Of a stretch of 64,000 bases of DNA, positions 1 through 64,000 are shown one piece after another. Location: assembly GCF_015240255.1 (NCBI RefSeq), contig NZ_CP061205.1, forward strand, positions 3,520,501 to 3,584,500, read 5' to 3'. The position numbers and the translations under genes were made by a program. The number at the start of each line of letters is the position of its first letter. The first letter of the stretch is position 1. The notes under the pieces were generated by a model that had not been told where the DNA came from, ran no database searches, and worked only from the letters and a program-made list of their open reading frames with translations. Source of the DNA: Kordiimonas pumila (GTDB lineage Bacteria; Pseudomonadota; Alphaproteobacteria; Sphingomonadales; Kordiimonadaceae).

Positions 1-549
1 GACCTTCAGAATAACATTATAAAACGCGTTTTTGAAAAAAACCAAGCAGCCCTTCATGAACATTTTGGCCCGATGGAAGGCCTTTGGGCCTTCAAAGATC
101 CTCGCACTGTTACCACGTTACCCCTATGGCTAGACCTATTTAGCGATGCAAAAACTATTATTATACGGCGCAGCCCACTGGCATCAGCCAAGTCGCTTAC
201 ATCGCGCCATCTGGAGCTGATTGATAAGGGCATTTTTCCTGCACACAGAGATTTCAAGAAAGGGCGTATTCAGTTCACGCAGCGCTGTGCAACACTTAAC
301 GGCAGTATGGAGTTTGTTCTCGAACAACTGCACTTTATTCACAGCATGAAAAAGCAAGGCATCCTCAACAATTATATTGAAATGAGTTATGAAGAACTTA
401 CATCTGACCCTGTGCTGCATATAAGAGAAATTTCACGGTATCTCGATTTGCAGTTTAGTAAAAACCAGCTTTTTAATGCTGCAAGCCTTCCTCGCAATGT
501 TGACCTATCTAATTTTGAAACAGCCTTAAAGCACTACTTCGTAAAGTAA
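1..549 (+). CDS. Sulfotransferase-like protein, C-terminal part
   Basis: The reading frame is open from the first base of the window, so the gene begins upstream; only the last 182 codons are present. A KDPR motif (about 32 codons in) is followed by a beta-strand and IIIRRSPLASAKSL. This resembles the 3'-phosphate-binding R-x-P-x-x-x-x-S motif of PAPS-dependent sulfotransferases. The tail pattern YEEL-x-x-DP-x-x-x-I-x-x-x-L-x-L is also typical of that fold. Such enzymes move sulfate from PAPS to a carbohydrate or other acceptor. The acceptor cannot be inferred, and the N-terminal PAPS loop lies outside the window. Confidence 0.6.
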   Translation, partial: DLQNNIIKRVFEKNQAALHEHFGPMEGLWAFKDPRTVTTLPLWLDLFSDAKTIIIRRSPLASAKSLTSRHLELIDKGIFPAHRDFKKGRIQFTQRCATLNGSMEFVLEQLHFIHSMKKQGILNNYIEMSYEELTSDPVLHIREISRYLDLQFSKNQLFNAASLPRNVDLSNFETALKHYFVK

Positions 550-551
550 GT

Positions 552-1364
552 CTACAAAAACCGGCCAATAACATCTTTATATGACCGGCTTACTTTAAGT
601 TCCGTTCCTCCCTCCAGTTTTAAAAAGCATTCACCATTAGCGTGAGGACGCACCTCCTTTACCTTATCAAGATTGATAATGGTTGACCTGTGAACTCGTT
701 GAAACACTTTTGGGTCAAGGCGTTTTTCCATGGTTTTCATGGTTTCTCGCAAAATATGCGTTTTATCGCCCACATGAATGCACATATAATCCCCTGCGGC
801 ATCAATATAGCTAACATCCGCCACATCAATAATGGTGATACGCCCTCTATCCTTAATCCTCAGGTGTGGATCAAAACGAGCGCTTGGCATTTCTACAGGC
901 TTTTCAAGAATAGCGGTTAAGGCTTCAGAGGGTGGGTTATCCATCTTCTCAAGCAACTCCAGCAGCCGCGCATTCTGTTCTACGGCAGCGCGCTGTGAAA
1001 GCGCATCCCGTACCCGTTCAATGGCTTCCGCGAGCCGGTCTTCTTCCACCGGTTTTAAAAGATAATCAAGGGCATGAGCTTCAAAAGCATCAACGGCATA
1101 TTGATCATAAGCTGTTACAAAAATCACCAGTGGAATTTCTATTTCACCCACCAGCGAGCGCACAACAGAGAAACCATCAAACCCTGGCATTTGAATATCC
1201 AGAAAAACCAGGTCAGGCTTTTGTTCTTTAATAGCCTTTACCGCTTCGCGACCATTCGCACAGGTGCCTATAATAGTAATATCTTCGTGTACCTGAAGCC
1301 GAATTGAAAGCCCCCTTAGAGCAAGAGGTTCATCATCTATGAGTAATGTTTTGATAGCAGCCAT
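552..1364 (-). CDS. LytTR-family response regulator
   Basis: A 270-residue DNA-binding response regulator. The receiver domain (1-120) has acidic residues D10/D11, phospho-acceptor D56 in LVFLDIQMP, T84 and K104. A linker leads to a LytTR DNA-binding domain (about 170-268) with the typical HRSTIINLDKV segment. The frame extends upstream, but the ATG at 1364 is preferred because GGGAAAG sits just before it and the receiver begins there. It follows the sensor kinase gene by 26 bp on the same strand, so the two probably form one two-component system (AlgR/LytR type). Target genes are not evident. The gene nearly abuts the convergent sulfotransferase-like gene. Confidence 0.9.
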   Translation of the reverse strand: MAAIKTLLIDDEPLALRGLSIRLQVHEDITIIGTCANGREAVKAIKEQKPDLVFLDIQMPGFDGFSVVRSLVGEIEIPLVIFVTAYDQYAVDAFEAHALDYLLKPVEEDRLAEAIERVRDALSQRAAVEQNARLLELLEKMDNPPSEALTAILEKPVEMPSARFDPHLRIKDRGRITIIDVADVSYIDAAGDYMCIHVGDKTHILRETMKTMEKRLDPKVFQRVHRSTIINLDKVKEVRPHANGECFLKLEGGTELKVSRSYKDVIGRFL

Positions 1365-1390
1365 ATATCTTTCCCAAATCTGGTTAAATT

Positions 1391-2467
1391 TTAAGGCTGT
1401 TTTTTGCGTTCGCAAGGAATTTCAATAAAGATTCCAAGTCCGGTTGGCTCCAGATTGCGAATTTGAAGCTGATGATCGTCAGTATAAATCTGTTTTAGGC
1501 GTTCCTTGGTATTCACAATACCAACGCCAGACCCTGATTTGCTAACAATATGATCAGGATCTTCCATGCCTGGGCCACTATCAATTATTGAAATCAATAA
1601 TCGGTTATTTGCAATGGTGGCCTTCAGCCTGATCTGCCCACCATCAATAGACGGAGCAACGGCATACTTAATGGCATTCTCAATAAGAGGCTGTAAAATT
1701 AGGCTAGGGATAAGGGCATCTCGCGCCCGCTCATCAATATCAAAGTCCAGTATTAACCTGTCCTGAAAGCGCACCTTTTCTATGTCAAGATACAAGCCTA
1801 AAGCGTGGAGTTCCTGATCAAGTGTCACTCGCTGTGTCGGCTGGTTTACAAGTGTATAGCGCAAAAAACTTGAAAGCTTCGTGAGCATTCTATTGGCATC
1901 AACTTCTGACTTTTCTAGCACCAAGGTTGAAATCGCATTCAGTGTATTAAAAAGAAAATGCGGATTAAGTTGATATCGCAGCATTTTCAACTGTGCCTGA
2001 TGTGCCATTGCCGTTGCTTTCAGCGCACGCTCCTGCTGTATCTGAAAACCCCTGTAATAATGATATCCAAAATAAATGGCGGACCACGCAAATATCACCG
2101 TTGATTCAAACATGGCATTGCCCAATTTTTGTAGCCCTTGATAAGGCTCATCATTCGGAATTAAGAACGGCAAAATAGAGGTTTCAATGGCAGAAAAAAT
2201 AGCGCCAAGCGACGCACTGGCAGAAAAAACCGCAAGAATAATAAAGGGCTGGCTAAGGTTACGCACAGTCCGGTAAAAATAACGTAGCGCAATAGTAATC
2301 AAGAAGCCGACAAATGTTGTTACTAGTACAACTGGCAAATACTCCAAAAGTTGCCACCCTGCAATCATGCCGTGAAATGTACGCACCATGCCATAGCCGA
2401 TCCAGCCCCCCACTTGAAAAGTCCAGAAGGAGCGTTCCTTGCTATTAAAAAACCACGTCATGGTCAT
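1391..2467 (-). CDS. LytS/YehU-type membrane sensor histidine kinase
   Basis: A 358-residue inner-membrane sensor. About four hydrophobic segments (roughly 15-35, 42-65, 72-95 and 118-138) form a minimal sensor with no large periplasmic domain. A short coiled stretch follows, then the His_kinase (PF06580) block QLNPHFLFNTLNAIS with phospho-acceptor H170. An HATPase domain follows, with an N-box (LIENAIKYAV) and a G-box (GSGVGIVNTKERL). This architecture belongs to kinases that pair with LytTR regulators, and the regulator lies directly downstream. The signal is unknown. The gene opens with two close ATGs (MTM); the first is used here. Confidence 0.9.
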   Translation of the reverse strand: MTMTWFFNSKERSFWTFQVGGWIGYGMVRTFHGMIAGWQLLEYLPVVLVTTFVGFLITIALRYFYRTVRNLSQPFIILAVFSASASLGAIFSAIETSILPFLIPNDEPYQGLQKLGNAMFESTVIFAWSAIYFGYHYYRGFQIQQERALKATAMAHQAQLKMLRYQLNPHFLFNTLNAISTLVLEKSEVDANRMLTKLSSFLRYTLVNQPTQRVTLDQELHALGLYLDIEKVRFQDRLILDFDIDERARDALIPSLILQPLIENAIKYAVAPSIDGGQIRLKATIANNRLLISIIDSGPGMEDPDHIVSKSGSGVGIVNTKERLKQIYTDDHQLQIRNLEPTGLGIFIEIPCERKKQP

Positions 2468-2666
2468 AACTCTAACTCATTCAGAATAGGCCGCATCCAG
2501 TCTTGTCCTTACGACGAACAACAACTGCACACGTTCAATACCATCTTTCAGAAAGATTGATACTATCTAGCGCCCCTAGACCATGAAATATCAATGCGAC
2601 AAACCGAGTATACAACGCGGCAAGATGGGAAAAAGCACCGAAGGAAAGAATGTACTGGCCTAAACT

Positions 2667-3122
2667 TTATTCAGGCTGCTCGTCATCGTTACCTGTATCG
2701 GCATCTGAGGTGCCCCCATCCTTGGGTTTCTTTTCCCACTCTTCAAAATCACCAAGGCCGCAGCGGTTCCATGACTGACCAAAGCTATCAAGCACCGTAA
2801 TCAGATCAAAACGGCACAGTTGACCAATGCTGGTACTGTAAGAATATCTTTCTTCTACAGCGAGCCTACTGCATTTACGCGGTAAGCGGTTCACATAAGC
2901 AGTTTTACCAGGGGCTCTAAAAAATATTGTCTGATCATCAATGATAATAGAATCGCGTAACCGATTGAGGGAAACACAGCGGCGTGTTTTACCCGTTGGC
3001 ACATAGTCTTCCTCAAGCTTGGCAAGTCGCTTTTCTGACTTGCTCATCTCGGTATCATCAGTAATGGCCGCTCCGGTTATCAACACAGCAACCAAGAACG
3101 AAGATAATATTTTAACAATCAT
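2667..3122 (-). CDS. Small exported protein, DUF6491-like
   Basis: A 151-residue protein with an N-terminal hydrophobic signal-like segment (MIVKILSSFLVAVLITGAA), so probably periplasmic. The core has four cysteines and the pattern C-V-S-L-x-R-x-R-D-S-x-I-I-D-D-Q-T-I-F-F, then V-N-R-L-P-R-K-C. I recall this pattern from the DUF6491 family of small exported alphaproteobacterial proteins; that assignment is from memory. The C-terminal 25 residues are acidic and low-complexity. The start at 3122 is chosen over the longer frame because GGAA precedes it and it places the signal peptide first. Function unknown. Confidence 0.7.
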   Translation of the reverse strand: MIVKILSSFLVAVLITGAAITDDTEMSKSEKRLAKLEEDYVPTGKTRRCVSLNRLRDSIIIDDQTIFFRAPGKTAYVNRLPRKCSRLAVEERYSYSTSIGQLCRFDLITVLDSFGQSWNRCGLGDFEEWEKKPKDGGTSDADTGNDDEQPE

Positions 3123-3209
3123 TATACATATTCCTGTAGCCCAGACTGTCATAGTAAAGATGACTGCCTTAACAGACGCTGAACAACACTTATATTTAGA
3201 GAAGCAGGC

Positions 3210-3722
3210 TTACAATGTTTTTTCTAGCGCGCTTTGCATTAGAATTCGTAAATCAGCACCAAGCCTAGCCAACGCAATTTGCTCTTTTTTGCCAAGTCGC
3301 TCTAACGAATCATCAAATGCCAAGCCGTGTACTTGCGCAAGCTGCAATAAATAAGCAACAAAAGCATCTGCTCTTGCCCGCAGTATCCACCCAAAGGGTT
3401 TCTTGGGAGCAGCATTATCGCTACAGAATTGCTCAAACACCTCAATCATATGAGGTAAAAGCGCGGCACCAATATGCTTTAGACCAACACAAAAAGCCTC
3501 AAACGGTGGCAACTCATCAAGGCCTTCAACAACAGGTGTATCCTGCTGACAAGATGCAATCCTCTCGAGTTCTTTCACCATGGTTCCCAGTGTTTGATCC
3601 AACGTAACTGCCAGATCATCAGCCACTTCCTGCTCGGTCGGTGAAAGCAACGTTCTACCGCTTGCCTCTAAGCTGTGTAAGCTCGCGCTGACAAAGTCAA
3701 TGATGGTAGCCTGCTCGTTCAC
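3210..3722 (-). CDS. Hypothetical protein, helical
   Basis: A 170-residue soluble protein with no signal peptide or membrane segment, rich in Leu, Ala and Glu and predicted by eye to be nearly all helical. I do not recognise a family. A central segment (PFEAFCVGLKHIGAAL) and a Trp-containing stretch (KPFGWILRARADAFVAYLLQLA) look like buried helices. It lies 87 bp upstream of the DUF6491-like gene on the same strand and may share a transcript with it. The coding quality (steady codon use, no competing longer frame) supports a real gene, but no function can be proposed. Confidence 0.6.
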   Translation of the reverse strand: MNEQATIIDFVSASLHSLEASGRTLLSPTEQEVADDLAVTLDQTLGTMVKELERIASCQQDTPVVEGLDELPPFEAFCVGLKHIGAALLPHMIEVFEQFCSDNAAPKKPFGWILRARADAFVAYLLQLAQVHGLAFDDSLERLGKKEQIALARLGADLRILMQSALEKTL

Positions 3723-3915
3723 GATTGTTCCTTTTGATGTATGCGCTACCTATAGCGGTTGCCGAGACGAACAACAAACATCTTCTCATTTCCATTCATA
3801 CAGCGAAACAGTGCTCATACTCAACACTGGACACAAAGCTGTGTCGCTTTGACGCTGACCTTATATGCAACCTTAATACAAATGAGAATGAAAAAAAATT
3901 GCAGATTTCATGTTT

Positions 3916-3945
3916 TTGCGATTGATTATTAATTACAGGTATGTT
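3916..3945 (+). promoter_or_regulatory. Candidate sigma-70 promoter for the 3.95 kb RNA
   Basis: TTGCGA (3916-3921) and TATGTT (3940-3945) are separated by 18 bp. They lie in an AT-rich stretch about 7 nt before the structured region that ends at a plus-strand terminator. Each box matches consensus at about four of six positions. This is a pattern call only. Confidence 0.35.
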
Positions 3946-3951
3946 TTTATG

Positions 3952-4124
3952 CTGGTACAAGCATCGCAGTTCAAGGGGCGAGGCTTGTACGCCGAACCTG
4001 ACAGCGGCGTTAGATGGCGGGCCAATCCTGTTGGCCCTGGACGCCCGCCAGACCTTTTGTTCCTAAGGCAAAAGACAAGGCCGTTTTCCAACCAGCCATG
4101 GGTAGGAAAACGGCCTCACTTTTT
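3952..4124 (+). ncRNA. Candidate structured small RNA
   Basis: About 170 nt holding a run of perfect inverted repeats. These are 3955-3962/3983-3990 (8 bp), 3989-3994/4005-4010 (6 bp), 4015-4022/4043-4050 (8 bp) with the alternative 4019-4025/4031-4037 (7 bp), 4054-4059/4069-4074 (6 bp), and 4079-4089/4105-4115 (11 bp). The last is followed by a TTTTT run at 4120-4124. No convincing protein frame covers it; a 94-codon frame exists but looks random. A plausible promoter lies just upstream. It sits in the 468-bp gap between two minus-strand genes. I could not match it to 6S, SRP RNA, tmRNA, RNase P or a known riboswitch. It could also be a decayed repeat element. Confidence 0.45.
4079..4124 (+). 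terminator. Rho-independent terminator (plus strand)
   Basis: Perfect 11-bp stem GGCCGTTTTCC / GGAAAACGGCC with a 15-nt loop, then TCAC and five T. It is oriented to end plus-strand transcription. No plus-strand protein gene lies upstream for several kilobases, which argues that a short RNA is made here. Confidence 0.6.
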
Positions 4125-4141
4125 ACAACAATCTATATGCA

Positions 4142-4172
4142 ATAAAGGCCGCACACATGATACGGCCTTTAT
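4142..4172 (-). terminator. Terminator hairpin downstream of pntB
   Basis: Perfect 10-bp inverted repeat ATAAAGGCCG / CGGCCTTTAT with an 11-nt loop, starting about 20 bp past the pntB stop. The T-run is short and partly inside the stem. It is the natural end of the pnt operon transcript. Confidence 0.6.
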
Positions 4173-4190
4173 CCTTGAATGTATGCTATT

Positions 4191-5615
4191 CTAGTGTAGT
4201 GATTTCACAATCTCTTCCACCATTTTCTTCGCATCAGAGAAAAGCATCATGGTGTTATCGCGGAAGAACAATTCATTCTCAACACCCGCGTAACCACTAC
4301 CCATCGAGCGTTTGATAAACAGCACAGTACGCGCCTTTTCAACATCCAGAATTGGCATACCAAAAATCGGGCTGGCTGTATCTGTTTTTGCTGCCGGGTT
4401 TGTCACATCATTGGCGCCAATAACAAAAGCCACATCCGCCTGAGAAAACTCGCTATTGATATCTTCAAGCTCGAACACTTCATCATATGGCACATTGGCT
4501 TCTGCAAGCAGCACATTCATATGCCCAGGCATCCGGCCCGCAACAGGGTGAATAGCATAAGACACTTCAACACCTTCTGCCTTCAAGGTGTCTGCCATTT
4601 CTTTCAGGGCATGCTGCGCTTGTGCGACCGCCATACCGTACCCCGGTACAATGATAACCTTGCCTGCATTTTTCATAATGAAGGCTGCATCTTCCGCAGA
4701 CCCCTGCTTCACTGGTCGTGTTTCAGCACCGACACCACCAACAGCTGCGGCAGCATCACCGCCAAAGCCACCTAGAATAACAGAAATAAAGCTCCGGTTC
4801 ATACCCTTACACATAATGTAAGATAGGATAGCCCCTGATGAACCCACAAGCGCACCCGTAACGATTAGAGCCGTGTTAGCAAGCGTGAAACCAATGCCTG
4901 CCGCAGCCCAACCAGAATAGCTGTTCAGCATAGACACAACCACCGGCATATCAGCGCCGCCAATAGGAACAATAAGCAAAAAGCCGATCAGGAAGGCAAG
5001 CCCTGTCACAATCCAAAAGATACTAATCCCAGCAATCGCCGCTGATTGATCATTGCAAAACCATGCAATACCACCAACAATACCCACCGCAATTAGAATG
5101 TTTATCATGTGCCTACCCGGTAACATGATTGGCGCACCAGACATCAGGCCCTGTAATTTGGCAAAAGCGATGATGGAACCAGAGAATGTGATGGCACCAA
5201 TTGCAATACCCAGTGTCATTTCAATTTTTGATGCCATATGGATATGCCCTGCCATATCTGCAATACCAAAGGCAACCGGGTTCAGAAAGGCGCTGCCTGC
5301 CACAAACACAGCAGCAAGACCCACAAGGCTATGGAAGGCAGCTACAAGCTGTGGCATCGCCGTCATGGCTATTTTACGGGCAATGACAAAGCCTATACCA
5401 CCACCCACAACAATAGCGCCAATGATCCAATCATAAGACACAATCTCAGGGTTAAGAATAGTTGTAATCATCGCGATAGCCATACCGACCATGCCGTAAA
5501 TATTACCTTTACGGCTAGTAACAGGGCTCGAAAGGCCACGCAGTGACATAATGAAACAAACAGCAGCGACCAAATAAGCCACCGCCGTCATATCAACAAG
5601 GAATTGATCAGACAT
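4191..5615 (-). CDS. pntB: NAD(P) transhydrogenase subunit beta
   Basis: A 474-residue subunit of the proton-translocating transhydrogenase, which uses the proton-motive force to drive NADH + NADP+ to NAD+ + NADPH. The N-terminal half carries about eight or nine membrane helices (domain dII). The C-terminal roughly 180 residues form the NADP(H)-binding domain dIII, with the GYGMAVAQAQ fingerprint, the HPVAGRMPGHMNVLLAEA segment and the GANDVTNPAA loop. Length matches the family. It is third in the operon after pntAA and pntAB, 12 bp behind pntAB, and is followed by a hairpin terminator. Confidence 0.97.
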   Translation of the reverse strand: MSDQFLVDMTAVAYLVAAVCFIMSLRGLSSPVTSRKGNIYGMVGMAIAMITTILNPEIVSYDWIIGAIVVGGGIGFVIARKIAMTAMPQLVAAFHSLVGLAAVFVAGSAFLNPVAFGIADMAGHIHMASKIEMTLGIAIGAITFSGSIIAFAKLQGLMSGAPIMLPGRHMINILIAVGIVGGIAWFCNDQSAAIAGISIFWIVTGLAFLIGFLLIVPIGGADMPVVVSMLNSYSGWAAAGIGFTLANTALIVTGALVGSSGAILSYIMCKGMNRSFISVILGGFGGDAAAAVGGVGAETRPVKQGSAEDAAFIMKNAGKVIIVPGYGMAVAQAQHALKEMADTLKAEGVEVSYAIHPVAGRMPGHMNVLLAEANVPYDEVFELEDINSEFSQADVAFVIGANDVTNPAAKTDTASPIFGMPILDVEKARTVLFIKRSMGSGYAGVENELFFRDNTMMLFSDAKKMVEEIVKSLH

Positions 5616-5627
5616 GTTCGTGGCCCC

Positions 5628-5924
5628 CTATTTCTTTTTCTTATACATGGCCAGCATGCGGGCAGTAACCGCAAAACCACCAAATATATTAACGGAAGCA
5701 AGCGCAATTGCTATCGCTCCCAGAAGTTTTGAAATAGTAGCCCCTTCAGGGCCCGCTGCAATAAGGGCACCTACAATGATCACGCTGGATATAGCATTTG
5801 TCACAGCCATCAAAGGAGTATGAAGTGCAGGCGTTACCGACCAAACCACATAATAGCCAACAAAAATGGCCATTAAGAAAACACTGAACTGCTGAATAAA
5901 CGGATTTACAAGAATATCATGCAT
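5628..5924 (-). CDS. pntAB: NAD(P) transhydrogenase subunit alpha, membrane part
   Basis: A 98-residue protein with three or four membrane helices. It corresponds to the C-terminal membrane part of the alpha subunit, which is fused to the dI domain in E. coli PntA but separate in Rhodospirillum-type alphaproteobacteria. Recognisable core: FVGYYVVWSVTPALHTPLMAVTNAIS, followed by a helix ending in FGGFAVTARML. It supplies part of the proton channel domain dII together with PntB. It starts 1 bp after the pntAA stop and ends 12 bp before pntB, which suggests translational coupling. Confidence 0.95.
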   Translation of the reverse strand: MHDILVNPFIQQFSVFLMAIFVGYYVVWSVTPALHTPLMAVTNAISSVIIVGALIAAGPEGATISKLLGAIAIALASVNIFGGFAVTARMLAMYKKKK

Positions 5925-5925
5925 C

Positions 5926-7056
5926 TTACTGCCCCCCTGTCAGGCGTGGGTTCACAATCGCACCATCTTTAGTAATGAGCGATTCACGGACAATTTCATC
6001 TTCAAAGTCGATCTGGAGTGCGCCCTCTTTTACGTGGGGTGTAATATAATGCACCAAATTCCGAGCATACAGCGCAGAAGCATCAGACGCTAACCGCGAA
6101 GGCACATTTTTGTGGCCCACAATTGTCACGCCGTTCACTTCAACAACTTCGCCAGCCTTAGACAAAGCACAGTTACCGCCTGCTTCCACAGCCAAATCAA
6201 CAATCACGCTGCCCGGTTTCATGGACTTTACCATTTCCTCGGTAATCAGCACAGGTGCTGGGCGCCCCGGGATTAAGGCCGTCGTAATAGCAATATCCTG
6301 CTTGGCCAACGTTTCAGCAATAAGCTTCGCCTGTTTGGCTTTATACTCAGGGCTCATTTCTTTGGCATAACCACCAGCAGTTTCAGCGGCGGCTGTTTCT
6401 TCATCTTCAACCATAACGAATTTACCGCCAAGACTTTCCACCTGTTCTTTGGTGGCTGCACGAACGTCAGTGGCACTTACAATAGCACCAAGCCGCTTCG
6501 CTGTAGCAATAGCCTGCAGGCCAGCAACACCAACCCCCATGATCATAACTTTTGCCGGTGCAATTGTACCCGCAGCTGTCATCATCATTGGGAAACCACG
6601 GCCATAAACTGCCGCTGCATCCAGAACGGCTTTATAGCCAGCAAGATTAGATTGGCTAGAAAGTACATCCATAGACTGCGCCCGCGTGATACGTGGTACA
6701 AATTCCATGGCGACTGCCATAATGCCCGCATCAGCAAAAGCTTGCATGCGGTCTTTCTCAATGAAAGGATTTAGGCTGGACAGTAACAGCGCACCTTTTT
6801 TTGCTAGTTTCGCATCAGCAGCTTCCAGCCCCTGAATTGAAAAAATAACATCTGCTTCTTTGATTGCAGTTTTTAGATCAGGAGCAATTTTTGCACCAAC
6901 TGCTTCAAATGCAGAATCAGGGAGTGATGCTGCAATACCGGCACCAGCTTCAACTGTGACGGCAAATCCAAGCGCCGTTAGTTTTTTGACTGTTTCGGGT
7001 GATGCCGCTACACGCTTTTCAGCTTCGCGTCTTTCCCGAATAACCGCTAGTTTCAT
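5926..7056 (-). CDS. pntAA: NAD(P) transhydrogenase subunit alpha, NAD-binding part
   Basis: A 376-residue soluble domain dI, which binds NAD(H), related to alanine dehydrogenase. Features include the N-terminal IRERREAEKRVAASPETV segment and the Rossmann motif GVGVAGLQAIATAKRLGA followed by an acidic strand end (ATDVR). The QDIAITTALIPGRPAPVLITEEMV loop is also present. The separate pntAA, pntAB and pntB genes form the three-gene layout seen in Rhodospirillum rubrum and relatives. Start at 7056: the upstream region has AGGAAG close to the ATG. Transcription probably begins in the 7.06-7.3 kb gap, divergent from the NtrC-like gene. Confidence 0.96.
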   Translation of the reverse strand: MKLAVIRERREAEKRVAASPETVKKLTALGFAVTVEAGAGIAASLPDSAFEAVGAKIAPDLKTAIKEADVIFSIQGLEAADAKLAKKGALLLSSLNPFIEKDRMQAFADAGIMAVAMEFVPRITRAQSMDVLSSQSNLAGYKAVLDAAAVYGRGFPMMMTAAGTIAPAKVMIMGVGVAGLQAIATAKRLGAIVSATDVRAATKEQVESLGGKFVMVEDEETAAAETAGGYAKEMSPEYKAKQAKLIAETLAKQDIAITTALIPGRPAPVLITEEMVKSMKPGSVIVDLAVEAGGNCALSKAGEVVEVNGVTIVGHKNVPSRLASDASALYARNLVHYITPHVKEGALQIDFEDEIVRESLITKDGAIVNPRLTGGQ

Positions 7057-7305
7057 AGGAAGTCCTCCAAAAACGGTTAATGACTATTGTTTAACAGGCA
7101 AATCGGCACCAGAAACTTTTGATGGTTACGGTTCATGCCCCCCATGAGCCGTTCTAGCCTTGCGCAAGAAACTAGAGCAATTGTTTCTGTACGCAAGAAA
7201 ATATCCTTACTAGCTCTAAAAAGTTTCAGATAAACATTAGGTATCTTTTAACAAATGTCCCAATATGATACATATTGCGTACAATCGATTCGGGGTAGAT
7301 GTGGT

Positions 7306-8733
7306 ATGAATGAAAAACGCATACTTATTGTGGAAGATGAACTAACGCAGATTACCCTATTAGAGGGTATTATCAAAAAGGCAGGCTATTCTGTAGAAAC
7401 AGCCACCTCTGGCAAAATTGCAACACAGCGCATCTTAAATACCAACGCGCCTGCGCTTGATGTTATCCTCCTTGATCTCATGATGCCTGAAATGAATGGG
7501 ATTGAAGTACTGCAAGCGATTCGCCCATCCCTGCCAAACTTGCCTGTGATTATGTTAACCGCACATTCTTCCATCAGCACCGTGGTTGATGCCATGCGCG
7601 CAGGCGCAAATGACTTTATCGTAAAACCTGCCAGTGCAGAGCGTATCCGTACGGCGCTGGATGCAGCGATTAAAACCACGTCATTTGTGGGTGAAATAAC
7701 CGGCGTTTCAGATAAAGGCGGTTCCATTAATTTTGATAGCATGGTGGGTAAAAGTGCCGGTATTAAACACGCCATCAAACTCAGCAGAAAAGCGGCAACT
7801 GCAACCATTCCTGTGTTAATTGAGGGCGAATCCGGTGTTGGAAAGGAAGTTTTTGCACATGCAATCCATGCCGCCAGCGATAGGAAAAATAAGCCTTTTG
7901 TAGCTGTAAACTGTGGTGCCATTCCTGAAAACTTGGTTGAAAGCATCCTGTTCGGCCATGAAAAGGGGTCCTTCACCGGCGCCACAGAAAAACGGATCGG
8001 AAAATTTCAGGAAGCGCACGGTGGCACCCTGTTTTTGGATGAAGTGGGGGAGTTACCCCTTGATATTCAGGTAAAGCTACTGCGCGCTATACAGGAAAAA
8101 GAGATTGACCCTGTCGGCGGCAAGCAAAGCACACAGGTTGATATCAGGATTATATCTGCCACCAACCGTAATCTTGCAGAGCGTGTGTCAGATGGGGCCT
8201 TCCGGGAAGACTTGTTCTACCGGCTAAATGTATATCCAGTTTTATTACCTCCCTTGCGAAACAGAAAAGATGACATTCGTGATCTAGCCGAATACTTTCT
8301 CTCACAAATTTCTGAAATGGAAGGCCTGCCCAAATGCAGTCTATCTGAGGCTGCCGTCACCGCTATAATAGAATATGACTGGCCCGGTAATATCCGGCAG
8401 TTACAAAACGCCCTGTTTAGAGCCGTTATTCTAACTGATCATGAAACCCTGCAACCACAGGATTTTCCACATTTAATGATAGAAGGCAGCATACAGCCGT
8501 CAGCACCTGTAGCATTCCTACCCTCTACCGCCTTTAAAGGGCCACAAGAAGATGTGTATTTGTCTCTGCATAATACGGATGGGCATATACGGAACCTTGC
8601 CGACCTGGAAAAAGACATCATCAAAGCAGCCCTTGGTCGTTATGAAGGCAAAATGACAGAAGTCGCAAAAAGACTGAAAATTGGCAGGTCTACCCTGTAT
8701 AGAAAGCTGGAAGAATATGGTCTTGGTAAATAA
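7306..8733 (+). CDS. Sigma-54-dependent response regulator, NtrC family
   Basis: A 475-residue protein. The receiver domain (1-120) has D11, phospho-acceptor D57, T85 and K107. An AAA+ sigma-54 activation domain follows, with Walker A GESGVGKE, the sigma-54-contacting loop GSFTGA and Walker B GGTLFLDEVGE. A Fis-type HTH_8 helix-turn-helix ends the protein (VAKRLKIGRSTLYRKLEEYGL). The frame runs 17 codons further upstream, but the ATG at 7306 has GGGGTAG before it and starts the receiver. No histidine kinase gene is adjacent, so its partner is elsewhere. It ends 9 bp before murI, so the two may be co-transcribed. Target promoters are unknown. Confidence 0.93.
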   Translation: MNEKRILIVEDELTQITLLEGIIKKAGYSVETATSGKIATQRILNTNAPALDVILLDLMMPEMNGIEVLQAIRPSLPNLPVIMLTAHSSISTVVDAMRAGANDFIVKPASAERIRTALDAAIKTTSFVGEITGVSDKGGSINFDSMVGKSAGIKHAIKLSRKAATATIPVLIEGESGVGKEVFAHAIHAASDRKNKPFVAVNCGAIPENLVESILFGHEKGSFTGATEKRIGKFQEAHGGTLFLDEVGELPLDIQVKLLRAIQEKEIDPVGGKQSTQVDIRIISATNRNLAERVSDGAFREDLFYRLNVYPVLLPPLRNRKDDIRDLAEYFLSQISEMEGLPKCSLSEAAVTAIIEYDWPGNIRQLQNALFRAVILTDHETLQPQDFPHLMIEGSIQPSAPVAFLPSTAFKGPQEDVYLSLHNTDGHIRNLADLEKDIIKAALGRYEGKMTEVAKRLKIGRSTLYRKLEEYGLGK

Positions 8734-8742
8734 GGTACTTCT

Positions 8743-9576
8743 ATGATTGGCGTTTTTGATTCTGGTTCTGGCGGCGTAACGATTTTGGAAGCCCTGCATA
8801 AACAGCTACCCAAACAAGATTTTCTTTATCTGGGTGACCATGCCAATGCCCCCTATGGCCACAGAAGCAACCAGCAGATCGTTGACCTGACGCGAAAAGG
8901 TGTGGATGCCTTAATGCAACGGGGCTGTACTCTTGTGGTACTGGCCTGCAATACCGCAGCAGCCGTGGCACTGAGAAGCCTTCAGCAAACTTGGCTACTT
9001 GATAACTACCCAGACCGCCGCATCTTGGGGGTACTTGTACCAATGGTCGAAGCGATTACCGAGGTACCATGGTCGCAAGAACACCCCGGTTCACATAAAA
9101 AACGTCCTCTGAATGTTACATTATTTGCCACAAAAAAAACGATTGAAAGCAATGCATACGGCGAAGAGATAAAAAAACGCGCCAATCATATAAACCTCAC
9201 AGCTAAAGCTTGCCCCGGCCTTGTCGATGCTATTGAGGGCGGTGCTGGATATGCCCCCATTGCAGGCTTGGTAAGCGGTTATGTCAGTGAGATCCTGAGT
9301 AGCAGGCCAGATGCAGCCGTTCTCGGCTGCACACATTTCCCACTCATAAAACGACACTTTGAAGCCGCGCTTGGAGACAAAATTGCTTTGTATTCCCAGC
9401 CTGAAATTGTCGCTCGTGCTTTGATAGATTATCTGGAAAGGCACCCGGAATTTACGGCAAGCCCTAATGAAACGGGCCGCGTTACTCTGTTAACATCGGG
9501 CGACCCGAAAGATGTTACGGCGGCAAACCAGTATTTACCGCCGCATTTGCAGACATTCATAAAGCTGTCTACATAG
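8743..9576 (+). CDS. murI: Glutamate racemase
   Basis: A 277-residue cytoplasmic enzyme that interconverts L- and D-glutamate for peptidoglycan. Motifs: GVFDSGSGG at the N-terminus (D6, S7), the APYG loop, the first catalytic cysteine in LACNTAAA (C69) and the second in GCTHFPL near residue 196. Length is typical. A short insert around KKRPLNVTLFATKKTIES lies where the family has a beta-strand. It follows the NtrC-like gene by 9 bp and ends 9 bp before the convergent GapR gene. Confidence 0.95.
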   Translation: MIGVFDSGSGGVTILEALHKQLPKQDFLYLGDHANAPYGHRSNQQIVDLTRKGVDALMQRGCTLVVLACNTAAAVALRSLQQTWLLDNYPDRRILGVLVPMVEAITEVPWSQEHPGSHKKRPLNVTLFATKKTIESNAYGEEIKKRANHINLTAKACPGLVDAIEGGAGYAPIAGLVSGYVSEILSSRPDAAVLGCTHFPLIKRHFEAALGDKIALYSQPEIVARALIDYLERHPEFTASPNETGRVTLLTSGDPKDVTAANQYLPPHLQTFIKLST

Positions 9577-9585
9577 TCCCCAATA

Positions 9586-9870
9586 TTATTCGCTTACAGG
9601 CTCAGGGCGTTCACCGCCTTCAATCGCATGCAGATAAACATCCAGCAGGCTCTCTATTTCTTGCCGCTCTGCCTGATCCATCTTGCGAATAGCGATAACT
9701 TTACGCATTATTTTGGTATCGAACCCTACAGCCTTAGCCCCGGCATACACTTCCTTGATATCTTCAGCGATACCTTTTCTTTCTTCTTCCAAACGTTCAA
9801 TGCGCTCAATAAAACTGCGCAACTGATCTCCAGCAACACCACCAGCCTGTACCATGCCTTCATACTCCAT
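9586..9870 (-). CDS. gapR: GapR-type nucleoid-associated protein (DUF2312)
   Basis: A short protein dominated by a long helix pair: [49 protein letters not shown]. This is the DUF2312 signature of Caulobacter GapR, a DNA-binding protein that tracks overtwisted, AT-rich DNA and helps replication and segregation. The frame extends to 9918, which would add about 16 residues that the family lacks. The ATG at 9870 (94 aa) or 9855 (89 aa) matches the family length better. Neither has a strong ribosome-binding site, so the exact start is uncertain. Confidence 0.9.
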
Positions 9871-9993
9871 AGGGCTACAATTCGGCCGCACTCTAACGTG
9901 TGAAAATGAGAGGATCAATTCCCAACTGAATTTTTATTAGTTTGGTGATTTCATCTGTTGGCATTTGAGTGAAATAACGTCTTAATAGGGTTT

Positions 9994-11487
9994 ATGGCAC
10001 AAGTAGCAGATATTTTTATTATTGGAGGCGGTATTAACGGGGTTGGCATTGCCCGTGATGCCGCTGGTCGTGGTTTAAAAGTGATCCTAGCTGAAAAGGA
10101 TGACCTTGCATCTCACACGTCATCATCAAGTTCCAAACTGATACATGGTGGTCTCAGGTATCTGGAGCACTATGAGTTTCGGCTGGTTCGAGAATCGCTT
10201 ATGGAGCGTGAAATATTATTAAACGCTGCGCCACACCTTATTAGGCCACTACGTTTTGTCTTACCGCACCACAAAGGATTACGGCCAGCCTTTATACTGC
10301 GCTTAGGGCTTTTTTTATATGACTACATTGGTGGGCGCAAAATTCTACCACCAACAAAAACCCTTGCCTTAACCAAACACCCACACGGAAAACCGCTTAA
10401 GCCTACACTTACAAAAGGCTTCGAATATTCTGATTGCTGGGTTGATGATGCCCGCCTTGTAGCCATGTCTGCCGTAGATGCTGCCAGACATGGAGCAACA
10501 ATCCTAACCAGAACAAAGGTATTGGGGGCAAAAAGGCAAAAGGGCTTGTGGAACATTACCGTGCGCGAGCCAAACGGCGAGATGCACGTAATAAAAGCCT
10601 CCGCGCTGGTCAATGCGGCCGGGCCTTGGGTTGATAAAATAGAAGATAAGGCTTCCCCGCCCCCCCAAAGCAGCAAACAGATTAAAATGGTAAAAGGTAG
10701 CCATATTGTAGTGCCCCGCCTTTACCACGGCGAACAGGCTTTTACTTTCCAGCATACTGACGGGCGTGTTATTTTCACCATCCCTTACGAGAATAATTAT
10801 ACCCTTATAGGTACTACTGATGTTGCCTTCAGCGGCGACCCTGACCAAGTATCAATTGATAAACATGAGAAAGAATATCTTTGCAGCGTTGTCAGTGAAT
10901 ATTTGGAAGCCCCAGTAATACCTGAAAGCATTATATGGTCCTATGCAGGCGTCAGACCGCTTGTTGACGACGGCGCAGAAAATGCCTCAAAAACCACCCG
11001 TGATTATGTTCTGGAGCTTGATACACAGGAAGGCGCGCCTATGCTAAGTGTGTATGGCGGTAAAATAACCACCTTCAGGTGCCTTGCCGAAGAAGCACTA
11101 GAAAAACTACAAGCTTTCCTTCAATACGGCGGGCAACCTTGGACAGCATCTGCCCCCCTACCCGGCGGGGAAATGGGCTATGAAAACATTGTCTTTTACA
11201 TAGGCGCCATAAAAACAGCATACCCTTGGCTACCTGATAGTCTTTGCCATAGATACATAAGATCATATGGAACGCTTACAGAAACCTTGCTAAGCCGCAA
11301 AACATCTCTTGAAGATATGGGGCAAGCTTTTGGGGCCAGCTTATATGAAGCAGAGCTTGTATATTTAAAACAACACGAATGGGCTACAACTGCAGAAGAT
11401 GCCTTATGGCGGCGCTCAAAACTGGGCCTCCATATGACAGAGGAAGAACAACACTCTGTCGCACAGTGGTTTGAAAGCCAGCCTTAA
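9994..11487 (+). CDS. glpD: Glycerol-3-phosphate dehydrogenase (aerobic)
   Basis: A 497-residue FAD enzyme that oxidises sn-glycerol-3-phosphate to dihydroxyacetone phosphate and feeds electrons to ubiquinone at the membrane face. The N-terminal FAD-binding motif is IIGGGINGVGIARDAAGRG. It is followed by the family segment SSSSKLIHGGLRYLEHYEFRLV. Later family segments are GTTDVAFSGDP, SYAGVRPLVDDG and SVYGGKITTFRCLAEE. The C-terminal DAO_C domain is present. It ends by sharing a TTAA with the convergent DUF1244 gene. No glpK, glpF or glpR is nearby. Confidence 0.96.
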   Translation: MAQVADIFIIGGGINGVGIARDAAGRGLKVILAEKDDLASHTSSSSSKLIHGGLRYLEHYEFRLVRESLMEREILLNAAPHLIRPLRFVLPHHKGLRPAFILRLGLFLYDYIGGRKILPPTKTLALTKHPHGKPLKPTLTKGFEYSDCWVDDARLVAMSAVDAARHGATILTRTKVLGAKRQKGLWNITVREPNGEMHVIKASALVNAAGPWVDKIEDKASPPPQSSKQIKMVKGSHIVVPRLYHGEQAFTFQHTDGRVIFTIPYENNYTLIGTTDVAFSGDPDQVSIDKHEKEYLCSVVSEYLEAPVIPESIIWSYAGVRPLVDDGAENASKTTRDYVLELDTQEGAPMLSVYGGKITTFRCLAEEALEKLQAFLQYGGQPWTASAPLPGGEMGYENIVFYIGAIKTAYPWLPDSLCHRYIRSYGTLTETLLSRKTSLEDMGQAFGASLYEAELVYLKQHEWATTAEDALWRRSKLGLHMTEEEQHSVAQWFESQP

Positions 11488-11798
11488 CTTTGGCCGCGAG
11501 CGGCTTTGTTTTTTGCAACACTAACATTCATGCGCTCTAGCTGCTCATCTGTTGCGGGTGCTTGATACTTTTCTTTATAGGCGCTGTAAGGCATGCCGTA
11601 GATGCGCTCACGCGCAGTATCTTTTGTAACAGGTTGCCCCTGCTCCTCTGCTGCTTCCTGATACCAATCAGAAAGACAGTTACGACAGAAGCCACCGTAC
11701 CCCATAAGGTCAATGTTCTGAACATCCTTACGGTCATCTAAATGTTTTAGCAGGCGTCTCAATACGGCCGCATCAATTTTTTCCTGATTTGATGTCAT
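11484..11798 (-). CDS. DUF1244 domain protein
   Basis: A 104-residue protein with the DUF1244 pattern: VLRRLLKHLDDRKDVQNIDLM, then GFCRNCLSDWYQEAAEEQG with two conserved cysteines, then ARERIYGMPYSAYKEKYQAPAT. The family is widespread in alphaproteobacteria and gammaproteobacteria and has no firmly assigned function. The CRNCLSDW pair might bind metal or act in redox chemistry, which is inference. Its stop codon overlaps the glpD stop on the other strand (bases 11484-11487). It lies 9 bp downstream of the N-formylglutamate amidohydrolase gene and is probably in the same transcript. Confidence 0.88.
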   Translation of the reverse strand: MTSNQEKIDAAVLRRLLKHLDDRKDVQNIDLMGYGGFCRNCLSDWYQEAAEEQGQPVTKDTARERIYGMPYSAYKEKYQAPATDEQLERMNVSVAKNKAARGQS

Positions 11799-11807
11799 AA
11801 CTTTCCC

Positions 11808-12575
11808 CTAATAATACTGAATAGACATTATATCGTGACGCTCGGTACATTCATCAAGTACATCTGCAAGCAAAGCGGCCCATTCACTTGTCATCTTATC
11901 ATCTGCAAGCAAGTCCTGCCTAATCTCGATGGTGGTTTGAGGCAGGCCATTGTCAGCACCATGTCGCTGCATGGTATAATATAGGTCTTTCCCTGAATAT
12001 GGCAGATTATCACCAACAATAAGGTCTGTCTCACGCTCCAACAGCCCGATCATTGCTTGTGCAAGGCGCGGGTCTTTATTCCACAAAAATCCAATATGCC
12101 AAGGGCGGCCCTCATCTTTCATAACGGGTGTGAAACTGTGCATCCCAATAATGATAGGCGTTTTTCCAGCATTAAGGTGTTTTTCAACCAAATCTGCGCA
12201 TGCCATATGAAACGGCACGTAATAAGCCTTTTTACGAGCAGCAACTGCGCTTTCCGGCAAATCACGGTTAGCCGGGATAATAGTACCATCACTCTGCGGC
12301 GGTATCAGGGTTGCATGGTCGGGTTCTCTGTTACAATCAATCAGCAGCCGCGAGACAGGCGCAAGAACCCCTGCCACGCCCATCATGGAACAAATTTTTC
12401 TGGTTACCTCTGCTGCACCAATATCCCACGCTATGTGGCGCTCTAAGTCTGCCTGACCTAAGCCAAGGTTTTGATAGTTTTCCGGAATATGGTTTGTTGC
12501 ATGGTCACAGAGGATAATAACATCGCCAATAACATTGGGGTTCAAAATTTCGCTAGCAAGGCTAAAGTTTGTCAT
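11808..12575 (-). CDS. N-formylglutamate amidohydrolase family protein
   Basis: A 255-residue protein of the N-formylglutamate amidohydrolase family (PF05013). Zinc-ligand candidates lie in LCDHATNHIP, the acidic HIAWDIGA motif, SRLLIDCNREPDH and IGMHSFTPVM. The TIEIRQDLL motif is near the C-terminus. The founding enzyme (HutG) releases glutamate from N-formylglutamate in histidine breakdown. Here no other hut genes are present, so the physiological substrate may differ. It is followed at 9 bp by the DUF1244 gene. Confidence 0.88.
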   Translation of the reverse strand: MTNFSLASEILNPNVIGDVIILCDHATNHIPENYQNLGLGQADLERHIAWDIGAAEVTRKICSMMGVAGVLAPVSRLLIDCNREPDHATLIPPQSDGTIIPANRDLPESAVAARKKAYYVPFHMACADLVEKHLNAGKTPIIIGMHSFTPVMKDEGRPWHIGFLWNKDPRLAQAMIGLLERETDLIVGDNLPYSGKDLYYTMQRHGADNGLPQTTIEIRQDLLADDKMTSEWAALLADVLDECTERHDIMSIQYY

Positions 12576-12702
12576 AAATCACCAGTCAGAGCATGAAGAT
12601 TTGAAGGCATTACAAGAAAGTACTGGACCTTTTGCCAGCTTTAACGCAGCATCTGGCAAAATAAAAGCCCCCAATGAACCAATTTGAAACAACACTATCC
12701 AT

Positions 12703-14175
12703 ATGGAGGCACATTTGGCACCCACCGCTGTCCCTGAGTTTATAAATATTCGACGCAATCGTAAAACACGTATTGTCGCAACACTGGGGCCTGCCTCCAG
12801 TACATTCGAACAACTTAAAGCATTGGCAACTGCAGGAGCGGATGTTTTTCGCCTGAACATGAGCCACGGCGAACACAAGGACAAAGAAGCCCTTGTCCAT
12901 ACGATACGCGCTGTTGAACGAGAAATAGGCAGACCGATTGCCATTCTCGCAGACCTTCAAGGTCCTAAGCTGCGTATTGGTACATTTGCAAACGGTAAAA
13001 TTACCCTCAAAAACGGCGACACCTTCACCCTTGACCTAACGGATGAACCCGGCACACAAGACCGTGTTGGCATGCCTCATAAAGAAATTTTCTCTGCTAT
13101 TGATGCTGGTACGCAAATTTTGCTCGATGACGGTAAAGTCCGTCTTGAAGTCACCAAAGCGGAAACAGTAAAAGCTGAATGCACGGTAATTGTTGGCGGC
13201 GTGCTTTCTGATCGTAAGGGCGTGAATGTGCCAAACGCTGTATTACCGCTTGCTGCTCTCACAGAAAAAGATCGTAAGGATCTGGCCTTTGCCCTCAAGT
13301 GCGGCGCTGACTGGATAGCGCTGTCTTTTGTTCAGCGTGCCGCAGATGTTGCAGAAGCCAAAAAACTGGTTGCAGGGCGGGCAGCGGTGATGGCCAAAAT
13401 TGAAAAGCCCGCGGCAGTTGAAGCACTTGATGAAATTATTGAACTCTCTGACGGTGTAATGGTGGCACGCGGCGATTTGGGTGTTGAAGAGCCAGTTGAG
13501 AAAGTACCGGGCATTCAGAAAAAAATTATCCGCAAATGCCGCCTAGCAGGCAAGCCTGTAGTTGTTGCAACGCAAATGCTCGAATCAATGATCAAATCAC
13601 CCGTACCAACACGGGCTGAAGTGTCTGACGTTGCAACCGCAGTTGCAGACGGTGCTGATGCGGTCATGCTATCTGCTGAATCAGCTGTGGGGGATTACCC
13701 TATAGAAGCGGTTGCCGTTATGGACCGCGTGGCACGCCGTATCGAAAATGAGCCCGACTACTTACTGGGCAGCAGGCTTGATACTGGCACCTATAACACC
13801 CGTATTGAAGATGCCGTTACAGCTGCGGCACGCCAAGTAGCCGAATCTATTTCGGCATGCGCTATTGTGACCTTCACCACATCTGGCTCAACAGCCCTAC
13901 GCGCAGCAAGAGAGCGCCCCAAGGTACCTATCCTTACACTCACCCCAAAAATGTCAATTGCACGCAAGCTAGCGATTGTATGGGGCATGAATACGATTAA
14001 GACCAGAGATGTCACTTCTTTTGAAGAAATGGTCGGTAAATCGCAGCGTATGGCAGTGCGTAGTGGTCTGGCAAAAGCTGGAGACAGAATCGTTATCACT
14101 GCTGGCGTGCCTTTTGGCACACCGGGGGCCACAAATGTGCTGCACATTGCCTGGATCAACAAAACCACTGTTTAG
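12703..14175 (+). CDS. pyk: Pyruvate kinase
   Basis: A 490-residue glycolytic enzyme that turns phosphoenolpyruvate and ADP into pyruvate and ATP. Motifs: RKTRIVATLGPAS at the start, FRLNMSHG, LADLQGPKLRIG, the active-site VMAKIEKPAAVEALDEI with the catalytic Lys, GVMVARGDLGVE, and ATQMLESMI. Near the C-terminus are VMLSAESAVGDYP and the effector domain. The first ATG has no ribosome-binding site, while GGAGG inside codons 2-3 sits 5 nt before an in-frame TTG at 12715. The true start may therefore be 12715 (486 residues). Confidence 0.96.
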   Translation: MEAHLAPTAVPEFINIRRNRKTRIVATLGPASSTFEQLKALATAGADVFRLNMSHGEHKDKEALVHTIRAVEREIGRPIAILADLQGPKLRIGTFANGKITLKNGDTFTLDLTDEPGTQDRVGMPHKEIFSAIDAGTQILLDDGKVRLEVTKAETVKAECTVIVGGVLSDRKGVNVPNAVLPLAALTEKDRKDLAFALKCGADWIALSFVQRAADVAEAKKLVAGRAAVMAKIEKPAAVEALDEIIELSDGVMVARGDLGVEEPVEKVPGIQKKIIRKCRLAGKPVVVATQMLESMIKSPVPTRAEVSDVATAVADGADAVMLSAESAVGDYPIEAVAVMDRVARRIENEPDYLLGSRLDTGTYNTRIEDAVTAAARQVAESISACAIVTFTTSGSTALRAARERPKVPILTLTPKMSIARKLAIVWGMNTIKTRDVTSFEEMVGKSQRMAVRSGLAKAGDRIVITAGVPFGTPGATNVLHIAWINKTTV

Positions 14176-14187
14176 GCAGAGAACATC

Positions 14188-14217
14188 TTTAGGCACCTAA
14201 AATGATAGGTGCCTAAA
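14188..14217. other. Perfect hairpin over the HAD gene stop codon
   Basis: An 11-bp perfect inverted repeat TTTAGGCACCT / AGGTGCCTAAA with an 8-nt loop lies between the convergent pyk and HAD-phosphatase genes. Its left arm contains the HAD gene stop codon (14197-14199). There is no T-run on either side, so it is not a textbook intrinsic terminator. It may protect 3' ends or stop both transcripts with factor help. Confidence 0.5.
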
Positions 14218-14817
14218 ACGGCGTGACCACAAATCTTTCTTTAAAGTAGCTGGGTCGCGGAAGGTATGGCACTGCATACCTATCTTTTCTGCAGCCCGAA
14301 TATTATCAAACCGGTCATCAATAAAAAACGTTTCCTCTGGCACCAGTCCAAAGCGTTTTATAGCAATATCAAAAAGTGCAGGATCAGGCTTCACCAGTTT
14401 TTCTTCACCAGAGACAACCACTCCATCGAACAGGTCTGTAAAGGCATAGCTTTTACAAAACAGGGGCCATTTTTCAGCAGAGAAGTTCGTAATTGCATAT
14501 ACAGGCATGCCTTCAGCGACCAATGCGCCCAAAACATCGACAGTGCCTGTTATAGTCTCACCAATTGTTTCAGCCCATTTTGTATCAAAAGACTGAATAA
14601 GATCTTCATACTCTGGAAACTGTGCCGATAATTTCCGCACGCCCTCGGCAAAAGGGCGGCCCCTATCGTGCTCGGTATGCCATGCAAGTGTCACAACATT
14701 TGTCAGAAAAAAATCCAGCTCAACCGGATCAGCTATAAGCTTTTCATACAGATAACGGGGATCCCACCGCACAAACACATTGCCAATATCAAAAAGAACA
14801 GCAGAAATCTGCTTCAT
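14197..14817 (-). CDS. HAD-superfamily phosphatase, YihX-like
   Basis: A 206-residue HAD hydrolase of subfamily IA. Motif I is VLFDIGNVFVRWDP, with the DxGN variant seen in sugar-phosphate phosphatases such as YihX (glucose-1-phosphatase). Motif II lies in AITNFS, motif III Lys in EEKLVKPDPALFD, and motif IV is FFIDDRFDNIRAA. The cap domain is the short alpha-helical type. The frame begins five codons upstream with a TTG, but the ATG at 14817 has GGGGTAAG just before it. The substrate cannot be assigned. It is convergent with pyk, and the rpmJ terminator lies just upstream. Confidence 0.87.
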   Translation of the reverse strand: MKQISAVLFDIGNVFVRWDPRYLYEKLIADPVELDFFLTNVVTLAWHTEHDRGRPFAEGVRKLSAQFPEYEDLIQSFDTKWAETIGETITGTVDVLGALVAEGMPVYAITNFSAEKWPLFCKSYAFTDLFDGVVVSGEEKLVKPDPALFDIAIKRFGLVPEETFFIDDRFDNIRAAEKIGMQCHTFRDPATLKKDLWSRRFRHLSF

Positions 14818-14837
14818 AAACTTACCCCGCAAAGAAA

Positions 14838-14871
14838 AAGCCGTGCCACTCTACATACGAGTGCACGGCTT
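14838..14871 (-). terminator. rpmJ terminator
   Basis: Stem AAGCCGTGC / GCACGGCTT (9 bp) followed on the minus strand by a T-rich run (TTTTTC), about 25 bp past the rpmJ stop. This is a good rho-independent terminator. It lies between rpmJ and the HAD gene, so the HAD gene needs readthrough or its own promoter. Confidence 0.75.
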
Positions 14872-14896
14872 AATCAATAACTTAAATAGGGGGGTA

Positions 14897-15022
14897 TTAA
14901 CCCTGACGCGCCTTGAAACGACGCTGAGTCTTGTTAATAACGTATGTACGTCCCTTGCGGCGAATCACACGGCAATCGCGGTGACGTGTCTTAAGAGACT
15001 TCAGGCTATTGCGAATTTTCAT
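14897..15022 (-). CDS. rpmJ: 50S ribosomal protein L36
   Basis: A 41-residue basic protein beginning [18 protein letters not shown] and ending RRFKARQG. It is the long form of L36 usual in alphaproteobacteria; the key sections [15 protein letters not shown] are intact. It binds 23S rRNA late in assembly of the large subunit. Only two of the four Zn-ribbon positions of the classic short form could exist, since a single Cys (C18) is present, so this is the zinc-free type. GGAAGGCG precedes the ATG. It is a one-gene unit: TTGACA-17-TATGTT lies 120 bp upstream and a hairpin terminator lies downstream. Confidence 0.95.
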
Positions 15023-15143
15023 GGCTCGCCTTCCTAAAAATCAGTTTAAACAATGCCTTTTCCATACCAGTTCAAATGCTTTTAAACTGCATGGTTAAGG
15101 CGGAAACAGCACAATTGCCATTTCCCGAATCCATTGGGCGCGG

Positions 15144-15172
15144 AACATAAGGGTGAGAGCCGTTTCTGTCAA
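15144..15172 (-). promoter_or_regulatory. Strong sigma-70-type promoter of rpmJ
   Basis: On the minus strand, TTGACA (15167-15172) and TATGTT (15144-15149) are separated by exactly 17 bp. The -35 box is a full consensus match. It implies a leader of about 115 nt before the rpmJ start. Confidence 0.7.
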
Positions 15173-15201
15173 TAGCTTCTGGAAGCAATTTCATTGAATA
15201 C

Positions 15202-15234
15202 TAAAATTGCACACCTAAAACCAAGCGAGGTGCA
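15202..15234 (-). terminator. Terminator of the candidate small RNA
   Basis: Arms TGCACCT and AGG-TG-TGCA (one arm with a 2-nt bulge, positions 15228-15234 and 15208-15216), then ATTTTAG on the minus strand. Moderate quality: 7 bp with a bulge and a short T-run. Confidence 0.45.
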
Positions 15235-15325
15235 CAAAACAGGGGCGCCCCCCATGCCCTGTGGAACGCCCCATTCCCCCCTGTTTGTAAGCAGGGGTAG
15301 TCCGCTCACGCTTTACCGCGTCAGT
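15202..15325 (-). ncRNA. Candidate small RNA with its own promoter and terminator
   Basis: About 120 nt on the minus strand. The predicted start is 7 nt after a TATTAT box, and the end is at a hairpin (15208-15234) followed by ATTTTA. Between them are GC-rich inverted repeats. These are CCCCTG/CAGGGG (6 bp, 8-nt loop), GGGGCG/CGCCCC (6 bp), and an enclosing AACAGGGG/CCCCTGTT pairing (8 bp) that can fold the core into a rod. No reading frame covers it. It is much more GC-rich than its flanks. It is separate from rpmJ, which has its own promoter 30 bp further on. I could not identify the family; 6S RNA is a thought only because of the rod shape. Confidence 0.5.
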
Positions 15326-15331
15326 TTCATG

Positions 15332-15360
15332 ATAATACCATAACTGGACTATTATGACAA
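15332..15360 (-). promoter_or_regulatory. Sigma-70-type promoter of the candidate small RNA
   Basis: On the minus strand, TTGTCA (15355-15360) and TATTAT (15332-15337) are separated by exactly 17 bp, with five of six matches in each box. It points into the GC-rich structured block. Confidence 0.6.
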
Positions 15361-15506
15361 ACAAAAGCCGATTCTAATTTACCCAGAGGGCTGACAGAGG
15401 TTTTGCCCTAAAACCCAATATCCTTTATCGTACTTTTCCTATATTGACCTCAAGGGTATGAAGCATTACCCGTGGGCAGCAAATAGTAACAACGAAAGAG
15501 GACAGC

Positions 15507-16631
15507 ATGCTTGTTTCAAGTTCATTCGACAGCGGCAACATAGACGTTATTTCTGTAGAATCGCCAGCGGATATACGCCTTAAAATCAGGGCAGACCATC
15601 AGTCTGAATTTCTTCAGTGGTTCCATTTTCGCCTTTCTGGTGTTGCTGATACTGCATGCACCCTAACGATAGAAAATGCAGGGGATGCTGCTTATCTTGA
15701 TGGCTGGAATAACTATAGCGTATGCGCCTCATATGACCGCGAAACATGGTTCCGCATTCCCACAAGCTATAATGGCAAAGAGCTTACGTGGCACTTTGAA
15801 CCCGATTCCGATAGCATTTACTTTGCCTACTTTGCACCCTATTCGATGGATCGTCATGCCGACCTGATTGCAGATGTCGCGGCTTCACCCATAGTGAAGA
15901 CACACGTTCTTGGCCACACTCTAGACGGGCAGGACATGGACCTAGTTGAAGTTGGTTATGGTCCAGAAGGTCGCAAAAAGATATGGCTCTGCGCTCGCCA
16001 GCACCCAGGCGAAACCATGGCTGAATGGTGGATGGAAGGCGCGCTTGAATTTTTGCTGGATGAAGACAACCCTGTTGCTAAAGGCCTCCTTGAAAAAGCA
16101 CATTTTTACATTGTGCCCAACATGAACCCTGATGGCTCAAAACGTGGGCATTTACGGACAAATGCGGCAGGCGTAAATCTGAACAGAGTGTGGGAAAACC
16201 CAAACCCAGCAACAGAACCAGAAGTATATCTGGTTCGCAAAAAAATGCTTGAAACTGGTGTTGATTTCCATATGGATGTACACGGGGATGAAGCCCTGCC
16301 TTATAATTTCTTGGCAGGCTTCGACGGCGTACCGTCAGCCAAAGAAGCACGGCTGGATCTATTTTACAAATACCGCGATACACTGGCATCTATAACACCA
16401 GACTTTCAAACAGAAAAAGGCTATCCGGTTGATGTGGCAGGCACTGCCAACATGGGTGTATGCACCAATTATATGGCAGAAGCTTTCAAATGCCCTGCCA
16501 TGACGCTTGAAATGCCATTTAAAGACAATGCAGACCTGCCCGACACACTCTATGGCTGGAGCCCAGAACGGTGCCGTAATCTAGCCATTGCATGCCTAAA
16601 TGCCCTGTACCAAATAGTAGACGAGCTTTAA
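15507..16631 (+). CDS. M14-type zinc carboxypeptidase (cytosolic carboxypeptidase-like)
   Basis: A 374-residue protein. An N-terminal beta domain (1-115, including QWFHFRLSG and AYFAPYS) is the one seen in cytosolic carboxypeptidases of the AGBL/CCP type. A peptidase M14 domain follows. Zinc ligands: H166 and E169 in RQHPGETMAEWW, and H259 in VDFHMDVHGDE. Substrate-binding NPDG and NLNRVWENP segments are present, and TLEMPFKDN carries the likely catalytic Glu. No signal peptide, so it is probably cytoplasmic. Bacterial substrates are not established. Its stop overlaps the apt stop on the other strand through a shared TTAA. Confidence 0.88.
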   Translation: MLVSSSFDSGNIDVISVESPADIRLKIRADHQSEFLQWFHFRLSGVADTACTLTIENAGDAAYLDGWNNYSVCASYDRETWFRIPTSYNGKELTWHFEPDSDSIYFAYFAPYSMDRHADLIADVAASPIVKTHVLGHTLDGQDMDLVEVGYGPEGRKKIWLCARQHPGETMAEWWMEGALEFLLDEDNPVAKGLLEKAHFYIVPNMNPDGSKRGHLRTNAAGVNLNRVWENPNPATEPEVYLVRKKMLETGVDFHMDVHGDEALPYNFLAGFDGVPSAKEARLDLFYKYRDTLASITPDFQTEKGYPVDVAGTANMGVCTNYMAEAFKCPAMTLEMPFKDNADLPDTLYGWSPERCRNLAIACLNALYQIVDEL

Positions 16632-17155
16632 GCCCCTTCAAAACTGCATAAGCTAATAACAGTGTGCCCCGCCTCTTGCAGGCGGGCACTACCGCCAAGG
16701 TCAGGTAAGTCAACCACAAAGGCACAAGCTGCAATATCGGCACTCTGTGCCTTTATGAGCTGCACACCGGCTTCAGCTGTGCCACCTGTTGCTATGAGGT
16801 CATCAATCAGCAAAACACGCATACCTTTCTTAAAACTACCCGTATGCACTTCCAGCACAGCCTCGCCGTATTCAAGTCTATAGGCTACCCGGATAACGCT
16901 ACCCGGAAGTTTGCCTTCCTTGCGGAGCGGCACAAAGCCTTTTTGAAGCCTCCCGGCAAGTGCCGCCCCAACAATAAAGCCTCGAGCATCTATACCCGCA
17001 ATCACATCAAAGCGTATACCAGACAAAGCATTAACCATACTATCGAGCATCAGTTCAAAGCCAGCAGCATCTGCAAACAAGCTTGTAACATCTCTAAACA
17101 GAATGCCCGGTTTTGGAAAATCTGGAATTGTTCGAATATAGTCTTTCAAAGCCAT
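16628..17155 (-). CDS. apt: Adenine phosphoribosyltransferase
   Basis: A 175-residue purine-salvage enzyme that makes AMP from adenine and PRPP. It begins MALKDYIRTIPDFPKPGILFRDVTSL, the usual N-terminus. The PRPP loop is VLLIDDLIATGGTAEAG, and AGIDARGFIVGAALA and PLRKEGKLPG are present. The frame extends to 17206 with two more upstream ATGs (17176 among them), but the family begins at MALKD, so 17155 is chosen; the ribosome-binding site is weak. Convergent with the M14 peptidase gene, with overlapping stop codons. Confidence 0.94.
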   Translation of the reverse strand: MALKDYIRTIPDFPKPGILFRDVTSLFADAAGFELMLDSMVNALSGIRFDVIAGIDARGFIVGAALAGRLQKGFVPLRKEGKLPGSVIRVAYRLEYGEAVLEVHTGSFKKGMRVLLIDDLIATGGTAEAGVQLIKAQSADIAACAFVVDLPDLGGSARLQEAGHTVISLCSFEGA

Positions 17156-17466
17156 AACTATCTGCACCGTTACCATAGAGAGTTTAAATAATAGCAGCCT
17201 TTTCATTAACAGGCTCTGGGCCTAGAGGCACCCTAAAAAAGGTCTGGAACAATAGTGAAAACTTATTGCGGCTATAGTGAAAGCATCCTTAAACATAGCC
17301 ATCACGCGCTAACACAATAGTGTTATAAAGCCCTGATGTGTCTTTTGCTTACATATAAAATTCTATAGTCAAATTGAGTTGATTTTTTGCACCGCGTCTG
17401 GAAGCTAGTTTGGCTTGACAATAGCAAGTTTTACGTTTGAGGTTTATTAGGAGCAATAGGGGCCGT

Positions 17467-18111
17467 ATGACAGACACAATAGAACAGTGGCTAGAGCTGA
17501 TACTGCATTTTGCGGCAAATAAACCGCTTATTGCAGCATGCATTTTAGCGGCTACCACCTTTGCCTCTGAAGACGGCTCCCTGATCATAGGAGGCCTCTT
17601 GGTAGGAAGCGGCCATATGCCTGAAGGTATTGTTATCCCTGCACTCGCAACCGGTATTATCGTAGGTGATATTGGGCTTTACATTCTTGGTTGGGCTGCG
17701 AGCCATAATGCCTTCATTGCCTCAAAAGTACCAATAGAGCGCGCCATTAAATTAAAGAACTGGTTATCTCAGCGGCAATCTGCGCTATTATTCCTCTCCC
17801 GGTTCACCCCCGGCACACGTTTCATTACATATGTCAGTTTTGGCTTTCTTCGCATGTCCCTCGCACGCTTCAGCACCGTATTATCGATAGCTGCATGCCT
17901 ATGGGTAACAGTAATGGTGCTTTTCATCAGTGAAATACAAGCTGCTGTACAGCATATGGGCCCCTATGTAGCGGCCACCACTACAAGCATCATTGCAATA
18001 ACTGTCCTTTTTGGCCTGCCTCGGCTGTTAAAATGGTTAAGGCCCACCTCTATTATTTTAGACCATGAAAGCTCCGAAATTAGGAAACAGCATGCAACCA
18101 GCCACCGATAA
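17467..18111 (+). CDS. DedA-family membrane protein
   Basis: A 214-residue integral membrane protein of the DedA/SNARE-associated (PF09335) family. Hallmarks: LAATTFASEDGSLIIGGLLVGSG with the acidic E-D pair, GDIGLYILGWAAS, and SRFTPGTRFITYVSFGFLRM with the conserved F-x-P-G-x-R motif. About five hydrophobic segments. Some DedA proteins flip undecaprenyl phosphate or other lipids, and others affect membrane potential. The ATG at 17467 is preferred over an upstream TTG because GGGG precedes it. It overlaps the next gene, so translation is probably coupled. Confidence 0.9.
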   Translation: MTDTIEQWLELILHFAANKPLIAACILAATTFASEDGSLIIGGLLVGSGHMPEGIVIPALATGIIVGDIGLYILGWAASHNAFIASKVPIERAIKLKNWLSQRQSALLFLSRFTPGTRFITYVSFGFLRMSLARFSTVLSIAACLWVTVMVLFISEIQAAVQHMGPYVAATTTSIIAITVLFGLPRLLKWLRPTSIILDHESSEIRKQHATSHR

Positions 18112-19240
18112 CGCACTAGCTGTGAAACATGCCATGCCTTTGCCCGAACATGCAGGCATGCCTGCCCTCGATGATACAGCCGCCGAAACATCTTGGTTTG
18201 AATTTGCCCCGGCACACTTTTTTTATGTCCCTATCGCCCTTTACTGTGCCTGGCTTTCCCTTCGGCATTTAGGCCCAACCCTACTTACCAATGCAAACCC
18301 GGCGTTGCCTTACTCTGGCCTTGTCGGTGAAAGCAAGTTTTCTGTACTGAACCAGCTAAACGGTACCGCACGGGATTACACGGCACCATATGCACGCTTT
18401 CTACGCTGGCCCGGGGATGGTGGCACGGATAGGACCTTCAGGGAAGCCACAAGCGGGATGACAGCAACTGGCCTACGCTATCCGGTTGTGGCAAAACCTG
18501 ATATTGGCATGCGCGGCGCTGGTGTGCAGGTTATTAAAAACGACACAGACTTACGGCATTATATTTCAGTGTTTCCGTCCGGCGCTAATTTTCTGCTGCA
18601 AACACTCATCGATATGGAAGGCGAAGCAGGCATTTTTTATGTGCGTCACCCAGAGGAACCCAAAGGCCAGATCATTAGCCTCACTTTAAAATATTTCCCC
18701 TCTGTAATTGGGAACGGTACCAACACACTATATGAGCTCATACGGGCCGACAAACGCGCTGGCAAACTATCGCACCTATACCTAGAGCGCCATAAAAGCA
18801 AGCTAGACACCATAGTCCCTGACGGTGAGAAAGTACGGTTAGCCTTTGCTGGCAACCATTGTAGAGGCACCATTTTCCGCAATGGTAATGACTTCATTAC
18901 AGACACCATGATTGACACTTTTGATAAGCTGGCAAAATCTATGGGCGAATTTTACATTGGCCGTTTTGATGTTCGATTTAACAGTTTTTCAGAATTGCAG
19001 AACGGTACAGGATTCAAAATCATCGAAGTGAACGGTGCTGGCGGCGAAGTAACCCATATTTGGGATTCCCGTATGACATTATGGGGCGCCTATAAAGCAC
19101 TTATGGGCCAGTTTAGGCACCTTTATGTGATCGGGAACAAAAACCGAAAGAGAGGTTTTCTACCAACACCGCTATTCAGCCTTTTCAAGGCATGGCGCCA
19201 CGAAAAAAAACTAACCAAACACTATCCAATAACGCACTAA
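18092..19240 (+). CDS. ATP-grasp ligase-like protein with an N-terminal hydrophobic segment
   Basis: A 382-residue protein with an ATP-grasp fold. The Lys strand is GLRYPVVAKPDIGMRGAGVQVI (GMRGAG resembles the ATP loop), the central acidic strand is FYIGRFDVRF, and the C-terminal Mg-binding motif is FKIIEVNGAGGE. Before it, residues 30-60 hold a hydrophobic stretch (FFYVPIALYCAWLSL) that may anchor it to the membrane. Similar proteins are often labelled D-alanine-D-alanine ligase, but Ddl length and motifs do not fit, so the substrate is unknown. The ATG at 18092 has AGGA before it; the frame could start at 18065. It overlaps the DedA gene by 20 bp and precedes DoxX by 15 bp. Confidence 0.8.
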   Translation: MQPATDNALAVKHAMPLPEHAGMPALDDTAAETSWFEFAPAHFFYVPIALYCAWLSLRHLGPTLLTNANPALPYSGLVGESKFSVLNQLNGTARDYTAPYARFLRWPGDGGTDRTFREATSGMTATGLRYPVVAKPDIGMRGAGVQVIKNDTDLRHYISVFPSGANFLLQTLIDMEGEAGIFYVRHPEEPKGQIISLTLKYFPSVIGNGTNTLYELIRADKRAGKLSHLYLERHKSKLDTIVPDGEKVRLAFAGNHCRGTIFRNGNDFITDTMIDTFDKLAKSMGEFYIGRFDVRFNSFSELQNGTGFKIIEVNGAGGEVTHIWDSRMTLWGAYKALMGQFRHLYVIGNKNRKRGFLPTPLFSLFKAWRHEKKLTKHYPITH

Positions 19241-19255
19241 TAGTAGGAGAAAACC

Positions 19256-19696
19256 ATGGTTTTTCTTAACAAATATGGAGACTGGATTGCGGCGATAATC
19301 ATTGCCTTTATCCTATGTGGCAGCCTGCCTTTCAAATTTAGCGGGCACCCTATGCCAACCCATATTTTTAATGTTGTAGGTGAGTTTTTGGGGTTAGATT
19401 TTTTCAAAGCATATGGGGCTATCATCATTGGCATTGCAGAGCTCATTGCCTCCATACTCTTGCTCATCCCTAAAACTCGGGCATTTGGTGGCATTTTAAC
19501 AATGGGTATTATGGCAGGCGCAATCTTCTTTCACCTCTTCACTCCCTTAGGTGTTACAGTCGAATATGTAGTGAACGGAGAAATAATGAGTGATGGCTCG
19601 CTATTTTATACCGCTATAATAGCTTTCATTCTTGGCACACTTATAGCCTACAGAAACAGGTCCAGACTAGCTTTGGTTGGAAACCACTTTAAATAA
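19256..19696 (+). CDS. DoxX-like membrane protein
   Basis: A 146-residue protein with four hydrophobic helices and the DoxX/SURF4-like layout. The pattern includes LCGSLPFKFSGHP, then YGAIIIGIAELIASILLLIPKTRAFGG and GAIFFHLFTPLG. Family members are small inner-membrane proteins, some linked to redox or thiosulfate oxidation, mostly without assigned function. GGAGAAAACC precedes the ATG. It is the last gene of the DedA / ATP-grasp / DoxX unit and converges on the DUF2336 gene, 12 bp away. Confidence 0.8.
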   Translation: MVFLNKYGDWIAAIIIAFILCGSLPFKFSGHPMPTHIFNVVGEFLGLDFFKAYGAIIIGIAELIASILLLIPKTRAFGGILTMGIMAGAIFFHLFTPLGVTVEYVVNGEIMSDGSLFYTAIIAFILGTLIAYRNRSRLALVGNHFK

Positions 19697-19708
19697 GAGC
19701 GGCATGCA

Positions 19709-20722
19709 TTAATTGGGGCGTTTCATAGCCTGCCAACCAGAGCTACCGCCATGCAACAAAACCATTTGCCTCAACCTTTGTGCGTCTGCTTTACTTACAT
19801 TAGCTTCTTTCATAAGGCCGACAAAAGACACCATATTACCACCGTAAAGGCGCTCACGAACAGCACCTAGCGTTAAGCCTGCCTCAAGGGCAAGAACACT
19901 TTCCAGAAACGGCAGGCAACCACGGCTTGTCATCTCTATCATCACATCATGTGACAGGCGCCGGGCTTTTCTTAGGTCGATCACATAGGCATGTATCTGA
20001 GCCGGGCTAGCATGCTCTAGGTGCTGCCACATAATATCACCGTGGGCCGCCTTAATAGCTTGCTGCGCTACAGTCTCTGTAACGCTATAATGCTTAACTA
20101 AAATATCCTGATATTCAGCAGAAACCAACAATATCAGCTGCTCAACAATAGAAAGCGGCAAATCAACCCGCTTTGTCATATGCTGAAGTATAGTTTCATT
20201 ACCCCTAAAACGATTAAGGATTGTCGAGCATGTTTGCTCATGTAAAACAATTTTATTATTCCGCACTAAAAAACTTACCGGCTTTTCATTACCAACAGTA
20301 ACAATGGCATGACATGTAGCAATCCCTATGTCAGACCGGCGCGCTAATGTTACATGTGCATGTTCTTCAAGCTGAGGAATAAGCCCTGCAAGCTCGGCGT
20401 CATTAAAGGCTTCAGTGGAAGCAAGAAAAGGGCCTGCAACGCTTTCAACATCGGTTGCTATTTTAGCAGCTAGATCAAAAGGCAGCGATTTGCAGGACCG
20501 CAATTCAAAAGCCAGTGATTCGCGCACTTGTATAGACATATCCTGTGCAAGCATCCGGGCAACATTTTCTATTGCAACCCGTTCTTCATCGTCGGTGTGC
20601 CGCGCCAAAAAACTAGAAACTCTCTGGGTTAGCACCAGCTTTTCAAGCGTTGCAGCATTTACAACGTCAACTGTCCCTAACCTACTCATCACCAATGGGC
20701 CTGCTGCACTGAATACGGACAT
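19709..20722 (-). CDS. DUF2336 domain protein (copy 1)
   Basis: A 337-residue, all-helical protein of the DUF2336 family known from alphaproteobacteria, with no assigned biochemical role. Family-type segments: VRESLAFELRSCKSLPFDLAAKIATDVESVAGPFL and LIPQLEEHAHVTLARRSDIG. Later ones are VRNNKIVLHEQTCSTILNRF and LPFLESVLALEAGLTLGAVRE. It is clearly a paralogue of the next gene, aligning along its whole length. The alpha-helical repeats look HEAT-like (inference). It has no signal peptide. GAGGG lies upstream of the ATG. Confidence 0.83.
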   Translation of the reverse strand: MSVFSAAGPLVMSRLGTVDVVNAATLEKLVLTQRVSSFLARHTDDEERVAIENVARMLAQDMSIQVRESLAFELRSCKSLPFDLAAKIATDVESVAGPFLASTEAFNDAELAGLIPQLEEHAHVTLARRSDIGIATCHAIVTVGNEKPVSFLVRNNKIVLHEQTCSTILNRFRGNETILQHMTKRVDLPLSIVEQLILLVSAEYQDILVKHYSVTETVAQQAIKAAHGDIMWQHLEHASPAQIHAYVIDLRKARRLSHDVMIEMTSRGCLPFLESVLALEAGLTLGAVRERLYGGNMVSFVGLMKEANVSKADAQRLRQMVLLHGGSSGWQAMKRPN

Positions 20723-20857
20723 ATCTTTTTATACCCTCACTCTGTACCGACGCCCCACCGGGTATTAACTTACCGCATAAGAGTAAAAAAAATGATAATT
20801 GAGCAGCCACCAACACACCAGTGTCAAAAAATGTAAAACCAGAAACTGTAATGAATG

Positions 20858-21823
20858 TCATGCCTTGCCTCCCGCTGGCACAGAATAGTTTTCTTTAGCC
20901 AGTTTCAGAATAGCAGGCGCTAGCTTCTCACCAACTTTTGCAGCATGCATAAGACGCACAAAAGATGTTTTATCTTCCAACCGCAAAATATCGCGTACAC
21001 GCTGAATTGTCATACCAGCCTCAAGTGCAAGCATGCTTTCCAAAAACGCAAGGCTGCCTTTTTTAGCCATTTCAATAGCGATTGCAGGGTTCAAGCGCTG
21101 ATTGGTGCGCAGTTCTGAAACAACAGCATGAATTTGCGTATCGTCAATTTTACGCACCTGATTCCAAATCATTTCAACTTTTGCATTATCAAAAATAATA
21201 GCTGCAACATCAGAACGTACTGGATAATGATTAAGCATGATTGACCGACAATGATCAGAAACTTTATCCATAATCCGGTCTACAATGGAAAGGGGCAAAT
21301 CGGCGCGAGCGCTAAATTGATCCATAATCCAGATGTTATCTGAAAAGCGGTTTACCAGTGTTCCACAAACAGGCTCAGCAAGAACAACTCTGTCGTTCCT
21401 CACGAGTGTTGCTATACTGTCTGTCCGCCCGCTTTCAATGAGAGCACCAAGCACTTCGTCACTTAAATCATTTCTACGCGCTAGAGCAACCCGCGCATAT
21501 TCTTGGAGTTGTGGAATAAGTTTAACCATTGCCTTATCAGAGATTGCCTTCGTTTCCTGAAGAAACGGCCCAGCAACTTCTTCAACATCTTTGGCTATTT
21601 TTTCTGCAAGGTCAGGAACCAAGCGATTGCAGCGGCGCAATTCATAGGCCAGTACTTCCCGGACCTGCCGAGAAATGTCACTCGCAAGCTTGCGCGCAAT
21701 ATCTTCTATCAGCGCACGGTCCTCATCCGCCTGATCAGCGTTAAGGTACTGACCAATACGTTTGGCCAGCTGGATCTTTTCCATTTTTACTGCATCTACT
21801 AATGATGCACTTGCGAACTGCAT
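20858..21823 (-). CDS. DUF2336 domain protein (copy 2)
   Basis: A 321-residue paralogue of the neighbouring DUF2336 protein, with matching blocks VREVLAYELRRCNRLVPDLAEKIAKDVEEVAGPFL, LIPQLQEYARVALARRND and LAFLESMLALEAGMTIQRVRD. The start at 21823 is chosen because GGAG lies 8 nt before it; the frame itself extends to 21883. The two genes are separated by 135 bp and probably arose by tandem duplication followed by strong divergence. Function unknown; no partner gene nearby suggests a pathway. Confidence 0.83.
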   Translation of the reverse strand: MQFASASLVDAVKMEKIQLAKRIGQYLNADQADEDRALIEDIARKLASDISRQVREVLAYELRRCNRLVPDLAEKIAKDVEEVAGPFLQETKAISDKAMVKLIPQLQEYARVALARRNDLSDEVLGALIESGRTDSIATLVRNDRVVLAEPVCGTLVNRFSDNIWIMDQFSARADLPLSIVDRIMDKVSDHCRSIMLNHYPVRSDVAAIIFDNAKVEMIWNQVRKIDDTQIHAVVSELRTNQRLNPAIAIEMAKKGSLAFLESMLALEAGMTIQRVRDILRLEDKTSFVRLMHAAKVGEKLAPAILKLAKENYSVPAGGKA

Positions 21824-22009
21824 GGCTTCTACTCCATATCTGCCGTGCTGGCAGAAACCTTGATTTACGCCAAGATATCGCAATTGTTTTTAAAAATAGT
21901 CAATACTTCGATAAAATTTTATTTATTTAAACTATACTTATCTATACTTACATTTAATTTGAATAAAATTTTAACTAATTAGACATAGAACACTGTTTTA
22001 CCAATAAGA

Positions 22010-22882
22010 TTAAGCTTCAACAATTGCCTGCTCAAGCGGGTCACCTATACCCTGAACATTCAAATGGTCTATATGGGCCTGCACACATCCATATGCGGCC
22101 TTATATAAACTCGGTGTTAAATCGGCATCCTTGTATATGCTGCCCACGATAGCATGCACGTCCCCAACTCCAGCCTGCAGGCACATTCTTACCTGATTGT
22201 GCCTTTTGTGCCGATGCTTCCTCACTGCATCAATTCTTTCAAACGGTGCATAAACAGGGCATCCATGGCTGGGCAACATAAGGTTAGCATGAACATTTTC
22301 CAGCAGGTCAAGGCTATTCATATAGTCCAGAAAATTACCAAGCGGCGGTACAATCGCTGTCGTGGACCAAGCCATGACATGATCGCCAGAAAACAACACA
22401 CCCTGCTCCGGCAAGACATAACACATGTGATTAGGAAAGTGCCCCGGTGTATGGAGAGCTATGACACGCCACCGTCCCATACCAATAGCCGTTCCGTGGC
22501 TAAGACTGTTGTCAGGAGAAAAGCAAGTATCAACATCTTCTTCTGTTTCTGCGGCAATGAGCTGACATAAGGGGCCATACCCATATGTTGGGGCCTGCAT
22601 TGCAGCTTTCAGCAAGTGCGCTGCTGGGCTATGATCCATATGGGTATGGGTTACTAAAATACCTGCCACAGGTCTGCCATCAACAACTGCCAAAACAGCA
22701 TCAACATGGCGGATGTCTTCTGGCCCCGGGTCAATAATCCACAGTGTTTCTTCGCCTACAATATAGGTATTAGTTCCCGGCCCTGTATAAGCGTTTGGGT
22801 TATTAGCAAGCACACAACTAATACCCTTCGCAACTCTAACAGGCTGATAATATTGTCGTTTTATTTCGCCCAAATCATTCAC
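22010..22882 (-). CDS. Metallo-beta-lactamase-fold hydrolase (LACTB2-like)
   Basis: A 290-residue enzyme. The metal-binding motif is THTHMDHSP (H79, H81, D83, H84). Downstream ligands lie in HTPGHFPNH, LFSGDHVM and LPSHG. The C-terminal roughly 70 residues (RKHRHKRHNQVRMCLQAG onward) form a small helical, winged-helix-like tail as in LACTB2 and related hydrolases, some of which are RNA endonucleases and others thioesterases. Cytoplasmic. Substrate not predictable from sequence. The upstream 290-bp gap separates it from the divergent ThDP enzyme gene. Confidence 0.88.
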   Translation of the reverse strand: MNDLGEIKRQYYQPVRVAKGISCVLANNPNAYTGPGTNTYIVGEETLWIIDPGPEDIRHVDAVLAVVDGRPVAGILVTHTHMDHSPAAHLLKAAMQAPTYGYGPLCQLIAAETEEDVDTCFSPDNSLSHGTAIGMGRWRVIALHTPGHFPNHMCYVLPEQGVLFSGDHVMAWSTTAIVPPLGNFLDYMNSLDLLENVHANLMLPSHGCPVYAPFERIDAVRKHRHKRHNQVRMCLQAGVGDVHAIVGSIYKDADLTPSLYKAAYGCVQAHIDHLNVQGIGDPLEQAIVEA

Positions 22883-23171
22883 TCTAGTTCAGCTTGTAAG
22901 AGGTTCTATGCTTAGAACTTTAGAATGACAATATTACAAAGGTCATATCAACCCTCTTCACACCCTAGTGACCAATCACAAAAAATCCAGCACCGCAAAG
23001 CCGTGTCATTTCACCAAGGTTTCCGGCACATTGGCAAATGAAATACACGCTTTTGTTCATTATGATTATTTATGTTAGCAAAATGTAGGCTTAAACTCGG
23101 TTATGAAGGCTACTTCTGTGTTCAGACCAGAACATTTCATGGGGAAGAAGAAGTTGCCGTATGGAGGGACT

Positions 23172-24833
23172 ATGACAACTGAGCAAATCACTGGGGGCAA
23201 AGCGCTTGTTGACGCCCTTATAACAAACGAAGCCAACATTGCATTTGGTGTGCCAGGCGAAAGCTATCTTGCCGTTCTTGATGCTTTACACGATGTATCA
23301 AACAAATTGCCCTTTATAACATGCCGCCATGAAGCAAGTGCTGCTAACATGGCAGAAGCATATGGCAAACTAACGGGCAAACCCGGCATCTGCTTTGTCA
23401 CACGTGGACCCGGTACAACCCACGCCTCTATAGGCCTGCATACCGCCTACCAAGACAGCACACCGATGATTATGTTTATTGGGCAAGTTGCCTCTGACCA
23501 AATGGATAGAGAGGCCTTTCAAGAGATTGATTATCGTCGCTTTTTAAGTGAAGTGACAAAATGGACCGCCGAAATTCAAGACCCTAACCGCATTGCTGAA
23601 TATGTGGGCCGCGCTTTCCGTGTTGCAACATCAGGCCGGCCTGGGCCTGTCGCACTTGCTTTACCAGAGGATATGCTCAGAAAACTATGTGGTGAACAGC
23701 AATCAATGCCATATACACCCACGCTTGCACACCCCGGGCAAGCTGATATGGCTAGTATGAAAGCGCTTCTTGAAAAATCAGAACGCCCCCTTCTTATGCT
23801 GGGGGGCAGCGGTTGGTCTGCCACTGCAGTGCATGAAATTGAACAATTCTCCGAAAACAACCATATCCCCGTGACTGTTTCCTTTCGTTGCCAAGACAGG
23901 TTCAATAACAATCATCCAAATTATATTGGTGATATGGGGATCGGTGCAAACCCGGCATTGATTAAACGCATGACAGATGCCGATGTGCTGATAGTTCTTG
24001 GTCCTCGCCTCGGTGAAATGACAACGGATGGCTACAATCGTTTAAAAGTGCCGGTGCCGGACCAAACTCTTGTTCATATTCATCAGGGAGCAGAGGAACT
24101 GGGACGCGTCTATCAGCCAGATCTAGCAATTAATGCAACACCCATTACCATTGCACCTTTCCTCGCATCCATGAAACTCGCGGGCTCGAACCCCTGGAAG
24201 AAAGATACATTAGAAGCGAGAGCGTCCTTTGAAAAATGGACCACCCCCATAGCAAATACTGGAGATGTGCAGTTATCTGACCTGTACCGTTATATGCGGG
24301 AAACATTACCAGATGATGCTATTGTTTGTAACGGCGCAGGTAATTATGCTTCTTGGCTACACCGTTTCTATCGATACAGAAGTTTTCCTAGCCAGTTAGG
24401 CCCCACTTCTGGGGCTATGGGCTACGGTGTGCCATCTGCCATAGGTGCCAAGCTCACACACCCTGAAAAAACGGTTATCTCTATATCTGGTGATGGCTGT
24501 TTCATGATGAACGCAGTAGATCTTGCAACCGCCGTCCGGTACGGAGCCAATGTTGTATTTCTGGTTTTTAATAACAATATGTATGGCACAATCAGGATGC
24601 ATCAGGAACGTGAATATCCAAGGCGAACGTCAGGAACTGACCTGACCAACCCTGACTTTGTCAAATTTGCCGAAAGCTTCGGTGTGCAAGCAGAACTTGT
24701 TACATCAACTACAGCTTTTGCACCAGCACTGGAACGTGCCCTAAAGGCTGGCAAACCTGCGTTGCTTGAAATTCGGGTGGACCCTGAAGCTATAGCACCA
24801 ACAACAACCCTGTCTGCACTTCAAAACAGGTAA
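23172..24833 (+). CDS. Thiamine-diphosphate-dependent enzyme, acetolactate synthase-like
   Basis: A 553-residue protein with the three-domain fold of the acetolactate synthase / benzoylformate decarboxylase family. The N-terminal Pyr domain has the ThDP-activating Glu in CRHEASAANMAEAYGKLTG, then TRGPGTTHASIG. The PP domain has the ThDP/Mg motif GDGCFMMNAVDLATA with NNN about 25 residues later. It is not the biosynthetic IlvB, as far as sequence and the lack of ilvN show. It probably belongs to the catabolic or unknown group. GGAGGG precedes the ATG at 23172, which fixes the start over 23103. A good terminator follows. Confidence 0.85.
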   Translation: MTTEQITGGKALVDALITNEANIAFGVPGESYLAVLDALHDVSNKLPFITCRHEASAANMAEAYGKLTGKPGICFVTRGPGTTHASIGLHTAYQDSTPMIMFIGQVASDQMDREAFQEIDYRRFLSEVTKWTAEIQDPNRIAEYVGRAFRVATSGRPGPVALALPEDMLRKLCGEQQSMPYTPTLAHPGQADMASMKALLEKSERPLLMLGGSGWSATAVHEIEQFSENNHIPVTVSFRCQDRFNNNHPNYIGDMGIGANPALIKRMTDADVLIVLGPRLGEMTTDGYNRLKVPVPDQTLVHIHQGAEELGRVYQPDLAINATPITIAPFLASMKLAGSNPWKKDTLEARASFEKWTTPIANTGDVQLSDLYRYMRETLPDDAIVCNGAGNYASWLHRFYRYRSFPSQLGPTSGAMGYGVPSAIGAKLTHPEKTVISISGDGCFMMNAVDLATAVRYGANVVFLVFNNNMYGTIRMHQEREYPRRTSGTDLTNPDFVKFAESFGVQAELVTSTTAFAPALERALKAGKPALLEIRVDPEAIAPTTTLSALQNR

Positions 24834-24855
24834 AGCAGTCGCCATTAAAAGCATT

Positions 24856-24889
24856 AAGACGTCACGGCCTATTGCTGTGACGTCTTTGC
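24856..24889 (+). terminator. Terminator after the ThDP enzyme gene
   Basis: Perfect 10-bp stem AAGACGTCAC / GTGACGTCTT with an 11-nt loop, followed by TGCTTTG. It lies 22 bp past the stop. The hairpin is good; the T-run is short. Confidence 0.65.
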
Positions 24890-25062
24890 TTTGATGCCGA
24901 GTCGAATAGTTACATTTAACGTATAATTTAAGATAATTTTTCAAAGCTGTACTGCAAATTGGAAATTTAACACTGCTATTTTTCACATGAGTTTTGGAGT
25001 AATTTTTACCTATTCAGGCATAGGAAAAATAAAACCCGTCATCCCAATTAGCGGAAACATAT

Positions 25063-25368
25063 ATGGTCCAAAAACACAAAGTCTTGTTTGTAAGAACAGA
25101 TGCCCAAAAACCCCCTAGTCATCAGGTAACACATATTGGCGGCACAATGCCTGATGGAACACCGTGGTCTATTTCAGCAGAAGAAGCTATTTCCAGTATT
25201 CAAAGCGGTAGGTTTGCTTTTTTTATGCACCGCGAAGATCAGGGAGCAGAGAGAATAGTCGTTGCCCACAACCCTGTTTATGGTGCCTTTCTTAGGGCTG
25301 AGAATGACCGGCAAATGCCAAAGCGTTTAATGCAGTTACCAGAGATTGAGCAGAATAATCATTACTAA
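25063..25368 (+). CDS. Small protein, DUF3892-like
   Basis: A 101-residue protein. The pattern HQVTHIGGTMPDGTPWSISAEEAISSIQSGRFAFFMHREDQ, followed by a short strand and AFLRAENDRQMPKRLMQLPE, resembles the DUF3892 family (T-H-I near the start, I-x-x-G in the middle, L-x-x-LP at the end). That match is from memory. It stands alone between the ThDP gene and the convergent rpsU, with an AT-rich 230-bp upstream region. No function can be given. Confidence 0.6.
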   Translation: MVQKHKVLFVRTDAQKPPSHQVTHIGGTMPDGTPWSISAEEAISSIQSGRFAFFMHREDQGAERIVVAHNPVYGAFLRAENDRQMPKRLMQLPEIEQNNHY

Positions 25369-25436
25369 CCCTGCCCTCCAACGGCTAGGTGCTGCACCAA
25401 CAAAAACGGCTCATTTGATCGTTATCACATCATAGA

Positions 25437-25468
25437 AAAGCCCCGCAGACATAATCTGCGAGGCTTTT
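25437..25468. terminator. Bidirectional terminator between the DUF3892-like gene and rpsU
   Basis: Stem AAAAGCCCCGCAGA / TCTGCGAGGCTTTT (14 bp with one mismatch) and a short loop. T-runs occur on both strands, so it can end both convergent transcripts. Confidence 0.8.
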
Positions 25469-25492
25469 TATTCATGTGGTGTTGGTATCGAA

Positions 25493-25711
25493 TTAACGAG
25501 TACGAACTACCATACCGTCACGCTCAAGGCGCTTACGCTCCAGCTTGCGGGCACGGCGCACTGCTGCGGCCTGCTCACGAGCCCTCTTTTCAGATGGCTT
25601 TTCATAAAAGCGACGCATCTTCATTTCGCGGTATACGCCTTCACGCTGAAGTTTTTTCTTCAGGGCACGAAGAGCTTGATCCACATTGTTATCCCGAACG
25701 GAAACCTCCAT
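25493..25711 (-). CDS. rpsU: 30S ribosomal protein S21
   Basis: A 72-residue basic protein, starting [26 protein letters not shown] and continuing [21 protein letters not shown], the S21 signature. It takes part in mRNA binding on the small subunit. The frame extends far upstream to 25810, but the ATG at 25711 with AAGGAG before it is the family start. It is divergent from COQ9, an arrangement common in alphaproteobacteria. A promoter TTGCAT-16-TATAGT lies about 165 bp upstream, leaving a long leader. Confidence 0.96.
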
Positions 25712-25875
25712 GGGTTTCTCACTCCTTTCATAGCCATAATTCGCAAGTGGCAAGTCGGGCGCACACTCACTGGGCCCCGGCCATATAGCAAAGCAAACTA
25801 TAGCGCACAAGTTAAAATCACGAAAAAGGCTTCTGCACCCTCAAAAAAGGTACACTGCCTTTTATTTCCTGACGG

Positions 25876-25903
25876 ACTATACCACATTTTTTAGGCAATG
25901 CAA
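25876..25903 (-). promoter_or_regulatory. Candidate promoter of rpsU
   Basis: Minus strand TTGCAT (25898-25903), 16-bp spacer, TATAGT (25876-25881). A second, weaker pair lies closer to the gene. The implied leader is about 160 nt. Confidence 0.5.
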
Positions 25904-25988
25904 AACGTGGCTCTATGTCAGCTCATTATATGGTGGCTTGATGATATCGTTCTAAAAGAGTAGGCTTACTTAAAGGCAAGGAAAACCT

Positions 25989-26642
25989 ATGACATGTGAT
26001 AAAACACCAGAAGAACTGCGCCAGCCGCTCCTAAAGGCAATGCTTTTACATGTGCCGTTTGATGGCTGGTCGGTCAAATCCCTGAAAGCCGCAGCTAGTG
26101 ATATTGGTATATCATTTGAGCTTGCCGAACTTGCTTTCCCACGCGGTGCTATAGAGGTTTTAGAATATCACCTGACTGAGGCGGACGCCCTACTCGCAGC
26201 CGAGCTTGCAGAGATGAAGCTGCCCACAATGAAGATAAGAGACCGAATCACTATAGCTATCCGCACACGCCTAACCGAGCAACTGGTTAACAGAGAAGCC
26301 GTAAGACGTGGCCTAGCAACCCTAGCCCTACCCCAAAACATTGCCCTAGGCAGTAAGGCGCTCTGGAACACTGCCGACATTATGTGGCGCGCCGCCGGTG
26401 ACACCTCAACAGATCACAACTGGTATACAAAGCGAGCAACCTTATGCGCTGTATACAGTGCCGTACTGTTATACTGGTTAAACGATGATTCTGACGGCTA
26501 TACTGAGACATGGGCGTTTTTGGATCGCCGGATTGAAGATGTCATGAAAATTGAAAAAACCAAATATGATATGCGCCGCACGACCGCTCATATACCTTCA
26601 TTATCAAGGTTTTTAGGGCGTCTACGCTACCCACAGCTATAA
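25989..26642 (+). CDS. COQ9 family protein (ubiquinone biosynthesis)
   Basis: A 217-residue protein of the COQ9 family. The N-terminal TetR-like helical region has GWSVKSLKAAASDIGIS. It is followed by the family body with LALPQNIALGSKALWNTADIMWRAAGDTSTDHNWYTKRATLCAVYSAVLLYWLND. COQ9 is a lipid-binding partner of the hydroxylation steps of ubiquinone synthesis in mitochondria and alphaproteobacteria. AGGCAAGG lies before the ATG. It is followed by xerC 27 bp later, so the two may be co-transcribed. No other ubi genes are in the window. Confidence 0.92.
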   Translation: MTCDKTPEELRQPLLKAMLLHVPFDGWSVKSLKAAASDIGISFELAELAFPRGAIEVLEYHLTEADALLAAELAEMKLPTMKIRDRITIAIRTRLTEQLVNREAVRRGLATLALPQNIALGSKALWNTADIMWRAAGDTSTDHNWYTKRATLCAVYSAVLLYWLNDDSDGYTETWAFLDRRIEDVMKIEKTKYDMRRTTAHIPSLSRFLGRLRYPQL

Positions 26643-26669
26643 CCCCGGTTATATGGATTGGCAACGGGC

Positions 26670-27617
26670 ATGACAGGCAGGCAAAATATCATACCCCTCG
26701 TGTCTCTCGACACAGAAACTGCCGCGACCATGAACCGCTGGGTACGATACCTGACGAGTGAGCGCCACATGTCAGACCATACAGTTTCAGCCTACATAAG
26801 CGATATGAATAGCTTTTTTAAGCTGCTTACAGAATATCGCGGTGCAAATGTAACACTGACGCTTTTACAAAAACTTGAAATACGTGATTTTCGAGCGTTT
26901 TTAGCTAAACTGCGCAGCAACAAACTATCTGCACGCTCTACCGCACGAGCGTTATCGTCCATCCGAAACTTTTACCGCTATTTAGCCCGCGTAGAAAACA
27001 TTAATAATGATGCAATTAAAGCAATACAGGCGCCCAAGATTCCACACCGTGTGCCTCGCCCCCTCTCAGAAGACGGCGCAAAAACACTCCTTGAAACAGT
27101 AACCGAGCAAGACATTGAAAGCTGGGTTGCAGCTCGAAATACAGCCGTTATTACCCTTCTTTATGGCTGTGGCCTGCGTATCAGTGAAGCGCTTTCCCTT
27201 AATGTCTGCGATATACCAAAATCAGACAGTATGCGGATCAGTGGGAAAGGTGGGAAAGAGCGCATTGTACCGGTTCTGCCTATCGTACGCACAGCAATCG
27301 ACACATATATTAAACTATGCCCCTTCATTCTAACAGCTGACATGCCCTTGTTTGTAGGTGTTCGGGGCAACCGTCTATCACCGCGCTTAGTTCAGCTTGC
27401 AATGCAGGCCGCACGCATTGCCCTTGGGCTACCTGAAACAGCAACGCCCCACGCTATGCGCCATAGCTTTGCAACACATCTTTTGTCACGCGGCGGCGAC
27501 CTACGCACTATTCAGGAACTGCTTGGCCACACAGACCTTAAGGCCACCCAAATTTATACAGAGGTAGACAGTGCCCGCTTAAAAGCCGTATATGATCAAA
27601 GCTTTCGCAGGAAATAG
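26670..27617 (+). CDS. xerC: Site-specific tyrosine recombinase XerC
   Basis: A 315-residue tyrosine recombinase. The N-terminal SAM-like DNA-binding domain (MNRWVRYLTSERHMSDHTVSAYISDM) is followed by the catalytic domain. The latter has Arg in GCGLRISEAL, Lys in GKGGKER, H-x-x-R in HAMRHSFATHLL, His in LLGHTD and the nucleophile Tyr in TQIYTEV. With XerD it resolves chromosome dimers at dif. The frame starts at a TTG (26658); the ATG at 26670 is preferred, although its ribosome-binding site is weak. It lies outside any mobile element, which supports the housekeeping role. Confidence 0.92.
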   Translation: MTGRQNIIPLVSLDTETAATMNRWVRYLTSERHMSDHTVSAYISDMNSFFKLLTEYRGANVTLTLLQKLEIRDFRAFLAKLRSNKLSARSTARALSSIRNFYRYLARVENINNDAIKAIQAPKIPHRVPRPLSEDGAKTLLETVTEQDIESWVAARNTAVITLLYGCGLRISEALSLNVCDIPKSDSMRISGKGGKERIVPVLPIVRTAIDTYIKLCPFILTADMPLFVGVRGNRLSPRLVQLAMQAARIALGLPETATPHAMRHSFATHLLSRGGDLRTIQELLGHTDLKATQIYTEVDSARLKAVYDQSFRRK

Positions 27618-27646
27618 CCATAGCAATAGTTTATCAAGGCACTGAG

Positions 27647-27961
27647 ATGACAAATTCAAGTAATCAGATTGACCGATTCCGCGGCTGGGCTGTTACGTGC
27701 CTTTATTGTGCGCTTGGATTATTTTCTATTCTAATAGCCCTTGCCGTATTAAGGTTATGGCCGCACATTCAGGGCTATTTTGCGTTAAAATCCTGCACAT
27801 TCATAGCTTCCTTACTTGCCATTACTAGCTGCACAAATTCTTGCCTTCATTTTGCAAAGGTGATGAAAGCCAAAGTAGGCATTCCCCGTTTGCATATCCC
27901 CCCTTTTTTACTGGTAATGATTATGCTCGCGCTAGCAGGTAAGCTATTTGCAAGCATTTAA
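27647..27961 (+). CDS. Small membrane protein, unknown
   Basis: A 104-residue protein with three hydrophobic segments (about 15-38, 46-65 and 84-103) separated by short loops. I do not recognise a family. It contains four cysteines, two of them in a small SCTNSC cluster in the middle loop. It lies between xerC and adaA on the same strand, 29 bp after xerC, with AAGGCACTGAG before the ATG. It may be part of the xerC transcript. Confidence 0.55.
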   Translation: MTNSSNQIDRFRGWAVTCLYCALGLFSILIALAVLRLWPHIQGYFALKSCTFIASLLAITSCTNSCLHFAKVMKAKVGIPRLHIPPFLLVMIMLALAGKLFASI

Positions 27962-28025
27962 AATGCCTTAAATAGAGGTCCGAAAATAGCGAGTTTTTTC
28001 ATGAAAAACAGATATAGTCGGTTGC

Positions 28026-28586
28026 ATGAAAGAAACACACAACATCCTTTACGAAGCCTTGCTAAACCGTGACCCTACTTTCGACGGCCGGCTCTTTTTT
28101 GCTGTTGTAACAACCGGTATATATTGCAGGCCTGTATGCCCTGCACCAAAACCAAAACCACAAAATGTTTTGTATTTCCCAAAAGCTGATGCCGCACAAA
28201 AGGCAGGCTTTCGGCCCTGCAAACGGTGCCGCCCCGAAGCACGCGAAGGTAGCCCCGCATGGAAAGGTACACAGGCCACACTGGAGCGGGCGCTCAGGAT
28301 ACTGGCAACTCCCTTATCCGATAAGTCCATTGAACAGGTTGCAGATAGTCTTGGTATCACAGACAGACACCTACGCAGGCTCTTTCAGCACTATCTTGGT
28401 AAATCCCCGCTTGATGTACGGCAAGAGCAACGCCTGCAATTGGCACTTACATTATTGACTGACAAAAAATCACGCATCACAGATATTGCCTATTCATCTG
28501 GTTTTTCAAGCTTACGACGCTTTAATGCTGCTTTTAAGATTGCCTACGGCCTAAGCCCAAGCAACTGGAGAAAAGAACATGCATAA
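28026..28586 (+). CDS. Ada N-terminal methyl-sensor and AraC-type regulator (AdaA-like)
   Basis: A 186-residue protein. The N-terminal Ada zinc domain has Cys positions in TGIYCRPVCPAP and FRPCKRCRPE, of which the first is the methyl acceptor in Ada. An AraC-type helix-turn-helix follows (IEQVADSLGITDRHLRRLFQHYLGKSPLD, then ITDIAYSSGFSSLRRFNAAFK). It lacks the C-terminal O6-methylguanine methyltransferase domain of E. coli Ada, which is instead encoded by the next gene, overlapping by 8 bp. This matches the AdaA/AdaB split of Bacillus. It would repair methylphosphotriesters and switch on the alkylation response. Confidence 0.88.
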   Translation: MKETHNILYEALLNRDPTFDGRLFFAVVTTGIYCRPVCPAPKPKPQNVLYFPKADAAQKAGFRPCKRCRPEAREGSPAWKGTQATLERALRILATPLSDKSIEQVADSLGITDRHLRRLFQHYLGKSPLDVRQEQRLQLALTLLTDKKSRITDIAYSSGFSSLRRFNAAFKIAYGLSPSNWRKEHA

Positions 28587-29076
28587 CACCTATATATACA
28601 CGGAATATCATAGCCCCGTTGGAGCCCTAACGCTGCTTACAAAAGAAAGTATCATTCTTATCTGCGAATTTTCTGATAAACCAGAGCGCATCACAAAGCA
28701 GATAGACCGGTTTTACACTGCGGTACAAATTACCCACGGCGCGCTTCCTGAACCTATTTTAACCGCATTTCAGCAATATTTTTCTGGAAATCTAGGCGCC
28801 TTGAATACCTTAGTGTCAGAACCAGAAGGTACAGTTTTTGAAAAAACCGTCTGGAAAACACTGCGAGAAATCCCTGTAGGCACAACTACTTCATATGGCA
28901 TGCTTGCCAAAAAACTGCAGTCTGGCGCCCGTGCTATTGGGCGGGCAAATGGTAGGAACCCGGTATGTCTTATTCACCCCTGCCACCGCGTTATTGGTGC
29001 AGATGGTAGCCTAACAGGGTATGCAGGCGGCATAGAGCGTAAAGAGTGGCTGTTAGCACATGAGAATGCGCTTTAG
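28579..29076 (+). CDS. ogt: Methylated-DNA-protein-cysteine methyltransferase
   Basis: A 165-residue suicide repair enzyme that takes methyl groups from O6-methylguanine and O4-methylthymine onto its own cysteine. The active-site motif NPVCLIHPCHRVIGADGSLTGYAGGIERKEWLL contains PCHR. The DNA-binding helix region is VWKTLREIPVGTTTSYGMLAKKL. It overlaps adaA by 8 bp, so it is translationally coupled, and together they equal the two halves of a full Ada. The symbol ogt is used for function; adaB would also fit. Confidence 0.94.
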   Translation: MHNTYIYTEYHSPVGALTLLTKESIILICEFSDKPERITKQIDRFYTAVQITHGALPEPILTAFQQYFSGNLGALNTLVSEPEGTVFEKTVWKTLREIPVGTTTSYGMLAKKLQSGARAIGRANGRNPVCLIHPCHRVIGADGSLTGYAGGIERKEWLLAHENAL

Positions 29077-29160
29077 CTCCCTCTGATTTGACAACAATCA
29101 AAGAACGTCCCATCATTAGCATGTAATATTCCTAAACCATATCTTGAAAGGGGGTATATT

Positions 29161-29604
29161 ATGAGCAAAGACAAATCACTGTACCTTGTAGCCGTTGACG
29201 GTAGTGAATGGAGTGACAGGGCCGCGGCTTTTGCTGTAGAAAAAGCATCAAAAGAAAATGCCCGCATTATCTTTATTACCGTTATTCCTTGGTCAGGGTT
29301 TCAGCCATTAACGATGGATGAAATCGCTTATCGGCCTATTGATAAAGGCATTGAAGAAGATCTTGCAAAAAAAAACGTGCTTGATCCGTTATACGATAAA
29401 TACAAGGATACCAAAATTGATATCAGCACCGAATATCACTGGGGGAACCCTAGCGAAGTAATCCATGATCGGGCAAAAAAACTAAAAGCGGCACAGGTAT
29501 TTGTTGGTCGCCGTGGCCGGTCTAAAATCTCTGACCTGATCCTTGGCAGCGTTGCTAATACGCTTGCCCATACACTCGGCGTACCCATAACACTTGTACC
29601 CTAA
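29161..29604 (+). CDS. Universal stress protein, UspA family
   Basis: A 147-residue single-domain Usp protein. It starts SLYLVAVDGSEWSDRAAAFAVEKA and ends with the nucleotide-binding segment FVGRRGRSKISDLILGSVANTLAHTLGVPITLVP. The G-x-x-G-(9x)-G-S pattern points to the ATP-binding subgroup. GAAAGGGG precedes the ATG. A monocistronic unit that ends at the bidirectional terminator before lpdA. Confidence 0.92.
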   Translation: MSKDKSLYLVAVDGSEWSDRAAAFAVEKASKENARIIFITVIPWSGFQPLTMDEIAYRPIDKGIEEDLAKKNVLDPLYDKYKDTKIDISTEYHWGNPSEVIHDRAKKLKAAQVFVGRRGRSKISDLILGSVANTLAHTLGVPITLVP

Positions 29605-29623
29605 CCTAAGCTACACCCACAAA

Positions 29624-29649
29624 AAAAGCCCCGCAAAAGCGGGGCTTTT
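29624..29649. terminator. Bidirectional terminator between usp and lpdA
   Basis: Perfect 11-bp stem AAAAGCCCCGC / GCGGGGCTTTT with an AAAA loop. It serves the end of the usp transcript and the end of the long TCA operon. Confidence 0.9.
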
Positions 29650-29668
29650 AAATAAGCTTTTAAGCTGA

Positions 29669-31075
29669 TTACATATGGATAGTGCGCTTATGCACAGCAA
29701 GCGCTGCTTCTTTAACAGCTTCTGTTTCTGTTGGGTGCGCATGGCATGTCAGAGCTATATCTTCTGATGACGCGCCAAACTCCATTGCTATAGCTGCCTG
29801 CGCAATCATGTTACCCGCATCTGCACCAATGATATGAACACCAAGCACACGATCAGTTTCACTGTCGGCCAATATTTTTACAAAACCCTCTGTAGATTTG
29901 TTGGCTTTTGCACGGCTGTTGGCTGTGAAGGGGTATTTACCCACGTTATAGGAAACACCAGCATCTTTAAGCTCTTCCTCGGTTTTACCAACACTTGCAA
30001 CCTCAGGATATGTGTAGACAACGCCCGGAATAACATCATGGTTCACATAACCTGTTAACCCTGCGATATTTTCAGCGCATGCAATGCCTTCATCTTCCGC
30101 TTTATGAGCAAGCATAGGGCCAATAATCACATCACCAATTGCCCATACACCCGGCACATTTGTGGAAAAATCATGTGCTGTTTTAATACGGGACCTGTCG
30201 TCCATTTCAACACCGATAGTCTCAAGCCCAAGGCCCGCAGTATAAGGTCTGCGTCCAACAGAAACCAACACGACATCTGTCTCGATTGTCGTTGCATCCC
30301 CGCCCTTTACAGGCTCAAAGGTTACTTTCGCACCAGATTTGGTTTTTTCAACCGCCGTCACTTTGGAAGAAAGGTTAAGCTTCATGCCTTGCTTTTTCAA
30401 AATACGCCCAAAGTTTTTCCGAACTTCCATGTCCATACCAGGCAGAAGCTGGTCCATAAATTCAATGACCGTTACTTCTGTACCAAACCGGCGCCACACT
30501 GAGCCAAGCTCAAGCCCAATTACGCCGCCACCAATCACTACCATGCTCTTTGGAACCGGGTTTAGGTCAAGGGCACCGGTTGAAGACACAATAATTTTTT
30601 CATCGATTTCAATGCCCGGCAAGCTTGCAACATCGCTACCTGTTGCAATGATTGCGTTTTTGGTTTTCACCGTGCGCGTACCGCCATCATTCAGGGCAAC
30701 AGTAATAGTATCTTTGGCACTGAATTTACCAGTACCTTTAATCCATTCAATTTTGTTTTTCTTGAAAAGAAATTCAATACCGCCAGTCAGGCCTTTTACA
30801 GTTTCGTCTTTTACGGCCAGAACCTTTTCAATGTCATAGTCCAGCCCCTTAACAGACAGGCCAAACTGCTCAAAACCGTGATTTGCTTCATCATACATAT
30901 GCGATGCATGCAGCAAGGCTTTTGAGGGCATACAGCCAATATTAAGGCAAGTGCCCCCAAGCGTTTCGCGCTTTTCAATACAGGCTGTTTTTAGGCCGAG
31001 CTGCGCGGCGCGTATCGCTGCCACATATCCACCAGGGCCAGAGCCTATTACAACAACATCAAATACATCCGACAT
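29669..31075 (-). CDS. lpdA: Dihydrolipoyl dehydrogenase
   Basis: A 468-residue FAD enzyme (E3 of 2-oxoglutarate dehydrogenase and perhaps other complexes). N-terminal FAD motif VVIGSGPGGYVAAIRAAQLG, redox disulfide in GTCLNIGCMPSKALLHAS, NAD motif VIGGGVIGLELGSVW, GDVIIGPMLAHKAEDEG, and the C-terminal catalytic His-Glu in CHAHPTETEA. The start at 31075 has GGGA before it; the frame runs a further 16 codons upstream but the FAD domain begins at MSDVFD. It is the last gene of the mdh-suc-lpd operon, followed by a strong terminator. Confidence 0.96.
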   Translation of the reverse strand: MSDVFDVVVIGSGPGGYVAAIRAAQLGLKTACIEKRETLGGTCLNIGCMPSKALLHASHMYDEANHGFEQFGLSVKGLDYDIEKVLAVKDETVKGLTGGIEFLFKKNKIEWIKGTGKFSAKDTITVALNDGGTRTVKTKNAIIATGSDVASLPGIEIDEKIIVSSTGALDLNPVPKSMVVIGGGVIGLELGSVWRRFGTEVTVIEFMDQLLPGMDMEVRKNFGRILKKQGMKLNLSSKVTAVEKTKSGAKVTFEPVKGGDATTIETDVVLVSVGRRPYTAGLGLETIGVEMDDRSRIKTAHDFSTNVPGVWAIGDVIIGPMLAHKAEDEGIACAENIAGLTGYVNHDVIPGVVYTYPEVASVGKTEEELKDAGVSYNVGKYPFTANSRAKANKSTEGFVKILADSETDRVLGVHIIGADAGNMIAQAAIAMEFGASSEDIALTCHAHPTETEAVKEAALAVHKRTIHM

Positions 31076-31146
31076 TTTTTGTCCCTTTTTAAAACGAATG
31101 GGCGGAGCAAACCAAAACCCCACCCATTAATAACTTTATAGCAATC

Positions 31147-32406
31147 CTACATATCCAATAGAAGGCGGGTTGGATCTTCCAGCGCCTCTTTAACACGGAC
31201 AAGGAAAGTAACCGCTTCACGGCCATCAATAATACGGTGGTCATAAGACAGAGCCAAATACATCATTGGGCGAATTTCAATCTGACCATTAATTGCGACT
31301 GGGCGGTCCTGTATCTTATGCATCCCAAGAATAGCAGACTGTGGTGCATTCAGAATAGGGCTAGACATCAGAGACCCAAAAATACCGCCATTAGAAATAG
31401 TAAACGTACCACCCTGCATTTCAGCAATCGTTAGCTTGCCGTCACGCGCCTTTTTACCAAAGTTGGCAATTGCAAGCTCAGTGCCTGCAAACGACATATC
31501 TTGCGCATCGCGCAGTACCGGCACAACAAGACCGTTCGGTGCAGAAACAGCAACACCAATATTTGCATAATTATGATACACAATTTCTTCACCGTCGATC
31601 ATGGCATTCACAGCAGGTACTTCCCGCAGCGCAAGACAACATGCTTTTGTAAAGAAACTCATAAAACCAAGCTTGATGCTATGTTTCTTCGCAAACAAGT
31701 CTTTATACTTCTCACGTGCCTGCATCACTGCTGTCATATCCACCTCATTATAGGTGGTTAGCATGGCAGCCGTATTCTGTGCATCCTTCAGGCGCTGTGC
31801 CAATGTTTTACGAAGCCGTGTCATTTTCACACGTTCTTCACGCGGGCCTGTATCAACAGGGGCCGCGGCGGCATTTGCTGGGGCAGATAGTGTGCGCGCC
31901 TTGCCACTTTCAATGGCGGCAAGAACATCAGCTTTTGTCAAGCGACCATCTTTACCCGTTCCTGTAACGGACGACGGATCCAGATTATAATCGTCAACAA
32001 TCCGGCGAACTGCTGGAGACATAGGCATCAAGCTAGCTGGCGCTTCGGTCTGCGCTGGTGCAGAAGCTGCTGGCTCTGTAGCAGTTTTAGATTGTGGTGC
32101 TGGCGACGGTGCAGACTCAGCTTCAGGAGCAGGCGTTTCAGCCTTTGGAGCAGCTGACGCCGAACCTTCTGTGTCAACGCGAGCAATAAGTGCGCCGATT
32201 TCTACTGTATCCCCTTCAGCAACCAGCTGTTCTTTGAGGACACCGGCAAAAGGGCTAGGAACTTCCATTGCCACTTTATCTGTTTCGATTTCAACAATCG
32301 GTTCATCTTGGGCAACAGCTTCACCTACAGCCTTAAGCCAAGTACCAACTGTGCCTTCGGCAACAGATTCGCCCATTTGCGGGATTACAATATCTTCGAT
32401 TGCCAC
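31147..32406 (-). CDS. sucB: 2-oxoglutarate dehydrogenase E2 (dihydrolipoyl succinyltransferase)
   Basis: A 419-residue protein. The lipoyl domain (1-76) carries the lipoylated Lys in [15 protein letters not shown]. An Ala/Pro/Glu-rich linker follows. The E3-binding domain ([33 protein letters not shown]) comes next, then the catalytic domain with [21 protein letters not shown] and the active-site His-Asp in [14 protein letters not shown]. It transfers succinyl groups from E1-bound intermediate to CoA. It lies between sucA (43 bp) and lpdA (71 bp), so all three OGDH components are together. Confidence 0.97.
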
Positions 32407-32449
32407 CTTTTGTGCTCCTAAACTTTATGTGTCCCTACACTACACGTAC

Positions 32450-35353
32450 TTATATTGTTAGCGCTTCATCAACAAGTGCTGCTTGCTGCGCCGCATGTTT
32501 TGATGCCAAACCAGTTGCTGTTGCAGCGCTCGCTGCACGCCCTGCATAAACGGCGCGGGTTACAGGCATTTTCAGTTCCAGCAGAACATCTTCTAATGGT
32601 TCATGAATATGAGACCATGCCCCCATATTACGTGGCTCTTCCTGACACCAAACAACACGGTCAACATTCTTGAAGCGCGCTAATTCCACTGCAAGCGCTT
32701 TTGCAGGGAAGGGGTAAAGTTGTTCCACACGCAGCAAATATGTGTCGTCCATATTGCGGTTATCACGTTCATCAAGAAGGTCGTAATAAACCTTGCCGGT
32801 ACAAAGCACCAACCGTTTGATTTTGTTATCCGCCTTCAGCTTAATTGAACCACCGTTTTCAATATCAGCATGATCCCAGAAAACCCTGTGGAACTGTGAC
32901 CCAGGTCCAAAGTCTTCAAGATTGGAAACACAGCGTTTATGCCGCAGCAGCGATTTTGGTGTCATAATAACCAGCGGCTTCCTGAACTGGCGGTGCATTT
33001 GACGCCGAAGAACGTGGAAATAGTTTGCTGGTGTTGTACAGTTTACAACCTGCCAGTTATCTTCGGCGGAAAGCTGCAGGTAACGCTCAAGCCGTGCTGA
33101 CGAATGCTCAGGCCCCTGCCCTTCATAACCATGCGGTAACAGCAGCACAAGGCCAGACATCCGAAGCCATTTAGCTTCAGCAGAACAGATAAACTGGTCA
33201 ATAATAATCTGCGCGCCGTTGGCAAAATCGCCAAACTGGCCTTCCCATAGTGTCAAGCTGTTCGGCTCGGCCATAGAATACCCATATTCAAAGCCCATAA
33301 CGCCAAACTCTGACAAATGGCTATCGAGCACCACAAACGGCGCATTCGGATTAACCTGATCAAGCGGCACATAACGATTTTCAGTTTTCTGGTCGACAAA
33401 CACCGCATGACGCTGGCTAAAGGTTCCTCGTCCACAGTCCTGCCCAGAAAGACGAACGCCGTACCCTTCACGCAGTAATGTACCAAAAGCAAGAGCTTCC
33501 GCTGTAGCCCAGTCAAAACCAGCGCCTTCTTCAAACATTTTCTGTTTGTTTTCCAGAACCCGCTTCAGCGTGCGGTGAATATTGAAGTTTTCCGGCACTT
33601 CGGTAAGTTGCTCGCCAACTTCACGTAGCATAATTTCTGATACACCAGTTTCAGCGCGGCGTTTTTCATGATCTTGATCAGCAAGACCAAGGCCCTGCCA
33701 TTTGCCTTCAAACCAGTCTGCCTTGTTCACAGCATAATCTTTTGCTGATTCAAACTCGTCCTCAAGGTAGCTAACAAACTCAGATTCCATATGAGCAAAC
33801 TGCTCTGCCGTTAGCACACCTTCAGATATCAATTTCTCTGAGTATATTTTAACAACACTTGGATGCTTTTTAATCGCTGCATACATCAGCGGCTGCGTGA
33901 AAGATGGCTCATCAGATTCGTTATGGCCAAACCGGCGATAACAGAACATATCAATAACCACATCGCGCTTAAATTCCTGCCTGAATTCTGTTGCAAGCTT
34001 TGTTGCAAAAACCACAGCTTCCGGGTCATCACCGTTCACATGGAAGATCGGTGCCTGCACCATTTTAGCAACATCAGAAGGGTATGGGCTAGAGCGCGCA
34101 TACTGCGGGCTTGTTGTAAAGCCAATCTGGTTATTAACGATAAAGTGGATCGTACCGCCAGTGTTGTAACCCCGCAGGCCAGACATGCCAAAACATTCCG
34201 CGATAACCCCTTGCCCAGCAAATGCCGCATCACCATGCAAAAGCAGAGAAAGCGTTGTTTTACGTTCAATATCTTTTTTCTGTTCCTGCTTGGCGCGGGT
34301 TTTACCAATCACTACCGGGTTAACAGCTTCAAGATGAGACGGGTTTGCATTCAGTGACAAATGCACATTGTTACCATCAAATTCACGGTCGGCACTGGTA
34401 CCAAGATGGTATTTCACATCCCCAGAACCTTGCACATCGTCAGGCTTGAACGAGCCGCCATGAAATTCATTGAAAATGGCCCGGTAAGGTTTTTGCATCA
34501 CATTGGCAAGCACATTAAGGCGCCCACGGTGCGGCATTCCAATAACTATTTCATCAAGGCCGTACTGGCCACCGGTTTTCATGATGGCCTCAAGCGCAGG
34601 AACCATTGCTTCGCCGCCGTCAAGGCCAAAGCGCTTTGTGCCAGTGTATTTCTTGCCTAGGAATAATTCAAACTGAACAGCTTCAATAAGCTTATTCAAA
34701 ATCGCAATTTTACCCTTGTCGGTAAAATGTATTTCCTTATCACGACCTTCAATTTTACGCTGGATCCAGGATTTTTCATCTGGATCATTAATATGCATAA
34801 ATTCCACACCCAAATTGGAACAGTATGTCCGCTTCAGGATTGTGATAATCTCGCGTATAGTGGCAACCTCAAGCCCTAAAACACCGTCCATAAAAATTGG
34901 ACGATCCATATCGCCAGAACCAAAACCATACGATGCAGGTTCAAGCTCTGGATTTTTAGGACGTTCTTCCAAACCCAATGGGTCAAGGTTAGCCATAAGA
35001 TGGCCACGCACACGGTATGTCCGCACCATCATAAGAGCGCGAATACTATCAATTGTTGCGGCACGAATATCTGCCGCAGACGTTGAAGCACCTACCGTTT
35101 TACCGGAGGTGCTTTCAATAAACATATCTGAACCATCAAGGCCTGTTGTCAGGTCATCATCCGGTCGCAGAGGCCAATCATTTCGTGCCCAACTTGGGCC
35201 TGATGCACTGATACCCGCTTCAAGGGCACTGAAGTAGTCCTGCCAACCTTGATCCAGTGACAAAGGGTCACTGACATACTGATCATACAGGGATTCAACA
35301 AATTGAGGGCTAACACCCTCTAATGCCGCGATACGGTCCAGATCTGCACCCAT
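32450..35353 (-). CDS. sucA: 2-oxoglutarate dehydrogenase E1
   Basis: A 967-residue ThDP enzyme that decarboxylates 2-oxoglutarate. N-terminal E1 segment SPQFVESLYDQYVSDPLSLDQGWQDYF, then GMPHRGRLNVLANV. The ThDP/Mg motif is GDAAFAGQGVIAECFGMSGLRGY, with NNQIGFTT downstream. The transketolase-like domain has GQDCGRGTFSQRHAVF and FEYGYSM. Length is normal for the family. It is fifth in the operon after mdh, sucC and sucD. It has no signal peptide and is cytoplasmic. Confidence 0.98.
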   Translation of the reverse strand: MGADLDRIAALEGVSPQFVESLYDQYVSDPLSLDQGWQDYFSALEAGISASGPSWARNDWPLRPDDDLTTGLDGSDMFIESTSGKTVGASTSAADIRAATIDSIRALMMVRTYRVRGHLMANLDPLGLEERPKNPELEPASYGFGSGDMDRPIFMDGVLGLEVATIREIITILKRTYCSNLGVEFMHINDPDEKSWIQRKIEGRDKEIHFTDKGKIAILNKLIEAVQFELFLGKKYTGTKRFGLDGGEAMVPALEAIMKTGGQYGLDEIVIGMPHRGRLNVLANVMQKPYRAIFNEFHGGSFKPDDVQGSGDVKYHLGTSADREFDGNNVHLSLNANPSHLEAVNPVVIGKTRAKQEQKKDIERKTTLSLLLHGDAAFAGQGVIAECFGMSGLRGYNTGGTIHFIVNNQIGFTTSPQYARSSPYPSDVAKMVQAPIFHVNGDDPEAVVFATKLATEFRQEFKRDVVIDMFCYRRFGHNESDEPSFTQPLMYAAIKKHPSVVKIYSEKLISEGVLTAEQFAHMESEFVSYLEDEFESAKDYAVNKADWFEGKWQGLGLADQDHEKRRAETGVSEIMLREVGEQLTEVPENFNIHRTLKRVLENKQKMFEEGAGFDWATAEALAFGTLLREGYGVRLSGQDCGRGTFSQRHAVFVDQKTENRYVPLDQVNPNAPFVVLDSHLSEFGVMGFEYGYSMAEPNSLTLWEGQFGDFANGAQIIIDQFICSAEAKWLRMSGLVLLLPHGYEGQGPEHSSARLERYLQLSAEDNWQVVNCTTPANYFHVLRRQMHRQFRKPLVIMTPKSLLRHKRCVSNLEDFGPGSQFHRVFWDHADIENGGSIKLKADNKIKRLVLCTGKVYYDLLDERDNRNMDDTYLLRVEQLYPFPAKALAVELARFKNVDRVVWCQEEPRNMGAWSHIHEPLEDVLLELKMPVTRAVYAGRAASAATATGLASKHAAQQAALVDEALTI

Positions 35354-35396
35354 AGTTTATGGCGCGGTGCTTGTCACCGCGCCCCCCTATTCGTAA

Positions 35397-36269
35397 TTAA
35401 CCAATTGCTTTCAAAAGTGTAGTACCAAGAGCCGCAGGGCTATCAGACACGATAATACCAGCAGAGCGCATGGCTTCGATCTTGTCGTCAGCGCCGCCTT
35501 GGCCACCAGATACAATAGCGCCAGCATGGCCCATTGTACGGCCCGGAGGTGCTGTTCTACCCGCAATAAAGCCTGCTACAGGTTTCTTAACTTTACTATC
35601 TTTAAGGAACTGGGCAGCTTCTTCTTCTGCAGAACCACCAATTTCACCAATCATAATGATTGAATGTGTATCAGGGTCGCTAAGGAACATATCAAGGCAA
35701 TCAATAAAGTTGGTGCCGTTTACTGGATCACCGCCGATACCAATACATGTGCTTTGGCCAAGGCCTGCAGCCGTTGTCTGTGCAACCGCTTCGTATGTCA
35801 GTGTACCTGAACGGGAAACAATCCCCACATTACCTGGCTTATGGATATGGCCCGGCATAATGCCAATTTTACACTGACCAGGCGTAATAACACCAGGACA
35901 GTTAGGACCAACAAGGCGTGTTTTCGAGTTTCGAAGAGCGCGTTTAACACGCACCATATCAAGAACAGGAATACCCTCCGTGATACAAACAACCAGCTCA
36001 ATCTCAGCATCGATCGCTTCAAGGATTGAATCCGCTGCAAATGGTGGTGGCACATAAATAACAGAGGCATTACACCCTGTTACATCTTTTGCTTCACCAA
36101 CAGTATTGAAAACGGGCAAATCAAGGTGCTTTTGGCCGCCTTTACCGGGCGTTACACCACCAACCATTTGTGTGCCATAAGCAATCGCTTGCTCAGAATG
36201 GAAGGTACCTTGAGCGCCGGTAAATCCCTGACAGATTACTTTCGTGTTTTTTCCAACAAGAACAGACAT
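35397..36269 (-). CDS. sucD: Succinyl-CoA synthetase subunit alpha
   Basis: A 290-residue subunit that carries the phosphohistidine. CoA-binding Rossmann part: [19 protein letters not shown]. The active-site histidine lies in [41 protein letters not shown] and the SGTLTYEAV segment are typical. With SucC it makes ATP or GTP from succinyl-CoA. Its ATG overlaps the sucC stop by one base (TAATG), so translation is coupled. Confidence 0.98.
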
Positions 36270-37438
36270 TACGCGGCCTCCTTCACGGCTTTAACGATTT
36301 TCTCAGCTGCATCGTTTAAATCGTCAGCAGAGATAATCGGCAAACCACTATCAGCCATAATCTGTTTGCCAAGTTCAACATTTGTACCTTCTAGACGGAC
36401 AACAAGCGGCACAGAAAGCGCAACTTCGCGGGCAGCAGCAATAACACCCTCAGCAATAACATCACAGCGCATAATGCCTCCAAAGATGTTTACCAGAATG
36501 CCCTCAACATTGTCGTCAGACAGAATGATTTTGAAAGCTTCTGTAACACGCTCTTTTGTTGCGCCGCCACCAACATCAAGAAAGTTAGCAGGTGAACCAC
36601 CTTTAAGCTGAATAATATCCATCGTTGCCATAGCAAGACCAGCACCGTTCACCATACAGCCAATAGAACCGTCGAGGCTGATATAGTTTAGCTGATACTT
36701 GGAAGCTTCAATTTCTTTTGGATCTTCTTCGCTTTCGTCGCGCAGTTCGCGAACATCAGGGTGACGGAACAGAGCGTTGCCATCGAATGACATTTTTGCA
36801 TCCAGAACGACCATCTTGTCGTCTTCTGTAAGAACAAGCGGATTAATTTCAAGCATGGCAGCATCTTTTGCGACGTATGCAGCATACAGTGATGAAACCA
36901 CTTGCTGACACGCTTTACCAGCCGCACCATCAAGCCCTAAGCCAAAAGCAACCTTACGGCAGTGGAAGCCCTGCAACCCTGTTGCGGCATCAATTGTAAC
37001 AGTGAAGATTTTTTCAGGCGTTGCTTCCGCAACTTCCTCAATATCCATACCGCCTTCAGTAGATGCCATAATGGCAAGTTTGCCGCTCGCACGGTCAAGA
37101 AGCATAGAGAGGTAAAATTCTTTTTTAATCGCGCAACCGTCTTCAACGTAAACGCGCTTAACCTCTTTGCCCTCTGGGCCAGTCTGGTGCGTTACAAGGA
37201 CTTTACCGATAAGTTCTTTTGCCGCTGCTTCAACTGCATCAAGCGACTTAACCACTTTCACGCCGCCCGCTTTACCGCGACCACCGGCATGAATTTGCGC
37301 CTTAACCACCCAAACCGGGCCGCCAAGTTTTTTTGCCGCATCTACTGCCTCAGCCGCAGTATAAGCCACGCCGCCTTCCAGCACGGGTGCCCCGTATTCT
37401 TTTAGCAGGCTTTTCGCCTGATACTCATGGATATTCAT
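36269..37438 (-). CDS. sucC: Succinyl-CoA synthetase subunit beta
   Basis: A 389-residue ATP-grasp subunit. It starts [22 protein letters not shown]-grasp residues lie in [19 protein letters not shown]. The Mg-binding region is [21 protein letters not shown], and the C-terminal power-helix part includes [20 protein letters not shown]. It grips the alpha subunit and the nucleotide. The stop is shared with the sucD start; it lies 39 bp downstream of mdh. Confidence 0.98.
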
Positions 37439-37477
37439 TGTGAATCCATATCCTCCTGGATTGTCCCTGTTTTATAA

Positions 37478-38887
<1,410 letters not shown>

Positions 38888-40108
38888 TCAAGCCTTGTGG
38901 CCATGCCCGATGTGTAAATATTCTTCTGACTGCATTTCCATCAAACGGGAAACCGTGCGCTCAAACTCAAAAGCACCATCACCCGCTTCATAAAGTTCTT
39001 GTGGCGGGACTTCTGCCGAGCACAAAAACTTTACCCCGTGCTCGTATAAAGCATCTATGAAAGTTACAAACCGCTTTGCCTCATTACGGTTATGTTTTCC
39101 AAGCCTTGGGATCGCAACCATAATGACAGTATGATAGGCCCGGGCTATAGTCAGATAATCTGCAGCCCCAAGCGCGTTGGCGCAAAGCCGCTTAAAGGAA
39201 AACACAGCCACACCGCGCGCTGCCTTTGGTACATATAACGACCGACCCTGCACCAGTAAGGTTTCACTCGGCACCTTATCCCGGTCTTCCACATTCCGGT
39301 CTGTCAGGCGGAAAAATGCTTCTGAAAGCTTTGCCGTCGTTTCTTCATTTACAGGGCAGTAATAGGTTTCCACACCTTTCAGGCGATCATACCTGTAATC
39401 CGTGGGCCCATCGAGAGTTAGAATATCAAAATCTTTTTTCACCCGTTCAATAAAGGGCAGAAAAAGCTGGCGGTTAAGCCCGCCTTTATAAAGATCATCA
39501 GGCGGGCGGTTAGAGGTAGCTACCACCACTACCCCATGCTCCATCAATTCTGTAAACAATCGTGATAGCACCATTGCATCAGCAATGTCTGTTACCTGCA
39601 GTTCATCAAAGCATAAAAGGGTTGCTTCTGCGGCAATCTGACGGGCAACCGGCGGGATAGGGTCATCTTCACTTGCACGACCCCCAAGCGCTGCACGCTC
39701 TTTACCAGACAGGCCGCGCCACACCTTCATGCGGGCATGCACATCAAGCATAAACTCATGAAAATGAACACGCTTTTTAGCCTTTACCGGAGCTACTTCG
39801 TAAAAAAGGTCCATCAACATGGATTTACCGCGCCCCACGCCGCCGTACATATAAAGGCTACGCGGCACTGGTTTGTCACCACCCGCCCACTGAAACAGGT
39901 TGGAAAGTCGCCAGCTTTTAATCGAGAGGCTACCACCTCTGCCCTGCACTTCAGGGTATGTTTCCAGTTCCAGAAATAACCGTTCCAACCGCATAACAAT
40001 GCGTTGCTGGTCTTCATCAGGCCTGATTTCACCGTCAGCTTGCAGTGCCATATAGGCAGCGAGAGGGCCTTGTGGGTGGGGCACTTTTTTGTCTTTTGTT
40101 ATGTCTGA
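38888..40108 (-). CDS. zapE: Cell division protein ZapE (AFG1-like ATPase)
   Basis: A 406-residue P-loop ATPase. Walker A GGVGRGKSMLMDLF, the VHFHEFMLDVHARM segment, Walker B LLCFDELQVTDIADAM, sensor residues in VVVATSNRPPDDLYKGGLNR, and the C-terminal YEAGDGAFEFERTVSRLMEMQ. ZapE interacts with FtsZ in E. coli and is an AFG1/LACE1 homologue. The frame starts with a TTG at 40147, but the GTG at 40108 has AAGGTAG before it and is likelier. Its place ahead of mdh-suc is usual in alphaproteobacteria. Confidence 0.92.
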   Translation of the reverse strand, partial: SDITKDKKVPHPQGPLAAYMALQADGEIRPDEDQQRIVMRLERLFLELETYPEVQGRGGSLSIKSWRLSNLFQWAGGDKPVPRSLYMYGGVGRGKSMLMDLFYEVAPVKAKKRVHFHEFMLDVHARMKVWRGLSGKERAALGGRASEDDPIPPVARQIAAEATLLCFDELQVTDIADAMVLSRLFTELMEHGVVVVATSNRPPDDLYKGGLNRQLFLPFIERVKKDFDILTLDGPTDYRYDRLKGVETYYCPVNEETTAKLSEAFFRLTDRNVEDRDKVPSETLLVQGRSLYVPKAARGVAVFSFKRLCANALGAADYLTIARAYHTVIMVAIPRLGKHNRNEAKRFVTFIDALYEHGVKFLCSAEVPPQELYEAGDGAFEFERTVSRLMEMQSEEYLHIGHGHKA

Positions 40109-40292
40109 CACACAACTACCTTTGATACTGGTACACCGTAACAACAATCATATATTTTCTCTAACATGCCTATCGTGCTGCAATAAAGGGAAAGCTGCAC
40201 ATAACAACAGTGTTTTATGTGCATAAGTTGCTTTTCTGCAAAACAGCCCTAATAAAATACATAGGTTTCAACCAAGAAGGTCACAGCTTCAA

Positions 40293-41087
40293 ATGATCAA
40301 CCCGCGTATCCACCGCCTTGATGGTGTTCAAAATTTTCGCGACATGGGCGGTTATGTAGCTGCAAATGGCCAATCCATTCGGTATGGCAGCTTATTTCGT
40401 TCTGGCCATTTATCGCATACAACAACACCTTGCCGGGAAGCTCTTGCCGCTAAAGGCATTTTGCATGTGATTGATTTCAGGTCTGATGCGGAAAAGAGCC
40501 GTAACCCGGTTGCATGGCAAACACCTTTCACACCTTCGTACCATTCGCTCTCTATAGGCGGCAATGCCGCTGCATGGGTTCAGGAGCTGTTTGAAAAACT
40601 CAAGAATTCTGATTTTCCGGGCGAGGAATTACGGGCACAATTTTTGCTCGCGTTTCGCACTATCCCCATAGAAAACCGCAGCGGACTAAAAGCTTTTTTC
40701 ACCTGCCTCACAGACGAAAAGACCAATGGCGCCGTCCTTTTTCACTGCACAGCAGGTAAAGACCGCACCGGCATTGCTGGTGCGCTTGTTATGGCAGCAC
40801 TAGGCATTGACCCCGATCAGATTATGGAAGATTTTCTACTGACAAATACTGCTGTGGATCTCGATCAAAAGACTGCCGAAATTGCTGAACGCCTTTCTAT
40901 AAAAGCAGAGCGCTCTATTAACCCAAAAGACCTTTTGCCCCTGGTTGGCGTAGAAGCCGATTTCCTACATAATGCGTTTCAAGCAATACAAAATCATAGT
41001 GGCAGCATGGAAAATTACCTGCACACAGAAATGGGCCTGACAGAAAATCGCCTTCAAATGCTTAAGGGCAAGTTTCTGTCAGACTAG
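40293..41087 (+). CDS. Tyrosine/serine protein phosphatase (Tyr_phosphatase_3)
   Basis: A 264-residue enzyme of the PF13350 family. N-terminal GVQNFRDMGGYVAANGQSIRYGSLFRSGHL is the family opening, and the P-loop HCTAGKDRTGIAGAL (C152, R158) follows the C-x5-R rule with the K-D-R variant typical of lipid or protein tyrosine phosphatases of this type. Probably cytoplasmic; no signal peptide. An inverted repeat (40196-40203/40216-40223) lies in the divergent upstream region shared with zapE. Its stop is 3 bp from the stop of the convergent transporter gene. Confidence 0.88.
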   Translation: MINPRIHRLDGVQNFRDMGGYVAANGQSIRYGSLFRSGHLSHTTTPCREALAAKGILHVIDFRSDAEKSRNPVAWQTPFTPSYHSLSIGGNAAAWVQELFEKLKNSDFPGEELRAQFLLAFRTIPIENRSGLKAFFTCLTDEKTNGAVLFHCTAGKDRTGIAGALVMAALGIDPDQIMEDFLLTNTAVDLDQKTAEIAERLSIKAERSINPKDLLPLVGVEADFLHNAFQAIQNHSGSMENYLHTEMGLTENRLQMLKGKFLSD

Positions 41088-41090
41088 CCC

Positions 41091-42386
41091 CTAATTAGCA
41101 GCACTTTTTGTATGCGGTGCAAGCCACATAGAGATTCCCGCTGTTAAAAATGCAGGGACGGCTATAATAATCAGAATAGCCGATAGAGACATACCTGAGG
41201 CAACAAGCAAGCCACCAACCGATGGCCCAACAATAGACCCAGCCCGACCTACAGCAAGTGCCGCCCCGATCGCTGTAGCCCGTACTTTTGCAGGATAAAT
41301 ATTTGCTATAGCAGCGTTCATAGCTGTTTGCCCCCCAACAACAAAGAACCCTGATGCAAAGACAAGCCACAAAAGAAACCTTGGATCCATTGCCGTAAGC
41401 CCCATCAACACAAGACTTAAACCGGCACATACATAACCTACAGTAAGCACTTTGAATGCGCCAAAGCGATCAGATACCATACCAAGCATTACGCCGCCAA
41501 TTGCACCGCCTATATTTAAAAACACGGCAGAAATAATAGCCGTATCAAGCTCTAACCCTGATTGTTTGGCAAGTGACGGTATCCAACTAAAGAGAAAATA
41601 TACCATTAACAGGCTGTTGAAGTAAGCAAACCATATTGGCAGTGTAATACGTTTCATGGTGCCCATAAAAAGAGCTGCATACCGTGTAATGATATTGCCA
41701 CTTACTTCAACACCGTCCTGCTTTCTGAAAGCCGACGCCAACTTTAGTATAAAACCACCCTTTTCAAGGGCTTTATCTGTTTCAAAATCAGGCGATTCTT
41801 TTAGCCAGATAAAAAGGGGAAACAATAGTGCAAGCGGGATAATTCCCCCCATCAGAAAAACAGAGTGCCAGCCATATACCGGTATAATCATGTTGCTTAA
41901 GTAGCCACCGATTGCAGCGCCGATTGGGAACCCCCCAAACATCATGGTAACAATTGTTGAACGGTGTTTTTTAGGCGCAGTCTCTGATGTTAACGCAATA
42001 AGATTGGGCATTACCCCGCCAAGCCCAATCCCTGTGATAAACCGTAAAATAAAAAGCATAACCCAATCAGATGAATAAGCGGTTAGAAGGCTGAACACTC
42101 CAAACATGAGTGTGCAAAACATAATGACAGGGCGCCGACCAAAAATATCCGATAAAGGGCTTAGCGTAAGTTGGCCCACCATAATACCAAACAAGGCCGC
42201 TGAAAAAATCACACCCATTTTAGCAGGCTCAATGCCCCAATCATCCGCAAGAACAGGAGCAACAAATGCAATTGCCTGAGCATCAAACCCATCAAGCATT
42301 GCAACTATACAACAAAGCACAGCGACCCTTGTTTGCACCCACACATTTTCAGACGCTTCACGGTTATTACCAGACAGCCCCATCAT
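41091..42386 (-). CDS. MFS transporter, aromatic acid:H+ symporter type
   Basis: A 431-residue, 12-helix major facilitator protein. The N-terminal DGFDAQAIAFVAPVLADDWGI carries the D-G-x-D motif of the AAHS family (PcaK/BenK type). The loop 2-3 motif is SPLSDIFGRRPVIMF and the loop 8-9 motif is GMVSDRFGAFKVLTVG. AAHS members import protocatechuate, 4-hydroxybenzoate, gallate or similar acids with protons. The next upstream gene is a tautomerase and the divergent one an extradiol dioxygenase, which supports an aromatic substrate. Confidence 0.88.
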   Translation of the reverse strand: MMGLSGNNREASENVWVQTRVAVLCCIVAMLDGFDAQAIAFVAPVLADDWGIEPAKMGVIFSAALFGIMVGQLTLSPLSDIFGRRPVIMFCTLMFGVFSLLTAYSSDWVMLFILRFITGIGLGGVMPNLIALTSETAPKKHRSTIVTMMFGGFPIGAAIGGYLSNMIIPVYGWHSVFLMGGIIPLALLFPLFIWLKESPDFETDKALEKGGFILKLASAFRKQDGVEVSGNIITRYAALFMGTMKRITLPIWFAYFNSLLMVYFLFSWIPSLAKQSGLELDTAIISAVFLNIGGAIGGVMLGMVSDRFGAFKVLTVGYVCAGLSLVLMGLTAMDPRFLLWLVFASGFFVVGGQTAMNAAIANIYPAKVRATAIGAALAVGRAGSIVGPSVGGLLVASGMSLSAILIIIAVPAFLTAGISMWLAPHTKSAAN

Positions 42387-42403
42387 ATATCCCTCCCAAA
42401 TTT

Positions 42404-42607
42404 TTACCGATGACCATTATTTACTGTTTGGCTTTTGAGAACACCGCCAACTGACCAGTGCTCGGCATCCACTTCCGTAATCAAAACACGAACAGCCTCC
42501 AGCTTCACCTCTGCACATTCGCTCACAATCCAGCTAATTTCTTTCATCATCCGGTTTTTGCTTTCGTGCGAGCGGCCCTTGACCATGCTGATTTGCACAA
42601 TTGGCAT
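42404..42607 (-). CDS. Tautomerase, 4-oxalocrotonate tautomerase family
   Basis: A 67-residue protein that keeps the catalytic Pro right after the start Met (MPIVQISMVKGRSHESKNRMMKEI), as in 4-oxalocrotonate tautomerase and malonate semialdehyde decarboxylase relatives. The central basic part and the EVDAEHWSVGG segment with a Trp (in place of the usual Phe-50 region) fit the family. It would isomerise a dienol product of meta-cleavage. It lies 17 bp upstream of the transporter on the same strand, so the two are probably one transcript. Confidence 0.88.
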   Translation of the reverse strand: MPIVQISMVKGRSHESKNRMMKEISWIVSECAEVKLEAVRVLITEVDAEHWSVGGVLKSQTVNNGHR

Positions 42608-42711
42608 TATACTCCTCCCTCTCAGCTACCGCTGATAGTTTTTTTGATATTGTTAGCTTGACAACACAGCATCATATTATATAGCCACAAAATATCGATT
42701 TTTTTTGAATT

Positions 42712-42740
42712 GTCGATAATTTTATGTATAGTCGATAATT
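42712..42740. promoter_or_regulatory. Direct repeats between the dioxygenase and tautomerase genes
   Basis: GTCGATAATT occurs at 42712-42721 and again at 42731-42740 (19-bp period), and ATCGAT lies at 42694-42699. The 157-bp divergent promoter region is otherwise AT-rich. The repeat period of about two helical turns suggests a regulator-binding site. No regulator gene is adjacent. Confidence 0.45.
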
Positions 42741-42764
42741 ATTATTCAAACACAGGAGCCTATA

Positions 42765-43859
42765 ATGGGGGAAATACTGGGAATTGGCGTTTCACATTAC
42801 CCGCCACTGAGCAGCAAAGATGAAGATATGGCAAACATTCTTAAGGGCCGTATGCGTGACCCCGGTGTTCCTGATGAGGCAAAAGACCCAGCGAACTGGC
42901 CTGCCCTTATGCGTGAAGAATGGGGTGATGATGCCTCTGTAACAGGCGCAAGGAAACACCGCGAGAAAATGCGTCATGGGCTTGAGCATGTTCGCGAAGC
43001 ATTGGACGAGTTTAACCCGGATTTCGTTCTCATCTGGGGTGATGACCAATATGAAAACTTTAAGGAAAGCATCATACCTCCTTTCTGTATTCATGCTTAT
43101 GACGACATGGATGTATACCCTTGGCGGGATGCTTCAGAATCTGCCATGTTCAGTGAAGGACATGCCGATGAATGGGGCGGCGGCAAACCTAATGTTTGGG
43201 GTGAAAAAGGGAATAAAAGCATTCCCATAAAGTTTAACAAAGAAGCCGCAAAGCAGCTTGCATCAAAGCTTATCGAAAATGATTTTGATATGTCTTATTC
43301 CTACAAACCGAATGAGCACCCAGGTTTGGCACATGCTTTCCTGAATGCAATTTTGTATCTGGATTATGAAAGAAAGGGTTGGAATTACCCTATTCTACCT
43401 GTCACGATCAATTGTTATGGTAGCCGGATTATTGGGTATCGCGGCTTTATCAGCCAGCTTGGTGACGAACGTCCCCTTGACCCCCCTTCTCCATCCCCAA
43501 AACGGGTATTTGAAATGGGTGCTGCTATTGCCCGCATTATCAAAGAAAGCCCTTGGCGGGTTGCTTTGCTTGCATCTTCCAGTTGGTCACATGCTTTCCT
43601 TGTAGATAAAACATACCGTATGCAGCCAGATGTTGAATTCGACAAGCATATGTATAAAGCGCTTACAGAAGGCAATTATGAAGAGTTCCGAAATGTGCCG
43701 CTCAGCCGTATTGAAGAGGCTGGTGATCAAGAGTTGCTCAACTGGTGTGCCCTTGCTGGTGCCATGCATACACTAGACTACGAATGCACGTGGTCTGATT
43801 TTGTTGAAACATACCTGTTTAATTCAAGTAAAGTTGCCGCTGTATTCAAGCCCAAATAA
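42765..43859 (+). CDS. Class III extradiol ring-cleavage dioxygenase-like (LigB fold)
   Basis: A 364-residue protein with the LigB-type fold. The N-terminal GIGVSHYPPL carries the first His, FVLIWGDDQYENFKESIIPPF the acidic segment, then NEHPGLAHAFLNAIL and the C-terminal SSSWSHAFLVDK with the likely second-shell His. The C-terminal part LNWCALAGAMHTLDYEC is an extra segment. Such enzymes use non-haem Fe(II) to open catechol-type rings. AGGAG precedes the ATG. It is divergent from the tautomerase/transporter genes, which supports a role in a meta-cleavage route, but the substrate is not known. Confidence 0.82.
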   Translation: MGEILGIGVSHYPPLSSKDEDMANILKGRMRDPGVPDEAKDPANWPALMREEWGDDASVTGARKHREKMRHGLEHVREALDEFNPDFVLIWGDDQYENFKESIIPPFCIHAYDDMDVYPWRDASESAMFSEGHADEWGGGKPNVWGEKGNKSIPIKFNKEAAKQLASKLIENDFDMSYSYKPNEHPGLAHAFLNAILYLDYERKGWNYPILPVTINCYGSRIIGYRGFISQLGDERPLDPPSPSPKRVFEMGAAIARIIKESPWRVALLASSSWSHAFLVDKTYRMQPDVEFDKHMYKALTEGNYEEFRNVPLSRIEEAGDQELLNWCALAGAMHTLDYECTWSDFVETYLFNSSKVAAVFKPK

Positions 43860-43897
43860 CAAACATCCATAAGGCAGGCGCCTAAAGAGTGCTTGCC

Positions 43898-44602
43898 TTA
43901 TTTTCCCTCAAGGTTCTGCGTGCCTCTTAACCGTTTTGCCAGCAACAAGGAAAACTGCTTGTTTGCCTTTAGCTGGGTAATCGCACTATTCAACCGGCCC
44001 AACAAATCTGCCCTGCTTTTATGCACCCGAGCGCGCAGAATATTTTCACTATGAACATCACCTAACACAAGCGGGTATCCATACAAGCGCATTTGCAAAT
44101 AAAAATCCTGATTGTTGGCAACAGTTAAGTCTGCCCTACCATCAACAACCATCTGAAAAGCCTCATGAATAGACCCAGCTTCCAAAATCTCACCAAAGTG
44201 CTGATAGTCAGGGAATGAATAGCCTTTCACTATAGCAACGGTATAAGCTGTTAAATCATTTGGATTCGCCGCATGTATTGGTTTATCTGATCGGTAAATT
44301 AGGTGGTCGTACACATAAAAGAATGGCTCAGTAAATAACTGTACAGCTTCTTCTTCCGGGCGCGTTCGCCATTCAGGGATAGAGCAGCAGGTTAAAATTA
44401 GCTTACCTTCGGCAAAAAGCTTGCGCTGCTCTTCATGGGGCACATCGATATAAATCGCATCTATGCCCGCTTCATCAATGATCGCTTTCCAGGCATATTC
44501 AAAAACACTATCGGCATGGTTATAGGCAGTTACCTGCTCTGCCCTCAAAACAGGAGGGGCACATAGACACAAGAATAGAAAAAAATATAAACGAAAACTC
44601 AT
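43898..44602 (-). CDS. Periplasmic substrate-binding protein (copy 1)
   Basis: A 234-residue secreted protein with a signal peptide (MSFRLYFFLFLCLCAPPVLRA) and a small family 3 extracellular solute-binding fold. A distinctive block reads LTCCSIPEWRTRPEEEAVQLFTEPFFY, with adjacent cysteines. No permease or ATPase genes are near. The start at 44602 has GAGG before it; the frame extends 30 codons upstream without a signal peptide first. It is a paralogue of the next gene, which has LDCCSVPAWRSRPEE at the same place. Confidence 0.82.
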   Translation of the reverse strand: MSFRLYFFLFLCLCAPPVLRAEQVTAYNHADSVFEYAWKAIIDEAGIDAIYIDVPHEEQRKLFAEGKLILTCCSIPEWRTRPEEEAVQLFTEPFFYVYDHLIYRSDKPIHAANPNDLTAYTVAIVKGYSFPDYQHFGEILEAGSIHEAFQMVVDGRADLTVANNQDFYLQMRLYGYPLVLGDVHSENILRARVHKSRADLLGRLNSAITQLKANKQFSLLLAKRLRGTQNLEGK

Positions 44603-44755
44603 AACTACCTCATAAAATAAGAATGGGTAGAATATGACAAAAACGTTAATAAACCGTAGATCACCCGCAGAAACCCTCAGGTTTTTTTTCATATAAACAT
44701 TAGCATGTTATTAAACATATAAGCTTTTGGTATGTCATATGTAGTTTAGAGTGTA

Positions 44756-45469
44756 TCATTCTGCCTCTGACACATCCCGTATTCGGGCACCTGTTAAAAT
44801 CGTAATTTGGCCGGTATTTTTTAACTCTCTAATAGCTTCGTTTACCCGAGCCAACAAATCTGGTCTGCTGTTATGCACGCGCGCCATAAGTGCCAATTCA
44901 TGGTATACAGGGCCTAACACAAGGGGCTTTGGCGCAAGCTTCTGCCGACGCCAAAATTCCTGGTGGTTAGCGATTGTCAAATCTGCTTCCTCGTTGACAA
45001 CTGACTGAAAAACATCAGCCAATGAGGGCCTTATAACCTTCTCACCAAAAAGAGTATCCTCTGCATAGGCAAAGCCTTGTACAACACCAACCCGATAAGA
45101 CCTCAAGTCAAGAGGATTAGGCAAATCGTAAGTTCGGTCTTTGTGCAAGATAAGGTGATCAGCCGTATAAAAGAAAGGCTCGCTCCACAATTGCGCGGCC
45201 ACCTCTTCAGGACGGCTGCGCCATGCAGGCACTGAGCAACAATCCAGAACCAATTCGCCGCGCGCGAACATATCACGCCTTATATCACGAGTGGCAGCAA
45301 TCATTTCAGCTTCAATGCCTGCCTTATCCAGAATAGCGTGCCAGACATCCCGGAAAACACTATCGCCAAGCCTGCTGGCTTTCACAGAGTTTTCAGCCTG
45401 CAATGCACCACTGAATGATACGCTCGCCCACACGAAGACAACCAGTAGCTTAACCACAAAAAGCCTCAT
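44756..45469 (-). CDS. Periplasmic substrate-binding protein (copy 2)
   Basis: A 237-residue paralogue of its downstream neighbour. Signal peptide MRLFVVKLLVVFVWASVSFSGALQA, then the same fold with the DCCSVPAWRSRPEE block, PFFYTADHLI, and LTIANHQEFWRRQKLAPKPLVLGPVYHE. It lies 153 bp upstream of copy 1 in the same direction. The two have diverged a lot outside the shared blocks. They are not part of an ABC transporter gene set; a signalling or scavenging role is possible but not shown. Confidence 0.82.
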   Translation of the reverse strand: MRLFVVKLLVVFVWASVSFSGALQAENSVKASRLGDSVFRDVWHAILDKAGIEAEMIAATRDIRRDMFARGELVLDCCSVPAWRSRPEEVAAQLWSEPFFYTADHLILHKDRTYDLPNPLDLRSYRVGVVQGFAYAEDTLFGEKVIRPSLADVFQSVVNEEADLTIANHQEFWRRQKLAPKPLVLGPVYHELALMARVHNSRPDLLARVNEAIRELKNTGQITILTGARIRDVSEAE

Positions 45470-45543
45470 CTCTTGCCCTGCTTTCAAAACCAATATTCCA
45501 CATATTAAGAATAGGTAATAATCAACACAAAACAACTCTTCAT

Positions 45544-45571
45544 AAAAAAAGCCGGGAAAACCCGGCTTTTT
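45544..45571 (-). terminator. sdh operon terminator
   Basis: Stem AAAAAGCCGGG / CCCGGCTTTTT with an AAAA loop, then a T-run on the minus strand, 22 bp after the sdhB stop. It separates sdhB from the binding-protein genes. Confidence 0.9.
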
Positions 45572-45592
45572 ATATCAGACAGACTCACAGAT

Positions 45593-46369
45593 TTATCCTC
45601 TGCGTTCCACCATCATTTTTTTGGTTTCTGCAATAGCTTTAGCAGGGTTCAAGCCTTTCGGGCATGCGTTCGCACAGTTCATAATCGTGTGGCACCGATA
45701 CAGGCGGAAAGGGTCTTCAAGGTTATCAAGACGCTCGCCTGTATTTTCATCGCGGCTATCAATCAGCCAGCGATAGGCCTGTAAAAGAATAGCAGGTCCG
45801 AGATATTTGTCGCCATTCCACCAATAGCTTGGGCATGATGTAGAACAACAAGCACACAGGATACATTCATAAAGACCGTCCAGTTTTTTCCTGTCTTCAG
45901 GAGACTGAAGCCGCTCTTTCTCAGGTGCTGGGGACTGTGTTTCCATCCACGGTTTGATAGACGCATACTGTGCATAGAAGTTAGAGAGGTCTGGTACCAG
46001 ATCCTTAATAACTTCCTGGTGCGGCAGCGGTGTGATCGACACATCACCCTTCGCATCTTCAATCGCAGTTGTACACGCAAGGCCATTTTTGCCGTTAATA
46101 TTCATGGCACATGAGCCACAAACACCTTCCCGGCAGGAACGACGGAACGTTACAGTACTGTCCATTTCATTCTTGATTTTGATAAGCGCGTCCAAAACCA
46201 TGGGGCCGCAGCTATCCATATCAACTTTGAAAGTATCCATATGCGGGTTTTCACCGTCATCTGGATTCCAGCGATACACATGGAAATCACGTGTATTAGC
46301 CGCACCTTCTGCTTTTACGGTTTTACCCTTGCCAACTTTAGAGTTTTTAGGAAGTGAAAATTCAGCCAT
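45593..46369 (-). CDS. sdhB: Succinate dehydrogenase iron-sulfur subunit
   Basis: A 258-residue subunit with three clusters. The [2Fe-2S] ligands lie in [23 protein letters not shown], the [4Fe-4S] ligands in [16 protein letters not shown], and the [3Fe-4S] ligands in [15 protein letters not shown]. It moves electrons from the flavin of SdhA to ubiquinone. It follows sdhA by 15 bp and is the last gene of sdhCDAB, with a terminator after it. Confidence 0.98.
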
Positions 46370-46384
46370 GTCTCTTTCCTTCCC

Positions 46385-48172
46385 TTAATAAACACGTGCT
46401 TTTGGTTTAATATATTCCATCTCGGTACTCATGGTATACTCATGAACCGGGCGGTCACCAAGTGTAACTTTTTTACCGTCGAACCATGAAACGGTATGTT
46501 TCATCCAGTTCTTGTCATCGCGGTCCGGGTAATCCTCGTGCATATGGGCACCGCGGCTTTCCTTACGCGCAGATGCACCGTGCATGGTAAGTACAGCCTG
46601 ACCAATCAGGTTTTGCAGTTCCAGTGTCTCAATGAGGTCACTGTTCCACACAAGGCTGCGGTCCGTTGTCTTAAGGTCACCAAAGTCAGCAGCAATGGCA
46701 TCGATTTTCTCAACGCCTTCCGTAAGCACTTCTTCTGTCCGGAATACTGCGCAGTTATTTTGCATAACTTTCTGCATTTTCAGGCGCATATCAGCCGTTG
46801 GTGTACTGCCGTTCGCATAGCGTGCTGCGTCAAGGCGACTAAGGGCCATATCAGCATAGCCTTCAGGTAGTGGCTTTTGCGTCTCGCCTGCTTTTACAAG
46901 CTCAGGCACCCGCTTGCCAACCGCGCGGCCAAACACCACAAGGTCAATAAGGCTGTTAGACCCAAGACGGTTCGCCCCGTGTACAGAAACGCACGCAGCT
47001 TCACCCACAGCAAACAGGCCCGGCACAATATTATCCGGGTTGTCTTTGGTAGGGTTAATCACTTCACCGTGGAAGTTGGTTGGAATACCGCCCATATTAT
47101 AATGCACTGTCGGCAAAATCGGTATCGGCTCTTTGGTCACGTCCACATTCGCGAAAATTTTCGCTGATTCAGAAATACCCGGCAGGCGTTCAGCCAAAAT
47201 GGCCGGATCAAGGTGATCAAGGTGCAGGTACATATGGTCCTTATCAGGGCCAACACCACGACCTTCACGGATCTCGTTTGAAATAGAGCGTGATACCACA
47301 TCGCGGCTAGCAAGGTCTTTCGCTGACGGCGCATACCGCTCCATAAAGCGTTCGCCCTCAGAGTTAATCAGAATGCCGCCTTCACCGCGCGCACCTTCTG
47401 TAATCAGCACACCAGCACCGTAAATGCCGGTTGGGTGGAACTGAACAAACTCAAGGTCTTGCAAGGCAAGGCCAGCCCGCAGCACCATACCGCCGCCGTC
47501 ACCTGTGCATGTGTGCGCTGATGTGGCAGAGAAATACGCCCGGCCGTAACCGCCTGTCGCCAGCACAGTTACCTTGGCACGGAATGCATGCATGGAACCA
47601 TCTTCCATGTTCATGGCAATTACACCCCGGCATTCACCGTTTTCCATGATCAGGTCGATCGCGAAATACTCAATATAAAAGTCACTGTCATACTTTAGCG
47701 ACTGCTGGTAAAGTGCGTGCAACATAGCGTGGCCAGTTCGGTCTGCCGCCGCGCATGTGCGCTGTGCCGCCGGGCCTTCACCAAATTCTGTTGTCATACC
47801 GCCGAAAGCACGCTGGTATATCTTGCCTTCTTCCGTGCGGCTAAACGGTACGCCGTAATGCTCCAGCTCGTAAACAGCTGCTGGTGCCTCGCGTACCATA
47901 TATTCAATCGCGTCTTGGTCCCCAAGCCAGTCAGAACCCTTAACAGTGTCATACATATGCCACTGCCAGCTATCTGGGCCCATGTTACCAAGGGATGCTG
48001 CGATACCGCCCTGAGCCGCAACAGTATGCGACCGGGTAGGAAATACTTTTGTGATACAAGCCGTTTTCAGGCCTGATTCAGCAAGGCCCATCGTAGCACG
48101 AAGGCCAGAACCACCGGCGCCGATTACGATGGCGTCATAGGTATGCTGTGTAATTGGATAGGCTGTGCTCAT
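46385..48172 (-). CDS. sdhA: Succinate dehydrogenase flavoprotein subunit
   Basis: A 595-residue subunit. The FAD-linking His is H49 in [17 protein letters not shown]. Active-site residues lie in [22 protein letters not shown] and the C-terminal [12 protein letters not shown] segment, and [13 protein letters not shown] is present. It oxidises succinate to fumarate on the cytoplasmic face of the inner membrane. It overlaps nothing: 3 bp after sdhD and 15 bp before sdhB. The gene is complete and of usual length. Confidence 0.98.
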
Positions 48173-48175
48173 GAC

Positions 48176-48559
48176 TTAGCCCCCGAAAGAGATACGTAAA
48201 ATTGAAAAAATACTAAGAGCTGCAATCAAAATGCAAACACCCTTAATAGCTAGCGTCGCTATCAGCTTCATGCCAGGCGTGTGGGCATAGTCTTCCACCA
48301 CTTCCTGCAAGCCAGACCGCATATGGTGCGTAAAGTTTGCGACAAAAAGGATCAGTAATATAGCGACCAGTGGCTGCTTCAGCCATGCCACCCATTCCGC
48401 ATGGGTTTTACCCACATTACCAACAAACGAAACCACAAAAAATATGGTAAGGGGTATGTTTGCTATGGCTGTCATCCGGTGTGTTAGCCAGTGACCAGTG
48501 CCGTCTTTTGCAGAACCTAGGCCGCGTACTTTAGCGAGAGGGTTTTTCATGTCAGTCAT
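48176..48559 (-). CDS. sdhD: Succinate dehydrogenase membrane anchor subunit
   Basis: A 127-residue membrane protein with three hydrophobic segments. The family part reads GLGSAKDGTGHWLTHRMTAIANIPLTIFFV, with the HHMRSGLQEVVEDYAH stretch that carries a likely haem or quinone-site histidine. It starts 1 bp after sdhC and ends 3 bp before sdhA, so all four genes are tightly linked. Confidence 0.95.
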   Translation of the reverse strand: MTDMKNPLAKVRGLGSAKDGTGHWLTHRMTAIANIPLTIFFVVSFVGNVGKTHAEWVAWLKQPLVAILLILFVANFTHHMRSGLQEVVEDYAHTPGMKLIATLAIKGVCILIAALSIFSILRISFGG

Positions 48560-48560
48560 G

Positions 48561-48956
48561 TTAAATAACCCCCATCACTTTATAGGCAGCAAACCATATT
48601 GCCAGCGTCGCAATGACAGAAAAAACAAACGTCAGCTTTGCAGACAGGCTGTTTGCTTTCAGGTCATAAAGATAACCCATGTCCATAAACAGGTGGCGAA
48701 TACCAGATGCTAAATGCTGCATTAGGGAAAATGTAATCCCGAGGAGAATAATCCTGCCCGGAATAGAGGACGCAAAAGATTGTACCGTATTAAAATATTC
48801 ATAACCGGTTGCTATGGCTACCAGCCACCAGGTTAAGAGGATAGCCCCAACAGCAAGTGCAGACCCTGTTGCGCGGTGCATAATGGAAACTGCCATATGC
48901 GCGCCCCAGCGATAAACCTGCAGGTGAGGAGAAAGCGGGCGTTTCGCCTGTGCCAT
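48561..48956 (-). CDS. sdhC: Succinate dehydrogenase cytochrome b556 subunit
   Basis: A 131-residue membrane protein beginning MAQAKRPLSPHLQVYRWG, with three hydrophobic helices and the SLMQHLASGIRHLFMDMGY haem-binding histidine block. SIMHRATGSAL is the family signature. The start at 48956 (GGGGAC before it) is preferred over the longer frame to 48998. A GC-rich hairpin (49038-49056) lies upstream in the shared divergent region with the S9 peptidase gene. Confidence 0.95.
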   Translation of the reverse strand: MAQAKRPLSPHLQVYRWGAHMAVSIMHRATGSALAVGAILLTWWLVAIATGYEYFNTVQSFASSIPGRIILLGITFSLMQHLASGIRHLFMDMGYLYDLKANSLSAKLTFVFSVIATLAIWFAAYKVMGVI

Positions 48957-49188
48957 GAATTGTCCCCTGACAGTAGTTGACCAACTTGTTTTCCGCACAC
49001 CTTACAGGCATTGCGGTTTGATTCGGCTGTAGTTTTAGCCCCGCGAGGGGGGCGCCTGCAAGTACTGATATTACAAAAACTGCAGATAAACCCCTAATCG
49101 TGCATTTTAACCCTACCTGAAATTACTATTTGCCCTCAGTAAAAAGGCCCGCTATGTAAAAAACATATTGATTTGGGGGTATTATTCT

Positions 49189-51120
49189 ATGTTTCGTTGT
49201 ATTGCTATCATGGCAAGCTTGTCTCTTGTCTTTTTTTCTTGTTCCGGCTGGGCAAAAGATGCTGCCTTAAACCCTGCAGATATGCAGGTTGAGGTCTTTG
49301 CCGCACTTCCTAACTTTGAAAACCCAAAGCTGTCACCGGATGGCACCAAAATGGCTTTTTTCACTGAAGATGAAGGCCGCAGGAACCTTGTAATATATAG
49401 CCTAACCGGCGAGAAACCGATCCTGATACCACCGCAGGACAAGGTTGATTACGGCGCCGTATTCTGGAAAAGCGATAATGTGCTGTTAATCCGGTTCGAC
49501 CTATCGCTCAACAGATGGATTTTTAGGGGCAATAGTGATGAAAGCCGCATGGTCAGCTTAAATCTTGAGGAAATGGATTTCAAATGGCTTGGCCGCCCCA
49601 AACGCAGCAGATCAGACGAACGTGTTTCACAGTATGACAGTATGATAGATCTTTTGCCTGACGATCCTGATCACATACTGCTTTCGCTTGATCACGAGCT
49701 TGATGGCTATCCTACTGTTTACCGTGTTGATGTTCTGGACGGTGGTCGTAGAACCGCGCAGTCCGGCAGAACCGGTATAAACCGCTGGTATAGTGACAAC
49801 GCAGGGGAAGTACGTCTGGGCAAAGGGTACCGCGTTCAAAGTACCGAACTGAACATGAAGTATAAAACCGTTGAGGGCGACTGGCTCGACCTGAATGACC
49901 TTGAATGGACAAATCACTATACGTTTGCGGGTTTTACGGCTGATAACGACAATACAGCCTATGTGTACGGCCTGTCAGAAAAGGGCACCACGGGTATTTA
50001 CAAGCTCGATATGCTTTCAGGTAAAATACTGTCTTCTGTCTTTACCATGAAAAACCATGATATTGATTATCTCTATTACCATCCGGTTACCAACCGGCTG
50101 GCTGGCGTTTTTTACACAGATGACTACACCAAACTTTATTATTTTGATGAGGACTTAGACCTATTACAGCGCAGCATAGACCATGTTCTACCTGGCACAA
50201 TAAACCGGATTGTGAGTAAAGCCAGAAACAGAGAACTGTATCTTATACTTGTCAGGTCAGACCAAAACCCCGGAGATTATTATTTCTATGACCGCGAGAA
50301 AAAAAGCCTCGGCTACTTTGTAAGCAAACGTACCGCGATTAACGAAGCCATCATGGCGACCACCAAGCCTGTTATAATCCCCGTACGGGACGGCAGCACG
50401 ATACCCGGCTATGTAACACTGCCCCATGGCAAAGAGGCCAAAAACCTGCCAACTATCATCTTGCCGCACGGCGGACCGTCTGCCCGCGATAGTGCCGAAT
50501 GGGACTATGAAGCACAGTTTTATGCAAGCCGGGGCTGGCTGGTATTGAAACCCAACTTCCGTGGTTCAGAGGGCTATGGCCCTGCCTTTGAGCACGCAGG
50601 CGACCTACAGTGGGGCGGCCTGATGCAGGATGATGTAACAGACGCGACCAAATGGCTGGTTGCAGAAGGCGTGGCAGACCCTGACCGTATCTGTATTGTT
50701 GGCTCATCCTACGGTGGTTACGCGGCATTATTTGCAACGATTAAAGAACCCGGCCTTTATAAATGCGCTGTATCCGTTAACGGTGTTGCAGACCTTGTTC
50801 GCCTTAAATCCGGTGACAAACACTATATTGGTGGGCGGTCGTGGGTTAAAGACATGGGTCTTGAAGGCGTGGACGACAAAGAAGTATCACCCTATCACAG
50901 GGCAGAAGACATTAGCGCCCCGGTCCTTCTGGTTGCCGCAAAAGATGATGCCCGTGTGCCCTATGATTTGTCACGTGATCTATATAGCCGCCTCAAACGC
51001 TTAAAGAAGCCGGTAGACTATGTTGAACTGAAAAACGGCACGCATCATATGGTAACGGCTGAAGCCCGGTTTGAAACCCTGAAGGCTGCAGAAAAGTTCC
51101 TCAAACAGTATCTGGACTAA
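49189..51120 (+). CDS. Exported S9-family prolyl oligopeptidase-like protease (copy 1)
   Basis: A 643-residue protein with a signal peptide (MFRCIAIMASLSLVFFSCSGWA), a beta-propeller-like part (30-390) and an alpha/beta-hydrolase domain. The nucleophile Ser lies in GSSYGGYAALF, the Asp in AAKDDARVPYD and the His in NGTHHMVTAEA. LPTIILPHGGPSARD and the RGSEGYG segment are typical of the acylaminoacyl-peptidase / dipeptidyl-peptidase group. Probably periplasmic; it cleaves short peptides. The ATG at 49189 follows GGGGG. Tandem paralogue of the next gene. Confidence 0.92.
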   Translation: MFRCIAIMASLSLVFFSCSGWAKDAALNPADMQVEVFAALPNFENPKLSPDGTKMAFFTEDEGRRNLVIYSLTGEKPILIPPQDKVDYGAVFWKSDNVLLIRFDLSLNRWIFRGNSDESRMVSLNLEEMDFKWLGRPKRSRSDERVSQYDSMIDLLPDDPDHILLSLDHELDGYPTVYRVDVLDGGRRTAQSGRTGINRWYSDNAGEVRLGKGYRVQSTELNMKYKTVEGDWLDLNDLEWTNHYTFAGFTADNDNTAYVYGLSEKGTTGIYKLDMLSGKILSSVFTMKNHDIDYLYYHPVTNRLAGVFYTDDYTKLYYFDEDLDLLQRSIDHVLPGTINRIVSKARNRELYLILVRSDQNPGDYYFYDREKKSLGYFVSKRTAINEAIMATTKPVIIPVRDGSTIPGYVTLPHGKEAKNLPTIILPHGGPSARDSAEWDYEAQFYASRGWLVLKPNFRGSEGYGPAFEHAGDLQWGGLMQDDVTDATKWLVAEGVADPDRICIVGSSYGGYAALFATIKEPGLYKCAVSVNGVADLVRLKSGDKHYIGGRSWVKDMGLEGVDDKEVSPYHRAEDISAPVLLVAAKDDARVPYDLSRDLYSRLKRLKKPVDYVELKNGTHHMVTAEARFETLKAAEKFLKQYLD

Positions 51121-51183
51121 GGCCTTTACAACATGAACACACTTTTTAAACCTTCATGCGTCCGTGCTATCTTAGGAGCCGCT

Positions 51184-53133
51184 ATGTACAATCCGTTTAA
51201 AATTGCTATCGCTTTGTGTCTGCTTGCTGTGTCTGTAACGGCATATGGGCAAGAAAAAGTACCCCTAGATGCCTTTGCCTCTAATCCAACATTTTCTGGC
51301 GCAAAACTATCGCCCTCTGGGGAAAAGATCGGGTTTCTAACCGAAAAAGATAATCAAACGGTGATGATTGCGCTCGATACCACAAGTGGTGAAAGTGTGC
51401 TCATTCCTAAATTTGGTGATGCAGAATTATTCGACTTTTTCTGGGCAAACGACGAAGTTCTTCTGCTTCAATATCTATTATCTCATAACCAACGGTATTT
51501 TGGCGAATCCGTAAGGGAAACCAGAAGTATTAGTTACGACCTAACAAATGGGAAATTTGAATGGTTAGGTGCTCCTCAAAAAGAAATGGGGAGCAACGAA
51601 CACATCATGTGGGGCGAAACTGTTTTACACCTTCTACCTGATGAGCCAGAACAAATTCTAATGCAATTCGACGAGCACAACTTAGGCAAGCCCAGTGTTT
51701 TTAAGGTTAATGTCCGTACAGGAAAGCGCAACAGAGTTAAACCCGGCAGGCGCGGCATCTACAGTTGGTTTGCAGACTTTGATGGCAATATCCGATACGG
51801 TTATGGTAGCAGGAACTCTACAGGTAGCTGGGTGGATAGTGATGAGGTCGCTGTTATTGTTGAAAAAAATGGTTCCCTAACCGACATTACAGAAATGGAC
51901 TGGTTCAAGGCTCATGATGACTGGTTCGAATATCATGCTATTGAGGGCTTCACAGAAAATCCTGACATTATCTATATATCCGCCCCCAACAAATACGATT
52001 CAAACAGTATTTACACTTTTAATTTTAGAACAGGCGAGATTGTAGATACTGTTTTTGAACGGGAAGATATTGGCCCAGGTGGATTCTTGCGGCATCCCGA
52101 CACCGGCAATATTATAGGTGTTTATTACACCGCCGATGTCACAGAATATCTGTATTTTGACGAAGAGTATGCCAAATTGCAGCGTAGCCTTTCCGCAGCC
52201 CTTAAGAGCCAAAATGTCCGCATTTCTGGCAAGGCACGGCATAAAGAACTTTACCTCATTTACGCATCGACACCCACAAACCCCGGTGACTATTATCTTT
52301 ATAACCGAGATACCGGGCAGCTTCAGTATATCGCGCCAACACATGACGGTATTTACCCTGAAGATATGGCACCTGTGAAACGCATTAATTACAAAGCACG
52401 AGATGGCCAAAAGATTCCCGCCTATCTGACCCTACCCCAAGGCAGGGATAAAAACCTACCAACGATTATATTGCCCCACGGCGGCCCATACGCACGCGAT
52501 ACTATGAACTGGGATTACTGGGCGCAGTTTTATGCCAACCGTGGCTATGCCGTTATTCAACCAAACTTCAGGGGCTCAACCGGCTACGGCAAATCTTTTT
52601 ATGAAGCGGGGCGCAAACAGTGGGGCGGCCTGATGCAGGATGATGTAACAGACGCCACATACTGGATGATAGAAAATGGTTACAGTGACCCAGACCGCAT
52701 TTGCATTCTAGGCGGGTCTTACGGCGGATATGCATCACTTTTTGCCCCCATCAAGGAACCTGATCTTTATAAATGTGCTGTTTCCATTAACGGTGTAGCC
52801 GACATTCCCATGATGCGGCGTGAGGACATCCGCGATTTTTCTAAGGATAACTGGATACAGGATGTTGGCCTTGAAGGGCATGAACCAGAATTTGTTTCCC
52901 CCTACCACAGAGCAAACGAGGTCAATATTCCTATTCTCTTGATTGCAGCCGTTAATGATGGCCGCGTACCGTATGACCAATCAACTCGTATGCATAAAAA
53001 ACTTAAAAGCCTTGGGAAAGATAGCACTTATATAGAGATGGCTGATGGAGACCACTGGCTTATGACCAAAGCGGCCAAAACAACAATGCTGACCGAAACA
53101 GAGAAGTTTTTAGAAAAGCACATAGGCCATTAA
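51184..53133 (+). CDS. Exported S9-family prolyl oligopeptidase-like protease (copy 2)
   Basis: A 649-residue paralogue of the preceding protease, with signal peptide MYNPFKIAIALCLLAVSVTAYG. The catalytic Ser is in GGSYGGYASLF, Asp in AVNDGRVPYDQ and His in DGDHWLMTKAA. LPTIILPHGGPYARDTMNWDYWAQFYANRGYAV closely matches copy 1, while the propeller domains differ more. The ATG at 51184 follows AGGAG. It begins 63 bp after copy 1, so the two may share a transcript. Confidence 0.92.
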   Translation: MYNPFKIAIALCLLAVSVTAYGQEKVPLDAFASNPTFSGAKLSPSGEKIGFLTEKDNQTVMIALDTTSGESVLIPKFGDAELFDFFWANDEVLLLQYLLSHNQRYFGESVRETRSISYDLTNGKFEWLGAPQKEMGSNEHIMWGETVLHLLPDEPEQILMQFDEHNLGKPSVFKVNVRTGKRNRVKPGRRGIYSWFADFDGNIRYGYGSRNSTGSWVDSDEVAVIVEKNGSLTDITEMDWFKAHDDWFEYHAIEGFTENPDIIYISAPNKYDSNSIYTFNFRTGEIVDTVFEREDIGPGGFLRHPDTGNIIGVYYTADVTEYLYFDEEYAKLQRSLSAALKSQNVRISGKARHKELYLIYASTPTNPGDYYLYNRDTGQLQYIAPTHDGIYPEDMAPVKRINYKARDGQKIPAYLTLPQGRDKNLPTIILPHGGPYARDTMNWDYWAQFYANRGYAVIQPNFRGSTGYGKSFYEAGRKQWGGLMQDDVTDATYWMIENGYSDPDRICILGGSYGGYASLFAPIKEPDLYKCAVSINGVADIPMMRREDIRDFSKDNWIQDVGLEGHEPEFVSPYHRANEVNIPILLIAAVNDGRVPYDQSTRMHKKLKSLGKDSTYIEMADGDHWLMTKAAKTTMLTETEKFLEKHIGH

Positions 53134-53166
53134 AAAAGGCTGATAAACAAAGGGGGCCGTTGCCCC

Positions 53167-54024
53167 CTATTCTCCTGCGGTAATTGCCCTAGCCACAGAA
53201 AGCAGATAGCGCGCTTCTGTAACATGCAGGTCTTCGATCATCTTGCCGTCGAGGGTTGCAACACCCTTACCTGCAGCTTTCGCCGCCTCAAACGCGGCGA
53301 TCAAGCGCTCGGCCCCTGCCACTTCAGTGTCTGACGGAGCAAAGGCTTCGTTCGCGCCCTCAATCTGGCTGGGGTGGATAAGGGTTTTACCATCAAAGCC
53401 CATATCACGGGCAGCCATACATTCTGCCTGAAAGCCTTCGCTGTCGCGAAAATCATTATATACGCCATCCAGAACAATTTTGCCGTAAGCACGCCCCCCC
53501 AGAAGCGCAGTCGACAGCGCTGCCATAATGGGCGCTCTGCCCGGCACCCTTCTGGCGCGCAGGTCTTTTGTCAGGTCATTCGGGCCGATCACCAGCGCTG
53601 TCAATTTATGTGACACTGCACAAATGGCCTGCGCATTAAGAAACGCCAGCGGGGTTTCCATCATAGCCCACAGGCTAATGTTCGTATTATCCAGATACTG
53701 AAGATACGGTATCAAGTCATCAGCCGCTGTTACCTTTGGCACCAGAATGGCCGCTGGTTTTGCCGCAATAGCCGCCTTCATGTCTTCCTGTCCCCAAGGG
53801 GTATCAAACGCATTTATACGGATAACCAGTTCGCGCCTGCCATACTCGCCCGACGAAACTGCAGAGGCCGCGAGCGTGCGCGCTGCCTCTTTAGCATCAG
53901 GGCTAACAGCATCTTCAAGATCAAAGATCACCACATCACAGGGCAGGCTTTTTGCTTTTTCAAGCGCCCGTTCGTTCGACGCTGGCATAAAAAGCGCGCT
54001 GCGCCTTGGTATTATATCATCCAT
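53167..54024 (-). CDS. HpcH/HpaI aldolase / citrate lyase beta-like protein
   Basis: A 285-residue TIM-barrel enzyme of the CitE/malyl-CoA lyase group. It starts RRSALFMPASNERALEKAKSLPCDVVIFDLEDAVSPDAK with the Mg-binding E and D positions, then the Arg in VIRINAFDTPWGQED, the acidic MMETPLAF, IGPNDLTKDLRA and GFDGKTLIHPSQIEGAN. Such enzymes cleave or form acyl-CoA esters such as malyl-CoA or citramalyl-CoA. No citF/citD genes are near, so it is a stand-alone CitE-like enzyme. It begins 10 bp after the M2 peptidase gene on the same strand. Confidence 0.88.
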   Translation of the reverse strand: MDDIIPRRSALFMPASNERALEKAKSLPCDVVIFDLEDAVSPDAKEAARTLAASAVSSGEYGRRELVIRINAFDTPWGQEDMKAAIAAKPAAILVPKVTAADDLIPYLQYLDNTNISLWAMMETPLAFLNAQAICAVSHKLTALVIGPNDLTKDLRARRVPGRAPIMAALSTALLGGRAYGKIVLDGVYNDFRDSEGFQAECMAARDMGFDGKTLIHPSQIEGANEAFAPSDTEVAGAERLIAAFEAAKAAGKGVATLDGKMIEDLHVTEARYLLSVARAITAGE

Positions 54025-54034
54025 AAATCACTCG

Positions 54035-55861
54035 CTACCAACCGCATGTACGGCCTTCATTCTGTTTATCCAGCCATTGTTTAAGGGGCGCAAAATAGGC
54101 AACAACGGCGCTACCATCCATCTCGCGTGAACCAGTAAAGGCTTCAAGGGCTTCTGGCCAAGGCTTCGATGCCCCCATCTCCAGCATTGCCTTAAAGCGA
54201 TCGCCCACTTCCTTATTGCCGTATATAGAACAGCGGTGCAACGGGCCTTCCCACCCAGCCTGCTCGCATGCAGCTTTATGGAACTGGAATTGCAGGATAT
54301 GCGCCAGAAAATAACGCATATAAGGCGTATTACCGGGAATATGGAACTTGGCACCGGGGTCAAATGCATCTGCTGGGCGATCATTTGGCGCCTTAATACC
54401 TTGATATTCCTCCCTTAGTTTCCACCAGCCATCATTATAATTTTCTGGTGTCAATTCGCCGGAAAATACCTGCCAGCGCCATTTATCTACCATCAACCCA
54501 AACGGCAGGAAGGCCACTTTATCAAGTGCACGTTTCATCAGGAGGCCAATGTCCGCTTCTTCTGGCGGCACGTCGCTGATCAGGCCAATTTTCTGCAAAT
54601 ACTCTGGCGTTATTGAAAGGGCGACCATATCGCCGATCGCTTCATGAAAACCGTCATTGGCACCTGTCAAATGCAGGTAAGTGTTGTTCTGGTATGCGCG
54701 CTGGTAATAGTTGTGTCCCAGTTCGTGGTGTACCGTTGTGAAATCCACATCATTCACCTTGGTGCACATCTTGATACGTACATCATTTTTACCATCTAGG
54801 TCCCACGCCGATGCATGGCAAATAACCTCGCGGTCTTCTGGTTTGGTGAAGAGTGACCGTTCCCAAAATGTATCAGGCAGTGGCTCAAACCCAAGCGACG
54901 AAAAGAAGCCTTCCCCGGTTTTTACCATCTTGATAGCGTCATAACCCTTTTCTTTAAGAGCCGCCGTTACATCAACCCCGCTTGCACTGGTTTCTGGTTT
55001 TACAAGCGGGTATATGTTACCCCATGCCTGCGCCCACATGTTGCCAAGCAAATGGGCGGGTATTGGGCCTGCATCAGCCACAACCCTGTCGCCGTAATAA
55101 TCAGACAGTTCTGCCCGCACATAACAATGCAAGGCTGTGTAAAGCGGCTTCACTTGGTCCCAAAGTTTGTCCGCAACTTTTGCAAACTCATCAGGGTCCA
55201 TATCATAGCCTGCGCGCCACATAGCGCCCACATCGGCATACCCTAGCTCTTTGGCACCTTCGTTCGCGATCGCAACCATTTCAGCATAGTCGCTTTTCAT
55301 AGGTACAGAAACCTTGCGCCAGCCATCCCATGCAGCAAGCAGGCGTTCGGGGGTGCGATCACTAGCTATAATGTCAGATACATCTCCTAGGGTTTTCTCT
55401 TCGCCTTCCATCGCGACCTTACCAGTTGAATAGGTCGCCGTAAGGTCTGCCTTGATCCGCGCAAGGCTCGCTGTTTTGGCCGCATCTTCAGGAGCGGGCA
55501 GAACCATAGTTTGCTTTAGTTTTTCAAACTTGCGTGCAAGATCAGCGGGCATATCAAGCCCTTGGTATTTTTTAGCCGCATTTGCAAGCGACACAGAAAG
55601 CTTGATAAAGTCTTCATCCGCATTTGCAACAAGCATATTGGTGTCATATGTAATGAAATTGGCATTCACCCATGAAAGCCGTTCCAGATGCTGGCCTGCC
55701 TCAGACAACTGTGTTTCTGCATCCTCCATAAACGCTGCTGCGTCAGCAACAGTTAAGGGGGCATCTTGCATTACTGCCTTTTCTTCACCGCACGCTGCCA
55801 GCAATGCCATGCAGCTACAACCAAACGCCAAACCTTTAAAACGTGTCATCCCTATTTTCAT
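54035..55861 (-). CDS. M2-family peptidyl-dipeptidase lipoprotein (ACE-like)
   Basis: A 608-residue secreted zinc dipeptidyl carboxypeptidase. The N-terminus is a lipoprotein signal with lipobox LLAAC (MALLAACGEEKAV), so it is anchored to a membrane. The zinc motif is VHHELGHNYYQ with the third ligand Glu in GFHEAIGDMVALS, the M2 signature of angiotensin-converting enzyme relatives. GGGGAC precedes the ATG at 55861. The enzyme would remove C-terminal dipeptides from peptides and fits the local S9 peptidases as part of a peptide-digesting set. It is followed 10 bp later by the CitE-like gene. Confidence 0.93.
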   Translation of the reverse strand: MKIGMTRFKGLAFGCSCMALLAACGEEKAVMQDAPLTVADAAAFMEDAETQLSEAGQHLERLSWVNANFITYDTNMLVANADEDFIKLSVSLANAAKKYQGLDMPADLARKFEKLKQTMVLPAPEDAAKTASLARIKADLTATYSTGKVAMEGEEKTLGDVSDIIASDRTPERLLAAWDGWRKVSVPMKSDYAEMVAIANEGAKELGYADVGAMWRAGYDMDPDEFAKVADKLWDQVKPLYTALHCYVRAELSDYYGDRVVADAGPIPAHLLGNMWAQAWGNIYPLVKPETSASGVDVTAALKEKGYDAIKMVKTGEGFFSSLGFEPLPDTFWERSLFTKPEDREVICHASAWDLDGKNDVRIKMCTKVNDVDFTTVHHELGHNYYQRAYQNNTYLHLTGANDGFHEAIGDMVALSITPEYLQKIGLISDVPPEEADIGLLMKRALDKVAFLPFGLMVDKWRWQVFSGELTPENYNDGWWKLREEYQGIKAPNDRPADAFDPGAKFHIPGNTPYMRYFLAHILQFQFHKAACEQAGWEGPLHRCSIYGNKEVGDRFKAMLEMGASKPWPEALEAFTGSREMDGSAVVAYFAPLKQWLDKQNEGRTCGW

Positions 55862-55952
55862 TTTTTGTCCCCACATTGCCTGTCTATAAATTACCAGCCT
55901 TCATTATATACCCCTGACCCAAAAGTACCAGTAGGCTGCCTGTATGAAACAG

Positions 55953-55986
55953 AAAAAGGCCCAAAGTATCAACCTTGAGCCTTTTA
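55953..55986 (-). terminator. Candidate terminator downstream of asd
   Basis: On the minus strand, AAAGGC and GGCCTTTTT flank a second, weaker pairing, followed by TTCTG. It lies about 25 bp past the asd stop and is oriented to end the leuCDB-asd transcript. Bulged stem; moderate quality. Confidence 0.5.
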
Positions 55987-56008
55987 ACCTTACATTTTGT
56001 ATCAAGCT

Positions 56009-57031
56009 TTATGAAACTTTCAGCAAGCCTTGATTAAGGAGAGATTCTGCAATCTGCACAGCATTAAGGGCCGCACCTTTGCGAAGGTTATCTGAAACAA
56101 CCCAGATATTAAGGCCGTGATCAACCGTTTTATCTTCCCGAATACGGGAGATATAGGTCGCAAAATCACCCACACATTCAATCGGGGTAATATAACCACC
56201 ATCTTCGCGCTTATCAATAACCAGACAGCCCGGCGCCTCACGCAGAATCTTGCGCGCATCTTTTTCTGAAAGGGGCTTTTCAAATTCAATATTGATCGCT
56301 TCAGAATGGCCAACAAATACCGGCACACGCACCGCTGTTGCTGTAAGCTTGATGTTAGGGTCAAGCATCTTGTGCGTTTCAGCGACCATCTTCCATTCTT
56401 CTTTGGTGTAGCCGTCGTCCATAAAGACATCAATATGCGGGATCACGTTAAAGGCGATCTGCTTTGTATAAACCTCTTTCACAATTGGGTCGTTCACAAA
56501 AATCGCCCGTGTCTGCGTGAACAGCTCGTCCATGGCAGCATTCCCTGAACCTGACACAGACTGGTAGGTAGAAACCACAACCCGTTTGATTGTCGCTGCA
56601 TCATGCAAAGGTTTTAGCGCAACCAGCATCTGTGCTGTTGAGCAGTTTGGGTTCGCAATGATGTTTTTCTTTGCGAAATCCTTCAGAGCATCAGGATTTA
56701 CCTCAGGTACCACCAGTGGTACATCAGGGTCCATCCGATAATGGGATGAATTATCAATAACAACACAGCCAGCCTTACCAAACTTGGGTGCATACTCTTT
56801 CGCAACACCAGAGCCTGCCGCAAATAAAGCAATATCAACCCCTTTTGGGTCAAAGGTATCAAGTGCTACAACTTTCAGCTCTTTATCGCCGTACATGGCG
56901 GTTTGGCCGATAGACTTTCGTGATGCAATCGCAATAATTTCACTTGCTGGAAAATCACGTTCTGCAAGGATATTCAATACTTCACGACCGACATTACCAG
57001 TCGCACCGACAACAGCGACACGAAAACCCAT
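56009..57031 (-). CDS. asd: Aspartate-semialdehyde dehydrogenase
   Basis: A 340-residue NADP enzyme that reduces aspartyl phosphate to the semialdehyde in lysine, methionine and threonine synthesis. Rossmann motif VVGATGNVGREVLNIL, catalytic Cys C130 in ANPNCSTAQM, the STYQSVSGSGNAAMDEL loop and the His region in RVPVFVGHSEAINIEF. It lies 56 bp after leuB, so it is probably part of the leuCD-leuB transcript, a common arrangement in alphaproteobacteria. CAGGAG precedes the ATG. Confidence 0.97.
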   Translation of the reverse strand: MGFRVAVVGATGNVGREVLNILAERDFPASEIIAIASRKSIGQTAMYGDKELKVVALDTFDPKGVDIALFAAGSGVAKEYAPKFGKAGCVVIDNSSHYRMDPDVPLVVPEVNPDALKDFAKKNIIANPNCSTAQMLVALKPLHDAATIKRVVVSTYQSVSGSGNAAMDELFTQTRAIFVNDPIVKEVYTKQIAFNVIPHIDVFMDDGYTKEEWKMVAETHKMLDPNIKLTATAVRVPVFVGHSEAINIEFEKPLSEKDARKILREAPGCLVIDKREDGGYITPIECVGDFATYISRIREDKTVDHGLNIWVVSDNLRKGAALNAVQIAESLLNQGLLKVS

Positions 57032-57087
57032 TTTACTCTCCTGTGGGTAGAAAGGCCCTTTGGGCCTATAAAAAATCTTCTATTAAA

Positions 57088-58173
57088 TTAACCAAGTGCG
57101 TTCAGAATACCGTCACCCATACCGATGGTGCCAACCTCTGTCATACCTGCGCTCATTAAGTCACCAGTCCGCAGTCCCGCTTCAAGTGTTGCAGAAACCG
57201 CCGTTTCAATTTTATCTGCAGCGTCCCCCATATCCAGCGAATACCTGAGGGCCATAGCAAAGCTAAGGATAGCCGCAATAGGGTTTGCAATGCCTTTGCC
57301 TGCAATATCAGGCGCAGAACCATGTACGGGCTCATAAAGGCCCGGGCCGCCATCACCAAGTGACGCAGACGGCAACATACCAAGGGAACCCGTTAGCATG
57401 GCAGCAGCGTCCGACAGAATATCACCAAACAGGTTATCTGTCAGAATCACATCAAACTGCTTAGGTGCTTTTACAAGCTGCATTGCACAGTTATCAGCCA
57501 GAATATGCTCAAGCTTCACATCACTATATTCTGCAGCATGCAGTTTGGTTACTTCCTCGCGCCAAAGTAAGCCTGCTTCCATCACATTGGCCTTTTCGGC
57601 ACTGTGAACGCGGCTTCCGCGTTTGCGGGCCATTTCGAAAGCAACGCGGGAAATACGAATAATTTCCCAATCTTCATAGCGCTGGGTATTAATGCCAACA
57701 CGGCCCCCGCCCGGCAAATCTTCAATACCGCGTGGTTCACCAAAATAAACACCACCTGCCAGTTCACGCACAAAAAGAATGTCCAGCCCGGCTACAAATT
57801 CGCGTTTCAGGCTTGAAGCATCAGCAAGCGCATCAAAACACATCGCAGGTCTTAGGTTAGCGAACAGGTCAAGCTGTTTCCGGAGCTTCAAGAGGCCAGC
57901 TTCTGGACGCTTATCATAGGCAGTTTTACCGTCCCACTTAGGGCCACCAACACAGCCCATAACAATGGCGTCAGACGCTTTTGCAGTTGCAAGCGCTTCA
58001 TCTGTAAACGGGTCGCCGTAAGCATCGTATGAACAGCCCCCGATAAGACCTTCAGTAATATCAAAGCTAACACCGTATGTGCCTTCAACCCATGTCATAA
58101 CACGGCGAACCTGCGCCATAATTTCGGGGCCGATACCATCACCCGGCAATAACATTATTTTATATGTAGTCAT
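57088..58173 (-). CDS. leuB: 3-isopropylmalate dehydrogenase
   Basis: A 361-residue NAD enzyme of leucine synthesis. Begins [20 protein letters not shown]. Substrate-binding Arg residues lie in [15 protein letters not shown] and [15 protein letters not shown]. The Mg-binding aspartates are in [30 protein letters not shown], and [18 protein letters not shown] is the adenosine-binding loop. It follows leuD by 17 bp. Oxidative decarboxylation yields 2-ketoisocaproate. Confidence 0.97.
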
Positions 58174-58190
58174 GAAATTCCCTAACTCGC

Positions 58191-58796
58191 CTAATCCCTA
58201 AACAGCCACGGCGTCATCAGTTTACGTTTACTCTCATAAGACACGACCGCCGGTTTTGCCTGCAAAGTCTGGCCAATTTCATCAAGGCCGTTCAACAGCA
58301 TTTCCTTATGCGACGGGCTATAATCAAATTCATAGTGTGCGTTACCGCAGCTTACCGTCTGGTCATCAAGATCAACCACAATGCTTTGGCCCGCTTCTGC
58401 TGCAATTACAAGCGCATCCACCTGTTCAGGTGGCAAGGCAATGGTTAAAATGCCGTTTTTAACGCAGTTGCCGGCAAAAATATCAGCAAAGCTTGGCGCA
58501 ATGATACAGCGAAAACCAAGCTCTGAAATAGCCCACGGCGCATGCTCGCGGCTGGACCCACAACCGAAATTATCGCCCGCTATCAGTATTTTCGCGCCTT
58601 TATATTTTGCGCCGTCGAAAATATTATCCTTTAACAAGTTGCCGTCACTGTCATAACGAACTGACTCAAAGGCAAATTCGCCAAACCCAGTACGCTTGAT
58701 AGACTTCAAGTGTTTTGCCGGAATAATAATATCTGTATCAACATTCACACGTGGGAACGGTGTTGCGATTGACGTTATTTTAGTAAACTTCTCCAC
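58191..58796 (-). CDS. leuD: 3-isopropylmalate dehydratase small subunit
   Basis: A 201-residue swivel domain of isopropylmalate isomerase. It starts [31 protein letters not shown] and contains [17 protein letters not shown], which contacts the substrate, and [22 protein letters not shown]. It works with LeuC to isomerise 2- to 3-isopropylmalate. It lies 14 bp after leuC and 17 bp before leuB. Confidence 0.97.
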
Positions 58797-58810
58797 CAGT
58801 ATTCCTTTCC

Positions 58811-60211
58811 CTAGAACTTGCGAACATCAACAAAATGGCCTGCAATTGCAGCGGCCGCAGCCATAGCGGGGCTCACAAGATGGGTGCGGGCACCCGGCCC
58901 TTGCCTGCTCACAAAGTTACGGTTGCTGGTTGAGGCCACATGTTCACCTTTCCCCGCTTTATCAGGGTTCATAGCAAGGCACATAGAGCAGCCCGGTTCG
59001 CGCCACAGGAAGCCCGCTTCGATCAAAATTTTATCAAGGCCTTCTGCTTCAGCTTGCTCTTTCACAAGGCCAGAGCCTGGCACCACCAAAGCTTCAATCA
59101 CCCGACTAGATACTTTCCTGCCTTTAATAACAGCCGCTGCCGCACGAATATCCTCGATACGGCTATTGGTGCAGCTACCAATAAACACACGGTCTACAGG
59201 AACCTCTGTCATAGGCTGGCCTTCACGCAAGCCCATATAGACAAGAGATTTCTCTGCAGATTCCCGTTTTGCAGGATCACTGAACGAGGCAACCATCGGC
59301 ACAGTGCCTGTAATAGGCACTACATCCTCTGGGCTTGTACCCCATGTCACAAGCGGGGCAATCTCGCTGCCATCAATCACGACTTCACGGTCGAAGACGG
59401 CACCTTCATCGGTCTTCAGGCCTTCCCAGAAAGAAACAGCACTGTTCCACTGCCCGGCTTTTGGGGCATATGGGCGGCCTTTCAAATATTCAAAGGTCTT
59501 CTCGTCTGGTGCTACAAGGCCAGCGCGCGCGCCTGCTTCAATCGCCATATTGCACAGCGTCATGCGACCTTCCATAGACAAGCCTTCAATAACAGGGCCC
59601 GCATATTCAATAACCTGCGCTGTACCGCCGCCCGTGCCAATTGCGCCGATGATCGCAAGCGCCACATCCTTTGCAGAGCAGCCTTCAGGCAATTCGCCGG
59701 TTACAGTAACCCGCATATTTTTAGATTTTTTAAGCTGTAATGTCTGGGTTGCCATTACGTGCTCTACCTCAGACGTGCCAATACCAAACGCCAGCGCCCC
59801 AAAAGCACCGTGCGTAGAGGTATGGCTGTCACCGCACACCAGTGTAACACCCGGCTGGGTAAAGCCCTGCTCTGGCCCAATCACATGAACGATACCCTGC
59901 CGGATATCATCCATCGGGATATAATCAAGGCCAAACTCTGCCACATTTTCACTAAGCGCCTTAAGCTGCGCTGTGGACATAGGGTCAGGGTTTGGTAAAT
60001 GCCGGTCTTTTGTCGGCACATTATGGTCAGGCACTGCAATTATGCTGTCAGGCCGGTGAATTGTGCGGCCAGACTGCCTAAGCCCTTCAAAGGCTTGCGG
60101 GCTGGTTACTTCATGCACGAGGTGGCGATCAATATAGAGAAGCGCAACGCCGTTACCTCTGTCTTCAACAACATGGTTTTCCCATATTTTATCATACATA
60201 GTTTTTGGCAT
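58811..60211 (-). CDS. leuC: 3-isopropylmalate dehydratase large subunit
   Basis: A 466-residue aconitase-family protein with a [4Fe-4S] cluster. Cysteines lie in [16 protein letters not shown] and [45 protein letters not shown] is the active-site region, and [13 protein letters not shown] is near the start. TGGAG lies before the ATG. It is the first gene of leuCD-leuB-asd; no leader peptide rich in Leu codons is visible in the 72-bp gap upstream. Confidence 0.97.
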
Positions 60212-60283
60212 AATATTACTCCAGCGTTTCCATCTCTCAGGTCAGAGCCTAGCTTTCCAGCCCCAACAGCAGCAAAAGGCCAA

Positions 60284-60832
60284 TCAGGCCCATTTTCTCA
60301 TTTTAACCAGCGGGACTAAAATCCCGGCAGACGTTTTAACAGTCTCTTCTTCCACGTTTTCATAACCACACACCTGATATAACTCTTTACCAGCCAGCGT
60401 GGCCATTAACTCAAAACAGGCAAACCCTTTTGCATGTGCTTTTGCTTCACACAGCGCTAAGGTCATACGACCAACACCCCGGCGCTTATAGTTCGGATGC
60501 GTATACATAGCCCTGATACGCGCAGCATCAGTTTCAGGGTTTAGCATACGGGCATCACGGCCCTTAGTCTGGTCGCCGCCGTATAGTGTTTGTCTGGCAG
60601 ACCAGCCACCACACCCTATAATCTCATCACCTTCAAGAATGGCATAATAGGTGCCATCCTCTATAAGCTGTGTATCAAGGCCCATGACCTCAAATGAGGC
60701 CCGAACCTGATTTGGTGTCAGAAACTCATTCATCAGCTGCAAGATTGATGCTTCCATGATACCTTTCAAGACAGGGATATCTGCTTTAACAGCCTGCCGC
60801 CAAGCATATCGGAAATTATCAACCTCAACCAT
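60284..60832 (-). CDS. GNAT-family N-acetyltransferase
   Basis: A 182-residue acyltransferase. The GNAT core lies at about 95-165 and has IRAMYTHPNYKRRGVGRMTLALCEAKAHAKGF, with the R-R-G-V-G-R acetyl-CoA loop, followed by ELYQVCGYENVEEETV (motif B). EDGTYYAILEGDEIIGCGGWS is the beta-bulge part. Substrate unknown. The ATG at 60832 is preceded by a GTG at 60838, which may also be used. It stands alone between rplS and leuC. Confidence 0.85.
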   Translation of the reverse strand: MVEVDNFRYAWRQAVKADIPVLKGIMEASILQLMNEFLTPNQVRASFEVMGLDTQLIEDGTYYAILEGDEIIGCGGWSARQTLYGGDQTKGRDARMLNPETDAARIRAMYTHPNYKRRGVGRMTLALCEAKAHAKGFACFELMATLAGKELYQVCGYENVEEETVKTSAGILVPLVKMRKWA

Positions 60833-60865
60833 ATCCACACAAACCTGCGCTCAATATCCATGACC

Positions 60866-60898
60866 AAAAAAAACGGGGACAAGAATTTCTCGCCCCCG
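60866..60898 (-). terminator. Terminator after rplS
   Basis: On the minus strand, CGGGGGCGAGAA pairs with TTCTTGTCCCCG (12 positions, two G-U pairs; the innermost pairs open to give a loop) and TTTTTTTT follows. It ends the ffh-rpsP-rimM-trmD-rplS transcript about 80 bp past rplS. One of the best terminators in the window. Confidence 0.92.
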
Positions 60899-60976
60899 CT
60901 CTTTAATGTCATCGATGGCGTTGCACAACAAAATATTGTCAGACAGCCAAAGATTGAAATATTATTTCAAAAAGAT

Positions 60977-61348
60977 TTAACCGCGGTTAAAATCTTTCTT
61001 TTCAACAATACGGGCTGCCTTACCAGTACGACCACGTAGGTAATATAGTTTCGCACGGCGAACTTTACCACGGCGTACAACAGTAATACTGTCAACGGAA
61101 GGGCCATAAAGTGGGAATACACGCTCAACACCTTCACCGTAAGAAAGCTTACGTACTGTGAAGTTGGAGTTGATACCCTTGTTTGAACGCGCAATGCACA
61201 CGCCTTCAAATGCCTGAATACGCTCACGCTCGCCCTCACGTACTTTCACGTCAACGCGCAGAGTGTCACCGGCTGCAAATTCTGGAACAGTTTTGCCTTC
61301 AGTAAGCTTTTCAATCTGTTCTTGTTCAAGTTTCTCAATAATATTCAT
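60977..61348 (-). CDS. rplS: 50S ribosomal protein L19
   Basis: A 123-residue protein. [61 protein letters not shown] is the L19 opening, and [44 protein letters not shown] is its C-terminal core. It sits at the 30S-50S interface. It is 15 bp after trmD and last in the operon. A long frame on the same strand in another register is a shadow. Confidence 0.97.
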
Positions 61349-61363
61349 CGGTCTTTACCTTTT

Positions 61364-62074
61364 CTACTTTTCCCGTACATAGGTCGACCACATATCAGGC
61401 CGGCGTATACGCGTTAGCTCTTCTCGTTTTTCACGCCGCCACTCGGCGATTTTTTTGTGGTGCCCACTTGTAAGCACCTCGGGTATCTCTCGTCCCTCCC
61501 AAACCTGAGGTCTGGTATAGTGTGGGTATTCAAGAAGCCCGTCTTCAAAACTCTCTTCATCCAGTGTCCCAGCCTCACCCATCACACCGGGGAGTAAGCG
61601 TATCACTGCGTCCAGCATCACCAGTGCTGCTGGCTCACCGCCTGACAGCACAAAATCGCCGACACTAATTTCTTCCACTTCACGGGCCTCAAGAACGCGC
61701 TCATCAACGCCTTCGAAGCGACCACAAAGTATGGTAACACCGCCTGCCTCTTTCCACCGCTGTGCTTCCGCCTGATCAAACCGGCGTCCACGCGGGGACA
61801 TATACACCAGAGGCCATTTTGGTTCAGCATCTGCCTTCGCAGCATCAATAGCTTTACCCAAAATATCGGCTCGTATTACCATGCCGGGGCCACCGCCCGC
61901 GGGGGTATCGTCAATCGAGCGGTGCTTATCGCTCGAAAAATCGCGAATGTCCAGCGTTTTTAGCGCCCATTTCGCGTCATTTAAGCCTTTCCCTGCAAGC
62001 GACTGTCCAAGGGTGCCCGGAAACATGTCAGGAAAGATGGTCAACACCTGTGCTGTAAAGGATGGCTGTGTCAT
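61364..62074 (-). CDS. trmD: tRNA (guanine-N1)-methyltransferase
   Basis: A 236-residue enzyme that methylates G37 of tRNAs with SAM. It has the trefoil-knot SPOUT fold: [105 protein letters not shown]. The C-terminal [15 protein letters not shown] segment holds the catalytic Asp region. Its ATG overlaps the rimM stop by 4 bp, so translation is coupled. Confidence 0.97.
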
Positions 62075-62667
62075 ACTTCATCAGCCCCATCGCGTTCGCT
62101 CACCTGGGTTTTTTGCCATTCTTTAAAGGCAATTGAAACGGTCCCTGCGCCAAGCGCCACTTCAGGCACAAAAGCCTTCCTGAAGGGCACATATATATAG
62201 CGGCCAAGGCCTTTTATTGGCTCGGGCAGCACCAGTTCCAGCAGGTCTTCCGCACCGAAGTTTTCCACTGCCCGCACAAAACCAATATCTATACCGTCTT
62301 CATCTATTGCCCTTAGACCAATAAGGTCGGCAAGATAAAATTCATCATCATCTGCATGCTCTGCAAACGCTGCGCGGCTGACATAAAGCTTGGTGCCACT
62401 TAGGGCTTGGGCATCTTCGGGTGTTAAAAGCCCTTCAACACGCACAATAAAACCTTCTTTACTGTCGCGCAGTTTTTTAAAACGCAGCAAGGGGCCGGTC
62501 GGCCCCTTGTGTATTTCCGTATAGGAAAAAATGGCGGCAGGATCTTCCGTAAAGGACTTTAGGCGCACATCGCCTTTGACACCGTGGGAACCAGCAAAAG
62601 CCCCCACACATATCCAGTCACCTTCAACACCAGCTTGCTGGCGTTCTGTTTGATCCGTGGCAGCCAT
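62071..62667 (-). CDS. rimM: Ribosome maturation factor RimM
   Basis: A 198-residue protein that helps assemble the 30S head. [31 protein letters not shown] begins the RimM domain, with [35 protein letters not shown] and the PRC-barrel-like C-terminus KAFVPEV. The frame starts at a TTG (62673), but the ATG at 62667 with GGAG before it is preferred. It overlaps trmD by 4 bp and follows rpsP by 33 bp. Confidence 0.94.
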
Positions 62668-62700
62668 TTCCAAACTCCGGTTGCCAGAAAAACTGAGGTT

Positions 62701-63153
62701 TTACTCAGTAACTTCTTCTGCTGGTGCTTCTTCTGCAGCAGGCTCTTCAGCTGGTGCTGGAGCGGCAGCAGCGGCAGCAGCGGCTTCTTTTGCCTCAGCT
62801 TCAGCGGCGGCGGCAGCTTCTGCTTTTTCTTTTTTCTCTTCAATCCGGTCAACGGCTTTCTGACCAGGCTTACCTTTATTCGGGTTATTGCGGGCTTTCA
62901 CTTCAACAATACCAGCTTTACCCAAAATCTTCTCAACGCGGTCAGAAGGTTTTGCACCTTTACCGATCCACTCTTTAATACGGTCTTCAAGAAGCGTAAC
63001 GCGGTTTTCGTCGTCCTTTGGCAGCATAGGGTTATAGGCGCCTACTTTTTCAATATATTTACCATCACGTGGTGCGCGCGTATCAGCCACAACGATACGG
63101 TAGTAAGGACGTTTTTTTGCGCCGCCACGGGCGAGACGAATTGCTAGTGCCAT
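62701..63153 (-). CDS. rpsP: 30S ribosomal protein S16 with a long acidic tail
   Basis: A 150-residue S16. The conserved part (1-80) begins [42 protein letters not shown] and includes [29 protein letters not shown]. The tail (about 108-150) is Ala/Glu/Pro-rich with runs of alanine and is absent in short S16. It is encoded by GCT/GCC/GCA/GCG repeats, a likely slippage tract. Some alphaproteobacteria have such tails, so it is not proof of a frameshift. First ribosomal gene after ffh. Confidence 0.95.
62704..62829 (-). repeat. Alanine/glutamate codon repeat tract in rpsP
   Basis: Tandem GCN/GAR triplets code the low-complexity tail of S16, including a run of eight Ala codons. On the plus strand it reads as a GCAGCGG-like repeat. 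Trinucleotide tracts of this kind can change length by slippage, in whole-codon steps, so the protein frame would be kept. Confidence 0.6.
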
Positions 63154-63234
63154 TTTAAGTTCCTTTCAGATTTCCAGCACCGTGCCGGAAATATTCTCAA
63201 GTTGGTTAATCCCTTAAGGGATAGTTAGGTCGCT

Positions 63235-63999
63235 CTATTTGAGCAGTTTATCAAATCCGGGGGGAAGGCCGCCGGGCATACCGCCCATCATGCCACCCAT
63301 ACCACCGGGCAGTCCCGGCATCCGGCCACCTTTGCCCATTCTGGACATTTTTTTCATCATTTTGGCCATCTGCATATGCATTTTAAGAAGCTTATTCACC
63401 TCAGGCACACCAACACCTGCACCAGCGGCAATCCGCTTTTTGCGTGAGGCATTTATAACCTGTGGTTTTTTCCGCTCCATTGTCGTCATGGAAGAAATAA
63501 TTGCTTCCTGACGTTTAAAAACTTTATCATCCATACCTGATTGGTTGATGGCACTTTTCATCTTCCCGATACCCGGAAGCATGTTAAGCACGCCCTTCAT
63601 GCCGCCCAGTTTGGACATTTGCTGAAGCTGGCTCCTGAGATCATCAAGATCAAACTCACCCTTGGCCATTTTCTTGGCCATTTTTTCAGCGTCAGCCTGT
63701 TCGATTGTTGCAGCCGCTTTTTCAACAAGGCTAACAACATCGCCCATGCCAAGAATACGGCCTGCTACACGCTCGGGATGGAAATCCTCAAGCGCATCCA
63801 TTTTCTCGCCGTATCCCGCAAGCTTGATCGGTTTGCCGGTAACCGCACGCATGGAAAGCGCCGCACCACCACGGCCATCGCCGTCCATCCGTGTAAGCGC
63901 AACGCCCGTAATACCAACCTGCGCGTCAAATTCTTTCGCAACATTAACGGCATCCTGCCCGGTAAGACTATCCGCAACCAGCAGCGTTTCTACAGGGTG
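63235..63999 (-). CDS. ffh: Signal recognition particle protein Ffh, 3' part
   Basis: Only the C-terminal 254 codons are in the window; the frame stays open to the edge. The G domain end is visible: HPVETLLVADSLTGQDAVNVAKEFDAQVGITGVALTRMDGDGRGGAALS, then TGKPIKLAGYGEKMDALEDFHPERVAGRILGMGD. The methionine-rich M domain follows, with MLPGIGKMKSAINQSGMDDKVFKRQEAIISSMT, the SRKKRIAAGAGVGVPEVNKLLK RNA-binding part, and a Met/Gly-rich tail (MPGLPGGMGGMMGGMPGG). It binds signal sequences with SRP RNA. Confidence 0.97.
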   Translation of the reverse strand, partial: HPVETLLVADSLTGQDAVNVAKEFDAQVGITGVALTRMDGDGRGGAALSMRAVTGKPIKLAGYGEKMDALEDFHPERVAGRILGMGDVVSLVEKAAATIEQADAEKMAKKMAKGEFDLDDLRSQLQQMSKLGGMKGVLNMLPGIGKMKSAINQSGMDDKVFKRQEAIISSMTTMERKKPQVINASRKKRIAAGAGVGVPEVNKLLKMHMQMAKMMKKMSRMGKGGRMPGLPGGMGGMMGGMPGGLPPGFDKLLK

Positions 64000-64000
64000 G

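Follow-up and report, generated by a model that had tools for sequence, protein, structure and literature searches.

The block upstream of rpmJ in Kordiimonas pumila is very probably an RNA gene. Its most probable explanation, to which a probability of about 0.6 is assigned, is an independent non-coding small RNA gene of about 90 nt, the product of which would act in trans together with Hfq on distant mRNAs, with rpmJ transcribed separately. The sequence comparisons described here support a predicted promoter of its own, three helices with a hairpin at the 3' end, a constant association with rpmJ and a single copy. The locus is contained in the window, the whole stretch of 64,000 nucleotides that was analysed, and is read from the minus strand. 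It is followed by its conserved downstream neighbour rpmJ, encoding ribosomal protein L36 (14897-15022, minus strand), and is flanked on the other side by a divergent M14-type carboxypeptidase-like gene (15507-16631, plus strand), the family of which was named from sequence. The putative promoter of the RNA, P1 (15332-15360, minus strand), consists of the -35 element TTGTCA at 15360-15355, a 17-nt spacer, and TGG with the -10 element TATTAT at 15337-15332. It resembles a sigma-70 promoter with an extended -10, TG being located ahead of TATTAT. The putative promoter of rpmJ itself, P2 (15144-15172, minus strand), reads TTGACA-17-TATGTT. Both had been proposed in an earlier note on this DNA and are present as described, P2 also being conserved among homologues, where TTGACA is located 5' of rpmJ in 32 of 33, mostly with 17-nt spacing. 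It should be noted that three matches to the bare promoter consensus occur in the region against 2.8 expected from shuffles, which is chance level, and the sequence alone is therefore insufficient for the case. Conservation raises both predicted promoters above chance. The spacer of P1 measures 17 nt in 32/33 homologues, mostly in the form xTGACA-17-TAnnAT, the assignment being less certain for L036, L065, L067 and L062, where the match is weak or offset, and for L037, with 18 nt. The contrast in base composition claimed by the note is also borne out, GC amounting to 0.575 at 15200-15319 versus 0.38-0.45 in both flanks.

The RNA is predicted to span about 91 nt (15236-15326, minus strand), its start being derived from the position of the -10 element and its end from the terminator. 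Hairpin 1 (15305-15324), CUgACGC...GCGUgAG, is paired in 98% of cells in 25 sequences and displays few two-sided changes. It is followed by the single-stranded linker CGGACUA (15298-15304), which is altered in distant members. Hairpin 2 (15278-15297), with 96.6% of cells paired and two-sided changes in four pairs, presents the unpaired loop CUWWCNAA, which is near-invariant within the family and retains its core UWWCNA in nearly all distant members. Hairpin 3 (15242-15272), the putative intrinsic-terminator stem, is paired in 97.2% of cells with two-sided changes in 8 of 10 pairs, and is followed by the U-rich tail UGUUUUG (DNA TGTTTTG, 15235-15241; these features are all on the minus strand), which is weak in some relatives. 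At one locus (L011, genome G019), an extra stem is inserted in the loop of the terminator hairpin, the stem bases being kept. In most homologues the -10 element precedes the start of the RNA model by a near-constant 3 nt, so that the start of the RNA is placed near 15326. The U-rich tail lies directly 3' of hairpin 3 in relatives, which places the end near 15236. The earlier note had let the RNA end at 15202, about 33 nt too far, in a terminal hairpin followed by ATTTTA. Such a hairpin does exist (about 15235-15202, minus strand), but it is species-specific, lies outside the conserved RNA and has no counterpart in relatives in the intergenic alignment, the conserved 3' hairpin being that at 15272-15242 with TGTTTTG. 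Its spacing of 30 bp to the rpmJ promoter is likewise to be revised, the distance from the RNA end to the -35 element of rpmJ being about 63 nt. The terminal hairpin is conserved, and a run of at least four consecutive U is found in about 15 of the 33 homologues, with six rows read by hand. At least four U within 9 nt after hairpin 3 are present in 23/33 by pattern and in 29/33 after hand reading, since the pattern misplaced the stem end in those six rows, which were read from the alignments and all pass. In all species, hairpin 3 presumably forms the 3' end of the RNA.

The block folds more stably than shuffles do, with z values of -2.4 for 15330-15190 and -3.1 for 15326-15235. In alignment A3, in which 26 model matches were aligned simply by sequence and which contains 22 pairs, 97.3% of cells are standard pairs, and pairing drops to 40-59% when the partners are slid by 1-3 columns. 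Compensatory cells in A3 number 64 versus 18.5 in shuffles, and two-sided changes are observed in all three helices, most of them in hairpin 3. In alignment A4, to which diverged members were added and in which variable loops were trimmed, 90.7% of cells are paired versus 38-51% when slid. A4 was laid out with structure in view and leans towards structure; the difference between paired and slid partners far exceeds this bias. The three predicted helices are thus supported by compensatory changes. The same comparison bears on whether the block encodes a short peptide instead of a non-coding RNA, which is highly improbable. Open reading frames of 46-49 codons do extend across the block in Kordiimonas pumila, but changes among relatives preserve the structure, and one-base insertions and deletions in the linker and loops break the reading frame through the RNA, so that a coding function was rejected.

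A DNA search of 59 relatives recovered the block in 12, each time between rpmJ and the divergent M14-type carboxypeptidase gene. With the covariance model R1, the count of genomes carrying the promoter-RNA unit rose to 18 of 19 in Kordiimonas and to 7 of 10 in the rest of the family, becoming 8 of 10 after a later model added G025; named records assign the group to Kordiimonas / Kordiimonadaceae, and one homologue (L053) is that of K. gwangyangensis. Conservation of the block beside rpmJ in related genomes, at which the earlier note had suggested looking, is therefore found. The three family genomes lacking the RNA are G002 and G024, where the assembly has no rpmJ, and G026, where rpmJ is present and the RNA absent. 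In 33/33 aligned loci, the RNA occupies the same strand and the same position upstream of rpmJ. Inspection of the DNA 5' of rpmJ elsewhere in the order revealed diverged copies in three more families (G029, G042 and G052 in f2; G045 and G054 in f6; G040 in f7). When 18 rpmJ loci were searched with R2 unfiltered, the six top-scoring matches were those of G029, G042, G052, G045, G054 and G025. No copy was seen upstream of the rpmJ genes inspected in f3, f4, f5 and f8, the f4 locus L081 being left out, and many rpmJ genes of the order are without the RNA. In class-wide scans with R3, a model that includes four diverged-type sequences besides L039, all matches of at least 39 bits are rpmJ-linked copies, and none of the weaker matches that were checked is near rpmJ. 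Beyond the order, R2 found no further copy in 385 genomes of the class, and the matches to R3 stayed at background level, at or below about 35 bits, the checked loci not being near rpmJ. Within the order, one f5 match of 38.5 bits (G162) was left out of the locus checks. No credible further copy was found in the genome of Kordiimonas pumila itself, where the next best R1 match reaches 14.7 bits (E 6.3) and R3 yields two matches of 26-27 bits, within the background range. The plasmids searched gave no match.

The RNA does not correspond to a catalogued family. Rfam 15, with 4227 families including SRP RNA and curated alphaproteobacterial sRNAs, gave no match at the gathering score in the window or in ten homologues, and at E up to 10 only two chance matches to eukaryotic families appeared, both outside the RNA. 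The identities suggested earlier, namely 6S, SRP or a known alphaproteobacterial sRNA, thus find no Rfam match in the block. The 6S RNA (RF00013) of the genome is encoded at a separate locus about 2.7 kb before the start of the window (G000:C1:3517639-3517799, plus strand), where it scores 55.7 bits, above the gathering score. Both are bacterial small RNA genes with a promoter of their own, but the block RNA has about half the length of 6S RNA and forms three separate hairpins. With the Hfq-associated trans-acting sRNAs of Alphaproteobacteria it shares a predicted sigma-70-type promoter of its own, a length of about 90 nt, stem-loops of which the last is a putative intrinsic-terminator hairpin, and a single intergenic copy; it matches no Rfam family by sequence or structure, and is a candidate member of this group. 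A literature search returned no report of the rpmJ-adjacent RNA and no small-RNA study on Kordiimonadales and relatives. In Candidatus Pelagibacter ubique, the pntA motif, composed of two serial stems with an especially conserved second loop, adjoins rpmJ, and in marine metagenomes it is consistently located 5' of pntA (PMC2704228). Compared by description only, the motif and the block RNA have in common serial stems with a conserved second loop, the rpmJ neighbour and an alphaproteobacterial host, but the motif lies 3' of rpmJ, before pntA (PMC2704228), whereas the block RNA lies 5' of rpmJ. Among bacterial small RNAs, which are a known kind, the block RNA forms a new family; in position it differs from the pntA motif as described. 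It represents a small-RNA family outside Rfam in Kordiimonadales and relatives, for which the near-invariant hairpin loop and the fixed linkage to rpmJ provide direct experimental handles. The case also shows that a reading of raw sequence can reveal a probable RNA gene overlooked by annotation based on Rfam.

As for its action, a sigma-70-type RNA polymerase would start near 15326 and halt at the terminator hairpin ending near 15236, rpmJ would be transcribed from its own promoter, and the RNA would base-pair in trans, with Hfq, with distant mRNAs. Contact would most plausibly be made by the hairpin 2 loop, which is conserved, and by the GUGAGC-linker region. Hfq is encoded in the genome, and for an RNA of this type Hfq-assisted pairing is thus to be expected by default; we infer that it is expressed, binds Hfq and acts in trans. 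Two findings count against this explanation. In many relatives only a weak U-run follows hairpin 3, so that read-through towards rpmJ is possible there, and the linker, the natural seed, varies in distant members. The drift of the linker is also in keeping with an RNA that binds protein, by titration or as a scaffold, rather than pairing with other RNAs, the loop CUWWCNAA of hairpin 2 then serving as the recognition site. That this loop is near-invariant though unpaired, with a covarying stem, points in the same direction, but no known protein motif was identified and a pairing seed explains the conserved loop equally well. Protein binding is, with the cis role considered below, one of the two main alternatives, but appears an unlikely mode of action.

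Separation of the small RNA gene from rpmJ is indicated by the intergenic alignment, in which a conserved island formed by promoter and RNA is succeeded by an unconserved gap and then by the conserved rpmJ promoter. Within the family, pairwise identity averages 0.64 in both P1 and the RNA and falls to 0.14 in the gap before P2; the values for P2, the rpmJ leader and the upstream flank are 0.59, 0.46 and 0.28, respectively. The gap between the RNA and the rpmJ promoter varies from 36 to over 200 nt, mostly 40-115. In two relatives (L012 / L028, L056) it measures 185 and 237 nt, which suggests that DNA was inserted between the two units. Base pairing between the RNA and the leader of rpmJ was considered and rejected. 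The duplex energy is -36.7 with its own leader versus -35.9 (sd 6.6) with the leaders of other species and -35.4 with shuffled ones, and no co-variation is seen, the linker changing while CCGC in the leader stays. The contrast in identity and the lack of special complementarity to its own leader favour a separate gene. Our results here agree with the earlier note, which had described a promoter-RNA-terminator cassette and not simply the leader of rpmJ: P1 is conserved, three hairpins covary, P2 is separate and the intervening DNA is not conserved. A cis element of rpmJ is nevertheless to be weighed, in which a second upstream promoter and a structured leader or attenuator, with occasional read-through of the terminator, would let the RNA control L36 synthesis. 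The linkage to rpmJ on the same strand is strict in every homologue found and the U-tracts are weak in many members, so a cis role keeps a minor share of the probability. It is rendered improbable by the conserved promoter of rpmJ 3' of the RNA, by the unconserved intervening sequence of variable length, by the covariation of all three helices as one set, by the absence of the RNA at many rpmJ genes of the order and by the lack, in the alignment as judged by eye, of any conserved way for hairpin 2 to pair alternatively with the terminator stem. More doubtful again is a role of the RNA as a partner in ribosome biology, for example in sensing or tuning the synthesis of L36 or of ribosomes via the near-invariant hairpin 2 loop, which, if true, would explain why the RNA has stayed beside rpmJ across the order despite changes in its own sequence and in the neighbour on its other side. 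The 5' leader of rpmJ (15143-15023 of the window, minus strand) carries a conserved block of its own, CCGCCGCCAATGGATTCGAGGAATGACGGATTCGTCGTTCC in relatives, which forms a 9-pair hairpin with two-sided changes in 6 pairs across 12 relatives and is possibly an L36 leader element.
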